A stretch of DNA of 64,000 bases from Persicimonas caeni. GTDB taxonomy: Bacteria; Myxococcota_A; Bradymonadia; Bradymonadales; Bradymonadaceae. Location: contig NZ_CP041186.1 in assembly GCF_006517175.1 (NCBI RefSeq), forward strand, positions 1 to 64,000. Direction: 5' to 3'. A program made the position numbers and the translations under genes. The notes under the pieces are model-generated. The model was not told the origin of the DNA. It saw only the letters and a program-made list of their open reading frames with translations, and searched no databases. Below are positions 1-64,000 of the stretch, piece by piece. The first letter of the stretch is position 1. Each line of letters begins with the position of its first letter.

Positions 1-1512
1 AAAGGCAAGTACGAGCTGCCGCCGCTTAGCTTCCTCGACTACGACGACTCCGACGGCGTCGACGTCGACACCGAGGCGCTGCGCTCGATGGCCGCCCAGA
101 TCGAGCAGACGCTCTCCGACTTCAAGGTCGAGGGTCAGATCGTCGAGATCTGCCCCGGTCCGGTCATCACGATGTTCGAGTTCAGCCCTGCCCCGGGCGT
201 CAAGATCTCGAAGATCGCCCGGCTCTCCGACGACCTCGCCATGGCGCTGGCCGCCTACAGCGTGCGTATCGTGGCGCCGATTCCCGGCAAGGGCGTCGTC
301 GGTATCGAGGTACCCAACCCGACGCGCGAGATGGTCTGGCTCAAAGAGATCATCGCCGACGACGTGTTCCAGGGCAACGAGATGCAGCTCCCCATGGCGC
401 TCGGCAAGGGCACCGAGGGTGAGCCCGTGACGGCCGACCTGGCCAAGATGCCGCACCTTTTGGTCGCGGGTGCCACCGGCTCGGGTAAGTCGGTCGCGGT
501 CAACACCATGATCGTCAGCCTCCTGTACATGAACTCCCCGGAGGACGTGCGCATGATCATGGTCGACCCGAAGATGCTCGAATTCAATATCTACGAGGAT
601 ATCCCGCACCTGCTCTTGCCGGTCGTGACCGACCCCAAGCAGGCTACGGTAGCCTTGAACTGGGTCGTCAACGAGATGGAGCAGCGCTACCAGAAGCTGG
701 CCGACCTCGGGGTGCGAAACCTCAAAGGCTACAACAAGAAGGTCGAGCGACTGACCAAGCAGGCCGAGCTCGACCACCTCGACGGCAAGGAAGAATCGGC
801 GGCGATGCGCGAGCTCGACATCGACCACAACGGCAAGGCGACCCACGAGCGCATGCCCTACCTGGTCGTCGTCATCGACGAGTTCGCCGACCTGATGATG
901 ACCGCCTCGAAGGACGTCGAGCAGGCCGTCGCTCGCCTGGCCCAGAAGGCGCGTGCTGCCGGTATCCACGTGATTCTGGCCACCCAGCGCCCCTCGACCG
1001 ACGTCATCACCGGTCTCATCAAGGCGAACTTCCCCACGCGCATGGCGCTGCGGGTCACCAGTAAGACCGACAGCCGCGTCATCCTCGACTCCAACGGCGC
1101 CGAGAACCTGCTCGGAAACGGCGACATGCTGTTCGTGCCCCCGGGCACCAGCAACCTCAAGCGCGTCCACGGCGCGTTCGTCTCGGAGAACGAGATCCAC
1201 CAGATCGTCGACTTCCTCAAAGAGCAAGGCGACCCGCAATACGACGAGTCGATCCTCGTCGAGGAAGACGAAGAGGAAGAGAGCCCCCTCGAGCAAGAGT
1301 GGGAGAAGGACGAGTACTACGACGACGCCGTCAAGGTCGTCGTCGACTCAGGCAAAGCCTCGATCTCGATGATCCAGCGCAAGCTGCGCGTCGGCTACAA
1401 CCGCGCCGCGCGCATGGTCGACCGCATGGCCGCCGAGGGCATCGTCGGCGAGTCCGACGGCTGCCGCCCCCGCGAGGTGCTGGTCGATACGGTGCCCGAC
1501 CACTGCAAGTGA
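1..1512 (+). CDS. ftsK: DNA translocase FtsK, C-terminal part (5' end outside window)
   Basis: The reading frame is open from base 1, so this is the last 503 residues of a longer protein; the first internal Met (88) is not the start. The opening residues (KYELPPLSFLDYD) match the linker that precedes the FtsK motor. A RecA-like ATPase follows, with Walker A GATGSGKS (about 467-490) and Walker B VVVIDEFADL (about 862-893). An acidic linker (EEDEEEESPLEQEWEKDEYY) leads to the C-terminal gamma winged-helix domain (ISMIQRKLRVGYNRAARMVDRM), which reads polar DNA motifs. FtsK family proteins pump chromosome termini through the septum and activate XerCD recombination at dif. The N-terminal membrane domain is not visible. 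Confidence 0.96.
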   Translation, partial: KGKYELPPLSFLDYDDSDGVDVDTEALRSMAAQIEQTLSDFKVEGQIVEICPGPVITMFEFSPAPGVKISKIARLSDDLAMALAAYSVRIVAPIPGKGVVGIEVPNPTREMVWLKEIIADDVFQGNEMQLPMALGKGTEGEPVTADLAKMPHLLVAGATGSGKSVAVNTMIVSLLYMNSPEDVRMIMVDPKMLEFNIYEDIPHLLLPVVTDPKQATVALNWVVNEMEQRYQKLADLGVRNLKGYNKKVERLTKQAELDHLDGKEESAAMRELDIDHNGKATHERMPYLVVVIDEFADLMMTASKDVEQAVARLAQKARAAGIHVILATQRPSTDVITGLIKANFPTRMALRVTSKTDSRVILDSNGAENLLGNGDMLFVPPGTSNLKRVHGAFVSENEIHQIVDFLKEQGDPQYDESILVEEDEEEESPLEQEWEKDEYYDDAVKVVVDSGKASISMIQRKLRVGYNRAARMVDRMAAEGIVGESDGCRPREVLVDTVPDHCK

Positions 1513-1552
1513 GCGAAGGAGCGAATTAGCGAAGGAGCTAATGAGCTAAACC

Positions 1553-1588
1553 AAAAAGCGCGGCCCCGGGGACGGGGTCGCGCTTTTT
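1553..1588. terminator. Bidirectional rho-independent terminator
   Basis: A 16-bp stem (1553-1568 with 1573-1588, one G-T type mismatch) and a 4-base loop has an A run on its left and a T run on its right, so it can stop transcription from either side. It sits between the convergent ends of ftsK and the M48 peptidase gene. Confidence 0.85.
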
Positions 1589-1605
1589 GTTTGTGAGGCT
1601 CGGGC

Positions 1606-3477
1606 TCACAGGATCCGTGAGCCCGAGGCCTGCTCGAGCGGGGTTCTCAGCCAAGAGAAGTCGCTATCCTTCAGGTTGATGACGAACGTCTCGCCGGGAA
1701 ACTCGACCTCGTCGAGGATCATCGGAAGGAGCTCCTCGACCTCCTCACCACCGCCGAAGAGGCCGGTATGCGGCACGATTCCCAGCACGTAGAGCGGAAC
1801 CTCCTTGAAGTGCCGAACATCCTTGCAGGCGATGTAGGCCTCCTCGATGGTCGGGTACATGTCGAGCTGGCTGCGCAATTGGGCGAGCTGCTCGGGCTCC
1901 AGGGAGGCGCCGAAGAACGTATCACCCGGCTTCAGCGTGTTGCGCTCTTGTCGAGCCTCGGCCATCCGGTGCTGATACACGTCGTGCCTATCGATCCACC
2001 GCTGCGCCTCTGCGCGACGGTCATTGCGAAAGAAGAACTCGACCGCGTCACGGCAAGCGTGTGGGGTGTGGGCTTCGTTCTTCTCGATGGCTGTCTCGAG
2101 GCAGCTAAGCCCCGCCTCGTCGTCTTGACTCAGCAGGAGGCGCCCGACGACGTAGTGGCCGTCGGCGTCTTCGGGATAGGTGTCCAGATACACCTGGAAC
2201 AGTTCGAGTGCTTCCTCCTCGCTGTCGAAGCGCTCGGTCAACGTCGCCAACTGCCACAACTCCTGGTCACCCAACTCGCGCTCACCACGAAGCTCGCGAA
2301 GCTCGGCCAGCCGCTCTCGACCGGAGCGCGACTCGGCGTGGATCTCCTGCCACTTCCGCCGCACCGAAGCGTGCCACGCTCGGCTGAACTCCTCGGTCAA
2401 TCCCTCGTGCACCCCGGCGAGGAGCACGTCTCCTGCGCTCTGCTCGGCAGGCGGCGGCAACTCGGCCTCGACGCCCAGTGCCTCGAGCCGGTCCGATAGA
2501 CTCGGGTGTGTGTCGTCGAAGCCCGTCTGGCGCTGCAACGCTTGGGTCAACAGCATCTGGGCGTCCGCGCTCTCGACCGAGGCGTTGAGCTCGGTATGCA
2601 TCTCGACGAAGAGACGTCGAGGCGCCTCTTCCTCACGTTGATTGCGCTCGAAGAGTTTCGGCCAGAACTTCTCCCCCAGATACGCCCCCAACACGTGCGT
2701 CTTGACCAGGGCAGCGCCGGCGACCTGCGCGCCGCTCACCTCGGCGGCGCTTCGATCAGCCTCGTACTCATCCTGTCTGGCCAGCACAAACGAGTAGGCG
2801 CCAAAATAGGGGACGAACCAATTGAAGAACCGGTTGAAGAGCATCGAAGCGTTCTGGCCATCGTCGAAGCTCGCCTTGATGCGGTACCAGGTCATGCGCA
2901 GCCGATAAATCCAGGCGCTGAATTTGCCGTGGTTCCCCGCCAGGTGACCCATCTCGTGGGCGACCACCGCGCGGAACTCGTCGAGCGTCAGCGTCATCAT
3001 CAACGGCAGGCCGAGAATCAGATTGTTCTTCTGCCAACCGAAGAGACCCAGCCGAGGCACCTGAGTGATGGCAGCGTTGAAATCATCGGTGATGATGACC
3101 TCATGAACGCGCGGCGCCCCCAGGTCCTTGCGAATGCGCTTCAACTCGGCGAAGAGCTCGGGAGCCTCGTCGGGGGTCAGAGCGCGGCCCTCCGGCTCCC
3201 CCAAGCGCACCCAAATCGCCTTGGCACACACACCAATCACCACCGCGAGCGGAATGAGCAGCTTGAAGCCAATCTTGGCTAAGAGCAACGGCTTGATGAG
3301 CACCAGCGCGCCGAGACCGAGCACCAGCGCCAGAAGAACGATCAGCACACCGAAGATATACGAGTATCCCAACAGCGCCAGACCGACGACTTTAGCCTTG
3401 TAGGCGCCCGGGCTGCGTTCTGCCGAACGCTCCAAACGGGTCACGAGAGATTCGTACTCGGCGATTGTCATATCCAT
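1606..3477 (-). CDS. M48 family membrane metallopeptidase with TPR-like tail
   Basis: I chose the ATG at 3477 (623 residues) because GGGGAAAG precedes it; the open frame extends to 3663 without a better site. Residues about 25-85 hold two hydrophobic segments (FGVLIVLLALVLGLGALVLI and an adjacent one), as in HtpX/Ste24-like proteases. The zinc motif HEMGH lies in VVAHEMGHLAGNH and the third ligand is expected in ARQDEYEADRSAAE. The C-terminal half is soluble and helical, with one TPR-like stretch (DADGHYVVGRLLLSQDDEAG). The family degrades or processes membrane-associated proteins; the substrate here is unknown. It is divergent from the next gene. Confidence 0.88.
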   Translation of the reverse strand: MDMTIAEYESLVTRLERSAERSPGAYKAKVVGLALLGYSYIFGVLIVLLALVLGLGALVLIKPLLLAKIGFKLLIPLAVVIGVCAKAIWVRLGEPEGRALTPDEAPELFAELKRIRKDLGAPRVHEVIITDDFNAAITQVPRLGLFGWQKNNLILGLPLMMTLTLDEFRAVVAHEMGHLAGNHGKFSAWIYRLRMTWYRIKASFDDGQNASMLFNRFFNWFVPYFGAYSFVLARQDEYEADRSAAEVSGAQVAGAALVKTHVLGAYLGEKFWPKLFERNQREEEAPRRLFVEMHTELNASVESADAQMLLTQALQRQTGFDDTHPSLSDRLEALGVEAELPPPAEQSAGDVLLAGVHEGLTEEFSRAWHASVRRKWQEIHAESRSGRERLAELRELRGERELGDQELWQLATLTERFDSEEEALELFQVYLDTYPEDADGHYVVGRLLLSQDDEAGLSCLETAIEKNEAHTPHACRDAVEFFFRNDRRAEAQRWIDRHDVYQHRMAEARQERNTLKPGDTFFGASLEPEQLAQLRSQLDMYPTIEEAYIACKDVRHFKEVPLYVLGIVPHTGLFGGGEEVEELLPMILDEVEFPGETFVINLKDSDFSWLRTPLEQASGSRIL

Positions 3478-3664
3478 GAGCTTTCCCCACTTCCAGCCAC
3501 GCCGTAGCTGGTTCAATTCTCCAAAGTAGCGCGCCCAGCCTATCATCCCCGACAAACTCGCGCCAAACGCAGAAATTGCCCCTCCTTGCCGATTGCACGG
3601 ACGTCCCGCTCCGGTGTAAATTGGCCCCCTCGACACACAAAAGATGCAATCTTGTGAGGGCAAG

Positions 3665-5467
3665 ATGGACGAGTTTTTCAGGCTTCCCTATCCGATGTCT
3701 GGCTTCCACGCGTTGACCCGTTGGGTCTACGGGGCTCACAGAGAGGGCCTGTCGGCACCCGTCATGGCGCGTTACGAGGAGACGCGCGCGCAGTTCGACG
3801 CCGAGGACGCTCGGCTGGCGAGAGCGCTGTTGCGTAACGAGCGCGACTGGCTGGCGCTCGCCGCGGCGCATGGCGACCCCGTCGAGCACTGGCTCGAGCG
3901 CCTCGCCCACGAGGGGCTGACCGACGAGGTCGACGCCGATTATCGTCAGCTCGTGCGCCTGCTGCACCTTCGCCAGCTCTACTTTCCGGACACGGGCGTC
4001 CCCGGCGAGCTCGAGCGGGTCCACCGCGCCTACCTGGAGGCCCGCGGCGAGGCGCATACCCCGGCCGACCCCGACACGCAGGCGCTCTTTACGCTGCAGT
4101 ATATGCACCTGCACGGGCCGACGCCCTTTCTGGAACACTACGGGCGCCACGTCGAGGAGCGCATCGCGCGCTGGAGCGACTTGGTCGCCGACGGGCCCGC
4201 CCCGCGCGGCCTGCGGCCCTGGCAGAGCGAGCTTCGGCGCGTGTGCGCCGGCGAGTTGCACGTGGGCGAATGGATGGAGCAAGCGTGTCGCTCCTATCCG
4301 ACCGAGGACGACGGCCTGAGGATGCTGGAGCTGCTCGCCCGCCTCGAGCGCTTCTTCCCCGACCTGAGCGAGCTGTCGCTGGCGATGAGTCGGCACATCG
4401 AACACAAACGCCATCGCCACCTGTACCTCGACGTGCACGTGGCGCACCGCGCCGACGTCGCGCTGTTTCGCTCGTATATCGAGCGCGGCAAGGGGGCGGT
4501 GATCTACGCCGAGTCAGCGAAACGAGAGAGTTGGGAGGCGACGCACGCTCGGCTGGCGGGGCTCTCGACCATCGACGCGCCCTGCCATACCGAGCCGATG
4601 CCCGAGACGGCCACCACGCGCTACGAGCGCAAGTTCGACCAATGGTGCCGCCTCAATCGCATTCACGTCGTCTACCCGTGGGCCAAAGACGACCCACCCC
4701 GGCGCGCAGAGCAGATCCGCGAGCATATCCTGCTCGGCGCGCGCGACGAATTGTGGCCGGCCTACGGCGAATGGCTGCGGGAGCAGGGGCACGACGCGAC
4801 CTGGATCTTCTTGGTCGACGCGGCCGGCTGCTTCGACCCGGGCGACTGCCCGCCCCGTCAGCGCATGGTCGTGCTCGCCATCCCCACCGCCACGCGCCTG
4901 CCCCCATCGCGGCGCCCCAAGGCCCGCCAGAAGCCCTCCATCCCCGCACGCCAACTGGCCGACAGGCTGCTCAAATATCACCCGTTCTACCTGTTCGACT
5001 TCCCCCTGCCCTATGGCTCCGGTGTCAGCGCCTATCGGACAAGCGATCAGTCACCGGCCACGGCGCCGATGCGCTTTTGGGCGATGGTCGAGCACGCCGT
5101 GGCCACCTTCGCCCACGACCGCTCCCACAAAAAGGACCGCATGTCGGTCTACGTGCGCGACTGCGACTTCGTGCGACGCACCGCCGAGGAGTTCGAGGCG
5201 AGCCAGGCGGAGTTTATCCGACGGGTGGACGCGGCGGCGTACTGGGATCATTTGAAGGTCTTTACCCCGCAGATACTGCCGCGCGACGAACACCCGCACC
5301 TGCCCTATGCAGAGGCCGTGGCCCGGGTCTTCGCGGACTCGCGGCGACGCCCCGACGATCAGTTGCGCCATCGGCTGCGCAGGCACGAGAAGACGAAGGG
5401 ATTTCGGTTGCGCGATGTCCTGGCTCCGAACCCCGCCCCCCGGGCGGAGGCTCCCGTGCGAGATTGA
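3665..5467 (+). CDS. Uncharacterised 600-residue cytoplasmic protein
   Basis: The ATG at 3665 is preceded by GAGGGCAAG, a good ribosome site, so it is preferred over the upstream in-frame start at 3644. No signal peptide or membrane segment is visible. The N-terminal half is helical and rich in Arg/Glu/His. The middle has a strand-like block (HRHLYLDVHVAHRADVALF), and later FLVDAAGCFDPGDCPPRQR carries two Cys. The C-terminal part includes YHPFYLFDFPLPYGSG and ends in a Pro/Ala tail. I do not recognise the family. Compensated GC-rich codon use matches the neighbours, so it looks like a real gene of the host. It is divergent from the M48 peptidase gene with a 187-bp shared upstream region. Confidence 0.8.
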   Translation: MDEFFRLPYPMSGFHALTRWVYGAHREGLSAPVMARYEETRAQFDAEDARLARALLRNERDWLALAAAHGDPVEHWLERLAHEGLTDEVDADYRQLVRLLHLRQLYFPDTGVPGELERVHRAYLEARGEAHTPADPDTQALFTLQYMHLHGPTPFLEHYGRHVEERIARWSDLVADGPAPRGLRPWQSELRRVCAGELHVGEWMEQACRSYPTEDDGLRMLELLARLERFFPDLSELSLAMSRHIEHKRHRHLYLDVHVAHRADVALFRSYIERGKGAVIYAESAKRESWEATHARLAGLSTIDAPCHTEPMPETATTRYERKFDQWCRLNRIHVVYPWAKDDPPRRAEQIREHILLGARDELWPAYGEWLREQGHDATWIFLVDAAGCFDPGDCPPRQRMVVLAIPTATRLPPSRRPKARQKPSIPARQLADRLLKYHPFYLFDFPLPYGSGVSAYRTSDQSPATAPMRFWAMVEHAVATFAHDRSHKKDRMSVYVRDCDFVRRTAEEFEASQAEFIRRVDAAAYWDHLKVFTPQILPRDEHPHLPYAEAVARVFADSRRRPDDQLRHRLRRHEKTKGFRLRDVLAPNPAPRAEAPVRD

Positions 5468-5482
5468 TGCACGGCCGCGCCC

Positions 5483-5598
5483 CGCCCGGAGCGCGGCTTC
5501 GCAGCCGGCGCGCAGCCCCTCCACGCCCGGGGCGCGGCTTCGCGGCCATCGCGCAGCCCCTCCCCGCCCGGGGCGCGGCTTCGCGGCCGTTTCGCCCC
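5483..5598. repeat. 41-bp GC-rich tandem repeat, about 2.8 copies
   Basis: Near-identical units begin at 5483, 5524 and 5565, each starting CGCCCGGGGCGCGGCTTCGC (first copy has an A), and the third is cut short. It lies just after the stop of the 600-residue protein and about 155 bases before the next gene. No function is evident. The rest of 5599-5753 shows only the GGAG-type ribosome site before 5754. Confidence 0.85.
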
Positions 5599-5753
5599 CA
5601 TCTTTCACCCGTGGCGCACTCTTTGCAGTCCATCCACCCCGTCAACGCGTGCGCGCCCCTTTAAGGCGTCCAAAGCCGCGCAAATACTGCATTCTCACCA
5701 CGACCGCGCAGAACTTGCGCGGCGCTGTACCACATAGAAGTCGGAGTACCCTC

Positions 5754-7445
5754 ATGACGGACCAAATGACCCAGCATCCCGAAGAGTCGAAGCACCGCAC
5801 CGTCGTCATCGTCGGCGGCGTCGCCGGAGGCGCCTCGTGCGCCGCGCGCCTTCGCCGCCTCGACGAGAACGCCCAGATCATCATGGTCGAGCGTGGCCCG
5901 CATATCTCCTTTGCCAACTGCGGGCTGCCCTACCACCTCAGCGGAGTCATCGAAGAGCGCGACAGCCTGCTCGTGCAGACCCCGGAGAGCTTCAAGGCGC
6001 GCTACGGCGTCGACGTGCGTGTGCTGACCGAGGTCGTCGACATCGACCGCGACGCCAAGACCGTCGAGCTGCGCGACGTCGACACCGACGCGCGCTCGAC
6101 GCTGGCCTACGACCAGCTCGTCCTGTCACCCGGCGCGACCCCGTTCATCCCGCCGATTCCCGGCGCCGACCTTCCGCAGGTCCACGTGCTGCGCAATATC
6201 CCCGACATGGACCGCATCCTCGCGGCCTGCAACGACGAGCAGCCCGCGCACGTCACCGTCGTCGGCGCCGGCTTTATCGGCCTCGAGGTCGCCGAGAACC
6301 TCGAGCACCGCGGCATCGACGTGACCGTGGTCGAGATGGCCGCCCAGGTCATGCCCAACCTCGACCGCGAGATGGCCGCCGCGCTCAGCGACGCGTGCGC
6401 TCGCCACGGGGTCGAAGTGCTCACCAGCACCCGCGTGAACGCCATTGAAGAGGACGGCGAGCGCCTGGCGGTGCAGACCCTCGACGGGCCCACCGTGGCG
6501 ACCGACCTGGTCGTGATGGCCGTCGGCGTGCGCCCCGCGGTCGAGCTCGCCAAAGCCGCCGACCTCACCCTGGGCGAGCGCGGCGGCATCCGCGTCGACG
6601 AGACGCTGCGCACCAGTGACCCCGACATCTTCGCCATTGGCGACGCCGTCGAGGTCACCCACCGCGTGACCGGCCAGACCGGCTTCATGCCGCTCGCCGG
6701 CCCCGCCAACCGCCAGGGACGCCTCGTCGCCGACATCATCGGCGGCCTCGAGCGCACCTACGGCGGCCCGCTGGGCACCAGCATCATCAAGGTCTTCGAT
6801 ACCGTCTCCGCCTGCACCGGCATGTCCGAGGGCCTGGCCAAGCGCCTCGACCTCGACCACCGCGTCGCCTGGATCAGCGGCTCGTCGCACGCCTCGTACT
6901 TTCCGGGCGCCGAGAATATCACCCTCAAGGCGATCTTCGACCCGACCGACGGCAAGCTTTTGGGCGCGCAGGGCTACGGCCGCGACGGCGTCGACAAACG
7001 CATCGACGTCCTCGCCACGGCCATCGCCGCGGGCATGACCGTCGACGCACTCGAGGAGCTCGACTTGGCCTACGCCCCGCCGTTCTCCTCGGCCAAAGAC
7101 CCGGTCAACCACCTCGGCGCCGTCGCCGCCGGCATGCTCGCCGGCGCGCACCCGACGATCGCGTGGAACGAAGTCGCCGAGCTCGGCGACGACGTCAAGC
7201 TCGTGGACGTGCGCACCGAAAAGGAGTACGCCGCCGGCACCATCCCCGGCGCCGTCAACATCCCCCTCGACAACCTGCGCGAGCGCCTCGACGAGCTCGA
7301 CCGCGACGTGCCCATCGTCATCAACTGCAAGCGCGGCAAGCGCGGGTATCTGGCCGTGCGCATCCTGCTGCAGCACGGGTTCGAGGCGCGCAATCTGTTG
7401 GGTGGGTATTGTTTGTGGAGTATGGCGGTGGGTGACGACCGCTGA
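5754..7445 (+). CDS. CoA-disulfide / NADH-dependent persulfide reductase fused to rhodanese
   Basis: The start at ATG 5754 follows GGAGTACCCTC and gives 563 residues. Residues about 13-460 form the FAD/NAD(P)H oxidoreductase: the first dinucleotide motif is VVIVGGVAGGASCAARL, the single redox Cys lies in SFANCGLPYHLSG, the second Rossmann motif is VTVVGAGFIGLEVAENL, and the FAD-binding motif is IFAIGDAVEV. Residues about 470-563 form a rhodanese domain with the active Cys in INCKRGKRGY. CoADR-Rhd/Npsr proteins reduce CoA persulfide or polysulfide with NADH. It is a stand-alone gene; an IS remnant starts a few bases after its stop. Confidence 0.93.
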   Translation: MTDQMTQHPEESKHRTVVIVGGVAGGASCAARLRRLDENAQIIMVERGPHISFANCGLPYHLSGVIEERDSLLVQTPESFKARYGVDVRVLTEVVDIDRDAKTVELRDVDTDARSTLAYDQLVLSPGATPFIPPIPGADLPQVHVLRNIPDMDRILAACNDEQPAHVTVVGAGFIGLEVAENLEHRGIDVTVVEMAAQVMPNLDREMAAALSDACARHGVEVLTSTRVNAIEEDGERLAVQTLDGPTVATDLVVMAVGVRPAVELAKAADLTLGERGGIRVDETLRTSDPDIFAIGDAVEVTHRVTGQTGFMPLAGPANRQGRLVADIIGGLERTYGGPLGTSIIKVFDTVSACTGMSEGLAKRLDLDHRVAWISGSSHASYFPGAENITLKAIFDPTDGKLLGAQGYGRDGVDKRIDVLATAIAAGMTVDALEELDLAYAPPFSSAKDPVNHLGAVAAGMLAGAHPTIAWNEVAELGDDVKLVDVRTEKEYAAGTIPGAVNIPLDNLRERLDELDRDVPIVINCKRGKRGYLAVRILLQHGFEARNLLGGYCLWSMAVGDDR

Positions 7446-8011
7446 CTGGACGCATTGCCGATACGCTGCGATGCCCGCGGGGGTGCCTCCGCCCCCCGGC
7501 CCCCGCTGCTTCGCCCACTCGACCCAATCATCGAGGAGGCGTGGGGACATTCGAGTTTGGTGGCCTTGCTAGCGAGCGACGCCTGCTACATAGGGCGCCC
7601 TGAACTGCGGGCGTTAAGGACATAGGGGCTGCGTGTTGCGAGAGGTTCCAGGTTGCCGACCTGCGAGTTGGAACCACCTCGCGACTCGCAGCCCCTATGT
7701 CCTTAATTGCTTATGTAGCAGGCGTTTCTCACCTCGAGGCCCACACAGGACAGCTACCACGGTCAGGCGCACGGGCACAAAATGAACTCACAGCCGACGC
7801 AACCACTTGTGTATGCCCATGAGGCGCTAAGCAACTGGGGCCTTTATGGTTTGTTCTAGCAGCATTGGTGCATTGTTGTAGGTTCGCCGCTGAACCACTT
7901 CTGATAGGCCGACCATATAGGCCCCCGCTGCTTCGCCCACTCGATCCGAATCATCGAGGAGGCGTGGGGGCATTCGAGTGGGAGGAGCGTCCAGAAAGAA
8001 AAGAGGATGTA
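7446..8011. mobile_element. Gene-free region with two degraded IS ends
   Basis: Bases about 7451-7556 resemble the transposase-proximal end of the IS at 12477-15054 (CGCATTGCCGATACG and CGATGCCC instead of GGCATTGCCGGTCAG and CGATGCCC). A second related end occupies about 7848-7979; its left part matches bases 12550-12632 of the intact IS (CTTTATGGTT and GGCCGACCATATAGGCCCCC). A 59/60-bp block is thus directly repeated at 7498-7556 and 7920-7979. The 145-bp palindrome lies between them. Bases 7725-7847 show nothing recognisable. Confidence 0.75.
7580..7724. repeat. 145-bp long imperfect palindrome
   Basis: Outer arms CGCCTGCTACATA (7580-7592) and TATGTAGCAGGCG (7712-7724), a perfect 20-bp inner pair (7614-7633 with 7687-7706) and a GGTTCCA/TGGAACC pair (7644-7650 with 7669-7675) would fold the whole stretch into one hairpin. 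There is no coding content. It could be a MITE-like or REP-like element, or an RNA hairpin. Confidence 0.85.
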
Positions 8012-8629
8012 ATGATTGTGTTCGACCAAAAACAAACCGGGCACAAAGCCTGGAAATCATTACTTCCGGAGACGATCATGCCAGCCACTCGCCTCAATGT
8101 CCGCCTCCAAACGCTCGATCTTTCTGAGCCGCGGCGAGCAGTACCCGCCGATTTCAATGAATATATCGTTGCCTGCGCGCATCTGCGCGGTGAGGGTATC
8201 CTCGATGCGATCGAGCAGCAGTTTCGGCTCGACCGCGGCGGCTACCAATTTGTCGACGCGGTGCTGGCGGGGCTGGCTTTTTTCAGCGCCCAGCCGACCT
8301 ACTCGGGGCTTCGCGGGATGCTAGACGAGGTCAATGACCGTGGTTGATCGCTGGCCCTGGCGGCGGCCGAGGGCCGAGACAGGCTTCGCAGCCAGGCTTC
8401 GATGTCACGCGTGCTGGACGACATCCCCGACGAGATGGCGTGTCGATTCACCGAGCAGCTGCTCGGGGAGTGGACCCCGCCCGCAGCTCTTTCGGCCTAC
8501 GAGGGCGTGCGGTGGCGCGATTGCACCGGCCAGCCCTGGCACGGCTTCGCCATCGATGGGCGCGTGCAGCCCTTTCGACGCCGGGCGCTGTGCGAGGGCG
8601 AGGAGTATCCGCCCGCCCATAGCCTTTGA
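8012..8629 (+). pseudogene. Truncated DDE transposase, relic of the IS at 12477-15054
   Basis: From ATG 8012 (GAGGATGTA upstream) the protein matches the first roughly 205 residues of the intact transposase (MIVFDQKQTGHKAWKSL versus MILFDQKQTGHKAWKSL). An in-frame TGA at 8345-8347 replaces the Trp codon found in the intact copy (GRGW). The frame then resumes without a shift (SMSRVLDDIPDEMACRF) and stops at 8629 just after EEYPPA, where homology ends; about 545 C-terminal residues are missing. It is therefore broken twice. Bases 8630-8769 show no further IS sequence. Confidence 0.93.
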
Positions 8630-8769
8630 GCGATGGAAACTCAATTACGGATTTCGTTTACGGAAGGAGGCCCTCGTAGGCGAACGGCGGCCCCAGTCTT
8701 CTTGCCACCTCCCCGCGCCAACGGCTAAAACCAGCGCAGTCGACATCCCCTCTTTCCAAGGAGTTCACC

Positions 8770-10308
8770 GTGCCCCACAAAAGCCTCACCCTGCTGCTCA
8801 CCACCGCCCTACTCACCCTCGCCGCCTGCGCCTCGAGCCCTGCCGAGCAACCAGACCAACAGGACAAGGAGCAACAAACGATGCCCGACGCCACCCAGCA
8901 GCCGTCCCTCGAGGGCACCTGGCAAGGCCCGTTGACCGTCCCCGGCGCCCAACTCACGCTCGTCTTTCACCTCGACAAGACCGACGACGGCACCTGGAAC
9001 GCCACAATGGATAGCCCCGACCAGGGCGCGACGGGCATCCCCGTCTCGGCCGTCGAGCACGACGGCGACAAGGTCACGATCGCCGTGGTGAGCATCGGCG
9101 GGGTCTTCACGGGCACGCTCTCGGACGACGGAACCGCCATCGACGGCGAGTGGTCCCAGGGCAGCTCGTCGCTCCCGCTCGACCTCGAGCGCACCGAGGC
9201 CAAAGAGGCCAAAGGAGTCAACCGCCCGCAGAATCCCGAGCCGCCCTTCCCCTACACGGTCGAAGAGGTGAAATTTGCCGGCGGCGAGCCGACGAAGGGA
9301 ACCGCCGACGCGGTGCAGCTCGCGGGGACGCTGACCTTGCCCGAGGGCGAAGGCCCGCACCCGGCGGTCGTGCTGCTGACCGGCTCGGGCCCGCAGGACC
9401 GCGACGAGGCCCTCGCCGGCCACAGGCCGTTCTGGGTGCTCGCCGACTACCTGACCCGCCACGGCGTGGCCGTGCTGCGCTTCGACGACCGCGGCGTGGG
9501 CGAGTCGACCGGCACGTTCGAAGACGCGACCATCGCCGACTTCACCCAGGACGCCATCGCCGCGGCCGAGTTCATGGCCCAGCGCGACGACATCAAGGCC
9601 GACGCCATCGGGCTCGTGGGCCACAGCGAGGGCGCCAACGTCGCCCCGCGGGCGTCGAACGCCTCCGACAAGGTCGCCTTCATCGTGCTCCTCGCCCCCA
9701 CCGCGGTGCCCGGCCACGAGCTCCTCGCCCGCCAAAACCGGCTCGTCTTCGAGGGCTTGGGCATGAGCGCCGAGGGCGCCCAGACCTACGAGAAGAACAT
9801 GCACGCCGTGCTCCGTAAGATCGTCGCGGTGCCCCTCGACAAGCCCGTCCCTGACGAGCTTCGCAAGGAGCTTCGCGCCGACTTCAACGCCGCCATCGAC
9901 GCGATGAGCCCCGAAGACCTCGCCGTGTACGGCGTCGTCGACGACAACACCCGCAAGGTCGTCCTCGACCAACTCGTCGGACAGCTCACCAAGCCGTGGA
10001 TGCGCTCCTTCTTGGCGATGACGCCCCAGAAGACCTTCCAGAAGGTCGACGTCCCCACACTCGCCCTCTTCGGCGCCAAGGACGTGCAAGTCTCCTCCGA
10101 GCAGAACGCCCCCGTGCTCGAAGAGGCGCTCGGCGACGACGCCGACGCGACGGTCGAGACCCTCGAGGGCCTCAACCACCTCTTCCAGCCGGCAAACACC
10201 GGATTGCCCGCCGAGTACTCGCAGATCGAGACGACGCTCTCGCCGAAGATGCTCGAGACGCTAGTGCAATGGATGGCGGAAAAAGGATACGCGGAGGCGG
10301 GCGAGTAG
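8770..10308 (+). CDS. Lipoprotein alpha/beta hydrolase (serine esterase/peptidase-like)
   Basis: It starts with GTG at 8770 behind AAGGAG (8758-8763). The 512-residue product has a signal peptide with lipobox TLAAC, so it is probably membrane-anchored in the envelope. Residues about 45-135 form a beta-rich domain (LEGTWQGPLTVPGAQ) seen at the N-terminus of some secreted hydrolases. The rest is an alpha/beta hydrolase: oxyanion region LLTGSGPQDRDE, nucleophile in GLVGHSEGAN, acid probably in LFGAKDVQ, and His in GLNHLFQP. The substrate is unknown. It is flanked by IS remnants on the left and the RAYT unit on the right. Confidence 0.9.
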   Translation: MPHKSLTLLLTTALLTLAACASSPAEQPDQQDKEQQTMPDATQQPSLEGTWQGPLTVPGAQLTLVFHLDKTDDGTWNATMDSPDQGATGIPVSAVEHDGDKVTIAVVSIGGVFTGTLSDDGTAIDGEWSQGSSSLPLDLERTEAKEAKGVNRPQNPEPPFPYTVEEVKFAGGEPTKGTADAVQLAGTLTLPEGEGPHPAVVLLTGSGPQDRDEALAGHRPFWVLADYLTRHGVAVLRFDDRGVGESTGTFEDATIADFTQDAIAAAEFMAQRDDIKADAIGLVGHSEGANVAPRASNASDKVAFIVLLAPTAVPGHELLARQNRLVFEGLGMSAEGAQTYEKNMHAVLRKIVAVPLDKPVPDELRKELRADFNAAIDAMSPEDLAVYGVVDDNTRKVVLDQLVGQLTKPWMRSFLAMTPQKTFQKVDVPTLALFGAKDVQVSSEQNAPVLEEALGDDADATVETLEGLNHLFQPANTGLPAEYSQIETTLSPKMLETLVQWMAEKGYAEAGE

Positions 10309-10339
10309 CTATTGGAGGCCACGTCGAGCTCGCCTCTTG

Positions 10340-10427
10340 ATAAGCGGAGGCGAAGCCGAAGCGCCACCCCTCGGAGCGTAGCGTAGAGGGGTCTCTGTAG
10401 CCGGGTGTGACCGTAGGGAACGCCCGG
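10340..10427. repeat. Left 88-bp inverted repeat of the RAYT unit (REP-like)
   Basis: It is the near-exact reverse complement of 11100-11187, running from ATAAGCGGAGGCG to GGGAACGCCCGG. It contains its own small hairpin, ACCCCTC...GAGGGGT. It lies about 120 bases upstream of the HUH transposase start. Confidence 0.9.
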
Positions 10428-10546
10428 AAAAAGAGCCCCCTACACCCCACCAGAGGGCGATTCGCAAAAAAGTACGCAACAAATCGCCTCCTTTTGCCGA
10501 AAACCAAAGTAGAGGGTTTTCGTCATGTTCGACTTTCGGAGGAGAT

Positions 10547-11191
10547 ATGCCTTACACCAGACTTCGCTACCACTTCATCTTCGCCACCAAAAACCGTGCC
10601 CGTTGGATTTGGCCTGATGTCGAGTCATTTCTGTACCCAGTCCTCGTGCGGCTCATCAAGCGTGCCGGGGGACACGCCATTCGCCTTGGTGGAGTCGAAG
10701 ACCACGTCCATATCGTCAGCGCACTGGAGCCGAAAGTTTCGGTAAGTGACTTTTTGGAGCGCATCAAGTCGGAGTCATCACAGGCAGTACGTGGACGATT
10801 TAAGAACCTGTGGGGATTCGGTTGGCAGGATGGCTACGGAGCGTTCACTCTGAATCCGACCGATATGGACCGCATCCTCGAGTACGTGGAGAACCAGAAA
10901 GAGCATCATCGGACCGGAAACCTCTGGCTGCCCTACGAGAAGCTTGCGGATAAACTCGTAGGTCCGGATGGACTACCAGCGAACAAGGCGCCTTCCACGT
11001 CGGCTCGACCAATCGTGTCACGTGGACTTCGACGCCAGCACCATCGACTGGCCCGCCAAATGTGGGGTGCGTCATGGTGGACTGAGGTGAGCTCAAACTC
11101 CGGGCGTTCCCTTCGGTCACACCCGGCTACAGAGACCCCTCTCCGTTTCACTTCGAGGGGTGGCGCTCCGGCTACGCCTCCGCTTATCTAA
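10547..11191 (+). CDS. HUH (Y1) transposase, IS200-like / REP-associated
   Basis: The start at ATG 10547 has GGAGGAG just upstream. The Y1 transposase domain occupies about residues 1-130: YHFIFATKNRARW, the metal-binding HUH pair H53-V-H55 in EDHVHIV, and the catalytic Tyr probably Y113 in LEYVENQKEHHR, preceded by GWQDGYGAFTL. These enzymes cut and join single-stranded DNA at hairpins. The family is usually about 150 residues; this frame runs to 214 and its last roughly 30 residues are read from the right inverted repeat, so the natural stop may have been lost. No partner tnpB is present. Confidence 0.92.
   Translation: MPYTRLRYHFIFATKNRARWIWPDVESFLYPVLVRLIKRAGGHAIRLGGVEDHVHIVSALEPKVSVSDFLERIKSESSQAVRGRFKNLWGFGWQDGYGAFTLNPTDMDRILEYVENQKEHHRTGNLWLPYEKLADKLVGPDGLPANKAPSTSARPIVSRGLRRQHHRLARQMWGASWWTEVSSNSGRSLRSHPATETPLRFTSRGGAPATPPLI
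11100..11187. repeat. Right 88-bp inverted repeat of the RAYT unit (REP-like)
   Basis: Reverse complement of 10340-10427 with only a few mismatches, clustered in the internal hairpin loop (CCGTTTCACTTC here). It overlaps the last codons of the transposase frame. Confidence 0.9.
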
Positions 11192-11193
11192 GA

Positions 11194-11262
11194 GCAAGCC
11201 GAAGCGCGAGTCTTTAGCAAGCCGAAGCGCGAGTCTTTAGCAAGCCGAAGCGCCGGCGAGTA
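11194..11262. repeat. 23-bp tandem repeat beside the right inverted repeat
   Basis: Units starting at 11194, 11217 and 11240 (GCAAGCCGAAGCGCGAGTCT plus TTA, third copy partial) follow the RAYT unit directly. The core AAGCCGAAGCGC also occurs inside the left 88-bp repeat, so the array probably expanded from REP-like sequence. Confidence 0.85.
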
Positions 11263-11340
11263 ACGCTGGACCTCACTACTCTCACGTCTACGTTCCTCGC
11301 AGCCCAATGATGTTGTTGGAACGAACACGAGGAGCCCACC

Positions 11341-12309
11341 ATGTGGACCGGCGAACAAATCGACGAGCGCCCGCACACCGAGAGCTTGTGCCACTACAAC
11401 GGCCGGCTGTACTGGCTGGTCGATGACGAGGAGGCCGACCCGACCGAGGATTTGCTCGGTCGCAAGGTCGCGCGCAAGCAACTGATCACCTACGACGTCG
11501 ACACGGGCGAGCGCGCCACGCTCGCCCGGTCGCTGCCGCCCTCCCCTTCACTCGCCGTGGGCCCCAAGGGCGCCTTTTTGTGGGGCCTCAAACAAGAGAG
11601 CGTGCTTCGGGTGACGCCCGCAGGCGCCGTCGAGCAGTACACGGTCACCGAGGAGCAGCCCGACGGGGCGCTTCGGTGCGTGGGCGAGCGCCTCTTCTTT
11701 GAGGGCAAGCTCAACCCGGCGACTACCGGCGTGGCGGTCTACGAGCCCACTGATGATCGCTTCCGCCGCATCCTGGAGACCGGCGACCCGACGCCGAGCA
11801 CCCTCGACCGGGTGCACGTCGACGAAGACTGCGTCTGGTACCTGCACCACACCCCGCGCGGCTGGAAGCTCGACGCCGTCGACCTCGCGCGCGACGAGCA
11901 ACAGCAACTCGTCACCGACCAAGACCTGATGCTGCGCCGGTTCACCAAGACCGACCGCGGCTTTCTGATGTGCGACGACCACGCCATCTACCTCTACGCC
12001 GACGGCGAACTCTCCGAGCTCACCGAATGCGACGTCCCGCCCGAGCATCTGCACGGCATGGGCGAGCGCGCGCTGTGGACGAGTTCGGCGGTCGAGAACG
12101 AGGACAGCGAGCTCGTCGCAGGTTGGCAGATCCACGCGGTCGACCTCGACGGCAGCGAGGCCGAAGTGCTCTACGAGACCGACCACCACATCGCCGATCT
12201 CGAATGCGGCGAGTGGGGCCTGGCGTGCTTGCTGCGAGAGGCGAAGTTTGGCGTGGTGGCCGAAATTGGGACGGGGACGGTGGGTAGTGTGGTGGTGGTG
12301 CGGCCTTAA
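11341..12309 (+). CDS. Hypothetical protein, probably beta-propeller
   Basis: ATG 11341 follows GAGGAGCCCACC. The 322-residue product has no signal peptide. It is built of short strand-turn repeats of the type 'display a value' (HYNGRLYWLVDDE, GPKGAFLWGLKQE, CVGERLFFEG, DEDCVWYLHHTPRGWKLDAVDL, CDDHAIYLYADGELSEL), as in propeller proteins with one strand pair per 40-50 residues. It has no catalytic motif I can name. It stands alone between the RAYT unit and the intact IS. Confidence 0.75.
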   Translation: MWTGEQIDERPHTESLCHYNGRLYWLVDDEEADPTEDLLGRKVARKQLITYDVDTGERATLARSLPPSPSLAVGPKGAFLWGLKQESVLRVTPAGAVEQYTVTEEQPDGALRCVGERLFFEGKLNPATTGVAVYEPTDDRFRRILETGDPTPSTLDRVHVDEDCVWYLHHTPRGWKLDAVDLARDEQQQLVTDQDLMLRRFTKTDRGFLMCDDHAIYLYADGELSELTECDVPPEHLHGMGERALWTSSAVENEDSELVAGWQIHAVDLDGSEAEVLYETDHHIADLECGEWGLACLLREAKFGVVAEIGTGTVGSVVVVRP

Positions 12310-12476
12310 GTAACTGCACGGAGATTGTGCGGGAAAGCTCGGCGAGCAATCGGCGGCAAGCACAAGGAGACAGCCCGCAGGCGATGCCAGCGGCATCGTC
12401 GAGGGATGGCGACGCAGTGATTGGCGTCGAGAGCCGCCGAGATGACCGACAGAATCTTCGTGTAGTTACTTAGAGT
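12310..12476. other. Intergenic spacer between propeller-like gene and IS
   Basis: No gene, hairpin terminator or repeat is evident here. The IS inverted repeat begins at about 12477. Confidence 0.6.
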
Positions 12477-15054
12477 GTAGGCATTGCCGGTTCGTGACGA
12501 TGCCCCCGGCCGGCCTTCGCCGGCCGCCCCCCGCGCGGAGCGGCGGGGGGCTTTATGGTTGCTCTAGCAAAAGTGGTTCAGAGATGAACCTTCGAGAACC
12601 GACCACTTCTGATAGGCCGACCATATAGGCCCCCGTTGCTTCGCCCACTCGATTCGGATCACCTATTCGCCTTGTTTTGAAAGGGGGGATCCGATGCGGG
12701 GGTATTTGCCTCCGGTAAAAGACGTGCGGCAGTTAAGGGGGCTCTGATGGCGATTGTTATGTTGGCCTGCTGGGGCAGGCTGTTCCACTGTAGCCGCTCG
12801 TCCCAGGTTTTCCGGCGTCGCTGGCGACGTGCGGCGGTCATCGCCAGATAGTCTACGTGGCGAGTTGAGGAATCCGGTGGAGATTTTGTCACCTCGACCT
12901 TGAGGCTTCGAGCAGCTTTTCGAAAGGCGTTGCGAAAGGTGCTTGCGACCAGTACCGGCTGACGCATGTGGAGGTCGCCGGGTTCGGGCAAGTCGTCAGG
13001 AATCGACAGTCTAAGCCCTAGCAGGGCCGTTGAGGGCGACGCCTTATCAGCGGGATCACTGCCATGCGTCGGCGCGTCAGCGGCCTTATCTTGGCCTTGG
13101 ATCGCAGCTGGCTCATCGTGCGCACCCAGCGTGGCTGGCGGCGGCATGTGAATCTCGATCTCTTTTCTGTAGGTCGGCGACGTCGACGAGGTGCATTCGC
13201 GGCGGAAGGGGCAGCCCTGGCAGGCTTGTGGGGAGCCGATGCGGAATCTGACGATCACACGGCCGCCGCGCTGGCGCATTCCGGACAGGCCCAGATAGGC
13301 GCCTTTCGCACAGCCGATCTGGCGGGTTTGAGCGTCATAGCTGAATCCATCGAGCCCACCGATGCGCTGCTCGACCTTTCGGGTGACACTCTGCCACCAG
13401 GCGTGCGATGCCTCGAAGCCGACGGCGAGCGAGGCCGGCTCCGGACGGCCTGCCGCTGGGGCTGCGTGGGGTGCGGGGGCACCGGTCGGCGCGAGCGGCA
13501 GCGTGTCGGCCGATTCGAGCTTGCGCGGCGCAGCCTCGACGTCGATAGGCTCGAGCTCGCCGAAGAGCTCGGCGCCCCTAATAGCCCTGAAATTGTGTAG
13601 CCAAACCCCCAGCGCCATCATGACCTGCTGGCCGGGCGCGCAATCCGAGTACATCTTCTCCAGATCCATGTGCCGATCGAGTCGGGCAAAGCCGTTTTCC
13701 TGGCGGCCGGCCCGGGCGTAGTAGGTGGTGACGACTTCTGCGGCCGGATAGGCCGTCGGGTCGAGATCGCAGGCGTAGACCTCGTACTGAAGCCCGTCGA
13801 CAAAGCATCCGGCGCCGCGCTTCTTGCCGTCGGTCGGCTCAAAGCAGCTGACCACCAGCCTGGCCCGGGCGTCACCAAGCCAGTAGTCGCCCATTTCGGT
13901 CGCCCAGCGCTGGGGGCCGCTTCGGGAATCGTCGACCTTCTGCCATGTCTGCTGGGCCAGCTGAGCGCGCACCGCAGGATCTTTGAGCGGCTCGTAGTAA
14001 CGAAGCCGGGTCAAAAAGTGCACCGGCGAGCGAAGCGCCGCGCGCAGCTGGGCAAACCCTCCCTGGTGGCCGTCGATGGCCAGAAAACACCGGCCGGGCT
14101 CGAGCCCGCGGGCGTTGGCCCATCGCTCTATCAGTGCCAGGCCCTGCGCAAAGTCATCGCTGAGCTGGCCGTTTCCGGCCGCATAATTCATCGCCAGATA
14201 AAGCCCGCTTCCCAGATGCTCCAAGATCGACGTCTCCATCTGGACGTCGGCGCGCTTTCGGCCCGAATAGCCCGGTTTGGCGCCCAAGCTGTCGACCCGA
14301 CGGCGGGCGGGCGGGTACTCCTCGCCCTCGCACAGCGCCCGGCGTCGAAAAGGCTGCACGCGCCCATCGATGGCGAAGCCGTGCCAGGACTGCCCGGTGC
14401 AATCGCGCCACAGCACAGCCTCGTAGGCCGAAAAAGGCGCCGCCGGGGTCCATGCTCCGAGCAACTGCTCTTTGAATCGACACGCCATCTCCTCGGGAAT
14501 GTCGCCCAAAACGCGCGACATCGATGCCTGGCTGCAAAGCCTGTCTCGCCCCCCTGCCGCTGCCAGGGCCTGCGACCACCCTCGGCCATTGACTTCGTCG
14601 AGCATCCCACGAAGCCCCGAGTACGTGGGCTGGGCGCTAAAAAAGGCCAGCCCCGCCAGCACCGCGTCGATAAACTGGTAGCCGCTTCGGTCGAGCCGAA
14701 ACTGCTGCTCGATCTCGTCGAAAATGCCCTCACCGCGCAGATGCTCGCAGGCTACGATATACTCGTTGAAGTGAGCGGGCACTGCTCGCTGCGGCTCGGA
14801 ACGCTCGTGATTTTGGAGGCTGACATTGAGGCGAGTGTCTGGCATGATCGTCTCCGGATGTAATGATTTCCAGGCTTTGTGCCCGGTTTGTTTTTGGTCG
14901 AACAAAATCATTACATCCTTTTTGTTTTCTTGACGATCCTCCCGATCGGTCGCCCCCCACGCCTCCTCGCTGATTCGGATCGAGTGGGCTTCGCACGGGG
15001 GCCGGGGCGGCGAAGGCCGCCCCGGGGGCATCGTGACTGACCGGCAATGCCTAC
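12477..15054 (-). mobile_element. Apparently intact insertion sequence with one DDE transposase
   Basis: Terminal inverted repeats are GTAGGCATTGCCGG at 12477-12490 and its complement at 15041-15054; similarity continues inward through GACGATGCCCCCGG. Both ends also share a subterminal block (CTTCGCCCACTCGATTCGG and its relative). The single gene fills most of the 2.58 kb. I see no clear target duplication. The right end lies 10 bases from the tspO stop codon. Confidence 0.88.
12659..14911 (-). CDS. DDE-type IS transposase, 750 residues
   Basis: The start at ATG 14911 is preceded by AAAAAGGATGTA; the longer frame to 15031 is IS-end sequence. The N-terminus carries helical DNA-binding sequence (YSGLRGMLDEVNGRGWSQAL, MSRVLGDIPEEMACRF). 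Candidate acidic residues lie in LWRDCTGQSWHGFAIDGR, FLAIDGHQGG and around YYARAGRQENGFARLDRHMD. A Cys cluster CQGCPFRREC sits about 590 residues in, recalling IS1182-like zinc motifs, but I cannot assign the IS family with confidence. The C-terminal 150 residues are low complexity and basic. A decayed relative lies at 8012-8629. Confidence 0.9.
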   Translation of the reverse strand: MILFDQKQTGHKAWKSLHPETIMPDTRLNVSLQNHERSEPQRAVPAHFNEYIVACEHLRGEGIFDEIEQQFRLDRSGYQFIDAVLAGLAFFSAQPTYSGLRGMLDEVNGRGWSQALAAAGGRDRLCSQASMSRVLGDIPEEMACRFKEQLLGAWTPAAPFSAYEAVLWRDCTGQSWHGFAIDGRVQPFRRRALCEGEEYPPARRRVDSLGAKPGYSGRKRADVQMETSILEHLGSGLYLAMNYAAGNGQLSDDFAQGLALIERWANARGLEPGRCFLAIDGHQGGFAQLRAALRSPVHFLTRLRYYEPLKDPAVRAQLAQQTWQKVDDSRSGPQRWATEMGDYWLGDARARLVVSCFEPTDGKKRGAGCFVDGLQYEVYACDLDPTAYPAAEVVTTYYARAGRQENGFARLDRHMDLEKMYSDCAPGQQVMMALGVWLHNFRAIRGAELFGELEPIDVEAAPRKLESADTLPLAPTGAPAPHAAPAAGRPEPASLAVGFEASHAWWQSVTRKVEQRIGGLDGFSYDAQTRQIGCAKGAYLGLSGMRQRGGRVIVRFRIGSPQACQGCPFRRECTSSTSPTYRKEIEIHMPPPATLGAHDEPAAIQGQDKAADAPTHGSDPADKASPSTALLGLRLSIPDDLPEPGDLHMRQPVLVASTFRNAFRKAARSLKVEVTKSPPDSSTRHVDYLAMTAARRQRRRKTWDERLQWNSLPQQANITIAIRAPLTAARLLPEANTPASDPPFQNKANR

Positions 15055-15064
15055 TCTCCCATCC

Positions 15065-15538
15065 TCAATTCAACCGCCAAATCTCGAAATTCAGCGCCGA
15101 CGCATACGTCACCCACGCCAAATACGGCGCCAGCAGCCACGCCGCGGCCTTGCTGTGCTGCGCGAACAGGTAAATCGTGACGATGATGGCCACCCACAAC
15201 ACCGCGATGATCACCAACCCGGCCATCGGCGAGCGCGCCCCGAAGAACGCCGGCGACCACGCCGCGTTGATGACGAGTTGGACGCCGTAGGCGATCAGCG
15301 CCACGCGCACACCCTCGTCGGAGAAGCCCCCTTTGCGCCACACGAGCCACGCGGCGACGCCCATGAGCGTGTAGAGCGTGATCCACGCCGGACCGAACAG
15401 CCAGTTGGGCGGGGTGAACCACGGCTTGTCGAGAGTCTTGTACCAACTGCCGACCGACGACCGCGTCGCGAACGCGCCGATGATACCGGCGAGTTGGGCG
15501 ATGATGACCGACACGGCGATTTGGAGAAATGTGCTCAT
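15065..15538 (-). CDS. tspO: TspO/MBR family tryptophan-rich membrane protein
   Basis: 157 residues with five predicted membrane helices, the usual TspO size and topology. Family marks include WYKTLDKPWFTPPNWLFGPAW near the first loop, and the C-terminal YLAWVTYASALNFEIWRLN. TspO proteins bind porphyrins and other ligands and affect tetrapyrrole or stress responses; the role here is not shown by the sequence. The IS end lies 10 bases beyond its stop. It is divergent from pntA over 76 bases. Confidence 0.95.
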   Translation of the reverse strand: MSTFLQIAVSVIIAQLAGIIGAFATRSSVGSWYKTLDKPWFTPPNWLFGPAWITLYTLMGVAAWLVWRKGGFSDEGVRVALIAYGVQLVINAAWSPAFFGARSPMAGLVIIAVLWVAIIVTIYLFAQHSKAAAWLLAPYLAWVTYASALNFEIWRLN

Positions 15539-15614
15539 ATGTTGAGGTAGACGGGCGGATCGTGTGTTAATTCGAGAGAGTAGGCACTAAGAACGTAAAC
15601 CCACAGCAACCCGC

Positions 15615-17183
15615 ATGAAACTCACAATCCCCCGCGAAACACGCCCAGGCGAGCACCGCGTCGCCGGCACGCCGGCGAGCGTCGAGCGCCTGTGCCGTCT
15701 CGGCTACGACGTGCTCGTCGAACGAGACGCCGGTGCCCGAGCCGGCCTCGCCGACTCCGACTACGAGGCTGCGGGCGCGACGATCGTCTCGCAGACCGAG
15801 CAGTTGTGGGCGCAGGCCGATATCGTCACGAAGGTGCGCCCGCCGACGCCCGACGAGGCGGACATGCTGCGCGAGGGCGCGCTGCTCATAAGCCACGTCT
15901 GGCCCGAGCAGCACCCTGGCCTGCTCGACCGGCTCGCCGAGCGCGAGGCGACCGTGCTCTCCCTGGAGCGCGTGCCGCGCATCAGCCGCGCGCAGGCCGT
16001 CGACGTGTTGAGCTCGATGGCCGGCATCGCCGGCTACCGGGCCGTGATCGACGCGGCGCACGCCTACGGGCGGTTCTTCACCCCGCAGATGAGCGCGGCG
16101 GGCTCGACGCCGCCGGTGCGCGTGATGGTCATCGGCGCGGGCGTCGCCGGGCTGGCGGCCATCGCGCAGGCCCACAAGATGGGCGCCAAGGTACGCGCCT
16201 TCGACACCCGTGAGGCGGTGCGCGAGCAGGTCGAGAGCCTGGGCGCCGAGTTCCTCGAGGTCGAGCTCGAGGAGTCGGGCAGCGGCGAGGGAGGCTACGC
16301 GCGCACCATGAGCCCGGAGTATATCGAAGCCGAGATGGCGCTATTCGCCGAGCAGATGCCCCAGACCGACATCCTCATCACCACCGCCGCCATCCCCGGC
16401 AAGAAGGCGCCCCGGCTCATCACCAAGCCGATGGTCGAGTCGATGCCGTCAGGCTCGGTGATCGTCGATTTGGCGGTGGCCACCGGCGGAAATTGCGAGC
16501 TGACCTGCCCCGACGAGGTCGTCGACCACCACGGGGTCACCGTGCTCGGGCCGACCGACCTGGCCAACCAGATGCCGACGCAGGCGAGCGCTTTCTTCGC
16601 AGAGAATGTCGCCAACTTGGTCGACTTGCTCGGGCCGGCGGACGCGTTCGAGCTCGACCTGCACGACGAGATCATCCGCGGGATGTTGCTTTTGCAGGAC
16701 GGCGGCGAGGTCGAGCTTCCCGAGCAGCCCGAAAAACCCGAGCCGATGCCGCCTCGCGAGACCGCGCAGCCACCCGAGCCTCGCCGAGAACCCGAGGATC
16801 GACCCACACGCAAACGCCTGCTCACCGCCGCGGGCCTCGCGCTCCTCGTCGCGCTCTTCCTGGCCGTAGGCCTCTACGCCCCGGCCGAATTCGTGGGCCA
16901 CTTCACCGTCTTCGTGCTCGCCTGCTTCGTGGGCTGGCAGCTCATCTGGAACGTCACCCCGTCGCTGCACACCCCGCTGATGAGCGTGACGAACGCCATC
17001 AGCGGCATCGTGGTCGTCGGGGGCATTCTGCAGGTCACACAAGGGGCGAGCGCGGCCGTGCTGGCCCTGGCGGGCGCGGCGGTCGTGGTGACGAGCATCA
17101 ATATCTTCGGCGGCTTCTGGGTCACCCAGCGCATGCTCGGGATGTTTCGCGCTGAATCCGCTTCCAACGGTGAGAGGTCGTAG
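15615..17183 (+). CDS. pntA: NAD(P) transhydrogenase subunit alpha
   Basis: 522 residues. The first 370 or so form the NAD(H)-binding domain [21 protein letters not shown] at the start, [20 protein letters not shown]-type Rossmann motif, and [16 protein letters not shown] Pro/Glu-rich linker ([19 protein letters not shown]) leads to three or four membrane helices of domain II ([37 protein letters not shown]). With PntB it uses the proton gradient to reduce NADP+ by NADH in the inner membrane. The stop is 3 bases before pntB, so translation is probably coupled. Confidence 0.97.
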
Positions 17184-17186
17184 ACG

Positions 17187-18629
17187 ATGCTGCAGATACT
17201 CGACATCGCCGCACTCGTCGCCCCCGAGAGCCTGCAGACCATCGGCTACTTGGCCGCCGCGATCCTGTTCATCCTCGCGCTCGCCGGGCTGAGCCGCCAG
17301 GAGACCGCGCGGGCGGGCAACGTCGCCGGCATCGCCGGCATGGCCCTGGCGGTTGTGGTGACGCTCTTTTCGCGCGGCGACTTGTCGTACGCGCTGACCG
17401 CCGGATGCATCGTCGCCGGCGGCGCGGTGGGCGCGCTCGCCGCCGCGAAGGTGCGCATGACCGCCATGCCCGAGATGGTCGCCATCCTCAACGGCTTCGG
17501 GGGCCTGGGCACCGTCTTCGTGGGCTTTTCGAGCTACCTGACCGAGGCGGAGTACGCCTCGAGCGCGGCGATGAATATCCACCTCGTCGAGGTCTACGTG
17601 GGCGTGGCCATCGGCGCGCTCACCTTCGTCGGCTCGATGGTCGCCTGGGGCAAACTCGCCGGGCGCTGGACGAGCGCGCCGGTGCTGCTTCCGGCGCGCC
17701 ACCTGCTCAACCTCGTCCTGCTCGCCGGGCTCATCGCCGCGGCCGTGCCCGTCATGGGCGCCGCCCCCGGCGAGGCGGTGGTGTTCCTGGGCGTCAACGC
17801 CGCCATCAGCGCCCTGCTCGGCCTGCACCTCGTCGCCGCCATCGGCGGGGCCGACATGCCCGTGGTCGTCTCGTTGCTGAACAGCTACTCCGGCTGGGCG
17901 GCCGCCGCCGCGGGCTTCATGCTCGGCAACGACCTGCTCATCATCACCGGCGCGCTCGTCGGCTCGAGCGGAGCCATCTTGAGCCACATCATGGCCGAGG
18001 GCATGAACCGCTCGCTCGTCAACGTCGTCTTCGGCGGCTTCGGCACGAGCGACCAGAAGACGCCCGGCGACCGAGGCAGCGGGAGCAGCAGGGGCGCCGA
18101 GGCCGGCGAAGCCCGCGCGACCGACGCCGACGAGGTCGCCCAGCTGCTCGAGCGCGCCGAGCGCGTGGCCATCGTCCCCGGCTACGGCATGGCGGTCGCC
18201 CGCGCCCAACACGCCGTCAGCCAACTGACCCGCAAGCTTCGCCGCGCCGGCAAAGAGGTCACCTTCGGCATCCACCCCGTCGCCGGGCGCATGCCCGGGC
18301 ACATGAACGTGCTCCTGGCCGAGGCCGAAGTCCCCTACGACCTCGTCCTCGAGATGTCCCAGATCAACCCCACCTTCGCCGACACCGACGTGGTCCTCGT
18401 CGTCGGCGCCAACGACATCGTCAACCCCAGCGCCACCGACGACCCCACCAGCCCCATCTGGGGCATGCCGCAGATGCAGGTGTGGAAGGCCGACACGGTC
18501 GTCGTGCTCAAACGAAGCCTCTCGCCGGGCTACGCAGGCGTGGCCAACCCGCTCTTTTTTCGGGAGAACACGCGCATGTTCTTCGGCGACGCGCGCGAAC
18601 AGTTAGAGGCTTTGGGGGAGAGACTCTGA
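17187..18629 (+). CDS. pntB: NAD(P) transhydrogenase subunit beta
   Basis: 480 residues. The N-terminal half has about eight or nine membrane helices (IGYLAAAILFILALAGL and following, MPEMVAILNGFGGLGTVFVGF). The C-terminal domain III binds NADP(H): IVPGYGMAVARAQHAV, GIHPVAGRMPGHMNVLLAE, VVGANDIVNPSA and LKRSLSPGYAGVANPLFF are typical. A short Gly/Ser linker (RGSGSSRGAEAGEA) joins the two. It forms the proton-translocating transhydrogenase with PntA, whose gene lies just upstream in the same operon. No terminator hairpin is obvious in 18630-18723. Confidence 0.97.
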   Translation: MLQILDIAALVAPESLQTIGYLAAAILFILALAGLSRQETARAGNVAGIAGMALAVVVTLFSRGDLSYALTAGCIVAGGAVGALAAAKVRMTAMPEMVAILNGFGGLGTVFVGFSSYLTEAEYASSAAMNIHLVEVYVGVAIGALTFVGSMVAWGKLAGRWTSAPVLLPARHLLNLVLLAGLIAAAVPVMGAAPGEAVVFLGVNAAISALLGLHLVAAIGGADMPVVVSLLNSYSGWAAAAAGFMLGNDLLIITGALVGSSGAILSHIMAEGMNRSLVNVVFGGFGTSDQKTPGDRGSGSSRGAEAGEARATDADEVAQLLERAERVAIVPGYGMAVARAQHAVSQLTRKLRRAGKEVTFGIHPVAGRMPGHMNVLLAEAEVPYDLVLEMSQINPTFADTDVVLVVGANDIVNPSATDDPTSPIWGMPQMQVWKADTVVVLKRSLSPGYAGVANPLFFRENTRMFFGDAREQLEALGERL

Positions 18630-18723
18630 GGCGCCGCATGATCCCTTTTGCATCGCGTCAGACACCATGATTAAATGCGGCGTTTGCTGTACGCATTGAG
18701 TAACACACATTACTGAGATTTCT

Positions 18724-20226
18724 ATGTTTAGCCGTATCTCCTCGAGTCGCACTTCGCCTCGCCTGCTCGCCCTTCTGCTTACCTCGATGCTGCTCGTCAC
18801 CGCCTGCGGAGACGACAGCGACCAGAAGCCGCTCCAGGACCAAGACACCGGCGTTCTGGCCGATGCCGGCGATATCGGCGCCGACGCTCAGCAAGACGCC
18901 CAGCACGACGCCGGGCAGGACGCCCAGCAAGACAGCGGCGACTCGATCGTGCGCGACAAGCCGCTCGACGAGTTTGTGGCCGACGATAGCGACTTCAGCT
19001 ACGAGGTCGCCTGGGAGAAGTCGAGCACGGTCGCCAACAGCTGGCTGCTCGACGTCACCTCCGGCGAATGGCGGAGCAGCGAAGAGGTCGACCGCACCAC
19101 CTGGCGCCACGACGTCATCTTGACGGTGCCCAAGAACGCCGACACGACCACGGCGCTGGTCATCATCAACGGCGGCGACAACGACGGCGGCTCGCCGGCG
19201 CAAAACGACGACGAGGTCTCCACCGCCGAGCTCGTGGCGACGCTCGTGCGCACGCCCGTGGTGAGCATCTCGCAGATTCCCAACCAGCCGCTGACCATCT
19301 TCGGCGAGGGCGAGGACATGGTCGAAGACGACCTGGTCGCCTCGAGTTGGTATAAGGCCATCGAGACCGGCGACCCGACCTGGTCGGCCTACTTCCCGAT
19401 GGCGCGCGCGGTCGTCCGCTCGATGGACGCCGTCCAAGACCACATGGACGGGCTCGACCAGCCCGTCGACAACTTCGTGCTCACCGGCTTCTCCAAGCGC
19501 GGCGCGACCACCTACCTGGCCACGGCCGCCGACCCTCGCGTCATCGCCATGGCCCCGGGCGTGTTCGACTTTCTGAACTTCCGGCCCCAGGCCGCCCACC
19601 ACTTGGCCGTCTACGGCGAGCCGGCCCCGGCGGTCGCCGACTACGCCGAGTACAACCTCCTGGAGCGCGTCGCCGACCCCGACGCCCAGGTCCTGCTCGA
19701 CACGAGCGACCCGTACGCCTACCGCGACCGCTTCACCATGCCCAAGCTGATCATGGCCTCACCGGGCGACCAATTCTTCCTGCCCGACGCCATGCGCTTT
19801 TATATCGACGATATCCCCGGCGAAACGCTCGTGCGCTACGTCCCGAACACCGGCCACGGTCTGGTCCCCGAGGGCGAAGAACTCCTCGACACCATCAAGC
19901 CGCTCGTCGAATGGTACAAGGCCATCGCCAACGACCAGGCGCGCCCCACGGTGAGCTGGACCCACGACGCCGGCGAGCTGACCATGACGACCTCGACGGA
20001 GCCCGACTCGGTCAAGCTGTGGACGGCCACCAACGACCAGGCACGCAACTTCCGCATCGACGTCGTCGGCGCCATCTGGGAGTCCCAGGAACTCACCGCC
20101 GACACCAACGGCGACTACACCGCCACCGTCGACGCGCCCGCGGCGGGGTATACGGCGTATCTGATCGAGGCGACGTTCGGCCAAGAGATCTACACCACGC
20201 AGGTGTACGTGACGCCGGATGACTGA
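18724..20226 (+). CDS. PhoPQ-activated pathogenicity-related (PqaA-like) lipoprotein
   Basis: 500 residues with signal peptide and lipobox LLVTACG, then an Asp/Ala/Gln-rich linker with DAQQDAQHDAGQDAQQD, likely a flexible envelope tether. The rest matches the PhoPQ-related alpha/beta hydrolase-like family: VAWEKSSTVANSWLLDVTS, ALVIINGGDNDGG, and the nucleophile-elbow candidate FVLTGFSKRGATTYLAT, followed by LIMASPGDQFFLPDAMRFY and NTGHGLVPEG, which place the Asp and His. Enzyme activity in this family is not established. A 278-bp internal part (19630-19907) is duplicated at 23042-23319. A strong terminator follows. Confidence 0.9.
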   Translation: MFSRISSSRTSPRLLALLLTSMLLVTACGDDSDQKPLQDQDTGVLADAGDIGADAQQDAQHDAGQDAQQDSGDSIVRDKPLDEFVADDSDFSYEVAWEKSSTVANSWLLDVTSGEWRSSEEVDRTTWRHDVILTVPKNADTTTALVIINGGDNDGGSPAQNDDEVSTAELVATLVRTPVVSISQIPNQPLTIFGEGEDMVEDDLVASSWYKAIETGDPTWSAYFPMARAVVRSMDAVQDHMDGLDQPVDNFVLTGFSKRGATTYLATAADPRVIAMAPGVFDFLNFRPQAAHHLAVYGEPAPAVADYAEYNLLERVADPDAQVLLDTSDPYAYRDRFTMPKLIMASPGDQFFLPDAMRFYIDDIPGETLVRYVPNTGHGLVPEGEELLDTIKPLVEWYKAIANDQARPTVSWTHDAGELTMTTSTEPDSVKLWTATNDQARNFRIDVVGAIWESQELTADTNGDYTATVDAPAAGYTAYLIEATFGQEIYTTQVYVTPDD

Positions 20227-20243
20227 GGCGGCCGCACACCACA

Positions 20244-20283
20244 AAAAAGCCCCCGCCGGCCACAGCGCCGGCGGGGGCTTTTT
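20244..20283 (+). terminator. Rho-independent terminator after the PqaA-like gene
   Basis: AAAAAGCCCCCGCCGGC pairs with GCCGGCGGGGGCTTTTT around a short loop, 18 bases after the stop. The A run on the left could make it bidirectional. Confidence 0.93.
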
Positions 20284-20724
20284 CGTGCGAACGTTCGGCG
20301 GAACCCTCGGTCTCCCCCCATTTTGGCGTACAACTCGGCCTGACCGGTGACACGGCTGGCGGGTGTTTCGAGGGCCACCGACAGCTGGGACCGACCAACC
20401 CGCGGCTGTCGAGTTCCCGCGGCGGCCCCTCCGTCTCGCGCAACGCGCTCGACACCTCCCCCCGGCTGAACGCCGCGGGGAGAAGCCCCCTGCCAACTCG
20501 CCCAGCGGTTGCTTTACGCGGCGAATCCCAAACGCCGCCACTCGGCGAGGGGCTCCTCCCCAGCGCGTTGGGCGCCTGGGGAGGTGGTCGAGGGCGCTGG
20601 GAGAAGTCGGCGGTTTCACCGGGTGAAGGAAAAGAGACATTCCGCAAGCCCTTACATGGTGCCAGAGCACCATGTCATAACAGCGTGCGCAACTGCCATC
20701 GAACCAGCCCGAGGAGTTTTTCAC
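20284..20724. repeat. Gene-free spacer with a dispersed GC-rich palindromic repeat
   Basis: Bases about 20427-20475 (CCCCTCCGTCTCGC...GCTCGACACCTCCCC) and the inverted partner about 20570-20612 (GGGGAGGTGGTCGAGGGCGC) form a long imperfect hairpin. A related copy lies between purS and purC at about 53424-53475. No credible gene is present; GAGGAG at 20711-20716 is the ribosome site of the following gene. Confidence 0.65.
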
Positions 20725-21336
20725 ATGACGACACTCGTAGCGATCAGTGACACCCATGGCCGCCACCGAAGCGTCGACGTGCCCGACGGCGACATCTTGG
20801 TCCACGCCGGAGACTTCTCGAGCTTCGGAAGCGAGGACGACCTCGAGGACTTCAACAGTTGGCTCGGCTCGCTGCCCCACGCCGAAAAGATCGTCGTCGC
20901 CGGCAACTGCGACCACATCTGCGAAACCTCTCCGGCCGAGGTCCGCGCCTTGCTGACCGAGGCGCACTACCTGCAGGACAGCGCGGTCGAAATCGCGGGG
21001 CTGAAGTTCTGGGGAAGCCCCTGGCAGCCGATCTTCCACCACATGGCGTTCAACCTGCCCCGAGGAGAGGCCCTCGCTGAAAAGTGGGCAATGATTCCCG
21101 CCGACACCGACGTGCTCGTCACCCACGGGCCTCCCCACGGCATCCTCGACCGCACCTCACGCGGCCAACAGGTCGGCGACCGCGCGCTGCTCGCGCGGGT
21201 GACCGAGGTGAAGCCCACCTGCCATATTTTCGGCCATGTTCACGAATCGAGCGGGATGGTCGAGCAACAAGGCACCTGCTTCATCAACGCGGCGTGCAAT
21301 GCCGCGGGCGACAGGCCGTTTGTCTATGAGCTTTAG
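20725..21336 (+). CDS. Calcineurin-like metallophosphoesterase, 203 residues
   Basis: ATG 20725 follows GAGGAGTTTTTCAC. All five metal-site motifs are visible in order: SDTHGRH near the N-terminus, VHAGDFSSFG, VAGNCDH (GN[HC]D variant), LVTHGPPHG and IFGHVHESSG. The closeness to MPPED-type and bacterial small phosphoesterases suggests a phosphodiesterase or phosphatase with unknown substrate. It has no signal peptide. Downstream, the minus-strand toxin relics begin immediately after the stop. Confidence 0.92.
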   Translation: MTTLVAISDTHGRHRSVDVPDGDILVHAGDFSSFGSEDDLEDFNSWLGSLPHAEKIVVAGNCDHICETSPAEVRALLTEAHYLQDSAVEIAGLKFWGSPWQPIFHHMAFNLPRGEALAEKWAMIPADTDVLVTHGPPHGILDRTSRGQQVGDRALLARVTEVKPTCHIFGHVHESSGMVEQQGTCFINAACNAAGDRPFVYEL

Positions 21337-21532
21337 TTGGGAGGGTTGTATGCCTTGCAGGTAGCTGCAGTTGTCGTAGGTGTAGCCGACGTCGAAGAGC
21401 GTGGTGCCCTGGCTTGTGTCGGTGACCGAATAGGTCACCGCTTCGCCGAAGCCGTTGTAGGTGTAGCTCGCCTGGGTGTTCGCCAGCGTGAACTTCTCGA
21501 GCAGACAGTCCTCGTCAAACTCGTAGTTCGAT
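21337..21532 (-). pseudogene. RHS (YD-repeat) core fragment
   Basis: On the minus strand the frame upstream of the phosphoesterase stop reads SNYEFDEDCLLEKF, QASYTYNGFGEAV and DVGYTYDN, typical YD/RHS repeats. The frame has no RHS start and loses similarity after YDN, then runs into the neighbouring gene. Only about 50-60 residues survive, so it is a relic of a displaced RHS C-terminal cassette. Confidence 0.8.
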
Positions 21533-22603
21533 TCACGATTCTTCGTCGCCGAAAAACATCGCATCCACGCTCCAACTGAGGCCGAGCCTTGCCATTCGCC
21601 GCATTTGAGTCGGCCACAGTGTTGGCCCGCCCTTACCCGATGCAGACCACCACGAGCTTCCCATTCGCATCTCGACTTCGGGATTAGCTTGCAGCTGCCT
21701 CAGCGCTCGGGATGCGGGCTCGATGCGATCGAGCACCCAGTCCAGATGGCGACGAAGCTCGCGTGAGTCAACCGCCTCTTCAGAATCAACTTCCCAGAGG
21801 TTGAGTGGCGGCGTGTGCATAATCCCGCTGCGTGGGTTCAGCTGCGGTACGCCTCCACGAACGGTTTGGGTGGGCTCGACCTGAAGTGTCTCTGTCACCC
21901 AATCCGGCGTATGAGCGCCCGGATATATCAAGATCCGCGCAGCGGCACGCTCACAATCTGCGTTTTCGCCCAGGTACGGAACAACGTGGTGCACATTCCC
22001 ATGCCCCTCTGCCGACTCGACAGCGCAGCCCCGCTGCTGCCGTCGACCGGCTACCTCCACAAATGGCATCGGTTGATATCGACGCGCTGACACCGCCTCA
22101 TCCACTGCATCTTCATCTCCGAGGATCAAAGTTGCTTTCTCAGTACCGCAGAACACAATATCGAAGGACAACTCGAGCTCGAGTTCAGCAAGTCGTTCCA
22201 TCTGCGCGGGCCACAACGCCGGGCCGCCGTGACCATGGGCCGACCACCAATCGCAGACTACGGCCAAGCGCACTCCATCGTGACACCGCAGCTCTTCAAT
22301 CCCCGCTCGAACCTGCTCTAGCGCATCGAGAAGCCAGTCCACGTGGCGCCGCGAGTCCCGTGAATCGAGGAAGTCCCGTGAGGAGTAGCACCAGGCATCG
22401 AGGGGAGGCGTGACCTGATAACCGATATGCCGTGGCCCGATCGAAGCCACCCCTCGGTGTAACACCTGCGACGGTGCGAGGCCCAACACTTGATCTACCC
22501 AATCGTGAGGCTTATTGCCGGGGAAGACCCACAGCGCAGCGTCTGTGCGCTCGCAGGTTGGGTAGTCGTCGATGTATTCAGATGCCATATCGTTTCGGTT
22601 CAT
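21533..22603 (-). CDS. Tandem DUF4279 protein, possible immunity protein
   Basis: About 356 residues; ATG 22603 is directly preceded by GTG (22606), and either could start. Two related halves of about 170 residues share the DUF4279 pattern: WVFPGNKPHDWVDQVLGL ... VLHRG and ILIYPGAHTPDWVTETLQV ... TVRGG, each followed by TPPLxxW, S..(V)DSR(x)xRRHxDWxLD and WWSAxGxGGPxLWPxQM. DUF4279 genes often neighbour polymorphic toxins, which suggests immunity; that role is inference. It lies 30 bases downstream of the HINT fragment and next to the RHS fragment. The protein looks intact. Confidence 0.8.
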   Translation of the reverse strand: MNRNDMASEYIDDYPTCERTDAALWVFPGNKPHDWVDQVLGLAPSQVLHRGVASIGPRHIGYQVTPPLDAWCYSSRDFLDSRDSRRHVDWLLDALEQVRAGIEELRCHDGVRLAVVCDWWSAHGHGGPALWPAQMERLAELELELSFDIVFCGTEKATLILGDEDAVDEAVSARRYQPMPFVEVAGRRQQRGCAVESAEGHGNVHHVVPYLGENADCERAAARILIYPGAHTPDWVTETLQVEPTQTVRGGVPQLNPRSGIMHTPPLNLWEVDSEEAVDSRELRRHLDWVLDRIEPASRALRQLQANPEVEMRMGSSWWSASGKGGPTLWPTQMRRMARLGLSWSVDAMFFGDEES

Positions 22604-22635
22604 CACAGTTCCAACTGCTTCGCTGAAAAAACGAG

Positions 22636-23035
22636 TTACAGGTAGGCGAGGATATTATCGATGAATTCGCCTGCTGCATCCCGATAGTCACCGCGCACCC
22701 ATCCGCCGCGCGAGGTATAGACCTCGTCTCCCGGCTCGAGCCTTGCGGCCTCGCCAAACCCGCGCCCGGCGACCCAGAAGGGATGCTCACCGGTGACGTG
22801 CAGCAACTCTGAGGCGTTCGCGTCGTCGACCAGTTCGAGTTCCATGACCGGCTTATCGGGGGTGACAAAGACTGCGGTCACCTCGCGCCAGTCCTCCTCA
22901 CCGGTCTCCGGATTGCGCGCCCAGACCCTGTCACCCACGTCGACGTCTTCGATGGGTCGCCGGCCCTCTTCGGTCTCACTGCAGTGAGTTCGCCGGCAAC
23001 TACAGCAATGGCTTGCCAAGTTGAGATGCCAATTA
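22636..23035 (-). pseudogene. HINT-domain fragment of an RHS polymorphic toxin
   Basis: The minus-strand frame encodes EEGRRPIEDVDVGDRVWARN, TGEEDWREVTAVFVTPDKPV, LHVTGEHPFWVAGRGF and EPGDEVYTSRGGW, the Hedgehog/intein-like HINT module found before toxin tips in RHS proteins, where it self-cleaves to release the toxin. The expected CFxxGT start of HINT is replaced by CCSCRRTHCSE, and the RHS shell upstream is absent: unrelated PqaA-like sequence begins at 23042. After HINT only about 20 residues (GDYRDAAGEFIDNILAYL) remain before the stop at 22636, so no toxin domain is seen. Confidence 0.85.
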
Positions 23036-23041
23036 CCAGCT

Positions 23042-23319
23042 GCGGTCGCCGACTACGCCGAGTACAACCTCCTGGAGCGCGTCGCTGACCCCGACGCCCA
23101 GGTCCTGCTCGACACGAGCGACCCGTACGCCTACCGCGACCAGTTCACCATGCCCAAGCTGATCATGGCCTCACCGGGCGACCAATTCTTCCTGCCCGAC
23201 GCCATGCGCTTTTATATCGACGATATCCCCGGCGAGACGCTCGTGCGCTACGTCCCCAACACCGGCCACGGGCTGGTCCCCGAGGGCGAGGAACTCCTCG
23301 ACACCATCAAGCCGCTCGT
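23042..23319 (+). pseudogene. Partial copy of the PqaA-like gene (278 bp)
   Basis: This matches 19630-19907 over its full length without gaps; I count seven base differences, mostly synonymous (one Arg to Gln codon). It encodes AVADYAEYNLLERVADPDAQ through EELLDTIKPLV, then a stop at 23321-23323. It has no start, nucleophile region or C-terminus, so it is not a functional gene. It abuts the truncated HINT fragment on the left and a minisatellite on the right. Confidence 0.95.
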
Positions 23320-23329
23320 GTGATTGAGG

Positions 23330-23464
23330 CGCTACCCCGGCCTTCCCGGACGCTACCCCGGCCTCCCCGGACGCTACCCCTGCCTTCCCGGACGCTACCT
23401 CGGCCTTCCTGGACGCTACCCCGGGCACCCTGGATGCTACCTCGGCCCTCCTGGACGCTACCCC
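23330..23464. repeat. 21-bp minisatellite, six full units plus 9 bases
   Basis: Units start CGCTACC and end in CCGGA or CTGGA with period 21; divergence between units is mostly at third-position-like sites. It is open in frame on both strands (RYPGLPG repeat on plus). It carries no start codon or ribosome site. Confidence 0.93.
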
Positions 23465-23500
23465 AATAAAAATGGCCCCTGCACTCGAGGTGCAGGGGCC
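23465..23500 (-). terminator. Rho-independent terminator of the helical-protein gene
   Basis: GGCCCCTGCAC (reading minus strand) pairs across a 5-base loop (23474-23484 with 23490-23500) and is followed on the minus strand by ATTTTTATT. It lies 39 bases beyond the stop of the minus-strand gene ending at 23539. Confidence 0.85.
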
Positions 23501-23538
23501 TGCGACGGCCGTGCCGGCCGCTGCATCGTCGACGCTGG

Positions 23539-24264
23539 TCACGCCCCGGTGGGCTCCGGTTCGTCGACGGGGTCTGCGGCGCGTGTGCGCTGCGGGACGT
23601 GGTCGGCGAAGACGGCGTCGAGCTCGTCGACGAGTTCGGGGTGCTCGACGCGGGCCATGCGTGCGGCCAACACGGCGCGATCGACGAACTCGAGACACGC
23701 CTCGCGCGCCCTCTTGCGCTCGCGACGGGCTCGGTCCGTCTCCAAGCTCTCGATATCGCGGCCCCCGAACAACTCGCCAGCGCGCGCCTGCAGCTGCTCG
23801 ACCTCGGCGAGCCGGGCCCCGTAGTTGCCCATGCTCGCGCGAAGCTTGTCCTCGTGGGAACGAAGCGCGGTGAGGAGCGTCTGAAGCGCCTCGCGCGCCG
23901 CCGGCAAGGTCTTGATGCGCGAGGCCGGGCCGATGTCGAAGTCGCTCAGCATGTCGCCGAGATTCTCGTCGTCGTAATAAGCCATCTCCACCCCGGCGGT
24001 GATGGCGTCTTCCAGCGGGCCGACCTTGGCCACGAGCGCGTCCTTCTCATTCGTCCAGGCCACGTCGTCACGCATTTCAACCTGATAGGTCGTCTGCGCG
24101 TCCTCGAGGCGCTGTGCGGCGGCCTCGCCTTCCTCCTTGCCGGCGAACTCAGGGCCGAGCACCGGCTCGAGCTTCGAGGCGTTGCGCTCGTACCACTGGG
24201 CCACCGCGCGCACGGCGAAGATCAGGTGGGTCACCGGGGTATCCATCGTGGGTCGTTGTGCCAT
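23539..24264 (-). CDS. Hypothetical helical / coiled-coil protein, 241 residues
   Basis: ATG 24264 follows GAAGGAGACGGACGTT. No signal or membrane segment is visible. Most of the sequence is helical heptad-like (EGEAAAQRLEDAQTTYQVEMRD, EALQTLLTALRSHEDKL, GARLAEVEQLQARAGELFGG), followed by a very basic stretch (RARRERKRAREACLEF) and a disordered acidic tail. I do not recognise the family. It is overall similar in style, not demonstrably homologous, to the 257-residue protein at 48538. It has its own terminator at 23465-23500. Confidence 0.8.
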   Translation of the reverse strand: MAQRPTMDTPVTHLIFAVRAVAQWYERNASKLEPVLGPEFAGKEEGEAAAQRLEDAQTTYQVEMRDDVAWTNEKDALVAKVGPLEDAITAGVEMAYYDDENLGDMLSDFDIGPASRIKTLPAAREALQTLLTALRSHEDKLRASMGNYGARLAEVEQLQARAGELFGGRDIESLETDRARRERKRAREACLEFVDRAVLAARMARVEHPELVDELDAVFADHVPQRTRAADPVDEPEPTGA

Positions 24265-24507
24265 AACGTCCGTCTCCTTCTCGCAGAAAGATGGGACAGC
24301 CCCCCAGTACCGGCTCGGGCTGTCGGCTCAGGTTGTAAAAAAGGTGCTCTCTGGAGATAGCCCGAGACGGCGCGGGTTGGCAAGGGAGCGCGCGGTCGCG
24401 ATCTTCGCCGGAATGAAACTGGACGGCCGCCCGCTTCTTGTGCACTAGTAGGGGAAGACCAGCGAAATTGGTGCTTCCAACGTTGTCCTACGAGTTGAGT
24501 AGTCACG

Positions 24508-27264
24508 ATGTACCACAAGCTATGCCTTCGCCTCTCCGCCGGTGCCCTCGCCCTGCTCGTCCTCGCGGCGTGCAACGACGATTCGCCCGAGAAGCCCTCT
24601 TCGGACGCCGGATCGTCGGACGGCGGTGACGTTGCCGCCGACGCCAACCCCGACGCCACTTCCAACGCCTGCCCGCTCGACGGGACCGCTCCTGCAGACG
24701 ACGTCGCGGCCGACATCAACGGCTGGACGGTCAGCGTCGACGGGGCGACCGGGGCGTGGAGTATCACTGCGGCCGGCGGCGACGAGCCCGTGCTCGCCGG
24801 GCCGGGGTCGTGTGGACGCGACGACGACGGCTGGCATGCGCCGGCGCGTGTGGCCTCGGGCGAGGCGGACGTAAAGAGCTCGTTTGGCAATTTCCGCATC
24901 GAGCTGGAGTCGGAGCAGGCGAGCCTCGAGTGGCTGTCGACGGCCAATATCGCGCCGAGCGTCGAGCAGACCGACGACGCCGTCGTGATCAGCTGGCCGC
25001 TACCGCTCGACGAGCCGGCGGACGCCGCGGCCGAGCTGCGGTTTTCGGCCGAAGGCGCGCAGAATCTGGCCGTCGAGCTCACCACGAACGTCGAGGACCT
25101 CGACACCGGCGAGATTACGACGACCTGCCGACCCGACGAGGCGTTCTTCGGCCTCGGCTCGCAGACCGCGGGCATGAACCTGCGCGGGCGGACCTTCCCG
25201 CTGTGGACCCAAGAGCAAGGCAACAGCAAGCCCGAAGACGGCGGCACCTTCCCGCTGAACAACTTCCCGGAGGCGGCCTACGCCCCCATGGGCATCTGGC
25301 ACTCGTCGGCGGGCTACGCGGCGATCATCGGCCACGACAGCTACTCCGAGATCGACCTGTGTGAGGAGAGCGCCGACCGCGTGCGCCTTCGCAGCCACAA
25401 GGAGCTCCCCCGATTCGTGCTCGTGGCCGGCGAGTCGCCCAAAGAGCGCCTGACGGCCATCACCGAGTATACCGGACGGGTCGACCCCGCCCCGCCCGCC
25501 TGGGTCTTCGGCCCCTGGTTCGACGCGGTCGGCGGCCCCTGGCGCGTCGAGGAAGTGGCCACCGCCCTTCGCGACAACGACATCCCGGCCTCGGCCATCT
25601 GGACCGAGGATTGGATCGGCGGCAAGTCGACCGCGACCGGCTACCGTCTGTCGTACGCCTGGGAGTGGGACGACGAGTTGTACCCGAACCTGCCGGACAC
25701 CATCGACGGACTGCAGAATCGCGGGTTCGCGTTCTTGGGCTACTTCAACCCGTTCATCCCCACGAACGTGCGGATGTTCACCGAGGGCGAGGAGAACGGC
25801 TACCTCATCCAAACCCAGGAGGATGAGACGTACCTGTTCCAGGACCCGGCGTTTCGCAACTCGACGCTCATCGACCTGACCAACCCCGACGCGGTCGACT
25901 GGCTGCAGGGATATATGACGAAGGCGGCCGACGAGCTGGGCATCGACGGCTGGATGGCCGACTTCGCCGAGTGGCTGCCCGTCGACGCGAAGCTGCACTC
26001 GGGCCAGACGGGCTGGGAGTTCCACAACCAGTATCCCCTGGCCTGGCAGAAGGCCAACAAGGACGCGCTCACCGAGGCGCACGCCGACCAGTCGCCGTCG
26101 AACGACTGGACCTTCTTCGCCCGCAGCGGCTGGGCGTCGACCAACGGCGGCAGCGCCGGATTCGCGGCGACGATGTGGGGCGGCGACCAGAACACCAACT
26201 GGCGCTACGACGACGGCTTCCCCACGATCGTGCCCATCGGCGCGCACCTGGGCCTGTCGGGCGTGTCCCTATACGGCTCCGATATCGCCGGATACAACTC
26301 GCTGGGCACCTCGAATACCGACAAGGAGCTCTTCTTCCGCTGGAGCGCGGCGGGTGCCTTCCACCCGCTGATGCGCACCCACCACGGCGGCGACAAGTGC
26401 GACAACTGGAACTTCGACCGCGACGCGGAGACCCTGGCTCACTATCGGCGCTGGGCGTCGGTGCACACCCTGCTCTACCCGTACTTCCAGCGGCTGGTGA
26501 CCGAGGCGACCGAAGAGGGCCTGCCGATCACGCGCCACCCGTTTTTGGTCGAGCCCAACCGCCCGGCCCTGTGGACCGGCGACGGGTATCAATTCTTCAC
26601 CGGCGACGACATCCTCGTCGCCCCCGTGCTCGCCGACGACGCGACGGACCGCACAGTTACGCTGCCCGAGCAAGGCTGGTGGCCGCTCTTTGGCGACACG
26701 CCCGCGCTGGGCACCCCGGCCCAGGGCGACGCCGTCACCGTCGACGTCTCCGCCCCGGTCACCGAGATTCCCGTCTTTGTGCGCCCGGGCACCATCCTCC
26801 CGCTCCTGTCCGAGGCGGTCGACTCGTTCTACGGCAGCAGCGAGCCGGGCGTGACCGACCTCGCCGACGTCGACGGCGAGCTTCGCCTGGCTCTGTATCC
26901 CGACACCGAGGGCAACGTGCAGTTGGGCCTCGACGATGGCGTGTCGGCCAGCGGGGCCGGCTGGACGAGCACGAGTTCGCTCGACTGGAACTCGGCGAGT
27001 CTGGGCGACACTGCCCTCCCCACCTGCGACAGTACAGGAGCGGACGCGTCGTGCGTCGACCCGGCCGCCAAGACCGCCCGGCTGGTCGGCGTGACCGAGG
27101 CGACCTTGAAGGTCGGCAGCGCCCAGTTGTCGCTCTCGGCCGACGAGGCGACAGACTTCGTCGTGGGCGTGGCCGGCGATGCGTGGGGCGAGTGGACCGA
27201 GGCGACGCCTTACACGGGGCTCAACGCCGACGCCCCGTCGTGGTGCGAAGGCCACACGGAGTGA
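24508..27264 (+). CDS. GH31 glycoside hydrolase lipoprotein, sulfoquinovosidase-like
   Basis: 918 residues with lipobox LVLAACN and an Asp/Ser linker, so it is likely envelope-anchored. The GH31 (beta/alpha)8 barrel shows PPAWVFGPWFDAVGG, the nucleophile D485 in DGWMADFAEWLP and the acid/base D560 in MWGGDQNTNW, with SDIAGYN and RTHHGGDKCDNW further on. These regions resemble E. coli sulfoquinovosidase YihQ more than alpha-glucosidases. By alignment from memory the sulfonate-binding positions read V341, E367, R380, Y383 and the Tyr of AGYN, unlike the usual QQRWY or KERWY sets, so the substrate may differ. It starts 243 bases from the divergent helical-protein gene and stands alone. Confidence 0.92.
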   Translation: MYHKLCLRLSAGALALLVLAACNDDSPEKPSSDAGSSDGGDVAADANPDATSNACPLDGTAPADDVAADINGWTVSVDGATGAWSITAAGGDEPVLAGPGSCGRDDDGWHAPARVASGEADVKSSFGNFRIELESEQASLEWLSTANIAPSVEQTDDAVVISWPLPLDEPADAAAELRFSAEGAQNLAVELTTNVEDLDTGEITTTCRPDEAFFGLGSQTAGMNLRGRTFPLWTQEQGNSKPEDGGTFPLNNFPEAAYAPMGIWHSSAGYAAIIGHDSYSEIDLCEESADRVRLRSHKELPRFVLVAGESPKERLTAITEYTGRVDPAPPAWVFGPWFDAVGGPWRVEEVATALRDNDIPASAIWTEDWIGGKSTATGYRLSYAWEWDDELYPNLPDTIDGLQNRGFAFLGYFNPFIPTNVRMFTEGEENGYLIQTQEDETYLFQDPAFRNSTLIDLTNPDAVDWLQGYMTKAADELGIDGWMADFAEWLPVDAKLHSGQTGWEFHNQYPLAWQKANKDALTEAHADQSPSNDWTFFARSGWASTNGGSAGFAATMWGGDQNTNWRYDDGFPTIVPIGAHLGLSGVSLYGSDIAGYNSLGTSNTDKELFFRWSAAGAFHPLMRTHHGGDKCDNWNFDRDAETLAHYRRWASVHTLLYPYFQRLVTEATEEGLPITRHPFLVEPNRPALWTGDGYQFFTGDDILVAPVLADDATDRTVTLPEQGWWPLFGDTPALGTPAQGDAVTVDVSAPVTEIPVFVRPGTILPLLSEAVDSFYGSSEPGVTDLADVDGELRLALYPDTEGNVQLGLDDGVSASGAGWTSTSSLDWNSASLGDTALPTCDSTGADASCVDPAAKTARLVGVTEATLKVGSAQLSLSADEATDFVVGVAGDAWGEWTEATPYTGLNADAPSWCEGHTE

Positions 27265-27397
27265 TTGGTTGCCATCATCCTCCGTGCGGCTTAGAATGCG
27301 TGCAGGACGTATCCAAAGACAGACAAATTGCCGTACCCATATAGCACGAGCGAGCCGCTGGTGCCGGCAATTCGGTTGAACCTGCACGGAGATACAG

Positions 27398-29071
27398 ATG
27401 GCCGAAGAAATCACTTGTCCTGCCTGTCAAACCCCCAACGATGCGTGGAACGAGCTGTGCGACGCCTGTGGCGCCGAGCTCCACGCGGAGGCGGAAGTCA
27501 TGGCCGACGCCACCGATGGCGATGACTTTGTCGAGCCGCAGGCCGACGGCGACCCCGCCGGCTTCGAGGGCGTCGACGAGGTGCAAGCTTACGACGAAGA
27601 GAACCCCGACTACGGCGTCGACGCCGACGACGTGGGCGAAGAGGAGCTTGCCGAGATTCCCGTCGAGGCGGACCAGGAGATTCACGAGGCCGTCGAGTAC
27701 GGCGAAGAGGACCTCGCCGAAGTGCCTGTCGAGGGCTTCGAGATGGCCGAGGAGACCGGCGTCGACAACACGCCGTTCGAGCAGGCCGACGCCTTTGAAG
27801 GCGAAGGTCAGCAGCAATTCGCCGCCCACGAGGGCGACGAGCAGGCAGCTGACGAAGCCGAGAGCCTCGAGTACGAGCTCGAGCCTGTGAGCGAAGAGTT
27901 CGACGCCGATGAGTACGACGACGGCGAGTACGACGACGAAGAGTACGACGATGCCGACGACGAGTATGACGGCGGCCAGTCCCTCGACGCGTCCGCCGAC
28001 GAGACCTTCGGCCACTGGGACGACGACGCTCGCGACGAGCTCGACAGCGCCGAAGCCGCGTTCAGCGACCCCGACGACGTCGACTTCGAAGACGACGAAT
28101 TTGCCGCCGACGGCGGCCAGCCGCTCGAGCCGGCCGTAGCCGCCCAGTTCGGCGCCGACGGCGAGCCCGATTTCGGCGAGTTCGGCGACGACAACCGATA
28201 TGGCGGACAAGACGAAGAGTTCGAAGAAGCCGTCGCCAGCGAAGTCGAAGAGAGCGTAGTCGAAGAAGAGCTCCCTCCCCCGCCCGAACTCGAGGCCATC
28301 CTCAACCCCGAGCGTGTCGAGCGCGCCCCCATCGAGCCGCTACCCACGCCCGGCCCTTACGCCGAGCTTGCCACGCTGACCGTCTTCAAGGACGGCGAGC
28401 AGATGGGTGAAGTCGCCATCGACTTCAACTGCACCGTGCTCGGACTCGACCAGCCCGACGCCGACGACTTCGACGAAGACGCGGCCGAGGACGTCGAAGA
28501 GCTCGACGAGATTGCCGAATTGGACCCTATCGAAGTGGTCGACGCCGAGCCTGAAGAAGCTGCGTACGACATCGATGCTATCGGCGACGAAGCCGACGAC
28601 TACAGCGCCGACGACTTCGCGGCCTTCTCGAGCCAGCAAAACGAAGAGTTCGAGCTCGAGGCCATCGAGGAAGAAGACGAGGCCGACGAAGACGGCTTCG
28701 AGTCGTTCGGCGAAGAGGACTCGTTTGGTGAGGAAGACTCGTTCGGTGAATTCGGTGAAGACGAAGACGTCGAGCCCAGCGAGGCCGACGAAGAACCCAT
28801 CGCCGAAGAAGAGCCCTACGAGGACCCCGAAGACCTCGAAGAAGGTCCGGTCATCGACCTGAGCCAATTTGGCGACGCGTCTCGCTTCGCCCGACGTCAC
28901 GGCTACCTGTTCCGCCAAAATAAGCACTACACGCTGTACGTGCTCTCCGACATGGGTACCCAGATCAACGACGAGGTCCTCGACATCGGCGAGTACCGCG
29001 AGCTCGCCGACGGCGACGTCATCATCCTGGGCGGCGAAGTGGCCTTCAAGTTCAACGAGCCGGCCGCCTAA
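27398..29071 (+). CDS. Zinc-ribbon, highly acidic protein with a split FHA domain
   Basis: 557 residues. C7-P-A-C10 and C21-D-A-C24 form an N-terminal zinc ribbon. Residues about 30-310 are extremely Asp/Glu-rich low-complexity sequence with DEYDDGEYDDEEYDDADDEYD. A forkhead-associated domain then begins (LATLTVFKDGEQMGEVAIDF, VLGL) and is interrupted at about residue 352 by roughly 130 more acidic residues. It resumes at about 483 (VIDLSQFGDASRFARRHGYLF, YTLYVLSDMGTQIND, ELADGDVIILGGEVAFKF). FHA domains bind phosphothreonine, so a link to the Ser/Thr kinases is plausible. A strong terminator follows. Confidence 0.85.
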   Translation: MAEEITCPACQTPNDAWNELCDACGAELHAEAEVMADATDGDDFVEPQADGDPAGFEGVDEVQAYDEENPDYGVDADDVGEEELAEIPVEADQEIHEAVEYGEEDLAEVPVEGFEMAEETGVDNTPFEQADAFEGEGQQQFAAHEGDEQAADEAESLEYELEPVSEEFDADEYDDGEYDDEEYDDADDEYDGGQSLDASADETFGHWDDDARDELDSAEAAFSDPDDVDFEDDEFAADGGQPLEPAVAAQFGADGEPDFGEFGDDNRYGGQDEEFEEAVASEVEESVVEEELPPPPELEAILNPERVERAPIEPLPTPGPYAELATLTVFKDGEQMGEVAIDFNCTVLGLDQPDADDFDEDAAEDVEELDEIAELDPIEVVDAEPEEAAYDIDAIGDEADDYSADDFAAFSSQQNEEFELEAIEEEDEADEDGFESFGEEDSFGEEDSFGEFGEDEDVEPSEADEEPIAEEEPYEDPEDLEEGPVIDLSQFGDASRFARRHGYLFRQNKHYTLYVLSDMGTQINDEVLDIGEYRELADGDVIILGGEVAFKFNEPAA

Positions 29072-29091
29072 CCCGCGGTTCCCCCCAGCGC

Positions 29092-29134
29092 AAAAAAGGG
29101 CCCGAAGGCGACATCCGCCTTCGGGCCCTTTTCT
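29092..29134. terminator. Rho-independent terminator between the FHA gene and nuoN
   Basis: AAAAGGGCCCGAAGGCG pairs with CGCCTTCGGGCCCTTTT around a 4-base-region loop, 21 bases after the FHA gene stop. A and T runs on both sides suit both transcription directions. Confidence 0.93.
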
Positions 29135-29138
29135 TTTC

Positions 29139-29234
29139 CACTCTTTTACTTCTTCACTCTTTTACTTCTTCACTCTTTTACTTCTTCACTCTTTTACTCT
29201 TTTACTCTTTCACTCTCTTACTCTTTCACTCTTC
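29139..29234. repeat. Pyrimidine-rich (CACTCTTTTACTTCTT) tandem repeat
   Basis: A 16-bp unit repeats about three times and then degenerates into CACTCTTTTACTCTTTT-like units up to the nuoN stop codon. On the minus strand it is a purine tract (GTGAAAGAGTAAAAGAG) directly after nuoN. Compare 58845-58975. Confidence 0.9.
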
Positions 29235-30884
29235 TCACTCAGCCGCTTCGAGCGCCTCGAGCTCCTGCTCGCCCAGCTCGATGACCTGCTGGACCGAAGC
29301 CGGAGCGCCCTGGAAGTCGACAATCGCCTCGCGCGCCCAGCCGAGGACCTGCCCCGGAAGGATACCCAAGTAGAGGGTGAGCACCGCGCAGATGGCGATG
29401 GCCCACTTGGCGCCGTTGTTGGCGACCGGGCGAATCTCGCGCGTGGCCTTTTTCATGTACATGTGGACCAGGACGCGCAGGTAGTAGTAGACGCCCGCGA
29501 CGCTGGTGAGCACGGCCAGGATGGCCAGGCCGATGAAGGCGAACTCGCCGGTCTCGGCGCCCACGTCGACCGCTGCGCGGAAGACGTACAGCTTGCCGAC
29601 GAAACCTGCCGTCGGCGGGATGCCGGCGCTCGAGAACATGAAGATGCCCATGCACAGGCCCATCATCGGGTACTTGAACCCGAGGCCGTTGAGCTCGTCG
29701 TAGGTCTCGGCAGACTCGCCGCGGCGGCCGAACCAGGCCAGCACGCCGAAGGCACCGAGCGTGCCGAAGCTGTAGGTGATGAGGTAGAAGATCACCGCGT
29801 CGTTGAGCAGGAAGAACTCGGGGCGCGCGCTGGCGGCGACGAAGCCGACCAGGATGTAACCCGCGTGCGCGATACTCGAGTAGGCGAGCATGCGCTTGAC
29901 GTTGTTCTGAGTGATGGCAACGAGGTTGCCCAGAATCACCGAAGCGGCGGCGATGAACAAGAAGACGTCGACCCAGCCGTAGCCGAAGAAGCCGCCGCGA
30001 AGCATCGTCGCATCGAAGGAGATGGTGAACACGCGCACCAGCGCGGCGAAAGCGCCCGCCTTGATGGCGGTGGCCATGAAGCCGACGCCCGGGGTCGGGC
30101 TTCCGGTGTAGACGTCCGGCGTCCACACGTGGAACGGCACCGAGGCGACCTTGAAGGCAAAGCCCGACAGAATCAGCAGCACGGCCAACACGACCATGCC
30201 GATGGAGGCGCCTGCGCTGGCCTCGTTGGCCAGAATCTCGGTCAGGTGCAGCCCGATATACTCGAGGTTGGTCGTGCCGGTCAGCCCGTACAGCAGCGCG
30301 ATGCCGTAGAGCATCAGGGCGGCCGAGAAGGCGCCCAGGATGAAGTACTTCATCGCGGCTTCGGCGCTGCGCGAGTCCTTACGCAGGAAGCCCGCCAAGC
30401 AGTAGATCGGAATCGACATGACCTCGAAGCCCACAAAGAAGGTGAGCAGGTCGGCCGCGCCGGCGATGATGATCATGCCCGAGACGCTGAACAGGATGAG
30501 CATGTAGTACTCACCGCGGTCCATCAGGTGGCTCTTGAGGTAAGCCGGGCTCATCAGCATCGACAAGATACCCGCTGCCGAGCCGAGCACGGCGAACAGC
30601 AAGGTGTACTTGTCCAGATACAGCATGCCGCTGAAGGCGGCCGTATCGAGCGTGTTGTCCCACAGCATCCAGCAGCTCAAGATGGTCACCCCCAGGCCAA
30701 TGGCGCTGAAGGTAGCCAGGTAGCTGCGGTCGGTGTCGACCTTGTGGAAGACGTCGACCAGGATCACCATCAGGGCGGTGATCGCCACGATCGCCGCGGG
30801 AACCAGCGCGTCGTACTCCGCAATCTGCGGCGGAGTCAGGAGCGCCAGCGCGTTGAACTTCGAAACCAAGAGTGTATTCAGCAT
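29235..30884 (-). CDS. nuoN: NADH-quinone oxidoreductase subunit N
   Basis: 549 residues with about 14 membrane helices; an antiporter-like proton-channel subunit of complex I in the inner membrane. Typical sequence: LCxxY-type helix DLLTFFVGFEVMSIPIYCLAGF with the conserved Glu, FKVASVPFHVWTPDVYTGSP with channel Lys, and KRMLAYSSIAHAGYILVG. Length is somewhat above E. coli NuoN (485). The start at 30884 has a weak GAG upstream. It is the last gene of the minus-strand nuo block; a 75-bp gap with small inverted repeats separates it from nuoM. Confidence 0.97.
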   Translation of the reverse strand: MLNTLLVSKFNALALLTPPQIAEYDALVPAAIVAITALMVILVDVFHKVDTDRSYLATFSAIGLGVTILSCWMLWDNTLDTAAFSGMLYLDKYTLLFAVLGSAAGILSMLMSPAYLKSHLMDRGEYYMLILFSVSGMIIIAGAADLLTFFVGFEVMSIPIYCLAGFLRKDSRSAEAAMKYFILGAFSAALMLYGIALLYGLTGTTNLEYIGLHLTEILANEASAGASIGMVVLAVLLILSGFAFKVASVPFHVWTPDVYTGSPTPGVGFMATAIKAGAFAALVRVFTISFDATMLRGGFFGYGWVDVFLFIAAASVILGNLVAITQNNVKRMLAYSSIAHAGYILVGFVAASARPEFFLLNDAVIFYLITYSFGTLGAFGVLAWFGRRGESAETYDELNGLGFKYPMMGLCMGIFMFSSAGIPPTAGFVGKLYVFRAAVDVGAETGEFAFIGLAILAVLTSVAGVYYYLRVLVHMYMKKATREIRPVANNGAKWAIAICAVLTLYLGILPGQVLGWAREAIVDFQGAPASVQQVIELGEQELEALEAAE

Positions 30885-30959
30885 GATTAACTCTTTGATG
30901 ACACGTGCACTAGTTGGACGTGTACGGCTCGGCCCTCAATAGGAGCCGAGTGATTCAGT

Positions 30960-32765
30960 TTACTCGGCGTCGTCTTTCTTCCCGTCGAGCAGCTTGCCCT
31001 CGGGGTACCAGCCCTCTTTCTCGGTCGGCTCGACGACCACCGAACCGGTCGCCGAGACGTTGTTGTCCATGTAGCGGAGGAACTGGTCGAGCGAGCTGTC
31101 CATACGGCTCAAGAAGAACTTCGGATACACGCCCATGATGATGGCCATGGCCACGATGGGCACGAAGTAGGCGATCTCGCGGGCGTTGAGGTCCTTGAGA
31201 TTCTTGTTCTCCTCGTGGGTGATCGGGCCGAACATGACGCGGCGGAACATCCACAGCAGGTAGCCGGCGGCGAAGATGACGCCGGAGGCACCGATGATGG
31301 CGAAGATGAGCGCGGTCAACTCGGGGCCGGCCTGCTGAGCGTTGGGCAGCGGGAAGACCGGCGTCGAGCTGAGCTCGAAGGCCTGTCGGGCGCCCTCGCC
31401 CATCGGCTGCAGGAAGACCAGCGGCTCGTCGAACCACAGGAAGTGGCTCTTGGAGGCGCCGACCAGCGCCAGGAATTCACCGACGAAGCCGTTGAGGCCC
31501 GGGAGACCCGCCGAGGCGAAGACGATGATGCCGAAGATGGCCGCGAAGATGGGCATCGGCTTGGCGATGCCGCCAAAGTCTTTGATCTTTTTGGTGTGCC
31601 GGCGCTCCTTGAGGATGCCGACGCACAGGAACAGTCCGCCGGTGGCGATACCGTGGGCGATCATGACGTAGATGCCGCCTGCGAGCCCCTGCGGGGTCAT
31701 CGCAATGAGGCCGAGCACACAGAAGCCCAAGTGGCTGACCGAGCTGTAGGCGACGAGCTTTTTGACGTCGTCCTGCACAAGCGCGACCAGCGCTCCGTAG
31801 ACAATGCCGATGACCGACAGCACCGCGATATACGGGGCGTAGGCCTTGAGCGCGTCCGGGAAGAGCGGGAAGGCGTAGCGGATCAGGCCGTAGGTGCCCA
31901 TCTTGAGGAGCACACCGGCCAGAATGACCGAGCCGGCGGTCGGCGCCTGGACGTGAGCCAGCGGCAACCAGGTGTGGAACGGGAACAGAGGCACCTTGAT
32001 GGCGAACGCCAGGAAGAAGGCGCCGAACAAGATGAACTGCTCTTTGTAGCTCAGGTCGACGGCGAGCATGTCGCTCAACAGGAAGCTGTAGCCTCCGTCG
32101 GCTCCGCCGGTCTGGAAGTACACGTACAGGATGGCGATGAGCATCAAGAGGCTGCCGACCATCGTGTAGAGGAAGAACTTGACCGACGCCAAGATACGCT
32201 TCTCGCCACCCCAGACCCCGATGATGAGGTACATCGGGATGAGCATCATCTCCCAGAAGATGTAGAACAGGAAGACGTCGAGCGACATGAGCGCACCGAG
32301 CATTCCCGTCTCCAGGAAGAGCAGCGCGATCATGTACTCTTTGACGTTGGTGTCGACCGCCGAATAGGTCGAGAAGATCGTGATCGGCATCAGGAAGGTC
32401 GTCAGCATGACCAGCCACAAGCTGATGCCGTCGATCCCCATATAATAAGAGATGCCGATGGATTCGATCCACGGAATCGGACCTTCAGCCAACTGGAAGG
32501 TGAAGGGCCCGGCGGCAGCCGGCGCGTTCGGGTCGAAATTGACCAGAATGCCCAGGCTGATGAAGAAAATGCCCAGCGAGAAGAACAAGGCGGCGTTGCG
32601 AAGCGCGCCGACCTGCTCTTTGGGGATGAGCATCAGAGCCAGCACCCCGACGAGCGGTGCAAACGTGACCACCGTCAGCCAGGGAAAGGTCCCCTCGGTC
32701 AGGGCCGCGGCTCCCACTGTCAGCCAGGAGGAAAGCGCACCCAGCATGTGTGTCGCTTCAAGCAT
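30960..32765 (-). CDS. nuoM: NADH-quinone oxidoreductase subunit M
   Basis: 601 residues with about 14 membrane helices. NuoM marks: FLFYIFWEMMLIPMYLIIGVWGG (key Glu), IKVPLFPFHTWLPLAHVQAPT and KKLVAYSSVSHLGFCVLG, including the conserved Lys and His of the proton channel. GAGGATGTTGACAG precedes ATG 32765. The C-terminus carries an additional hydrophilic tail (VVEPTEKEGWYPEGKLLDGKKDDAE) beyond the usual length of about 510. It lies between nuoL and nuoN in the same operon. Confidence 0.97.
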   Translation of the reverse strand: MLEATHMLGALSSWLTVGAAALTEGTFPWLTVVTFAPLVGVLALMLIPKEQVGALRNAALFFSLGIFFISLGILVNFDPNAPAAAGPFTFQLAEGPIPWIESIGISYYMGIDGISLWLVMLTTFLMPITIFSTYSAVDTNVKEYMIALLFLETGMLGALMSLDVFLFYIFWEMMLIPMYLIIGVWGGEKRILASVKFFLYTMVGSLLMLIAILYVYFQTGGADGGYSFLLSDMLAVDLSYKEQFILFGAFFLAFAIKVPLFPFHTWLPLAHVQAPTAGSVILAGVLLKMGTYGLIRYAFPLFPDALKAYAPYIAVLSVIGIVYGALVALVQDDVKKLVAYSSVSHLGFCVLGLIAMTPQGLAGGIYVMIAHGIATGGLFLCVGILKERRHTKKIKDFGGIAKPMPIFAAIFGIIVFASAGLPGLNGFVGEFLALVGASKSHFLWFDEPLVFLQPMGEGARQAFELSSTPVFPLPNAQQAGPELTALIFAIIGASGVIFAAGYLLWMFRRVMFGPITHEENKNLKDLNAREIAYFVPIVAMAIIMGVYPKFFLSRMDSSLDQFLRYMDNNVSATGSVVVEPTEKEGWYPEGKLLDGKKDDAE

Positions 32766-32849
32766 CTGTCAACATCCTCGGTAAGTTACCGTACAAACTT
32801 TGAGACTCGGCGTGTGTGCCGGCTCTAAAAAATTACAGGGCCGCTGAGT

Positions 32850-34979
32850 TCACCCGGGGTACATGACCGCCAGGAGAAAGAGCACGACCGCCAGCGTGAT
32901 ATAGACCGCGTAGCGTTGAACGTTGCCGCTCTGCAGGTGGCGCAAGATCTTGCCCAGCTGCTCGGCCAGCCAACCCGTACCGTTGACCAAGAGGCCATCG
33001 ATGATGTTCTGGTCGAACCAGGTCCAGGCTCGGCCGGTGCCGATGGTGCCTTGGACGAAGCTGGCGTCGTAGGCTTCGTCGACCCAGTACTTGTTCTCGA
33101 GCACCCGGTACAGACCGCGCACGCGGTCGGCGATTTCGCCGGGCAGTTCGGTCTTCTTGAGATACATGAACCAGGCCAGCGCGATGCCGCTTGCTGCCAC
33201 CACGACGCTCACACCAGCCGCAATGCCCTCTTGGACATAGGGATGGGCGCCAAATCGTCCGAAGTAGCGGTAGTTCTCCGAGACCAGCCACACCTCGTCG
33301 AGCCACAACTCGAAGGCGAGCATGACGTCGTGCAGGGTACCTTCGGCCGGCACCATGAAGTGCGGCCAGCCGGTCAGGCCGCCGATGACCGACAAGATGC
33401 CGAGCACCAACAGCGGGATGGCCATCGCGGGGGGCGATTCGTGGATATGCTTTTTGACTTCTTCGCTCGCGCGGCACTCCCCTTCGAAGGTCAGAAAGTA
33501 GAGGCGGAACATGTAGAAGGCGGTCAGGCCGGCGGTGATCAGGCCCATGATGAAGAAGAACCAGTGGAAGCCCACGGCCCAGCCGGCGATGTCGACCGGC
33601 CCTTCGCTCAGAATCGGGCTCGCTTGCACCGTGGTGAGCAGGCTCATCGACACGCCACCCTCGACGACCTCGGGGACCGTCAGGATGTGCGAGTGCGCCA
33701 GCGCCTGCCAGAGGATCAGGTCCTTGGAGAAGAAACCGCTGAAGATGGGAATCCCGGAAATGGCCAGGCAGGCGATGAGGAAAGTACCCGCCGTAATCGG
33801 CATATACTTTCGCAGCCCGCCCATCTTGCGGATGTCCTGCTCCTCGTGCATCGCGTGGATGACACTACCCGAGCCCAGGAACAACAGCGCCTTGAAGAAG
33901 GCGTGGGTCATCAGGTGGAAGACGCCCGCGCCGTACGCGCCCACGCCCACCGCCAGGAACATGTAGCCCAGCTGGCTGATGGTCGAGTAGGCGAGCACGC
34001 CTTTGATGTCGTTTTGGACCAGCGCCATGGTCGCGGCGAAGAACGCCGTGAGCACGCCGATGGTGGCGATGATGATCCCGATGAGGGGATCCATCGAGAA
34101 GATGTAGTTGAGGCGCGAGATCAGGAAGACGCCCGCGGTGACCATCGTGGCCGCGTGAATGAGCGCGGAGACCGGAGTCGGGCCGGCCATGGCGTCGGGC
34201 AGCCAGGTGTAGAGCGGAATCTGCGCACTCTTACCGGTGCAGCCGATGAAGATGAGCAGCGCGGCCGGAAGCGCCACCGGCAGCAGCGTGATCGCCGTGG
34301 CCGGGGTGGTCGCGATCTGCTCGAGGGCGACGTAGTCGAGGGTGCCCGTCTCGTAGAAGAGGATGAACAGGCCCGACAGGAAGGCGAAGTCACCGACGCG
34401 GTTGACGATGAACGCCTTTTGGCCGGCCTGCGCCTTGGCCTCGTCGGTGTACCAGAAGCCGATGAGCAGATAACTGCAGACACCGACGCCCTCCCAACCG
34501 ATGAAGGTGACGAGCATATTCTTGCCCAGCACCAGCATCAGCATCGCGAAGCAGAAGAGGTTCAAGTACGCAAAGTACTTCCACTTCGCCGGGTCGTGCT
34601 CCATGTAGCCCACCGAATACAGGTGGATGAGGAAGCCGACGCCGGTGATCACCAGGATCATGACCGCGCTGAGGGGGTCGAGCAAAAACGCGATGTCGAG
34701 GGACAACGTGCCCGAGTAGATCCACTCGTAGGCGACGTAAGTGGCCTTTCCGAAGACCATCGTCTCTTCGCCGTTCTCCACGACCGTCGCCGCGTTCTTG
34801 AACAGCGTCCAGACGGCCACCATCGAGAACATAAACGACAGAAAGATGGCAGAGTTGGCCACCCATCCGGCGAATTTCTCGGGCATTTTGGCCCCGATGA
34901 GGCCGTTGATGATCGCCCCGAGTAACGGGAACAGGACGATCAGCCCGAGAACACTAAAATCTGTGAGATGCGGTTCCAT
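32850..34979 (-). CDS. nuoL: NADH-quinone oxidoreductase subunit L
   Basis: 709 residues with about 16 helices; the distal proton-pumping subunit with the long lateral helix. Marks: MLVTFIGWEGVGVCSYLLIGFW (key Glu), GKSAQIPLYTWLPDAMAGPTPVSALIHAATMV, KGVLAYSTISQLGYMFLA and AYGAGVFHLMTHAFFKALLFLGSGSVIHAMH. The C-terminal third has the amphipathic lateral helix region. The start ATG 34979 is 62 bases downstream of the nuoK stop. Confidence 0.97.
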   Translation of the reverse strand: MEPHLTDFSVLGLIVLFPLLGAIINGLIGAKMPEKFAGWVANSAIFLSFMFSMVAVWTLFKNAATVVENGEETMVFGKATYVAYEWIYSGTLSLDIAFLLDPLSAVMILVITGVGFLIHLYSVGYMEHDPAKWKYFAYLNLFCFAMLMLVLGKNMLVTFIGWEGVGVCSYLLIGFWYTDEAKAQAGQKAFIVNRVGDFAFLSGLFILFYETGTLDYVALEQIATTPATAITLLPVALPAALLIFIGCTGKSAQIPLYTWLPDAMAGPTPVSALIHAATMVTAGVFLISRLNYIFSMDPLIGIIIATIGVLTAFFAATMALVQNDIKGVLAYSTISQLGYMFLAVGVGAYGAGVFHLMTHAFFKALLFLGSGSVIHAMHEEQDIRKMGGLRKYMPITAGTFLIACLAISGIPIFSGFFSKDLILWQALAHSHILTVPEVVEGGVSMSLLTTVQASPILSEGPVDIAGWAVGFHWFFFIMGLITAGLTAFYMFRLYFLTFEGECRASEEVKKHIHESPPAMAIPLLVLGILSVIGGLTGWPHFMVPAEGTLHDVMLAFELWLDEVWLVSENYRYFGRFGAHPYVQEGIAAGVSVVVAASGIALAWFMYLKKTELPGEIADRVRGLYRVLENKYWVDEAYDASFVQGTIGTGRAWTWFDQNIIDGLLVNGTGWLAEQLGKILRHLQSGNVQRYAVYITLAVVLFLLAVMYPG

Positions 34980-35041
34980 GTTAGCGAATCTCGCTCCAGC
35001 AGAAAGTCATTCTGCAGCGGTACGGCCCCAAGTGGGCCGGC

Positions 35042-35353
35042 TCAGTACTGCAATTCGTGCGCTTCGTCGACGTTGACGCTTCGTTTGTGCCGGAAGATGT
35101 GGATGATAATCGCCAGTCCCACGGCAGCTTCGGCGGCAGCAACCGCCATGACGAAGAAGGCAAAGATCTGGCCGTCCAAGTCGACGCGGTACTTGCTAAA
35201 GGCGATAAACGTCAGGTTGACCGAGTTGAGCATCAGCTCGATGCACATAAAGAGCGTGATGGCGTTTCGGCGGATCATCACCCCCACCAGGCCGATGCTG
35301 AAAGTCGCCGCAGCGAGAATCAGGTAATGTGCCAGTGTCGGTTCCCAAGTCAT
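35042..35353 (-). CDS. nuoK: NADH-quinone oxidoreductase subunit K
   Basis: 103 residues with three membrane helices, the normal NuoK size. It has [20 protein letters not shown] with the conserved Glu in helix two and [17 protein letters not shown] with the second conserved Glu. It forms part of the proton pathway between NuoJ and NuoN. It sits between nuoJ and nuoL with gaps of about 60 bases. Confidence 0.96.
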
Positions 35354-35415
35354 CGATCAACTCCAAAATAGCGTTCAAAATCCCGTTCGTACGGGCAGTG
35401 TCGCCGTTATGCTTG

Positions 35416-36240
35416 TTACAGGCGTTTCTTGGCGATGATTACAGCACCCACGATGGCCGCCAGAAGCAACAAGGCGGTCAATTCGAAGGGGATCACGAAG
35501 CGGTTGACCAGCAAGACGCTGATCGGCTCGACGGTGCCAAAGAAGGAGCCCGCGTCGCGCTCGTCCGAGCTGCGTGCGGCCGCCGGGGCGGTGTCGGCAC
35601 CTTCCGGTACGATTTCGGGGCGCTGGGCCTCCAAAAAGACCGGGGGCACTTCGAAGGGTTGGGTCTCATCGAAGCGCTTGTATTTGCCCGTCGAGTACAT
35701 CCGCTCGCCTGCGCTCCACGCCTCGATCTGCTCGGCGTAGCGCGCCTGCAGCGCGTCTTCGGTCAGGAAGGTGTAGAGGCCGGGTACCTGGCTGGGCACC
35801 TCGACGAGCAGCAGTTGCTCCTCGTCGGATTCGGTCTTCTCGTCGACCTCTTCGGCAGCGACCGCAGTCGCCTCTTTGACCTCGTCGAAGTCGACCACGG
35901 CCAAAATCGCCGAGGCGGCGAAGACGAAGACTCCAGTGGCTGCCAGCGCGGCTAAGACGTGGTGCATGCTGAAGCGGCGAGGACCGAGGTCTTCGTCGCT
36001 CAGGTTGAGCAGCATGATGATGAAGAGGAACAGCACCATAATGGCGCCGCCATACACCAGCACCTGCGTGACGGCCATAAAGTGGGCCGACAGCAGCACG
36101 TAAAGCCCTGCGAAACAGAAAAAGTCGGCGACCAGCGCCAACGCACTGTAGAGGGGGTTACGAAAGAGGAGAACGGCGATGCTCGTACCGAGCGCGCCGC
36201 CTGCCAATATCCAGAAAAATAGGGGTTCCCAGAAACCCAT
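35416..36240 (-). CDS. nuoJ: NADH-quinone oxidoreductase subunit J, with large insertion
   Basis: I chose ATG 36240, preceded by GAAGGAG; the open frame also has a TTG at 36246. 274 residues, while the family is usually 165-200. The first four membrane helices are normal (LALVADFFCFAGLYVLLSAHF, AVTQVLVYGGAIMVLFLFIIMLLN). Between helix four and the last helix (FVIPFELTALLLLAAIVGAVIIAKKRL) lies a hydrophilic, acidic insertion of about 100 residues (DEKTESDEEQLLLVEVPSQV and onward). It would face one side of the membrane and might be a docking surface. Confidence 0.93.
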   Translation of the reverse strand: MGFWEPLFFWILAGGALGTSIAVLLFRNPLYSALALVADFFCFAGLYVLLSAHFMAVTQVLVYGGAIMVLFLFIIMLLNLSDEDLGPRRFSMHHVLAALAATGVFVFAASAILAVVDFDEVKEATAVAAEEVDEKTESDEEQLLLVEVPSQVPGLYTFLTEDALQARYAEQIEAWSAGERMYSTGKYKRFDETQPFEVPPVFLEAQRPEIVPEGADTAPAAARSSDERDAGSFFGTVEPISVLLVNRFVIPFELTALLLLAAIVGAVIIAKKRL

Positions 36241-36347
36241 GAACAACTCTCCTTCTGAGAGACGCAGCGTCAGGCTCGGGTGAGATAGCGCATTTCATTG
36301 ACGAGGTCAAAGGCTTCGCCCGCCCTATTGGGCGGGACGAAACAAGC

Positions 36348-37649
36348 TTATGCGACCTTCTTACCCTTGCCCTTGCCTTTGCCCCATTTCGGATAGGGAC
36401 AACAGCCTTTTTCGATGTGTGCTTCGAATTCTTCGGGGAAGACCTGCAGGTAGCTGCGCACCGGGATCGCGAGGGCGTCGCCGAGCGCACAGATGGTGTT
36501 GCCCTGGACGTTGTCGACCATGTCGAGCAGCAGCTCGAGGTCTTCTTTGCGCCCACGCCCGGCCTCGATGGCATCGAGCACTTTGCTCGCCCATCCGCTG
36601 CCCTCACGGCACGGCGTGCACTGTCCGCACGACTCGTGGTGGTAGAAGTGGGCCAGGCGCTGAGCGATGCGCACCATGCAGGTATTCTGATCCATAAAGG
36701 TGATGCAGCCGGTGCCCATGGTGCTGCCGTACTCGCGCATGCCCTCGAAGGACATGGGCGCGTCGAGCGCATCGGGGGTCAGGACTGCACAGGAGGATCC
36801 ACCCGGGATGAACGCTTTGAGCTCACTCCCTTCGCGCATGCCGCCGCCATACTCCTCGAGCAGCTCACGCACGGTGATCCCTGAGGGCGCCTCGTAGACG
36901 CCCGGCTTGTTGATGTGGCCCGACAAGCCGTACAGCTTCGGGCCGCCGTTTTTCTCGACGCCCATCGAGGCGAACCACTCCCCTCCCCGCTCGATGATGA
37001 ACGGAATGGACGAGATCGACTCGACGTTGTTGACCAGCGTGGGGGCGCCGAAGACGCCGACGATCGCAGGGAACGGAGGCTTGAGGCGCGGCTGACCAGG
37101 CTTGCCCTCGAGCCCCTCGATCATGCCGGTCTCCTCGCCGCAGATATACGCGCCGGCCGAGGAGTGGACGTACAGATCGAAGTCGAGGCCGGTGCCCAGG
37201 ATATTCTCGCCCAGGTAGCCCTTCTCGTAGCACTCGTTAATCGCGCGCTGGAGCGTGCGGATGGCGTTTTGCAGCTCACCGCGCACGTAGATGTAGCCGT
37301 AGCGAATGCCCAGCGCCCAAGCCGTGATGATGCAGCCCTCGATCAGCCGGTGCGGATCGAGCTCCATGCAGTAGCGATCCTTGAACGTGCCCGGCTCGCC
37401 CTCGTCGGCGTTGACCGTCAGATACATCGGCACGTCGGAGTCTTTGGGCATGAAGCCCCACTTGACGCCGGTGGGGAAACCAGCGCCGCCACGGCCGCGC
37501 AGGTTCGACTTTTTGACCTCGTCGATGATGGCCGAGCCATCCATCTTGAAGGCCTTTTTCATCGCCTGGTAGCCGCCGTTGGCTTCATAAACACGAAGGG
37601 TGTGGGCGTTGGGAACCTTGAAGTTCCGGCTCAAAAAGAGTTCTTCCAT
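36348..37649 (-). CDS. nuoF: NADH-quinone oxidoreductase subunit F
   Basis: 433 residues, normal size. It carries the FMN and NADH sites: RGRGGAGFPTGVKWGF, NADEGEPGTFKDR, YICGEETGMIEGLEGKPGQPR. The N3 4Fe-4S ligands are ESCGQCTPCREG and the later Cys in NTICALGDA. The C-terminus ends with KGCCPYPKWGKGKGKGKK, an unusual Lys/Gly tail. It is the NADH-oxidising entry of complex I with NuoE, and nuoE lies 60 bases upstream. About 100 bases without gene separate it from nuoJ. Confidence 0.97.
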   Translation of the reverse strand: MEELFLSRNFKVPNAHTLRVYEANGGYQAMKKAFKMDGSAIIDEVKKSNLRGRGGAGFPTGVKWGFMPKDSDVPMYLTVNADEGEPGTFKDRYCMELDPHRLIEGCIITAWALGIRYGYIYVRGELQNAIRTLQRAINECYEKGYLGENILGTGLDFDLYVHSSAGAYICGEETGMIEGLEGKPGQPRLKPPFPAIVGVFGAPTLVNNVESISSIPFIIERGGEWFASMGVEKNGGPKLYGLSGHINKPGVYEAPSGITVRELLEEYGGGMREGSELKAFIPGGSSCAVLTPDALDAPMSFEGMREYGSTMGTGCITFMDQNTCMVRIAQRLAHFYHHESCGQCTPCREGSGWASKVLDAIEAGRGRKEDLELLLDMVDNVQGNTICALGDALAIPVRSYLQVFPEEFEAHIEKGCCPYPKWGKGKGKGKKVA

Positions 37650-37709
37650 GGTCTTGCCTGCAGTCGCGAGGAGGTTAGTTCCTCCTATGAGATGAGCGCA
37701 CCAGCTCGA

Positions 37710-38237
37710 TCAGTGCATTTCGGCGGGAGCCGGCAGCTGCTCGAGCTTTTTGTCGAGCTCGTCGAGCAGTTCGTCGACGCTGTCGGGGGTGAGATTCTCG
37801 TAGTACTCGATCTCACCGTCCGAGAACGTGATCTGGAACATCGGGGCCGTGCCGCACGAGGCCAAGCACTCCGCCTCGGCAAGCGTGTACTTGCCGTCGG
37901 GGGTGGTCTCGCCGAGGCGAATACCCAGACGCTCTTCGAGGTGCTCGATGATCTCGTAACCGCCGCAAAGCGCGCAGCTCAGGGTCGTACACACCTGGAT
38001 GTGCGCTTTTCCGAGAGGCTGCTTGTTGAACATCGTGTAGAACGTCGCCGTGCTCAACACCTGTGCGGGGTTGAGCTCGAGGCGCTCAGCCAGATAGTCC
38101 ATCACCTCGACGGACACCCAGCCGAACTCGGACTGTGCCAGCAAAAGCGCGGGCAGCAGCGCGGCCTGGGTGTTGGGGTAACGAGAGACCAGTTCTTGGA
38201 ACTGTTTTTCGGTTTCTTCGGAGAATTGTAGTGCCAT
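37710..38237 (-). CDS. nuoE: NADH-quinone oxidoreductase subunit E
   Basis: 175 residues, thioredoxin-like 2Fe-2S protein. The cluster ligands are in VCTTLSCALCGG (C-x4/5-C pattern) and AECLASCGTAP. The N-terminal helical part has ALLPALLLAQSEFGWVSVEVMDYLAERL and VLSTATFYTMFNKQP as in NuoE. It is the first gene of the nuo block here. A 94-base gap precedes it and separates it from the signalling gene on the same strand. Confidence 0.96.
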   Translation of the reverse strand: MALQFSEETEKQFQELVSRYPNTQAALLPALLLAQSEFGWVSVEVMDYLAERLELNPAQVLSTATFYTMFNKQPLGKAHIQVCTTLSCALCGGYEIIEHLEERLGIRLGETTPDGKYTLAEAECLASCGTAPMFQITFSDGEIEYYENLTPDSVDELLDELDKKLEQLPAPAEMH

Positions 38238-38332
38238 GACTTCTGCGTTCCGCTCCGGGGGTGCAATGCGGCAGTGAAGCTAGTGTTAGCCATTCGCACT
38301 GTCAAGAACGGAACTGGAGTCTGCAGGCAAGC

Positions 38333-40096
38333 TCAGTCGCGCTCGTCGGAAAGGTCGCGCGATCGCGCCGGACGAGGAACTGCTGCGGGGTCGAGCTGGG
38401 CGACAAGGAGGCGCTGTTGACGCGTCGAGGACGCGCGCTCGAGGACGATCCACGACTTCCTGAGGCAATACTCCGCGCTGGCACCCACCGGCGGGACGAC
38501 CACACAGCCTGCGGAGGCGGTCGCATAGGTCCCACGCCCGTCGACGGCCCGGAAGGTCTGCTGGCGAAACACGTGCAACGCGCGGTCGAGCCGATCGCGG
38601 GTCTCGAGCCACTCGCTCTCGTCGATGCGCTGGAGCAAAAAGAACTCGTCGGCGTCGCTTCGATAGATCGCATTGCGTTGGCCGGTGGCCAGATGGAGCG
38701 CGTCGGCAAGCGAACGCAACACCGTATCCCCGACGACTTTGCCGTAGCGGTAATTGATCTGGCCCAAGTTATCGATATCGACGGCGGTGAGCACGACGAG
38801 CTCACCCACCTCGGCGGTTTCATCCAGCAGCGCTTGCAGATGATCTCCGAGCGCCAAGATCGAGTTGACCCCGGTGAGGTGGTCGCGCTCGAGCGCGGCG
38901 CGTCCCATGCTCGCCTGAGCGAGGTGCAACCGCACCAGCCGGCGAATATCCGAGGGGAGAAACGGAGCGGTGATCACGTCGTCGAAAGACTCGCGAGCCT
39001 GTGCGGCGACGCTGTCGGCCGCCTCGAGGGTGACGAGGTATCGAGTGGCAGCAAATGGAAAGCGCCGACGAAGCTGCTCGATGGTCGCCGCCGCGTCGAT
39101 CTCGGTGCCGACCGTGTCGACCAGAACGATTTCGGGCGGCTCGCCGCCTTCGCTGGCGATATCTTCTACTGAACTGGCAAAGAGGGTGTCGATCGGCTCT
39201 CGGCTCAGTGCCGTTCGAAAGAGCGCTTGGCGTGTAGCATCGGCGCTGATCACCAGCAACTCGTTCGCATCAGTCGCTTGGCGCATCTGGGCGCGCTCGA
39301 TCAACTCGGCCGGCTTGATGGGTTGCTCGAGGACCAGATCGGCTCCCAAGGTGCGCCCCAGCCCGTCTCCCATCTCCTCGTCGGCTTCGGCGAGCAGGAT
39401 CAGCTCGAAAGGCGACTCGGGCTGGCGCCGCCGCAGGTAGCGGATCAGGCGCCGCGTGGTGCCAAGTTCGCCTTCCACGGACAACACGACCAGATCGATC
39501 GGCGGCGCACCGGCAGGCACGACCACTTCATGGGGGCTGTCGACCAAGACGAGTTCGACGACGCCTTCGGCTGCCTCTTCGAGGCGCTGGCGAAATCCGC
39601 TCGGACGTCCGACGTACAAGAGACGAACCGCCGCCCCATCGTCGACTTCCACGTGAGAGGTGTGTCGATCGAGACCGTCGGTGGTCTTGAGGTACGGGCG
39701 ACCCTGGGTGTCCGACGGGAAATAGGCCCCCGACTCGGGCCTCTCGGACAATACGCCGCGTTGGGCCACCAGATCGGCGAGGTCGTCGAGCAGATCAGTC
39801 AGATCGACATCATCGCCCAAGTGGGCGTGCTCGGGCAGGGATTCAAACGTCTCCTCGCCCACCGCAAACAGCGGCGTTTGAGTGCCGCCTGCGGAGATCA
39901 ATCGCGAGCGTTCGTCATCGGCCAACTCGGCGGCCGTGTCGTCGACCAACACGGCGTCGAAGGAGGCTTCGTCGAGGTGGTCGACAACCGCCCCGACCTC
40001 GTCAGCCACAACGAGCTGGAGTGAACAAGCCTCGGCGGCTTGCTGCAGGCGGTCTTGAAAGCTGGAATCTGTCGAGAAGACGAGAATGCGGTACAT
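38333..40096 (-). CDS. Multi-receiver-like protein with altered GGDEF domain
   Basis: 587 residues, no membrane segment. Three receiver-like alpha/beta units occupy about 1-110, 157-270 and 280-395 (starts YRILVFSTDSSF, VRLLYVGRPSGF, ELLVISADATRQ). The second has Ser where the phosphate-accepting Asp is expected (IDLVVLSVEG); the third has VDTVG. A GGDEF-fold domain follows (DHLTGVNSILALGDHL, DIDNLGQINYRYGKVVGDTVL), but the signature reads D481-A-D-E-F instead of GGDEF, so cyclic-di-GMP synthesis is doubtful. It may bind nucleotide or act as a scaffold. It is on the same strand as the upstream GNAT gene (gap about 40 bases). Confidence 0.82.
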   Translation of the reverse strand: MYRILVFSTDSSFQDRLQQAAEACSLQLVVADEVGAVVDHLDEASFDAVLVDDTAAELADDERSRLISAGGTQTPLFAVGEETFESLPEHAHLGDDVDLTDLLDDLADLVAQRGVLSERPESGAYFPSDTQGRPYLKTTDGLDRHTSHVEVDDGAAVRLLYVGRPSGFRQRLEEAAEGVVELVLVDSPHEVVVPAGAPPIDLVVLSVEGELGTTRRLIRYLRRRQPESPFELILLAEADEEMGDGLGRTLGADLVLEQPIKPAELIERAQMRQATDANELLVISADATRQALFRTALSREPIDTLFASSVEDIASEGGEPPEIVLVDTVGTEIDAAATIEQLRRRFPFAATRYLVTLEAADSVAAQARESFDDVITAPFLPSDIRRLVRLHLAQASMGRAALERDHLTGVNSILALGDHLQALLDETAEVGELVVLTAVDIDNLGQINYRYGKVVGDTVLRSLADALHLATGQRNAIYRSDADEFFLLQRIDESEWLETRDRLDRALHVFRQQTFRAVDGRGTYATASAGCVVVPPVGASAEYCLRKSWIVLERASSTRQQRLLVAQLDPAAVPRPARSRDLSDERD

Positions 40097-40138
40097 ATGC
40101 GTTGCTCTTGGGTCGTTCGGCGCCTTAGGGCATCCGAA

Positions 40139-40648
40139 TCAAAGAAACTCCTGGCTGCCCAGACGATAGTAGAATCGCTCGCGCCCCAACCGGTGAAAGC
40201 CCATCGTACGGTACAGGACCGACGCAGGGGTGTTGCCTTGGTAGGCCTCCAGATCGACCCCTTTGAAGCCGTGGTCCTCGGCATAGTCGAGCACTTGGGC
40301 GACCAACTCGCGACCGATCCCGCGACGCCGAAACTTCGGCGTCACGTACAGCTCTTCGATCCACAGCGCGCGCCCAGCAAACTTCAACGACCAGTTGAAA
40401 TTGGCCAACAGTACCCCGCACGGCTCGCCATCGGCGCCCGGCCGGGCCACCCAGCAGATGCACTCCGCGGGGTCGGACTGCGAGGCAGCGATGACCTGTT
40501 GCGCCAGATCGTTCATCTCCTCACGCGTCTTGTGAACCCCCAGATCGGTCATATCCTCGAAGAACAGCCGGCCGATGGCCTCGCTGTCTTCGGTTCGGGG
40601 TTCTCCATAGACGATGTCAGCAGTGTCACTCACGTTACTGGTATCCAT
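40139..40648 (-). CDS. GNAT family N-acetyltransferase
   Basis: 169 residues, the usual GNAT size. The acetyl-CoA pyrophosphate loop is RRRGIGRELVAQVL, preceded by the strand LWIEELYVTPKFR; the later strand and helix are GVDLEAYQGNTPASVLYRTMGF, which ends in the typical 'YxxxGF' before the C-terminal strand. The acceptor is unknown. It probably shares a transcript with the 587-residue protein downstream. Confidence 0.9.
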   Translation of the reverse strand: MDTSNVSDTADIVYGEPRTEDSEAIGRLFFEDMTDLGVHKTREEMNDLAQQVIAASQSDPAECICWVARPGADGEPCGVLLANFNWSLKFAGRALWIEELYVTPKFRRRGIGRELVAQVLDYAEDHGFKGVDLEAYQGNTPASVLYRTMGFHRLGRERFYYRLGSQEFL

Positions 40649-40841
40649 CCGTCAACATCAGAGCTGTGGTTGCGAAGAGTGCGTTGCCCCCAGTGTACTC
40701 AAAATTCTGCCAAACGATAGGGAACACCGCAGGAACATCTCGATTCAAGCTGCCCAGTCGTGTACCGACATGCAGCAAGGGTCCCCTGCGGAGGCCGAAG
40801 AGTTCGAACCGCAGGCTGCAACGGCAGCCTGGGCTGGGTGT

Positions 40842-41345
40842 CTAGATACGGCGCATCTCTGCGAGGAGCAACTCGCGCTCTTCCGGGGGCATATTCTCGA
40901 GAACGCTGTCGAAGAGGCGGTTTTCGTTGGTGGTGTGCTGGCCCAGAAGGTTGCGCATCTGCTTGACGACTTTCTGAATTTCGTCGGACCGATCCGCGAT
41001 GGTGTCGCGCGATTGGTTCAACTGCCGGTGCAACCAGCGGGTGCGGTCGCACATCAACTCGTGGGCACTTGCCAAGCTGGCAATGTCGTCGGCCAAATCG
41101 GGCCGACGCTTCTCGATTTCGACGAAGAAGACTTCTTCTTCTTGATTGAAGTGATGGAGCATCTCTTCGAGCGCCAGCTTCAGGTCGTCGCTGGCCGTCT
41201 CGAGCACCTCCTCACGACGCGCCTTGTCGAGCTCGCCGCTCGAGATCTTTTCGAAGGTATCGCCGATATCTTCGAAGAGCTTGAGGAGATGATCGTGTTC
41301 GTGATGAACCACTTCGATCAGATCGGATGAATTGCTCTCTGCCAT
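40842..41345 (-). CDS. Hemerythrin-like domain protein
   Basis: ATG 41345 gives 167 residues; the frame is open further upstream (to 41414) but lacks family sequence there. The helical bundle shows iron-ligand candidates in order: VVHHEHDHLLKLF, MLHHFNQEEEVFFVEIEKR, LASAHELMCDRTRW and LGQHTTNENRLFDSVL, consistent with HHE/hemerythrin proteins. These sense or store O2, NO or iron. It is divergent from the alpha/beta hydrolase gene, and a 14-bp palindrome lies between them. Confidence 0.87.
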   Translation of the reverse strand: MAESNSSDLIEVVHHEHDHLLKLFEDIGDTFEKISSGELDKARREEVLETASDDLKLALEEMLHHFNQEEEVFFVEIEKRRPDLADDIASLASAHELMCDRTRWLHRQLNQSRDTIADRSDEIQKVVKQMRNLLGQHTTNENRLFDSVLENMPPEERELLLAEMRRI

Positions 41346-41439
41346 GAAGCTCGGGGGGGTCGAGAAAGCTGATTGCCCGCCAGGCGCCGCGCAACTTGCA
41401 ACGGCGACGCGCATCTAAAAGATATCTACGGTCTCTGGT

Positions 41440-41469
41440 ATTCGCAAGCGCGAATGGTATTGCAATACC
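41440..41469. promoter_or_regulatory. Possible operator: palindromes between divergent genes
   Basis: ATTCGC...GCGAAT (41440-41455) is followed at once by the perfect 14-bp palindrome GGTATTGCAATACC (41456-41469). Both lie in the 196-bp divergent region between the hemerythrin-like and hydrolase genes. A regulator site is plausible but unproven. Confidence 0.4.
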
Positions 41470-41541
41470 GCACGGAGTTCCCAAAATCGGTCGAGCGTGG
41501 GCCAACGCCCGCCAGATTGTTGTTCACCCACACAGGTCAAC

Positions 41542-42318
41542 ATGTCAGCAACATCCGATATTCATCTCGCCCCGCCCTTGGCCACCTGCGTGTACGGCGA
41601 CGGCTCGGCGAAATTTGTGGGTTTGCACGGTTGGAACGGCAGCCGCGACACCTTCGACGCGCTGTACGAACGATTGGGCGAGGACAGCTGCATTTTGGGG
41701 CTCGACCTTCCCGGCTACGGCGACTCGGCCGAGCCGACGCGTTGGGAACTCGAAGCGGTCGCCGAGCAGATCGTCGCCACGATCGACCACGAGCTCGGCC
41801 CGGGGCCCGTCTCGTTGGTGGGAAGTTGCAGCGGCGGCATCGTCGCCCTCTTCGTCGCCCCGCTGTTGGGCGAGCGCATGGAGCGGTTCATCTTTCTGGA
41901 GCCGTTCGCCTACGTGCCCGAGTACCTGCGAATCTTTCTGAAGCCGGCCGTCGGCCGCCTTTTCTACTACTCGGCGTTCGGCAATCCGATCGGCCGATGG
42001 ATCACCAACACCGCGCTTTCGGGCCACCGCCAAGACGACACCGACATGATGTCGTCGTTCGCCGAAGGCTCGCTGAAAGTACCGCTCGAGTACCTGCGTC
42101 TGTTCGACTCGATCCCGCGACCCGACGACTTCGCCGACCTGCCCGGCCAGATCGAGCTCGTCTACGGTGAGCACACCTTCGACGCCATTCGCGATTCGGT
42201 CGAGACGTGGTCCGAAATCTGGCCGCACGCCACCAGGCTGGAGGTCGAAGGCTCGGGGCACCTCATCTTGAAAGAGGCCCCCGATGCCGTCGCAAAGCTT
42301 GTGTTCGATCGGGAGTGA
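41542..42318 (+). CDS. Alpha/beta hydrolase, 258 residues
   Basis: I chose ATG 41542 over the GTG at 41497 because the fold begins shortly after it. The oxyanion motif is GLHGWNGSRDTF, the nucleophile lies in LVGSCSGGIVALF, the acid is probably in the strand IELVYGEHTFD, and the His is in EGSGHLILKEAPD. A lid region (YVPEYLRIFLKPAVGRLFYYSAFG) separates core strands. The substrate is unknown. It is convergent with the SDR gene, with 25 bases between stops and a weak GGGTC/GACCC hairpin. Confidence 0.88.
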   Translation: MSATSDIHLAPPLATCVYGDGSAKFVGLHGWNGSRDTFDALYERLGEDSCILGLDLPGYGDSAEPTRWELEAVAEQIVATIDHELGPGPVSLVGSCSGGIVALFVAPLLGERMERFIFLEPFAYVPEYLRIFLKPAVGRLFYYSAFGNPIGRWITNTALSGHRQDDTDMMSSFAEGSLKVPLEYLRLFDSIPRPDDFADLPGQIELVYGEHTFDAIRDSVETWSEIWPHATRLEVEGSGHLILKEAPDAVAKLVFDRE

Positions 42319-42343
42319 GGGTCCAAAAACAGACCCACGCGTC

Positions 42344-43255
42344 TTACGCCCACCTGAACGCCTCCATCGTCTGAATCTCGTCGAAGCGCTGCTGGAAGCC
42401 GGTTTCACGGCGGAACGCGCTGTCGTCGATGACGATGGGGTACTTGATGTGGTTGGTCGAGCCTTTCGGAAGATTCGGAAACCCAAACTTGCCCAGTGAG
42501 CGCCCGTAGAGCGGCTCGGGGATGGGGATCTGGGTCCGACCGGTCACGTCGATGAGCAGCGACAGCGGCACCGGCTGAGGGCCGGCGACGTTGAAGACTC
42601 CGCGAAGCTTGTGGTCGAGCGACAAGCAGATCGCCTCGGCGGCGTCCTGCTCGTGCATGAACTGGTACAGGGGATCGAACCCGAGCACGGTGGGCACACG
42701 CGGCCCTTTCAAGTAACTGGCGAGCGTACCGCGCTGCGACGGCCCCAGCGTGTAGCAAAGCCTCAAGACGGTGGTGTCCATGTCCGGGTAGCGCCACAGC
42801 GCCGACCCCGCAAAGAGATCGGCGGCCACGAGGTCGGCCAACTCCGGAAAGGTCGACACCGCCAAGGGCGGCTCTGACTCGGTGTGATACAGCGGCGAGT
42901 CGGGCGCGGCGCCATAGAACGTGTGCCGCCCGACGAACACGGCGTGCTCGACGCCGTACGCGTGGCAATGATCGAAGACGGTGCGCGTGCCGCGAAGGTT
43001 GATGCGGTAGCGCTCCTCGGCGCCGGCGGTGAAGTGGGTGACCGTGGCCATGTGGATGACCGCGTCGGGCTGCTCGGTGCGGAAGACATCTTCGGCCGGA
43101 CGCTTTCGGATGTCGGCGCGAAACATCTTGACGCCCTCGGGGGCGTCGGGCCACGGACGCCGGTCGATGCCGAGCACCTCGTGGCCCTCCTCGATCAGCT
43201 TCTCGGCCACCAGTCGACCAAGCTTTCCCGAAATTCCGGTAATCAGCGCCTTCAT
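42344..43255 (-). CDS. NAD-dependent epimerase/dehydratase-like (atypical SDR)
   Basis: 303 residues. The Rossmann motif is [20 protein letters not shown] with GIDRRPW as the next strand; extended-SDR features include [25 protein letters not shown] and [11 protein letters not shown]. The catalytic YxxxK cannot be found where expected: after HTFYGAAP the region reads [15 protein letters not shown]. It may bind NAD(P) without classical dehydrogenase chemistry. The start ATG overlaps the stop of the upstream acyltransferase gene by 4 bases, so the two are translationally coupled. Confidence 0.88.
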
Positions 43256-44112
43256 GACTGCCTCGTGTCGTCTTCGGATGTCAGCTGCGGATTGCCGTCG
43301 CCAAAGATGCTGCGCCGCTCGGCGCGTCCGCGCTCGATAAGCTGGCGAATGCGCTCTTTGACCTGCCCCACATATCGTTCGATGACCTCGTCGGCCTCGG
43401 TGCCGTCGCCCTCGAAGTGCATCGGCTCGCCGTAATAGATCTCACAGTGCACCGGCATCGGCACCGGCAACAGATACGGCGGCACCGGAATGTAGGGCGC
43501 CCCGGTGAGCTTGGCGATGCGCTTGAGGTGAAACATCGTCGGCAGGGCCTCTTCGCCGCCGATGAACGCGAAGGGCACGATGGGCGTATTCGTCTCGAGC
43601 GCCAGGCGCATAAACCCGGTGCCGAAGCGCACGAGCTGGTAGCGGTCCTTGTAGAGTTTGCCGGTGCCGCGGGCGCCCTCCGGGAAGACCATCAGCAAAC
43701 GGTCCGCCTCGAGCATGCGAAGCGCGTGCTCGGGCAGGCCGGTAAACTGGCCCACCCGGCTGAACCAATGCGAGACGACCGGCCAGCGCTGGGCGAATCG
43801 CTCGACCATGCCCTGGGCGAGCCTGGGCGGGTTCATCTCGAAGAAGAGCGAGGCGATGACCATGGCGCCGTCGACCGGCACGCCGCCCGAGTGGTTGCCC
43901 ACCACCATCGCCCTCCCCTGCTCGGGGACATTCTCGACGCCATGGGTGCGCACTGTGAAGTAGCTGCGGTACAGCCAGCCGAGCAGCGTGTAGAACTGGG
44001 CCAGATGCTTCTGGGAGACCCCGTACGGGTCGAGTCCGTAGCGGTTGAACGGAAGCTCCAAGCGGCGGACCCGCTCGAAGACCTCCTCGTCGACAAAAAA
44101 TCTCAGCGGCAT
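43252..44112 (-). CDS. Lysophospholipid / glycerol acyltransferase (PlsC-like)
   Basis: 286 residues. Acyltransferase block I is [16 protein letters not shown] (His and Asp spaced by six, a variant of HX4D used by a subset of the superfamily), block III is [16 protein letters not shown] and block IV is [16 protein letters not shown]. One weakly hydrophobic N-terminal segment ([13 protein letters not shown]) suggests peripheral membrane association. It probably transfers acyl chains in phospholipid or neutral lipid synthesis. It is coupled to the following SDR gene, suggesting a shared lipid-modifying job. Confidence 0.9.
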
Positions 44113-44168
44113 GACATCACCCCGACAAAATCGATGGTTGGCACGAAGGCGACCAAGCTACGGCTGCT

Positions 44169-45905
44169 CTAGTTTCCCTGCGGCGGGAACATATTGAGCC
44201 GGTAGCGCAGCACGATGCCGTCGTCCGTGGCGTCGACCTCGCCCACAAAAGTGCCGAACATCTTCTGCATCGAGCTGAACATGCCGCCCATCGGATTCGC
44301 GCCGCCCATGCCATACATCGGGGCGAGCTTGTCCATGAACTTGCCGTAGTCGTAGGCGATGAGCATCAGCGGGGTATCTTCGGCGCCGGCCGCGTTCTTT
44401 CCTTCCAGCAAAACGGCCATCTCGTCCTGCATGCCCACGCCGGCCGATGCAGCCAGAGTGTCCTTGTCCATCGCCATATGCGGCGACTGCAGCCAGGGAG
44501 CGTCGGGCACGGCTTTGAGCGCCGACGGCACACCGTTGGGCTTGAGGCTCAGGCCTTGGATGTGCGGGATATACATCTGCATTTGAGACAGCAGCGTCAT
44601 CGGGTCGCCACTCTCCACCAGCGCCACAGCGTCGAAACTCTGCGGCTGGAAGCTCTGCTGGTCGAGCTGGACGTCGGTCACGACGGCCATCGCCCCGCGC
44701 AGGCTGCTGACGAACGGCGGCACGAGCTGGCTATACATCGTGGCCTGCTGGGCGGCCTGATTCCACTGCGCGAAGTCGGGACACTGGAACGGGTCCTGGT
44801 TGATGCGGGCGGCCTGATTGTTCAAAAAGCCGATCATCTTCTGGACGTCGACGCCCAGCCCCACCGCGAAGAACGACTTGTCGACCAAGTCGGAGCTGTA
44901 GGCAGGCATCGGCGCGGCCGTCTGGGCGAGGTCTTTGGCGAAGCCTCCCTCGGTCTCGAGCACGGCGGTGACCTCCATCAGCTCGGGCGACAGCTCGGTG
45001 TAGCCCATGACCACGCGCGGCATCTTCTCGAAGATCGACATGTATTCGCCGCGGCACACCTCGGTCATCTGCGGCGCCTTATAGTCGATGGCCTGGAGCA
45101 TCGAGGCGGTGATCTCGTCGGCGGGCGCAGCACCTGTGGCGGCGCCTGCGATGCCGACGATGTCGGCGTAGCCCACCGCGTAGGGCAGCAGGCTGTACTT
45201 GGCCTGAATGTCCTGGATGACGTTGACGTCAGCCAAGCTGCGCGCCGGCTTCTTCTGGCCGAGCATGTAGGCGACGAACTCGTCGAACGCCTGGGTGGGA
45301 GCGAAGCCCACGATGAGCTCCGAGTCGGTGATCGCCAGCGCGATCTTGATCTCGTCTTCGATGTCGTATTGACGGTAGGTCTGCTTGGCGACCTGGCGCA
45401 TCTGCACTTCGAGGCCCGCCTTGGTCTCCAGGCGGCTGAGCATGCCCTCGAATGCCTTGGCGTTGCCCAGCGACACGCGCATGACCGGGAACCAGCCGAT
45501 GCCGTAGATGGCCGCCTGGGGGCGCGTCGACAACCCGAGCTGCTTGTACCCTTCGATGGAGCGCGCTTTGCTCAGCTCCTCGAACAGCGCCAGCATGAAC
45601 TCTTCGCCGGGGTCGCGCTGCGGCTGGTAGTTGTACTGCTGTTGCTGCTGCTTCATCTGCTGACTCAGCGAGTCGTACATCTCCGCATAAGTCTTCATGT
45701 ACGGCTCGAGCACCTCCATAGGGAACGGCTCGAGGCTGGTGAAGACGTACGGCGTGGTCGCCGGAATCTCTTCGAAATAGGCCGGGACGCGGTCCTCGGC
45801 CGCAGTCAGCGCCTTGTCCTTTTTATCGGGAGAGCTCGCGCAGCCGAAGGAGCCGACGGCGAGCAGACAGAAGACAGACGAAAGCAACAAAAGACGTCGA
45901 ATCAT
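44169..45905 (-). CDS. Hypothetical lipoprotein, 578 residues
   Basis: The start at ATG 45905 follows GAGAGTG and yields a lipoprotein signal peptide with lipobox AVGSFGCAS. The frame reads further upstream only as antisense of the next gene. The mature part has a Gln-rich stretch (QQMKQQQQQYNYQPQ) near residue 85, then a long alternating beta/helical body with no motif I know: YGIGWFPVMRVSLGNAKAF, KSFFAVGLGVDVQKMIGFL, DDGIVLRYRLNMF. It recalls generic DUF3352-like envelope proteins, but I cannot assign it. It is downstream of the phosphatase-like gene, same strand. Confidence 0.82.
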   Translation of the reverse strand: MIRRLLLLSSVFCLLAVGSFGCASSPDKKDKALTAAEDRVPAYFEEIPATTPYVFTSLEPFPMEVLEPYMKTYAEMYDSLSQQMKQQQQQYNYQPQRDPGEEFMLALFEELSKARSIEGYKQLGLSTRPQAAIYGIGWFPVMRVSLGNAKAFEGMLSRLETKAGLEVQMRQVAKQTYRQYDIEDEIKIALAITDSELIVGFAPTQAFDEFVAYMLGQKKPARSLADVNVIQDIQAKYSLLPYAVGYADIVGIAGAATGAAPADEITASMLQAIDYKAPQMTEVCRGEYMSIFEKMPRVVMGYTELSPELMEVTAVLETEGGFAKDLAQTAAPMPAYSSDLVDKSFFAVGLGVDVQKMIGFLNNQAARINQDPFQCPDFAQWNQAAQQATMYSQLVPPFVSSLRGAMAVVTDVQLDQQSFQPQSFDAVALVESGDPMTLLSQMQMYIPHIQGLSLKPNGVPSALKAVPDAPWLQSPHMAMDKDTLAASAGVGMQDEMAVLLEGKNAAGAEDTPLMLIAYDYGKFMDKLAPMYGMGGANPMGGMFSSMQKMFGTFVGEVDATDDGIVLRYRLNMFPPQGN

Positions 45906-45969
45906 CACACTCTCACAACGCGTCAATATGGGTGCGGGCGAGCCCGCGGCGTGTCGGTTTGTATCAGGT

Positions 45970-46938
45970 CTATCGCATTTCGAACGTGGCGACCAGCGCG
46001 CCGTGATCAGATCCGCCCAATCCGGCGGGCTGGCGGTCGTGGACCGAGCGGGCGCTGCCGTCGACGTAGGCGCCTCCGGAGGTCGACGCCAACAGCAGGT
46101 GATCGATCGCCTCTTGCTCCCAGTTCCACACGTAGGTGAACACATCTTCGAGACTCTGGTCGGCGCCCACGCGCAACAAGCCGCCGTCGTCGGTCAACGC
46201 GGCCATCGGCTCGGAGTCGGGGGTGTCGTTCAAGTCGCCGCCGAGGACCACGAGCGCGTCGTCGTTTTGCGCGGCTACCTCATCCAAGATGCGGCGTGCT
46301 TCCTGGGCTTCGGCGAGCCGGCGGCCGGCGTCGTCACTTGCTTTGGAGACGAAGTGGGCCGTGAACACGATCACCCGCTCGCCGTCGATGTCGAGGTCGA
46401 CGCGCAGAAACTCACGCGCAAACCGCGTGTGGCTGCCGTCGGGGCGCTGCAGGTCGCTGCTGTCGCGGTAGCCCTTCGTGTCGACCAGCGTGCCGCGGGC
46501 GAGCACGCCGACGTCGACCGAGGCGACGTTGCCAATCTCGCCGAGCTCGGAGACCGGGTACTCCCCGTCGAATTTGGCGGCCAGCGCGTCGAGCACCGAC
46601 TGCTTCTCGATTTCTTGGAGCAGGACCACATCGGCGTCGAGGTCGTCGATCGCCGCCGAGAGCTTGTCGAGCCGGTTGTTGAAGCCGTTCTCGGAGAGTT
46701 GCTCCTCCCAGTCGTTCGGCCCGCAGCGGTTCGAGTCACATTCGGTATCGAAAAAGCGGCGCACGTTGAAGGTGGCGATGGTGATTTGCGCAGCGTCCGG
46801 CGCGGCGTCGACGCCGGTGTCCGCCTCGAGCGCCGCGTCGTCACCCGAGGACGACGGCGGCGCAGAACAGCCGCCCAAGGCCACGAGGGTGGCGGTAAGA
46901 ATGAGGACGAGGAGTTGTTCGAGCCGCCGTGCGATCAT
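45970..46938 (-). CDS. Endonuclease/exonuclease/phosphatase-fold lipoprotein
   Basis: ATG 46938 is chosen; a TTG at 46950 also lies in frame. 322 residues with lipobox VALGGCSA and an Asp/Ala linker (GDDAALEADTGVDAAPDAA). The EEP metal-site motifs are in order: ATFNVRRFFD, VVLLQEIEKQ, DVGVLARG, VFTAHFVSK, VVLGGDLNDTPDS and GGSDHGALVATF. Members cut phosphodiesters in nucleic acids, lipids or nucleotides; envelope location suggests an extracellular substrate. It shares a 205-bp divergent upstream region with the acetamidase gene. Confidence 0.92.
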   Translation of the reverse strand: MIARRLEQLLVLILTATLVALGGCSAPPSSSGDDAALEADTGVDAAPDAAQITIATFNVRRFFDTECDSNRCGPNDWEEQLSENGFNNRLDKLSAAIDDLDADVVLLQEIEKQSVLDALAAKFDGEYPVSELGEIGNVASVDVGVLARGTLVDTKGYRDSSDLQRPDGSHTRFAREFLRVDLDIDGERVIVFTAHFVSKASDDAGRRLAEAQEARRILDEVAAQNDDALVVLGGDLNDTPDSEPMAALTDDGGLLRVGADQSLEDVFTYVWNWEQEAIDHLLLASTSGGAYVDGSARSVHDRQPAGLGGSDHGALVATFEMR

Positions 46939-47143
46939 GCAGTGTTCCAAGAGATGCCGTATCTGAGTGCCTTTATCAGCAGTTTTGCGGCATTCTAGGA
47001 CTTTTTGTATCGAAAATCGATTGCGCCAACCAACAATTCGGCAACCTCAGCACTCACGGCCGCAGACCCTCCGCCCGTCATTGATGTAGCACACCGAGTC
47101 GTGGCATCATCGTGCCCATCATCATACATCCTAGAAGGCAAAA

Positions 47144-48085
47144 ATGAGACACACTCTCGAGCCGTCGCGCGCCACGCTCCACGGCAAATTCTCGCCCGAC
47201 CTCGACCCGGCGCTGACCGTCGACCGGGGCGACACGGTCGTCTACCGCACCCTCGACATCAGCTTCGGGCGCGGCCAACACGTCCGCGGCGAACCGACTC
47301 GTCCCAAGTGGGGGCCCCGGGAGAGCCCGCGCGACGATGGGCCGGCGCTGCACGGCCCGGTCTACGTGCGCGGAGCCCTCGCCGGCTCGACGCTCGTCGC
47401 CCACCTCGAAGAGATCCGCCCCGCCGACTGGGGCTGGACCTACTCGGGTCAGGGCCCCTTTAACCGCGCGCTCAACGAAGCCGTCGGCCTAGGCGACGCC
47501 GACAGCCGCCTGCTGCTGTGGGAGCTCGACGCCGACGCCATGGTCGGCACCAGCGAGCGCGGCCACCGCGTCGAACTGCGCCCTTTCATGGGCACTATCG
47601 GCCTGACTCCGGCAGGCTCTGGCTGGCACGAGGGCTGGTTCCCCACTCCTCATGGCGGCAACATGGACTGCAAGGAGCTCGTCGCGGGTACCATGCTCTA
47701 CCTGCCGGTCGGCGTCGACGGCGGCCTCGTATCGCTCGGCGACGGCCACGCCCGCCAGGGCGACGGCGAACTCGCCGGCACCGCCATCGAGTGCCCGATG
47801 GAGCGCGTGGTGGTGCGCTACGACGTCGAGACGTCCTTCTCCGTGGACGTGCCCACCGCGCGCACGCCCTCCGGGTGGGTGACCCTGGGATTCTCGCGCG
47901 ACCTCGACGAAGCCGCCGCCCAGGCCGTCTCGGGCATGCTCGACGTGCTCGAGCGCGAACTCGAGGTCGACCGCCAGGAGGCCATGCTGCTCGCAAGCGT
48001 GGTCGTCGACGTGCGCATCACCCAACTCGTCAACGGCGTGCGCGGCGTCCACGCCGTGTTCGACCCCGACGATTTGCTGGGGTGA
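47144..48085 (+). CDS. Acetamidase/formamidase family amidohydrolase
   Basis: 313 residues, near the usual FmdA/AmdA size. Family motifs: LHGPVYVRGA with a metal-binding region, GHRVELRPFMGTIGLTP, HGGNMDCKELVAGT, and SLGDGHARQGDGELAGTAIE. These enzymes hydrolyse formamide or acetamide to ammonia and the acid; the exact substrate is unknown. No urea/amide transporter gene is adjacent. The start ATG 47144 has AGAAGGCAAAA upstream. Confidence 0.93.
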   Translation: MRHTLEPSRATLHGKFSPDLDPALTVDRGDTVVYRTLDISFGRGQHVRGEPTRPKWGPRESPRDDGPALHGPVYVRGALAGSTLVAHLEEIRPADWGWTYSGQGPFNRALNEAVGLGDADSRLLLWELDADAMVGTSERGHRVELRPFMGTIGLTPAGSGWHEGWFPTPHGGNMDCKELVAGTMLYLPVGVDGGLVSLGDGHARQGDGELAGTAIECPMERVVVRYDVETSFSVDVPTARTPSGWVTLGFSRDLDEAAAQAVSGMLDVLERELEVDRQEAMLLASVVVDVRITQLVNGVRGVHAVFDPDDLLG

Positions 48086-48537
48086 GGTCGACGCACCGGG
48101 TGATCTCGGCGCGTTCGCTTTGGGACGGGCGGACCGTCCGAGGTCGACACGAATCGACAACCCGAATCGAGTCGATCATCGGGTGCGCTCGTCCTTTTGG
48201 ATTTTGGAAGTCCGGATCGAGCGACGTCGTAGTGTGCCCGCTAACATCATCGACTCCATCATCGGACGCACTCGTTCCCTCACGTTTTGGAACACCGGAT
48301 CAACCGATGTTCACGACTTCTCACATTCTGATCTCGGCTGATCATCGGTCGGTCTGGGCCTCTCATGTTGTCGACTCGCGAGGACCACGCTATCGTAGAG
48401 CTCTCACACTCAATTCACGGGGGAACATTGGACTCCCGGACGTGCCAACGACTCGCGGTCGCCCCACCCCCGTTGGATCTCTGGTGGAAGGCTGTTGGCG
48501 CTCCACAACGCTGATTGACGTCATCAAGGAGCATGCA
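48086..48537. repeat. Gene-free region with an imperfect 55-bp duplication
   Basis: About 48169-48224 and 48252-48306 are related (GA(G/C)TC(G/C)ATCATCGG and GGATCxAxCGA as common ends). Beyond this, only the AAGGA ribosome site of the next gene (48526-48530) is evident; no terminator was found after the acetamidase gene. Confidence 0.6.
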
Positions 48538-49311
48538 ATGAGCAACAAAATTGGCAAGCCAATCCAAAACCAACTCGACACCACCCGTGAAGTCGTCGCA
48601 TCGATCGATACGCACATCGATCTCGTCACCCCCAAACTCGATGGCTGGGCGGGCCAGAACGAAGGACAATGGCGCGCGGTGATGCAGGGATGCCGCGGCG
48701 AACTCTCCGGGGCCGCCGACCAGCTACGTGATGCGGCGACCAAGCTGGCCGAGGAGCGTTCCGACGACGCGCGCCACCTCGAGGAGCGCGATCACCTCAA
48801 CGGCGTACTGTACGACAACACCGTCAACATCAAGTCGGCTATCGACGGGTCGAGCCGCCCGCAGCTGCTCGAGGAGACTGGGCTCGACGGGGTCACCCCG
48901 CGCAACGCCAAAAACCTGCTCGAGTACACCGGCCGCGCTATCCGCGGCCTCGAGACTGTCGACGCGCGCCTCGAAAGCCCGCTGGGCTTCGAGTTCAGCA
49001 CTCCCGAAGTCGCCGAGCGCCTCAAGCCCGAGCATCAGGCACTGTCGGACAAACTCGAGGTCGTCGCCCGCGAGTACCGCGAGCTGGAAACCGCCCTGCT
49101 TCGCCGCGACCAAGCCATCGAGCGCTGGACGACCACCTACCAAGCCGTCGCCAGCATCCTCGAGCAACTCTACACCATCGCCGGCTTCGAGGAGCTCGCT
49201 GGGCGCATTCGCCCGACGGCGCGTCGCGCACGTGGCGTCGACGGCCCCCAGGACACCGACGCCGACGACGTCGTCGACACCGACGTGGACGTCGAGCCGG
49301 TCGAGGCGTGA
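48538..49311 (+). CDS. Hypothetical helical / coiled-coil protein, 257 residues
   Basis: ATG 48538 follows AAGGAGCATGCA. No signal peptide or membrane segment. Nearly all of residues 1-225 are helical with heptad-like spacing (DQLRDAATKLAEERSDDARH, SDKLEVVAREYRELETALL, QAVASILEQLYTIAGFEEL). The last 30 residues are acidic and disordered (DTDADDVVDTDVDVEPVEA). The family is unknown to me. It sits alone between two repeat-rich spacers and has a strong terminator. Confidence 0.8.
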   Translation: MSNKIGKPIQNQLDTTREVVASIDTHIDLVTPKLDGWAGQNEGQWRAVMQGCRGELSGAADQLRDAATKLAEERSDDARHLEERDHLNGVLYDNTVNIKSAIDGSSRPQLLEETGLDGVTPRNAKNLLEYTGRAIRGLETVDARLESPLGFEFSTPEVAERLKPEHQALSDKLEVVAREYRELETALLRRDQAIERWTTTYQAVASILEQLYTIAGFEELAGRIRPTARRARGVDGPQDTDADDVVDTDVDVEPVEA

Positions 49312-49346
49312 TCGTCTCGCTCGAGTAGACCGACACGCCGACTAAA

Positions 49347-49390
49347 CAAAACGCCCCTGGCAGATCGTCGGATCTGCCAGGGGCGTTTTG
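49347..49390 (+). terminator. Rho-independent terminator of the helical-protein gene
   Basis: A perfect 20-bp stem (49347-49366 with 49371-49390) with loop GTCG begins 36 bases after the stop and ends in a TTTTG run. It is bidirectional in form. Confidence 0.93.
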
Positions 49391-49862
49391 GTGTTCGACG
49401 CACACCGATGCGCCTACCGACGATTTTCGCCGGCATGGGCGCTGATCGAATATGCGAATGGTTGTGACTTCGACGGGCAAAGCCCGCCTCGTTTTTGAAG
49501 CCTCCCCGGCCAGGTCGCACACTGCGCACTTCGCACGCCTGACCCGACGCCACCACCTACACCGACGCCGCTGCGGCAACTCCCACGGCACAGACCCATC
49601 TTCACGCCACGTCTTTTACTTCGACGCTTCCACGAGCCCGCACCGGGCAAATCCGCCGACCGACCGACCGAAGCCGGCCGAACGACGGCGCCGCCTCCGC
49701 CGAGCGCGTCGAAGATGGACGGACAAACATCCCATCGAAGATACGCTCGCTACGAAGACATTGTTTTGCGGAACGAGGAAACCGATTCCGCCGCAACTAC
49801 CGTGAGCCCACCGGCTCGACCACCACGCGTGAGCCAAAACCGACTTCGACTCACCCGTTCAA
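49391..49862. other. Intergenic region before the purL terminator, nothing assigned
   Basis: The open frames here are short, overlap on both strands and lack ribosome sites. A small CGGGC/GCCCG hairpin followed by T residues (about 49473-49495) is weak. I see no gene, tRNA or IS. Confidence 0.5.
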
Positions 49863-49903
49863 CAAAAAAATGCGCGGACAACCCACCCGGGTTGTCCGCG
49901 CAT
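49863..49903 (-). terminator. Rho-independent terminator of the pur operon
   Basis: On the minus strand, ATGCGCGGACAACCC pairs with GGGTTGTCCGCGCAT (49870-49884 with 49889-49903) around ACCC, followed by TTTTTTT (49863-49869). It lies about 110 bases beyond the purL stop. Confidence 0.9.
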
Positions 49904-50015
49904 TCGTAAGAGAGCTTTCGGCCTTCGGTGCGAGTGCTTCCAGCTCTCGCAAACGAGGGCAAGATGCCCCCGCACCGACTTTCTTCGGCCCTCGCACCGA
50001 TGCTCTTCGGCGTCA

Positions 50016-52247
<2,232 letters not shown>

Positions 52248-52279
52248 CTCTAACGTAGTCCTTCAGAAATCGAGGCGCC

Positions 52280-52969
52280 TCAAACGAGCGAATCGACAAC
52301 CGCCTTGAATAACGCCAATCCTTCATCACTGCCCAACACGGCCTCTGCTGCGCGCTCCGGGTGCGGCATCATGCCCACCACGTTGCCCTCGCGGTTACAG
52401 ATGCCGGCGATATTGGCCACGCTGCCGTTGGGGTTGAACTCCGGGGCGACCTCGCCGTCCTTCGAGCAGTACTCGAAGACGATCTGGTCGTTGTCGCGAA
52501 GCTCGGCCAGGCCGTCTTCGTCGATGAAGTAGTTGCCCTCGGCGTGGGCGATGGGGAGCGTGATGACCTCGCCCTGCTCGAGCGTCGACGTGAACGGGGT
52601 TCGCGTCGTGGCGCAGCGAAGCGGGCTGTCCTTGCAGATGAAGGTGAGCGACGTGTTGCGGAGCATCGCGCCGGGCAGAAGCCCGGTCTCGAGCAAGACT
52701 TGAAAGCCGTTGCAGATGCCCAGCACCGGCCCGCCGTTGGCGGCGAACTCGGCGACGGTGTCCATCACCGGGCTCATCTTGGCGATGGCGCCGGTGCGCA
52801 GGTAATCACCGTAGGAGAAGCCGCCCGGAAGGAGCACGCAGTCGGCGCCCTTGAGGTCGGTGTCGCGGTGCCAGACGTACTCGACGGGGGCGTCGAGCAC
52901 GCGGGAGACCACATGAAAGCAGTCCCGGTCACAGTTCGAACCGGGAAAGACCACTACTGCGAATTTCAT
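52280..52969 (-). CDS. purQ: Phosphoribosylformylglycinamidine synthase subunit PurQ
   Basis: 229 residues from the ATG at 52969 ([16 protein letters not shown]), the standard start; the frame upstream is repeat-derived. Class I glutamine amidotransferase with nucleophile Cys in [13 protein letters not shown] and the His/Glu pair in [10 protein letters not shown]. It hydrolyses Gln and channels ammonia to PurL. There is no clear ribosome site: the start codon follows an array of CCAAGAACC units that can pair with GGTTCTTGG copies upstream. Confidence 0.97.
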
Positions 52970-53139
52970 AACTGGTTCTTGGTTCTTGGTTTTTGGTTCT
53001 TGGTTTGGGTTCGCGAGGCGTGTCATTCGAATCGATACGCCTCTGGCTCGCGTCGGCCATGCCGATGAACAGTGCGAATGGCCTCGGTTGGCAACGCCAA
53101 GAACCAAGAACCAACCACCAAGAACCGTGAAAACGGAGC
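52970..53139 (-). repeat. Inverted CCAAGAACC / GGTTCTTGG arrays between purS and purQ
   Basis: Plus-strand GGTTCTTGG-type repeats at about 52973-53007 face CCAAGAACC-type repeats at about 53097-53126. In the mRNA (minus strand) the two can pair over about 100 bases of loop, placing the purQ start at the foot of a hairpin. Confidence 0.8.
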
Positions 53140-53388
53140 TTATTCGTCCAGAAACTCGACGGTGTAGTCTTCAATCACCGGGTTGACCAAGAACTCCGAG
53201 CACATCTGGTCGATCTCGGCGGCGATTTCCTCGCGCGTGCCCGACTCGAAGTGCAGGTCGATGACCTTCCCGACGCGGACTTGGTCGACCTGGCCGTGGC
53301 CGAGGCGCTCCAATCCGGTGTGGACGACTTTGCCCTCGGGATCGAAGACCCCGGGCTTGTTCTGAATCAATACTCGTGCGCGCGGCAT
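53140..53388 (-). CDS. purS: Phosphoribosylformylglycinamidine synthase subunit PurS
   Basis: 82 residues, the normal PurS size. Sequence such as [41 protein letters not shown] and [11 protein letters not shown] is typical. It bridges PurL and PurQ in the FGAM synthase complex. It follows purC in the operon after a roughly 95-base gap that contains a repeat (53424-53475), and precedes purQ across the GGTTCTT repeat spacer. Confidence 0.96.
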
Positions 53389-53423
53389 ATGTATTTTCCT
53401 ACTGCAATTGGTTGATGTTCGCC

Positions 53424-53475
53424 GCCCCCTCCGCCTCGCAGACTACGCTCGGCACCTCCCCCAATCGGGGAGGGG
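53424..53475. repeat. Dispersed GC-rich palindromic repeat between purC and purS
   Basis: CCCCTCCGCCTCGC...GCTCGGCACCTCCCCC followed by CGGGGAGGGG, related to 20427-20475. It occupies nearly the whole purC-purS gap. Confidence 0.65.
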
Positions 53476-53482
53476 TGGCGAT

Positions 53483-54196
53483 TCAAACTTCGACGCCCAG
53501 TCGCTCGGCGACTTCTTCGTACGCCTCGATGAGCTCGCCTTTGTCGTAGCGGAACACGTCCTTGTCGAGGCTGTCGCCCGACTCGATGTCCCACAGGCGG
53601 CTGGTGTCGGGGCTGATCTCGTCGCCGAGAATGATCGCGCCGGCGGAGTCGACGCCAAACTCGAGCTTGAAGTCGACCAGGCGGATGCCCGCCTTCTCGA
53701 AGATCGGCTGGAGCACGTCGTTGACCCGCAGCGCGGCCTGCTTGATCTGGTCGAGCTCTTCATCGTCGACGATGTCGAGCATCTTGATGTGCACGTCGGC
53801 CAAGATCGGGTCGCCCAGCTCGTCTTTTTTGTAGTAGGTCTCGACGATGGGCGGGTCGACCTTGCTGCCTTCTTTGAGGCCCGTGCGGCGTCCGAGGCTG
53901 CCGGCCACGTGATTTCGCACCACGACCTCCAGCGGCACGATCTCGAGCTTGCGGATGAGCATATCGGTCTCGGTGCGCCGCTCGATGTAATGCGTAAGGA
54001 CCCCTGCCTCTTCCAACTTCTCGAACAAAAACGACGAGATGGCGTTATTGAGGGCGCCTTTGCCCTCGAACTGAGCGAATTTCTCGCCGTTGAACGCCGT
54101 GGCGTCGTCCTTGAAGCGCTGGACGTAGTGGTCCCGGTCGTCTTCGAGCAGAATCAGCTGCTTGGCTTTGCCTTCGTATGCGACGTCAAAATCCAT
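53483..54196 (-). CDS. purC: Phosphoribosylaminoimidazole-succinocarboxamide synthase
   Basis: 237 residues. SAICAR synthetase motifs: DVAYEGKAKQLILLEDDRD (ATP-binding), LEIVPLEVVVRNHVAGSL, and LVDFKLEFGVDSAGAIILGDEISPDTSRLWD. It joins aspartate to CAIR. It is the second gene of the operon, 90 bases after purB. GAGGAGCCACC precedes ATG 54196. Confidence 0.98.
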   Translation of the reverse strand: MDFDVAYEGKAKQLILLEDDRDHYVQRFKDDATAFNGEKFAQFEGKGALNNAISSFLFEKLEEAGVLTHYIERRTETDMLIRKLEIVPLEVVVRNHVAGSLGRRTGLKEGSKVDPPIVETYYKKDELGDPILADVHIKMLDIVDDEELDQIKQAALRVNDVLQPIFEKAGIRLVDFKLEFGVDSAGAIILGDEISPDTSRLWDIESGDSLDKDVFRYDKGELIEAYEEVAERLGVEV

Positions 54197-54285
54197 GGTG
54201 GCTCCTCTTAGTTCCTCACCAGACTCTCAATTGTGGGCCGGTCGGTTGGCCAGACTCGCTCGCTCTCGTCGGACTCTCGGCAGAC

Positions 54286-55584
54286 TCACTGGCCGAAGAC
54301 ACGCGCGAAGATGTCGTCGACGTGTCGCAGCGAGTGCTCGAGGTCGAAACATTGGTCGAGCTCTTCATCGCTCAGGTGCTCGGTGATGTCGTCGTCGGCG
54401 CGCGCGAGCTTCTCGAAGTCCTTCTCCTGCTCCCAGGCGACCATCGCCACGCTTTGAACGCGCTTGTACGCCTCGTTGCGGGACAGGCCCTTGCGAATCA
54501 GCATCGACAGGACACGCTGGCTGAACGGCAGCCCGCGGGTGCGGTCGAGGTTGGCGCGCATGTTCTCGGGGTAGACCACGAGGTTGTCCAAGACCTTGGT
54601 CATGCGCACGAGCGCAAAATCGAGCACGCCGGTGGCGTCCGGACCGATCATGCGCTCGACCGACGAGTGGCTGATATCTCGTTCGTGCCACAGCGCGACA
54701 TTTTCGAGCGCGGGGGTAATATAACCCCGAACCGTGCGAGCCAAGCCGGTGACGTTTTCACTTAGCACCGGATTGCGCTTGTGAGGCATCGAGCTCGAGC
54801 CCTTCTGGCCCTTGCGAAACTTCTCTTCGGCCTCGCGAAGCTCGGTGCGCTGCATGTGGCGGATTTCGACGGCGAATTTTTCCAGGCTCGAGGCGATCAG
54901 CCCCAGGGCGCAGAAGAATTCGGCGTGGCGGTCGCGCTGGACGATCTGGCTCGACGCCGGCGCGGCGTTCAGCCCCAGCTTGTCGCACACGTAGGCTTCG
55001 ACCGACGGCGGCACGTTGGTGAAGGTGCCCACCGACCCGGAGATCTTGCCGTACGAGATGGTCTCGCGCGCGTTCTCCAGGCGCTTTCGGTTGCGGCGCA
55101 TCTCGTCGTACCAGATGGCCAGGGTGTGCCCGAAGGTGGTCGGCTCGGCGTGGATGCCGTGGCTTCGACCGATCTTGGGGGTGTGTTTGTGCTCCATGGC
55201 GCGCCGCTCGATGACCTCCATCATCTCGTCGATATCGGCGAGGAGGATGTCGGCGGCCTGGCGCAGTTGGATGGCGAAGGTGGTGTCGAGGATATCCGAG
55301 CTGGTCAGCCCGAAGTGAATCCAGCGCCCGTACTCCTCGCCGACCTGCTCTTCGAGGCTCTGCACGAAGGCGGCGATGTCGTGTCGGGTGATCTTCTCGA
55401 TCTCTTTGGCCCGGTCGACGTCGACGACCGCGTTGTCGCGGATCTCGGCGGCGGCCTCTTCTGGCACAACGCCTTCTTCGGCCCACGCCTCGACGGCGGC
55501 CAATTCGACATCAAACCAGATATTGTACTTGTTGGTTTCGGACCAGAGTTCGGCGAGTTCGGGGCGGGTATAGCGGGGGATCAT
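54286..55584 (-). CDS. purB: Adenylosuccinate lyase
   Basis: 432 residues. The fumarase/ASL signature is QKGSSSMPHKRNPVLSENVTG; other marks are IHFGLTSSDILDTTFA, RSHGIHAEPTTFGHTLAIW and TNVPPSVEAYVCDKLGL. It releases fumarate from SAICAR and adenylosuccinate. It is the first visible gene of the operon; the promoter should lie in the 132 bases before it (55585-55716), where I see no obvious hairpin. Confidence 0.98.
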   Translation of the reverse strand: MIPRYTRPELAELWSETNKYNIWFDVELAAVEAWAEEGVVPEEAAAEIRDNAVVDVDRAKEIEKITRHDIAAFVQSLEEQVGEEYGRWIHFGLTSSDILDTTFAIQLRQAADILLADIDEMMEVIERRAMEHKHTPKIGRSHGIHAEPTTFGHTLAIWYDEMRRNRKRLENARETISYGKISGSVGTFTNVPPSVEAYVCDKLGLNAAPASSQIVQRDRHAEFFCALGLIASSLEKFAVEIRHMQRTELREAEEKFRKGQKGSSSMPHKRNPVLSENVTGLARTVRGYITPALENVALWHERDISHSSVERMIGPDATGVLDFALVRMTKVLDNLVVYPENMRANLDRTRGLPFSQRVLSMLIRKGLSRNEAYKRVQSVAMVAWEQEKDFEKLARADDDITEHLSDEELDQCFDLEHSLRHVDDIFARVFGQ

Positions 55585-55716
55585 CTCAGACTCCCTGCAA
55601 AGGCAGACTCGTCAATGGGAGGCGGCGGCCCTCGAGCCGCCAGCCGGCGGTCGCCCCCTACCTAGCGCAAGCTCCCCGAATTCACAAGCAGTCTGAGTCA
55701 GAAAAATTTCGCCGAC

Positions 55717-57996
55717 TTACTCGGGATTGGCGCAGCAGCGGAACCCGATATTCGACGAGCCCGACCCCGGCGCCTTGGGCGACGAGTAGCGGCACGAGGC
55801 GACCTCGGGGCCGCTGTCGAAGCCACCGCCGGCGATGCGCTGCTCGGCGACCCACTCGTGGGCGTTGCCGGTCATGTCGCGCGCGCCGGTCCAGCTACGG
55901 CAACTGCTGAAACTGCCGGCGGCCGCCAAGCTACGCTCGAATTCGTCTTCGTCGACGGTGTTGCACTTGTTCGGGTCCCACTTTCGACCGTAGGGGTATT
56001 TGCTGCCGCAGGCGCGGCGCCACTCGCTCAGCTCGCACAGGCGCTTGCCCTTGGCGTTGCACAACTGCTTGGCCTTGAACCAGCTGACGTTGGTCTTCGG
56101 CTTCACACCGCGCGCAGGATATTCGTAGGCGTCGATGCAGTAGTTGCCCTTCTTCGACTTGACCAGCAGCATGCCCGGCTTGCACTTGGTGCCGGAGGCC
56201 ACGGCCTTCTTCTCTTCCTTCTTGTCGTTCTTTTTGGCCGCGCCGCCAGACGCCTTTTTGGCAGCGCCCTGCCCTTTGTCGCCCGTCGACGTCTTGCTCT
56301 CGCTGCTCGTCGAGGCGCGCGCGCCGTCGTCAGCCTTCTCGTCTTTGAGCATGGCGGCGGCTTCGGCCATGTCTTTGAGGCCTTCAGCGTCGTCCTTGGC
56401 CGACGTCTCCTCGGCCTTCTTGGCGGCGACGACAGCCTTGCCACGCGCGGCGAGCATGGTCTTGCCGGCCTTTTCGGCCGCGGCGGCGACCTCTTTGCCG
56501 GAGGCTTCCGTTGCCGAGTCGCCCTTGTCAGCCGTCTCGGTCTCGTCGCCATTCTCCTCACCTTCGGGCGTCTCGGACGCCTCGACGCTCGCCTCGTCAC
56601 CGTCGCCGATCTCGACGTGCTGACCCTCCTCCTTGCCGCTGCTCATCCACATGATGGCGCCGATGAGGCCGACGAGCGCGATCAGACCGGCAAAGATAAG
56701 CGCCGGAGACGTATCGGAGTCGTCCTCGGCCTTTTTGGCCCCCGGCGGAGGCTTGATGGCTGTCTTGGTCTCTTCCTTGGGCTCGAGCTTGGCTGCGGCG
56801 CCTTTGGGGGGCGGCGGCAGCTCCTCGCGGCGAACCTCGTTAGTCTCGAGCAGGTCGCCCAACTCGGGGTCCTCGGGCTCGTCGCGGTCGTATTCGCGCG
56901 TGGCGATATCGTCTTCAATGGGCTCGGCGATATCCGACGGCGTCTCTTCGAGCAGCAGCTCGTCGGCGGGCGCCGACTGCGGCGGAGGCGGCGGCGTGCT
57001 GACCTCCGCAAGGCCCGCGGGTTCGGGAACCGAGATCTCGTCGCCCGAGCTGTGCAGCAGGCTTCCGGTGTCGACGAGCGTGACGAAGTCTTCGCTCAAG
57101 GCCTCCACGCTCGGATAGCGCTCAGATGGGTCGAAGGCGGTCGCGCGTCGAACGAGCGCGTCGACGCCGGCGACCTCGGGACGATCGGAGGGCGGCGAAC
57201 CCGGGGTATAATCGGGCCCGAAGAGCATCTCGCCGATGAGCATGCCTAGGCTGTAGACGTCGCAGCGCGGGTCGGCCTCTTCGGACGGCGTGTGTAGCTC
57301 GGGAGCCACATACGGGCTATCGGACGCGCGATCGGCGAACATCTCGTGGTCGATCGCCGCGTACAGATAGTGGTCGGTGAGCTTGATGAGCTCGGGCAGG
57401 AAGATGATGTTCTCGGGCTTGAGGTTTCCGTGGGGAAACTCCCGATTGATATGCTGCACCGCCAGGGTGATCTGGCTGACGATGGGCTCGAGCTCCTCGA
57501 GGGTGAACTTCTCGCCTTTGTTGCGCCGCATCTTGAGCACTTTGCGCAGGCTCAAGCCTTCGAGCGCCTGCATCGACACCCAGGCGTGGTCTTTGTGCAC
57601 GCCGCTGCCGTGAACCCGAACCACGTTGGTCTGGGTCATCGTGCGCGCCGTGCGCGCGGTGCGCAGGAACTGCTCTTGGTGGACGGGGTTTTCGATCAGC
57701 TTCGGATCGAAGATTTTGACGGCCACTTCGGCGTCGATCAGCGTGTCTTCGGCCCGGTAGACCTCACCGAAGGGCCCCTTGCCGATCAACTCGCCGAGTT
57801 TGAACCGCTCGGAGATGACCTCGTTCGGCGGAAAATAACGCCCGTCGGCCTTGATGGCGCGCATCTGTTGGGTCATGCGACGCAGACCGTCGGAGCGCAG
57901 CTCCATGCGTCGAGATTTGCGCTTCAGATCCGCCCCGCAGTTCTGGCAGGACGAATCTTCGGGCGATACCGGGCTTCCACACTGATGACAAAGCAC
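55717..57996 (-). CDS. Transmembrane pseudokinase fused to a SUMF1-like domain
   Basis: 759 residues. Zinc ribbon CHQCGSPVSPEDSSCQNCG at the start, then a protein-kinase fold (about 64-310) with IGKGPFGEVY and VAVK94, but the catalytic loop reads H189-G-N191-LKPEN instead of HRDLKPEN and the DFG motif reads D208-H-Y. Loss of the catalytic Asp makes phosphotransfer unlikely. A Pro/Glu-rich linker, one membrane helix (ALIFAGLIALVGLIGAIMW, about 435) and an acidic/Lys/Ala-rich external region follow. A SUMF1/FGE-type domain fills about 610-759 (CIDAYEYPARG, VSWFKAKQLCNAKGKRLCE, DMTGNAHEWVA, IGFRCC). Role unknown. Confidence 0.87.
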   Translation of the reverse strand: MLCHQCGSPVSPEDSSCQNCGADLKRKSRRMELRSDGLRRMTQQMRAIKADGRYFPPNEVISERFKLGELIGKGPFGEVYRAEDTLIDAEVAVKIFDPKLIENPVHQEQFLRTARTARTMTQTNVVRVHGSGVHKDHAWVSMQALEGLSLRKVLKMRRNKGEKFTLEELEPIVSQITLAVQHINREFPHGNLKPENIIFLPELIKLTDHYLYAAIDHEMFADRASDSPYVAPELHTPSEEADPRCDVYSLGMLIGEMLFGPDYTPGSPPSDRPEVAGVDALVRRATAFDPSERYPSVEALSEDFVTLVDTGSLLHSSGDEISVPEPAGLAEVSTPPPPPQSAPADELLLEETPSDIAEPIEDDIATREYDRDEPEDPELGDLLETNEVRREELPPPPKGAAAKLEPKEETKTAIKPPPGAKKAEDDSDTSPALIFAGLIALVGLIGAIMWMSSGKEEGQHVEIGDGDEASVEASETPEGEENGDETETADKGDSATEASGKEVAAAAEKAGKTMLAARGKAVVAAKKAEETSAKDDAEGLKDMAEAAAMLKDEKADDGARASTSSESKTSTGDKGQGAAKKASGGAAKKNDKKEEKKAVASGTKCKPGMLLVKSKKGNYCIDAYEYPARGVKPKTNVSWFKAKQLCNAKGKRLCELSEWRRACGSKYPYGRKWDPNKCNTVDEDEFERSLAAAGSFSSCRSWTGARDMTGNAHEWVAEQRIAGGGFDSGPEVASCRYSSPKAPGSGSSNIGFRCCANPE

Positions 57997-58271
57997 GCGT
58001 CTCTCCTAATCTGATAGAGCAATAGGTGCGTGGCGGTCTATCCAACGACGCGGCGAGTCTTCAGCCGACGTGATCGCGGCTGGTTTACTCCCAAGGCGTT
58101 ATGAATAATCGGATGATCAACTATCAAATCGCCCCTTCGGGCGCAACATGCGGGTGTGCTCGGCACCTACAGTCACGGTCGTAGTGCACCACAGCTGCGG
58201 TTGTCATGAAAAGGGGCAGCGACTACAATCGTAAGCCAACCGCACTCTACACACAAAATTTTGGAGGCCCC
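57997..58271. other. Divergent spacer between pseudokinase and small exported protein
   Basis: 275 bases without an evident gene, repeat or terminator. It must contain both promoters. The GGAGG before 58272 is the only strong signal. Confidence 0.5.
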
Positions 58272-58943
58272 GTGCTCATCAGCCTCGTTGCGTTGGAAAA
58301 GCGCCCCGCCGTTGTCCTGACTGCTTTGTTGGTCCTGGCGGCGTTCACCCTCGCCGGATTCGGAACCGCGCTGGCCATCAAGCCCGAGAAGAAGTTCAAG
58401 GGCCAGATCGTCATCAGCAAGAAGCGCTTTCCCAGCCGCTTCAAGAGCGACCGCCAGTTCATCCGGCACATGAAGAAGGTCAACACCCACAAGTTGACCG
58501 CCGAAGGCGACGAGGACTGGAAATTCGAGTATATGGCCTTTCTTCCCGAGCGTATCGCCACGCTCAAGGCCGCGGTGACCTACTACGACATCACCAACCC
58601 GGGCCAGAAAAAGTACATCAACAACTTCGCGTTCTATCCGAGCGACCGAAAGGACAAGATCGTCGCCGGACACGCCGAGCTGTCCAACGACAAGTTCGAA
58701 GCCAACCGCAAGTACCTGATGGTCTTCAGTCGCGGCTACGGCCAGACGCCGCTCGCCAAGACGAAGTTCGTCCTGAAGCGCAAGGGCGGGAAAAAGAAGG
58801 AGAGCGGCGTGGTCGACTTCACCGCTGACGGGAAAGAGAAAAAGAAAGCGAAAGAGAGAAAAGAAGCGAAAGAGAGAAAAGAAGCGAAAGAGAGAAAAGA
58901 AGCGAAAGAGAGAAAAGAAGCGAAAGAGAAAGCGAAAGAGTAA
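58272..58943 (+). CDS. Hypothetical exported protein with a charged repeat tail
   Basis: GTG 58272 is preceded by TTGGAGGCCCC, so I prefer it to the ATG at 58206. 223 residues: a hydrophobic N-terminal segment (AVVLTALLVLAAFTLAGFGTALA) that is a signal or anchor, a body of about 140 residues (FKGQIVISKKRFPSRFKSD, ITNPGQKKYINNFAFYPSD, YLMVFSRGYGQTPLAKTKFVL) with regular strands, and a tail of four KERKEA units. The family is not known to me. The repeat DNA in the tail is a purine minisatellite that continues past the stop. Confidence 0.8.
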   Translation: MLISLVALEKRPAVVLTALLVLAAFTLAGFGTALAIKPEKKFKGQIVISKKRFPSRFKSDRQFIRHMKKVNTHKLTAEGDEDWKFEYMAFLPERIATLKAAVTYYDITNPGQKKYINNFAFYPSDRKDKIVAGHAELSNDKFEANRKYLMVFSRGYGQTPLAKTKFVLKRKGGKKKESGVVDFTADGKEKKKAKERKEAKERKEAKERKEAKERKEAKEKAKE

Positions 58944-58975
58944 AAGGAAGCGAAAGAGTAAAAAAGTGAAAGAGC
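58845..58975. repeat. Purine-rich GCGAAAGAGAGAAAAGAA minisatellite
   Basis: An 18-bp unit (GCGAAAGAGAGAAAAGAA) repeats about four times in frame within the 3' end of the exported-protein gene, then decays into AAAGCGAAAGAGT-like units. Length multiple of three keeps the frame open. It also lies just beyond the kinase stop at 58992. Confidence 0.92.
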
Positions 58976-58991
58976 TAAGGGAGTGACGGGG

Positions 58992-61040
58992 TCAGTCGAG
59001 GCGCTTGGGCGGCAAGGCGAAGCCGTCGGTGTCCTCGGCCGGATCTTTCTCTTTGGACTCTTCAGCCGAACCGTCCGTTGATTTGGGCGGCTCGGTTTCA
59101 GCCGGCGGCTCCTCCTGAGCCGTCGGCTTTTTCGCTGCAGGCTTCTCGACGGGCTTTTCGGCCGGCTTCGGCTTCTCGACAGGCTGCGGCTTCGGCTTTT
59201 CGGCCGGCTTCGGCTTCTCGACAGGTTGCGGCTTCGGCTTGTTGACCGGCTTCGGCTTGTTGGCCTGCTCGGGCTTCTCTTTGTTGTTCTTTTGCTCACG
59301 CGCAATGCGCGCGGCCAACTCCCGGCGCCTTTTGCGCGCCGCTTTGGGGAGTTCGTCGTCACCCATCCACATATACGTCGCGTCGAGGGCGCGTTTGGCA
59401 GCGCCGACATCGCCGTGGCGCAGGTTGTCCTCGGCCGCAGAGAGCGAGCCGATGACCTGACCGGTGACGAGCACGCGGTTGATGTCCACCTGCGGGGCGG
59501 CAGGCCCCTGGGCGGGCGGGTTTTCGATCTGAGCGCCTGCAGCACCTTCGTTGCCGCCGTCGACCGCGGGGCCATCGGAGCCAAGCGCCCAGACGAGCAC
59601 GCCGGCGACCATCACGGCCACCAGGGCGCCGGCGACGATGCGCCAGCTGCGGTTCTCTTCAAACGTGACTTCTTCGCGCTCGGCCCACTCGCGCGCCAGG
59701 TCGACCTCTTCGAGCGCGCCGACGGCCTCGTCCGAGTCGTCGATCTCGCCCAGCTCGACGTCGGCGGCGCGTTCCGGGTCGGTGTTCAGCGGCGAGTCGA
59801 GGTTGCCATAGGCGACCGTCTCGCTGTCGTGGATGCCGGGCGCGTCGGTTTGATGGGGCGGTGACGGGGTGTCAGCGGCCGTGTCGGCGACCTCCGAGGA
59901 GACCGCGCCGAGCCTGGCGGTACCACCGGCCGCCGTGTTCATCGGCCCACTGGCGCTCTTGGCCTCTTCGAGTGCTTCGAGCAGGTCGTCGGCCGACTGG
60001 TAGCGCTCCTCGGGCTCCTTGTTGAGGCATTTGAGGATGACCGCCTCCAGACGAAGGGGCACCTCGATATCCTCGCGGGCTTCCGAGGGGCGCGGTGGGC
60101 GCTCGTTGAGCTGCTTGTTGAGCACGATCAGCTTGTTCTTGCCTTTGAACGGCAATTTGCCGGTGGCGATGTAGAACAAGATAACGCCCATGGCGTACAA
60201 GTCCGAGCGCGGGTCGGCGGTGTCGCCGCGCGCCTGCTCGGGCGACATGAACTCGGGGGTGCCGAACACCGAGCCGGTTTCGGTCATCGGCCCGTGCTCG
60301 TGGTCGTCGTCGACGATCTTGGCGATGCCGAAGTCGAGCACTTTGACGGCGTATCGCCCACGACTCGTGGGCATCAGCATGATGTTGTCGGGCTTCAAAT
60401 CGCGGTGGATCACGCCTTGGCTATGCGCCGCCGACAGGACCTCGCACACCTGAGCCGCCACCGAGATGACCCGCTCCAGGTCGAACGGCCCGATCTCTTT
60501 GAGGGTTTCGGTGAGGCTCTTGCCTTCGATGAACTCGGTGATGAGATACAGCGCGCCGTCGTCGTGCTGCCCGTACTCGAGCAACGTGACGGCGTTGGGG
60601 TGGTTGACCTTGCAGTAGGAGCGCGCCTCGTTCAGAAAGCGCATGATGATGCCTTCGTCGGCGGTGAATTTCTTGCTCAGAAATTTCACCGCCACCCGCT
60701 GGCCCAGCGGCTCGTTGATGCCGAGGTAGACCTCGCCCATGCCGCCGGCGCCGAGACGATCGACGATCTTGTACTTGCCGCCGACGGTCTCGCCGACATA
60801 GCTCTCGCGCACCGCGCGGATGGGCACCAACGGGCTGCCGCAGTTGACGCAGAACTCCCCGCCGTCACTCTGCGAGACCATGCACTGCTTGCAGATCTTG
60901 ACGATCTTGGCCTTGGCCTCGCCCTGCTCGGCCGGCACCTCGGACTGCGCGCTCGTCTCCTCCAGCGCCGGGTCGCCCTCGTCACGCCCGAAGGCCGGTG
61001 CCGTGTCGCTGCCCACTTTTTGTTCGACGTCGTCGCCCAA
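58992..61040 (-). CDS. Membrane Ser/Thr protein kinase
   Basis: 682 residues, possible TTG start at 61040 with GAGAG upstream. Residues about 50-68 hold a zinc ribbon (CKQCMVSQSDGGEFCVNC). The kinase domain (about 90-355) is canonical: LGAGGMGEVYLG, VAVKFL, VIHRDLKPDNIML, VLDFGIAKI, GTPEFMSPEQARG and DLYAMGVILF, so it should be active. A membrane helix (IVAGALVAVMVAGVLVWAL) at about 475 leads to an external region and a KPKPxxKPKPxEKP low-complexity tail. It is the closest functional kinase to the pseudokinase and FHA gene, but a link is inference. Confidence 0.93.
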   Translation of the reverse strand: MGDDVEQKVGSDTAPAFGRDEGDPALEETSAQSEVPAEQGEAKAKIVKICKQCMVSQSDGGEFCVNCGSPLVPIRAVRESYVGETVGGKYKIVDRLGAGGMGEVYLGINEPLGQRVAVKFLSKKFTADEGIIMRFLNEARSYCKVNHPNAVTLLEYGQHDDGALYLITEFIEGKSLTETLKEIGPFDLERVISVAAQVCEVLSAAHSQGVIHRDLKPDNIMLMPTSRGRYAVKVLDFGIAKIVDDDHEHGPMTETGSVFGTPEFMSPEQARGDTADPRSDLYAMGVILFYIATGKLPFKGKNKLIVLNKQLNERPPRPSEAREDIEVPLRLEAVILKCLNKEPEERYQSADDLLEALEEAKSASGPMNTAAGGTARLGAVSSEVADTAADTPSPPHQTDAPGIHDSETVAYGNLDSPLNTDPERAADVELGEIDDSDEAVGALEEVDLAREWAEREEVTFEENRSWRIVAGALVAVMVAGVLVWALGSDGPAVDGGNEGAAGAQIENPPAQGPAAPQVDINRVLVTGQVIGSLSAAEDNLRHGDVGAAKRALDATYMWMGDDELPKAARKRRRELAARIAREQKNNKEKPEQANKPKPVNKPKPQPVEKPKPAEKPKPQPVEKPKPAEKPVEKPAAKKPTAQEEPPAETEPPKSTDGSAEESKEKDPAEDTDGFALPPKRLD

Positions 61041-61267
61041 CTGTCTCTCACTTCATTGCAGTATGCGCTGGCCATTCTGCCATGCTCAGGCTGCTTTTCA
61101 AATTACAACCCGATTTTGGGTCGAATCCCTTCCGGGAGTATCGCTCGAGAGGACCAAATTCTTCTCTGAACCTCGTCCATTTTGAATACTCCTCAGTGAT
61201 TCATCGTCTCTCCCGTGTAAGATAAGATGCCCAATTGCTGTTGCGACTCACTCAAAGACGTCAAACC

Positions 61268-62347
61268 ATGTCCGCACCTACCAAACGAACCGAAAAGTCC
61301 CCAAACTGGCACATCTTCTGGCCCGTCTATGCCGGGGCGATCATTTTGATGAGCCTCGGCTGCGTCGCCGGAGACCAGAACGCCCACGTCGGTGAAATCG
61401 GCGTGTGCGGCACGAGCACCGAGCAGTGGACTGAGGGGCGCGGCCAAGCGGGCTTTCTGGGCTTCTATCACGCGGTCAACGCCTACGATCTGACGACGGA
61501 CTCGGCCTACTATGAGTTCGACCCGTTCATCATGGAGGGGAGCTTCGGCGCCTACTACGTGTCACACTGGGACAACGGCGCGCCGGCGCGCATCGTCGAG
61601 GTGAGCACCAGTGATCCGGACGTCATCGCCATCGACGCGGTCTACGAGTCGTCGTTCGACGTCGAGGCGATCGGGCCGGGTGCGGCCGAGATTCGCGTCG
61701 AGACCGACGCGGGCGTGGCCGACCGCATCGAGCTGATCGTGACCGACGTGGCCAGCGTCGAGTTCGACCATTGCTGCTCGAGCTCTTCGCGGGCCTACTA
61801 CCTGACGAATAGCGAGATCGAGATCCCGGTCACCTACGTAGACAGCTACGGCGAAACGCCCATCGGCTTTGGGCGCTTCCCCTTCCGCATCAGCGACGAG
61901 AGCAACCTGACCTGGCTCGACAACGTCGCCGATCCCACCGACATCCACCTTCAATCGGGCCCGCGCGCGACCGACGTGACACTTACGCCGACCGTGGCGG
62001 GCAACTCGTTGACCCTCGAGCTCATCGCCCCGAGCGACGTCGACGGTATCAGCACGCACTGGGAACCCGATCCGTACGCCTCCGGCCTCTGGTTCGTCGG
62101 CGGCGTGCTGCACCGAGACGGAGAGCCCGTGTGTGCAGGCAAGTACCCGATGCGCGTCGAGACGCTCACCCCGAGCGTCTGCTCGCTCGTCTCCCCGTCG
62201 AACGCCCTTCGCGACCGAATGCGCATCGCGGCCGACGAGACAGTGCTCGTCGAAGAGCGTGCGCTGGGCACCTGCGAATTGCTCGTCCAACTGCTCGACG
62301 ACAACGGCCGCGTGGTCCTCGAACGGGAGACCGAAAAGAGATTCTAG
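61268..62347 (+). CDS. Hypothetical lipoprotein with Ig-like (BIG2-type) domain
   Basis: ATG 61268 gives 359 residues with a hydrophobic N-terminus and lipobox LMSLGCVAG. The middle (about 115-170) has SDPDVIAIDAVYESSFDVEAIGPGAAEIRVETDAGVADR-like sequence in short blocks, the pattern of a bacterial Ig-like group 2 domain (value, comparison, 'dpdv...v.a.g.G.a.i'). The rest is beta-rich (CTYVDSYGE-type strands). It probably sits on the outer surface. It is divergent from the kinase gene over about 230 bases. Confidence 0.78.
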   Translation: MSAPTKRTEKSPNWHIFWPVYAGAIILMSLGCVAGDQNAHVGEIGVCGTSTEQWTEGRGQAGFLGFYHAVNAYDLTTDSAYYEFDPFIMEGSFGAYYVSHWDNGAPARIVEVSTSDPDVIAIDAVYESSFDVEAIGPGAAEIRVETDAGVADRIELIVTDVASVEFDHCCSSSSRAYYLTNSEIEIPVTYVDSYGETPIGFGRFPFRISDESNLTWLDNVADPTDIHLQSGPRATDVTLTPTVAGNSLTLELIAPSDVDGISTHWEPDPYASGLWFVGGVLHRDGEPVCAGKYPMRVETLTPSVCSLVSPSNALRDRMRIAADETVLVEERALGTCELLVQLLDDNGRVVLERETEKRF

Positions 62348-62429
62348 AAGAGAAATTCTAGTGCTCACCCCGAGCCGTGTGCTAAAAGGTCAAAAAACGC
62401 CTTAATGCGCTGAAGATTTGCTCGGGTAA

Positions 62430-63578
62430 ATGTATATGAAGGAAAAGATTTTTGTGTCGGACCTCGTCGAGGGGAGCTTCATCACCTCGGTCTTTTTGGT
62501 CGCCGACAAGACGCTGCGAACCACCAAGAGCGGCAATCCGTTTCTGGCGCTCGACCTGGCCGACAAGAGCGGCAATATCGACTCGAAAGTGTGGGACAAC
62601 GCCGAGGCCATCGGCTCGCGCTTCGAGGCCGACGATTTCGTGATGGTCGAGGCGCAGGTCGAGTCGTACCGCGGCCAACTGCAACTCAACGTGCGCGACC
62701 TCAAGCGCATGGATGACGACGATGTCGCGCTCGAAGACTTCATCCCCGCGTCTCGCTGGGACCGCGACGAGATGCTCGAGCAGCTCAAGGACGTCGTCGG
62801 CCGCGAGATCAAAAGCCCCGAGATGCTTCGCTTCTTCGACGCATTGTTCGAAGAGAAGCAGTTGATGAAGCAGTTCACCCTTGCGCCGGCCGCCAAGGGC
62901 AACCACCACGCCTACCTGGGCGGCCTGCTCGAGCACGCCCTGTCGATGACGCGCTTGGCGGTGCGCATGACCCGCCACTACGCGCACTACTACCCCGGCA
63001 TGCTCAACCAAGATCTGGTGATCGCCGGCTGCGTACTCCACGACATCGGCAAGTGCTTCGAGCTCAGCTACGGACGCTCGTTCAACTACACCACCGAAGG
63101 CCAACTCGTCGGCCACATCGTCCAGGGCGTCGAGCTGATCACCGCGATCGCCAAGAAGGTCAGCCCTCCCCTGCCCGCCGAGATGCTCATGCAGCTCAAG
63201 CACCTGGTGTTGAGCCACCACGGAAAGCTCGAGTACGGCTCCCCCATCTTGCCGCGCACCGCCGAAGCGCTGCTGCTGCACGAGATCGACATGATCGACA
63301 GCCGCATGAACATGTACTCCAACATGGTCGCCGAGCACGAAGGAGGCACCAACAGCGAAGAGGCGTTCACCGATTATCAGCGCCTGTTCCAGGGGCGCAT
63401 GTATATGGGCGACGACACCGGCACCAAGTGGGCGAAGACGACCACGCCGAACGAGGACGACCTCGAGGGCCCCGGCGCCGCTGCGGTGCTCGAGGCCGAG
63501 GGCACGCCCAAAGGCGAGCGCCGCCAGCCGGCGAGCGCCGGGGAATCGGACCCCAACCTCAGTTTGTTCTCCGAATGA
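62430..63578 (+). CDS. 3'-5' exoribonuclease YhaM-type (OB-fold plus HD domain)
   Basis: 382 residues from ATG 62430 (a second ATG lies at 62436). The N-terminal OB-fold (LVEGSFITSVFLVADKTLR ... GQLQLNVRDLKRM) binds nucleic acid, and the HD domain carries HHAYLGGLLEHALSM, VLHDIGKCFEL and LVLSHHGKLEYGSP with metal-binding His/Asp. YhaM enzymes degrade RNA and DNA from the 3' end. The C-terminal 50 residues are acidic and disordered. It lies on the same strand as the PspA gene after 75 bases. Confidence 0.93.
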   Translation: MYMKEKIFVSDLVEGSFITSVFLVADKTLRTTKSGNPFLALDLADKSGNIDSKVWDNAEAIGSRFEADDFVMVEAQVESYRGQLQLNVRDLKRMDDDDVALEDFIPASRWDRDEMLEQLKDVVGREIKSPEMLRFFDALFEEKQLMKQFTLAPAAKGNHHAYLGGLLEHALSMTRLAVRMTRHYAHYYPGMLNQDLVIAGCVLHDIGKCFELSYGRSFNYTTEGQLVGHIVQGVELITAIAKKVSPPLPAEMLMQLKHLVLSHHGKLEYGSPILPRTAEALLLHEIDMIDSRMNMYSNMVAEHEGGTNSEEAFTDYQRLFQGRMYMGDDTGTKWAKTTTPNEDDLEGPGAAAVLEAEGTPKGERRQPASAGESDPNLSLFSE

Positions 63579-63653
63579 GCCGGCGCCACTCGCACTCGCG
63601 GCATAAATTTGCGACGATAGGCCATCACAAAAACTCAGCCACGCGGACTGTCG

Positions 63654-64000
63654 ATGAGCATCCTCAACCGCCTCAATCGCATTATTCGTTCCAACGTCAG
63701 CGACCTGCGCAATGCGGGTCAGTCGAGCTCGCTCGAAGGCGCGCTCGGCGAGATGGAAGCCAGCCTCAAAGACGCCCGGCGCCAGAAGGCAAAGCTGCGC
63801 CAGGACGAAAAACGCCTGGTGGCCGCCATCCGCGAGCAACGTGACAAAGCGGACCAGTGGGAAGACCGCGCGATGATGGCGCTCAAGCAGGGCGAAGAAG
63901 ACCTGGCGCGCGACGCTCTGGCCGTGCGAAACGAGGCGCTCGACAAGGCCGCGCAGTTGCGTGAGAGCCTCGAGGAGCACCGCATGTACTTGCAGGATAT
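63654..64000 (+). CDS. PspA/IM30 family protein, N-terminal part (cut by window end)
   Basis: The first 115 residues are visible from ATG 63654. The start MSILNRLNRIIRSNVSDL is the amphipathic membrane helix of PspA/IM30, followed by the long coiled-coil hairpin (LGEMEASLKDARRQKAKLRQ, REQRDKADQWEDRAMMALKQGE, EEDLARDALAVRNEALDKAAQ). These proteins polymerise on stressed membranes and maintain the proton gradient. No pspF or sigma-54 site is visible. The 3' end lies beyond the window. Confidence 0.88.
   Translation, partial: MSILNRLNRIIRSNVSDLRNAGQSSSLEGALGEMEASLKDARRQKAKLRQDEKRLVAAIREQRDKADQWEDRAMMALKQGEEDLARDALAVRNEALDKAAQLRESLEEHRMYLQD

Follow-up and report, generated by a model that had tools for sequence, protein, structure and literature searches.

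A probable REPtron-like unit formed by an IS200-side HUH transposase of TnpA_Y1 subclass 1.2 and its flanking hairpin repeats in Persicimonas caeni

A lone Y1 HUH transposase gene that lies between two inverted hairpin repeats in Persicimonas caeni raises the question of whether the enzyme and the repeats belong together, as in a REPtron, or whether their proximity has another origin. The source genome (G000) is a single contig of 8,047,206 bp, and the window, by which we mean the whole stretch of DNA analysed here, comprises its first 64,000 nucleotides. Within it, two 89-bp modules (10339-10427 on the plus strand and its inverted copy, 11100-11188, on the minus strand) stand on either side of the Y1 ORF. 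These modules are 91% identical over a 96-bp stretch, and the ungapped inverted match of the two arms amounts to 125 nt at 82%, which is far above chance. An earlier sequence-only reading had described such a near-identical pair, measured there as 88 bp, with an ACCCCTC/GAGGGGT hairpin in each repeat; both are present, and two further hairpins had gone unmentioned. In the left module, the three hairpins are a GGC-GAA-GCC mini-hairpin (10349-10357), the ACCCCTC/GAGGGGT hairpin (10366-10392), and a hairpin of the form CCGGGTGTGACC-GNA-GGGAACGCCCGG (10401-10427) with GTAG at its 5' foot (10397-10400). All three recur in the right module, where GTAG occupies 11130-11127 on the minus strand, so that the GT[AG]G at the palindrome foot that is typical of the REPtron layout is found on both sides. 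Next to the right module, a plus-strand tandem array of 23-bp units (AGCAAGCCGAAGCGCGAGTCTTT; 11193-11261; two identical, one at 74%) has a AAGCCGAAGCGC piece in common with the module. Elsewhere in the window, a 790-aa DDE-type transposase ORF (12659-15031) matched IS1380/IS1182 weakly, with scores below cutoff, and on the opposite side of the Y1 unit, about 5 kb away, lies a broken copy of this gene (7865-9014).

The tnpA ORF itself (10547-11191, plus strand) encodes 214 aa and carries the residues that had been proposed for it, namely H53-x-H55 (10703-10711) and Y113 (10883-10885). Its conserved core spans aa 1 to about 136, and its assignment as a Y1 HUH transposase of the subclass-1.2 type rests on Pfam, NCBIfam, PDB relatives, motifs and the tree. 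Since relatives end at about aa 134-142, residues from about 137 to 214 represent a read-through extension of the frame across the spacer and the right module (10955-11188). The right repeat is therefore read through by the transposase frame, as had been suggested, although it lies wholly rather than partly inside the ORF. No tnpB-like ORF was found among the ORFs between the two modules, in agreement with the earlier statement. A small codon-usage gene finder did not detect host-like codon use in tnpA, and because of this and the 70-odd extra residues the gene may be decaying or newly arrived.

We then considered to which class of Y1 enzymes this protein belongs. It matched Pfam Y1_Tnp with 85.5 bits and passed the NCBIfam IS200/IS605 model (72.8, cutoff 55), while failing the REP-associated transposase model NF047646 (20, cutoff 80); its closest relatives of solved structure were the ISDra2 and IS608 TnpA proteins. 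Its motifs EDHVH, GWQDG and YVENQKEHH match the DH[IV]H, WQ and Y---Q--HH signature of TnpA_Y1 subclass 1.2 (Table 1, PMC6006769), and the single copy and the lack of tnpB agree with that subclass as well. In the tree, the window tnpA fell on the class-1 (IS200) side, with class 2 splitting off at 100/100 and the class-2 genes of the same genome far away, while subclass 1.2 was not resolved as a single clade apart from 1.1/IS200. A canonical class-2 RAYT (Y---NP) was rejected on the YVENQ motif and the profile score. The suggestion that this locus is a RAYT-based REPtron thus stands for the layout (one tnpA, inverted GTAG-tagged palindromes, dispersed extragenic copies) and falls for the protein. 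Subclass 1.2 has been reported as low-copy, without IS ends or REPs, and mostly from Cyanobacteria and Bacteroidetes (Quentin et al. 2018, PMC6006769); the absence of REPs is an observation on the 2018 sample and no membership criterion, and it is contradicted here by the dispersed copies and the flank-repeat analysis presented below. The same genome also contains a class-2 Y1 gene of 320-330 aa in about 19 copies (L027-L045; NHFH, YIVCNP or similar), at least two of which (L039 and L041) lie between inverted repeats containing GTGTCNGACACC.

A whole-genome search for the module, which had been proposed as a check, returned dispersed extragenic copies alongside a single transposase gene. The module occurs at about 16 further places, with identities from 92% down to about 70%, whereas tnpA is single-copy and its nearest homolog in this genome is only 51% identical. 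None of the dispersed copies overlapped a gene predicted by the codon-usage gene finder, which left just 12% of random 90-bp window segments entirely noncoding. As in a REPtron, cognate repeats are thus scattered through intergenic DNA, though in low number, and about 16 places is far below the copy number of classical REPs. Matches of 43-45% to the C-terminus of tnpA in tblastn are best explained by the shared module. The possibility that the dispersed units are internal deletions of the tnpA gene was rejected, as their spacers were by eye without similarity, and no empty site was found.

The dispersed copies are also informative about structure. All 20 proposed base pairs hold in all 8 distinct copies and 7 of them changed on both sides, while sliding the partner by 1-3 columns left pairing in 31-51% of cells. 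A-type and B-type copies even exchange whole arms (CCCC/GGGG with CCGGG/CCCGG, and ACCCCTC with ACCCGGC). DNA folding gave -18.9 kcal/mol for the GTAG-bearing strand versus -14.8 for its complement; since the folding z-score of a single module copy is modest (-1.6), the case for module structure rests on the covariation.

How these copies spread is a separate matter, and one that bears on the earlier proposal that the protein disperses the palindromes. Four of the best module copies are inverted A-B pairs within a longer unit of about 397 bp that is bounded by CTTMCCCACAA terminal repeats, and variants of this unit include one with an internal deletion and two short A-only versions. Perfect 10-bp target duplications flank two of the units, GGGTTCACCC at 4.65 Mb and GGACAAGCCC at 6.63 Mb, and at 4.65 Mb the uninterrupted target sequence is visible in an adjacent tandem copy of the target. 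These two units (at 4,648,713 and 6,625,910; positions 1471-1868 of L004 and L007) are inserted into loops of GC-rich palindromes. Y1 enzymes make no target duplications, and the copies of the 397-bp unit were therefore probably moved by some other transposase. As most of the closest module copies sit inside this MITE-like element, their spread is no evidence for movement by the window protein, and some of the observed dispersal is probably the work of another enzyme. One could go further and regard the modules altogether as a DDE-type MITE family, with the Y1 gene having merely landed between two of them without any functional tie. The units with outer repeats and 10-bp duplications at 4.65 and 6.63 Mb would fit such an origin. 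However, outer terminal repeats are missing from the window pair and from the copy at 4,088,891, and the window does not contain the core of the outer repeat. Moreover, the 51% homolog, like most of the relatives from other phyla, is flanked by hairpin repeats of its own that differ from those seen here, which makes a chance landing very unlikely in our view.

We considered about 100 relatives, taken partly from this family and phylum and partly from named genomes representing some 12 phyla, and set the flank-repeat threshold at the 99th percentile of mismatched-locus pairs. With this threshold, the upstream and downstream flanks contained a matching inverted or direct repeat in 71 of 101 relatives. 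Cross-phylum flank controls also score high, since hairpin modules are similar between phyla, and mismatched-locus controls were used in addition. Matching flank repeats were absent in about 30% of the relatives, including L069, L071 and L077 from the same family. None of the six Bacteroidota-type loci and one of the five cyanobacterial/Chloroflexota loci had clear flank repeats, and as Bacteroidota and cyanobacterial members are mostly without them, this may explain the earlier report of no REPs in subclass 1.2. Part of the flank-repeat sharing could reflect local duplication of hairpin DNA. In L076, L054, L081, L068, L079 and L191, two long and nearly identical direct repeats of roughly 200-350 bp enclose tnpA, as if it had been inserted beside, or duplicated with, the repeat unit.

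The repeats around these relatives have a common design, the typical module consisting of a hairpin, about 10 nt, a (G/T)TAGCC-hairpin, about 25 nt, and another hairpin. When all 4-mers at hairpin feet were compared, the strongest excess on the inward strand was found for GTAG (21-fold), TTAG (26-fold) and ATAG (14-fold), and TAG ranked first of the 64 trimers. A strict perfect-stem filter retained a tagged foot in 26 of 98 loci, and permitting a 0-2 nt offset and shorter stems raised this to 42 loci. Hairpins with 3-nt loops were 2.5 times denser near tnpA than far away, and C-GNA-G loops or their complement made up 195 of 448 such hairpins near tnpA versus 22 of 359 far away. Loops on the TAG strand were of the GNA type in 111 cases and of the TNC type in 16. 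C-GNA-G is a very stable loop in DNA mini-hairpins, and since these loops are biased to the TAG strand, they point to this strand, in single-stranded form, as the substrate. This has consequences for the idea that the modules are transcription terminators or structured RNA and not DNA substrates. Stable hairpins in intergenic DNA would be expected from such elements, and the covariation suits RNA as well as DNA, but an Rfam search of the module gave no match, the enriched and strand-biased triloops are of the DNA-stable type, and the TAG-type foot is itself unpaired and conserved. We therefore regard an RNA-level function of this kind as highly improbable.

Each tnpA further appears to have its own repeat family. 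On either side of the 51% homolog in this genome stands a different repeat, GGTAGCCCCGGGCGACCGAAGGGAGTCCGGGG, of the GGTAGCC-hairpin family, which is found at roughly a dozen other places in the genome; several of these copies are inverted doublets that end at the hairpin, with unrelated flanks and no common outer repeat. In G008 and G141, the tnpA flank repeats likewise recur at a handful of other sites, and relatives within one genome are divergent rather than near-identical copies. These observations also bear on the view that the locus is an ordinary single-gene insertion sequence of the IS200/IS605 family with ends that are hairpin-rich by chance. The NCBIfam match above cutoff, the structural kinship with the IS608 and ISDra2 transposases and the hairpins at both ends are all compatible with it. 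Yet there is one copy in 8 Mb, multiple near-identical full-length copies were not found, the ends are long inverted repeats instead of same-strand hairpins, and solo modules and inverted doublets are dispersed without tnpA. Adding the subclass-1.2 signature and the divergence of relatives within a genome, we consider an ordinary insertion sequence unlikely and rejected it on copy number and end polarity.

Comparison with known Y1 systems leads in the same direction. IS608 and ISDra2 share with the window protein the HUH fold family, the Y---Q motif and, as predicted from sequence, the recognition of hairpins near the ends; in IS200/IS605 elements, however, both end hairpins act on one strand in excision and the elements are multicopy, in contrast to the inverted arrangement of the modules and the dispersal of solo modules seen here. 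The class-2 TnpA_REP/RAYT REPtrons of E. coli, Pseudomonas and Stenotrophomonas resemble our unit in that a single-copy Y1 HUH gene stands between inverted palindromes whose foot is of the GTAG type, that further copies are scattered outside genes as singles and doublets, and that each transposase has a separate repeat family. They differ in protein class (Y---NP as opposed to Y---Q--HH of class 1), and in that the repeat is here an 89-bp module with three hairpins whose copies number tens and not hundreds. In TIRtrons/TIRYTs, too, long inverted repeats, some of them genome-repeated, enclose a Y1 gene, but most TIRYTs belong to class 2.1, and what their TIRs have in common is GGGGWSAS rather than GTAG hairpins (Di Nocera et al. 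2013, PMC3733652). Subclass 1.2 as described (PMC6006769) agrees in DH[IV]H, WQ, Y---Q--HH, length, low copy number and lack of tnpB; unlike in that description, the gene is here accompanied by cognate hairpin repeats, in Myxococcota of the Bradymonadales type as well as in PVC bacteria and Acidobacteria. Cognate REP-like repeats in a subclass reported to have none are the new point of this study.

Inside the unit, between the left module and tnpA, lies a promoter-like motif, ACGCAAC-N15-GCCGAAAAC (10474-10504, plus strand). Its exact form has 55 matches in the genome (reversed control: 7 at up to two mismatches), and the degenerate form ACGCAAC-N15-GCCGA[AT]AAC has 63 sites (reversed control: 0). 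Of the 27 Y1 genes, which include both classes, 26 have the motif upstream (hypergeometric p about 2e-53 over 6009 genes, a value inflated by paralogs). It was also found upstream of recA, ssb, dprA, a ComF-family gene, a ComM/YifB-type ATPase gene and a YraN-like gene, as well as FliP- and FlhA-type export genes and a FliA/WhiG-type sigma factor gene (3,547,257); of these, the FliA/WhiG, ComF and YraN matches fell short of the curated cutoffs for their families, and the FlhA-type gene was identified by visual inspection. Genes of unclear function with the motif encode DUF559 (4), GxxExxY (2) and four-helix-bundle (2) proteins (sites at 788,435; 3,112,485; 5,932,259; 6,940,057; 3,525,979; 6,216,402; 3,653,859; 4,099,610). 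Among other genomes, G008 has 12 sites, which by eye precede comEA-, dprA- and comF-like genes, export genes and two Y1 genes (at 1,280 kb and 2,525 kb), and the sites in G019 (9) and G096 include a subclass-1.2 tnpA; the motif is absent upstream of all four subclass-1.2 genes of G008.

These genes may form a competence/export/HUH regulon. We take GCCGATAA to resemble a sigma-28 -10 element, and control would then lie with a FliA-like sigma factor and be timed with predation or DNA uptake. Persicimonas caeni is a predatory species (PMC7188933), and export-apparatus genes of B. sediminis were reported to rise during predation (PMC7460792). We tentatively suggest, with somewhat more doubt than confidence, that Bradymonadales-type predators keep HUH transposases of both Y1 classes in a dedicated FliA-like-sigma regulon together with type III export genes and competence/recombination genes (recA, ssb, dprA, comF and comM, with a comEA-like gene in a sister genus). 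The transposases would hence be made during uptake of foreign single-stranded DNA, for instance in predation, and could act on it or insert hairpins into it.

Altogether, we consider it likely that this locus is a REPtron-like unit around an IS200-side HUH transposase of TnpA_Y1 subclass 1.2 that acts on cognate hairpins; it would work like a REPtron without membership of the RAYT class, the activity of the enzyme being a prediction from its sequence. Most likely, the enzyme would bind a single-stranded DNA hairpin whose 5' foot carries a TAG-type guide (here GTAG at 10397-10400 and 11130-11127), and Y113 would nick beside the tagged hairpin and join the ends. As the modules are inverted, a given strand has the tagged hairpin at only one end. 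DNA with cognate hairpins would be copied or moved in this way, either singly or as inverted pairs. Expression of tnpA would probably be driven from the motif at 10474-10504, and because recombination and competence genes have this motif in common, the enzyme may be active when single-stranded DNA is abundant.

On this reading, REP-type systems would reach beyond the RAYT class into the IS200 side of the Y1 family, with members in the PVC bacteria, the Acidobacteria and the Myxococcota. Subclass 1.2, which was reported to lack REPs, would gain a likely substrate. This would bear on how REP systems arose from insertion sequences, and the shared motif suggests a specific answer, open to testing, to the question of when such host-retained transposases are expressed.
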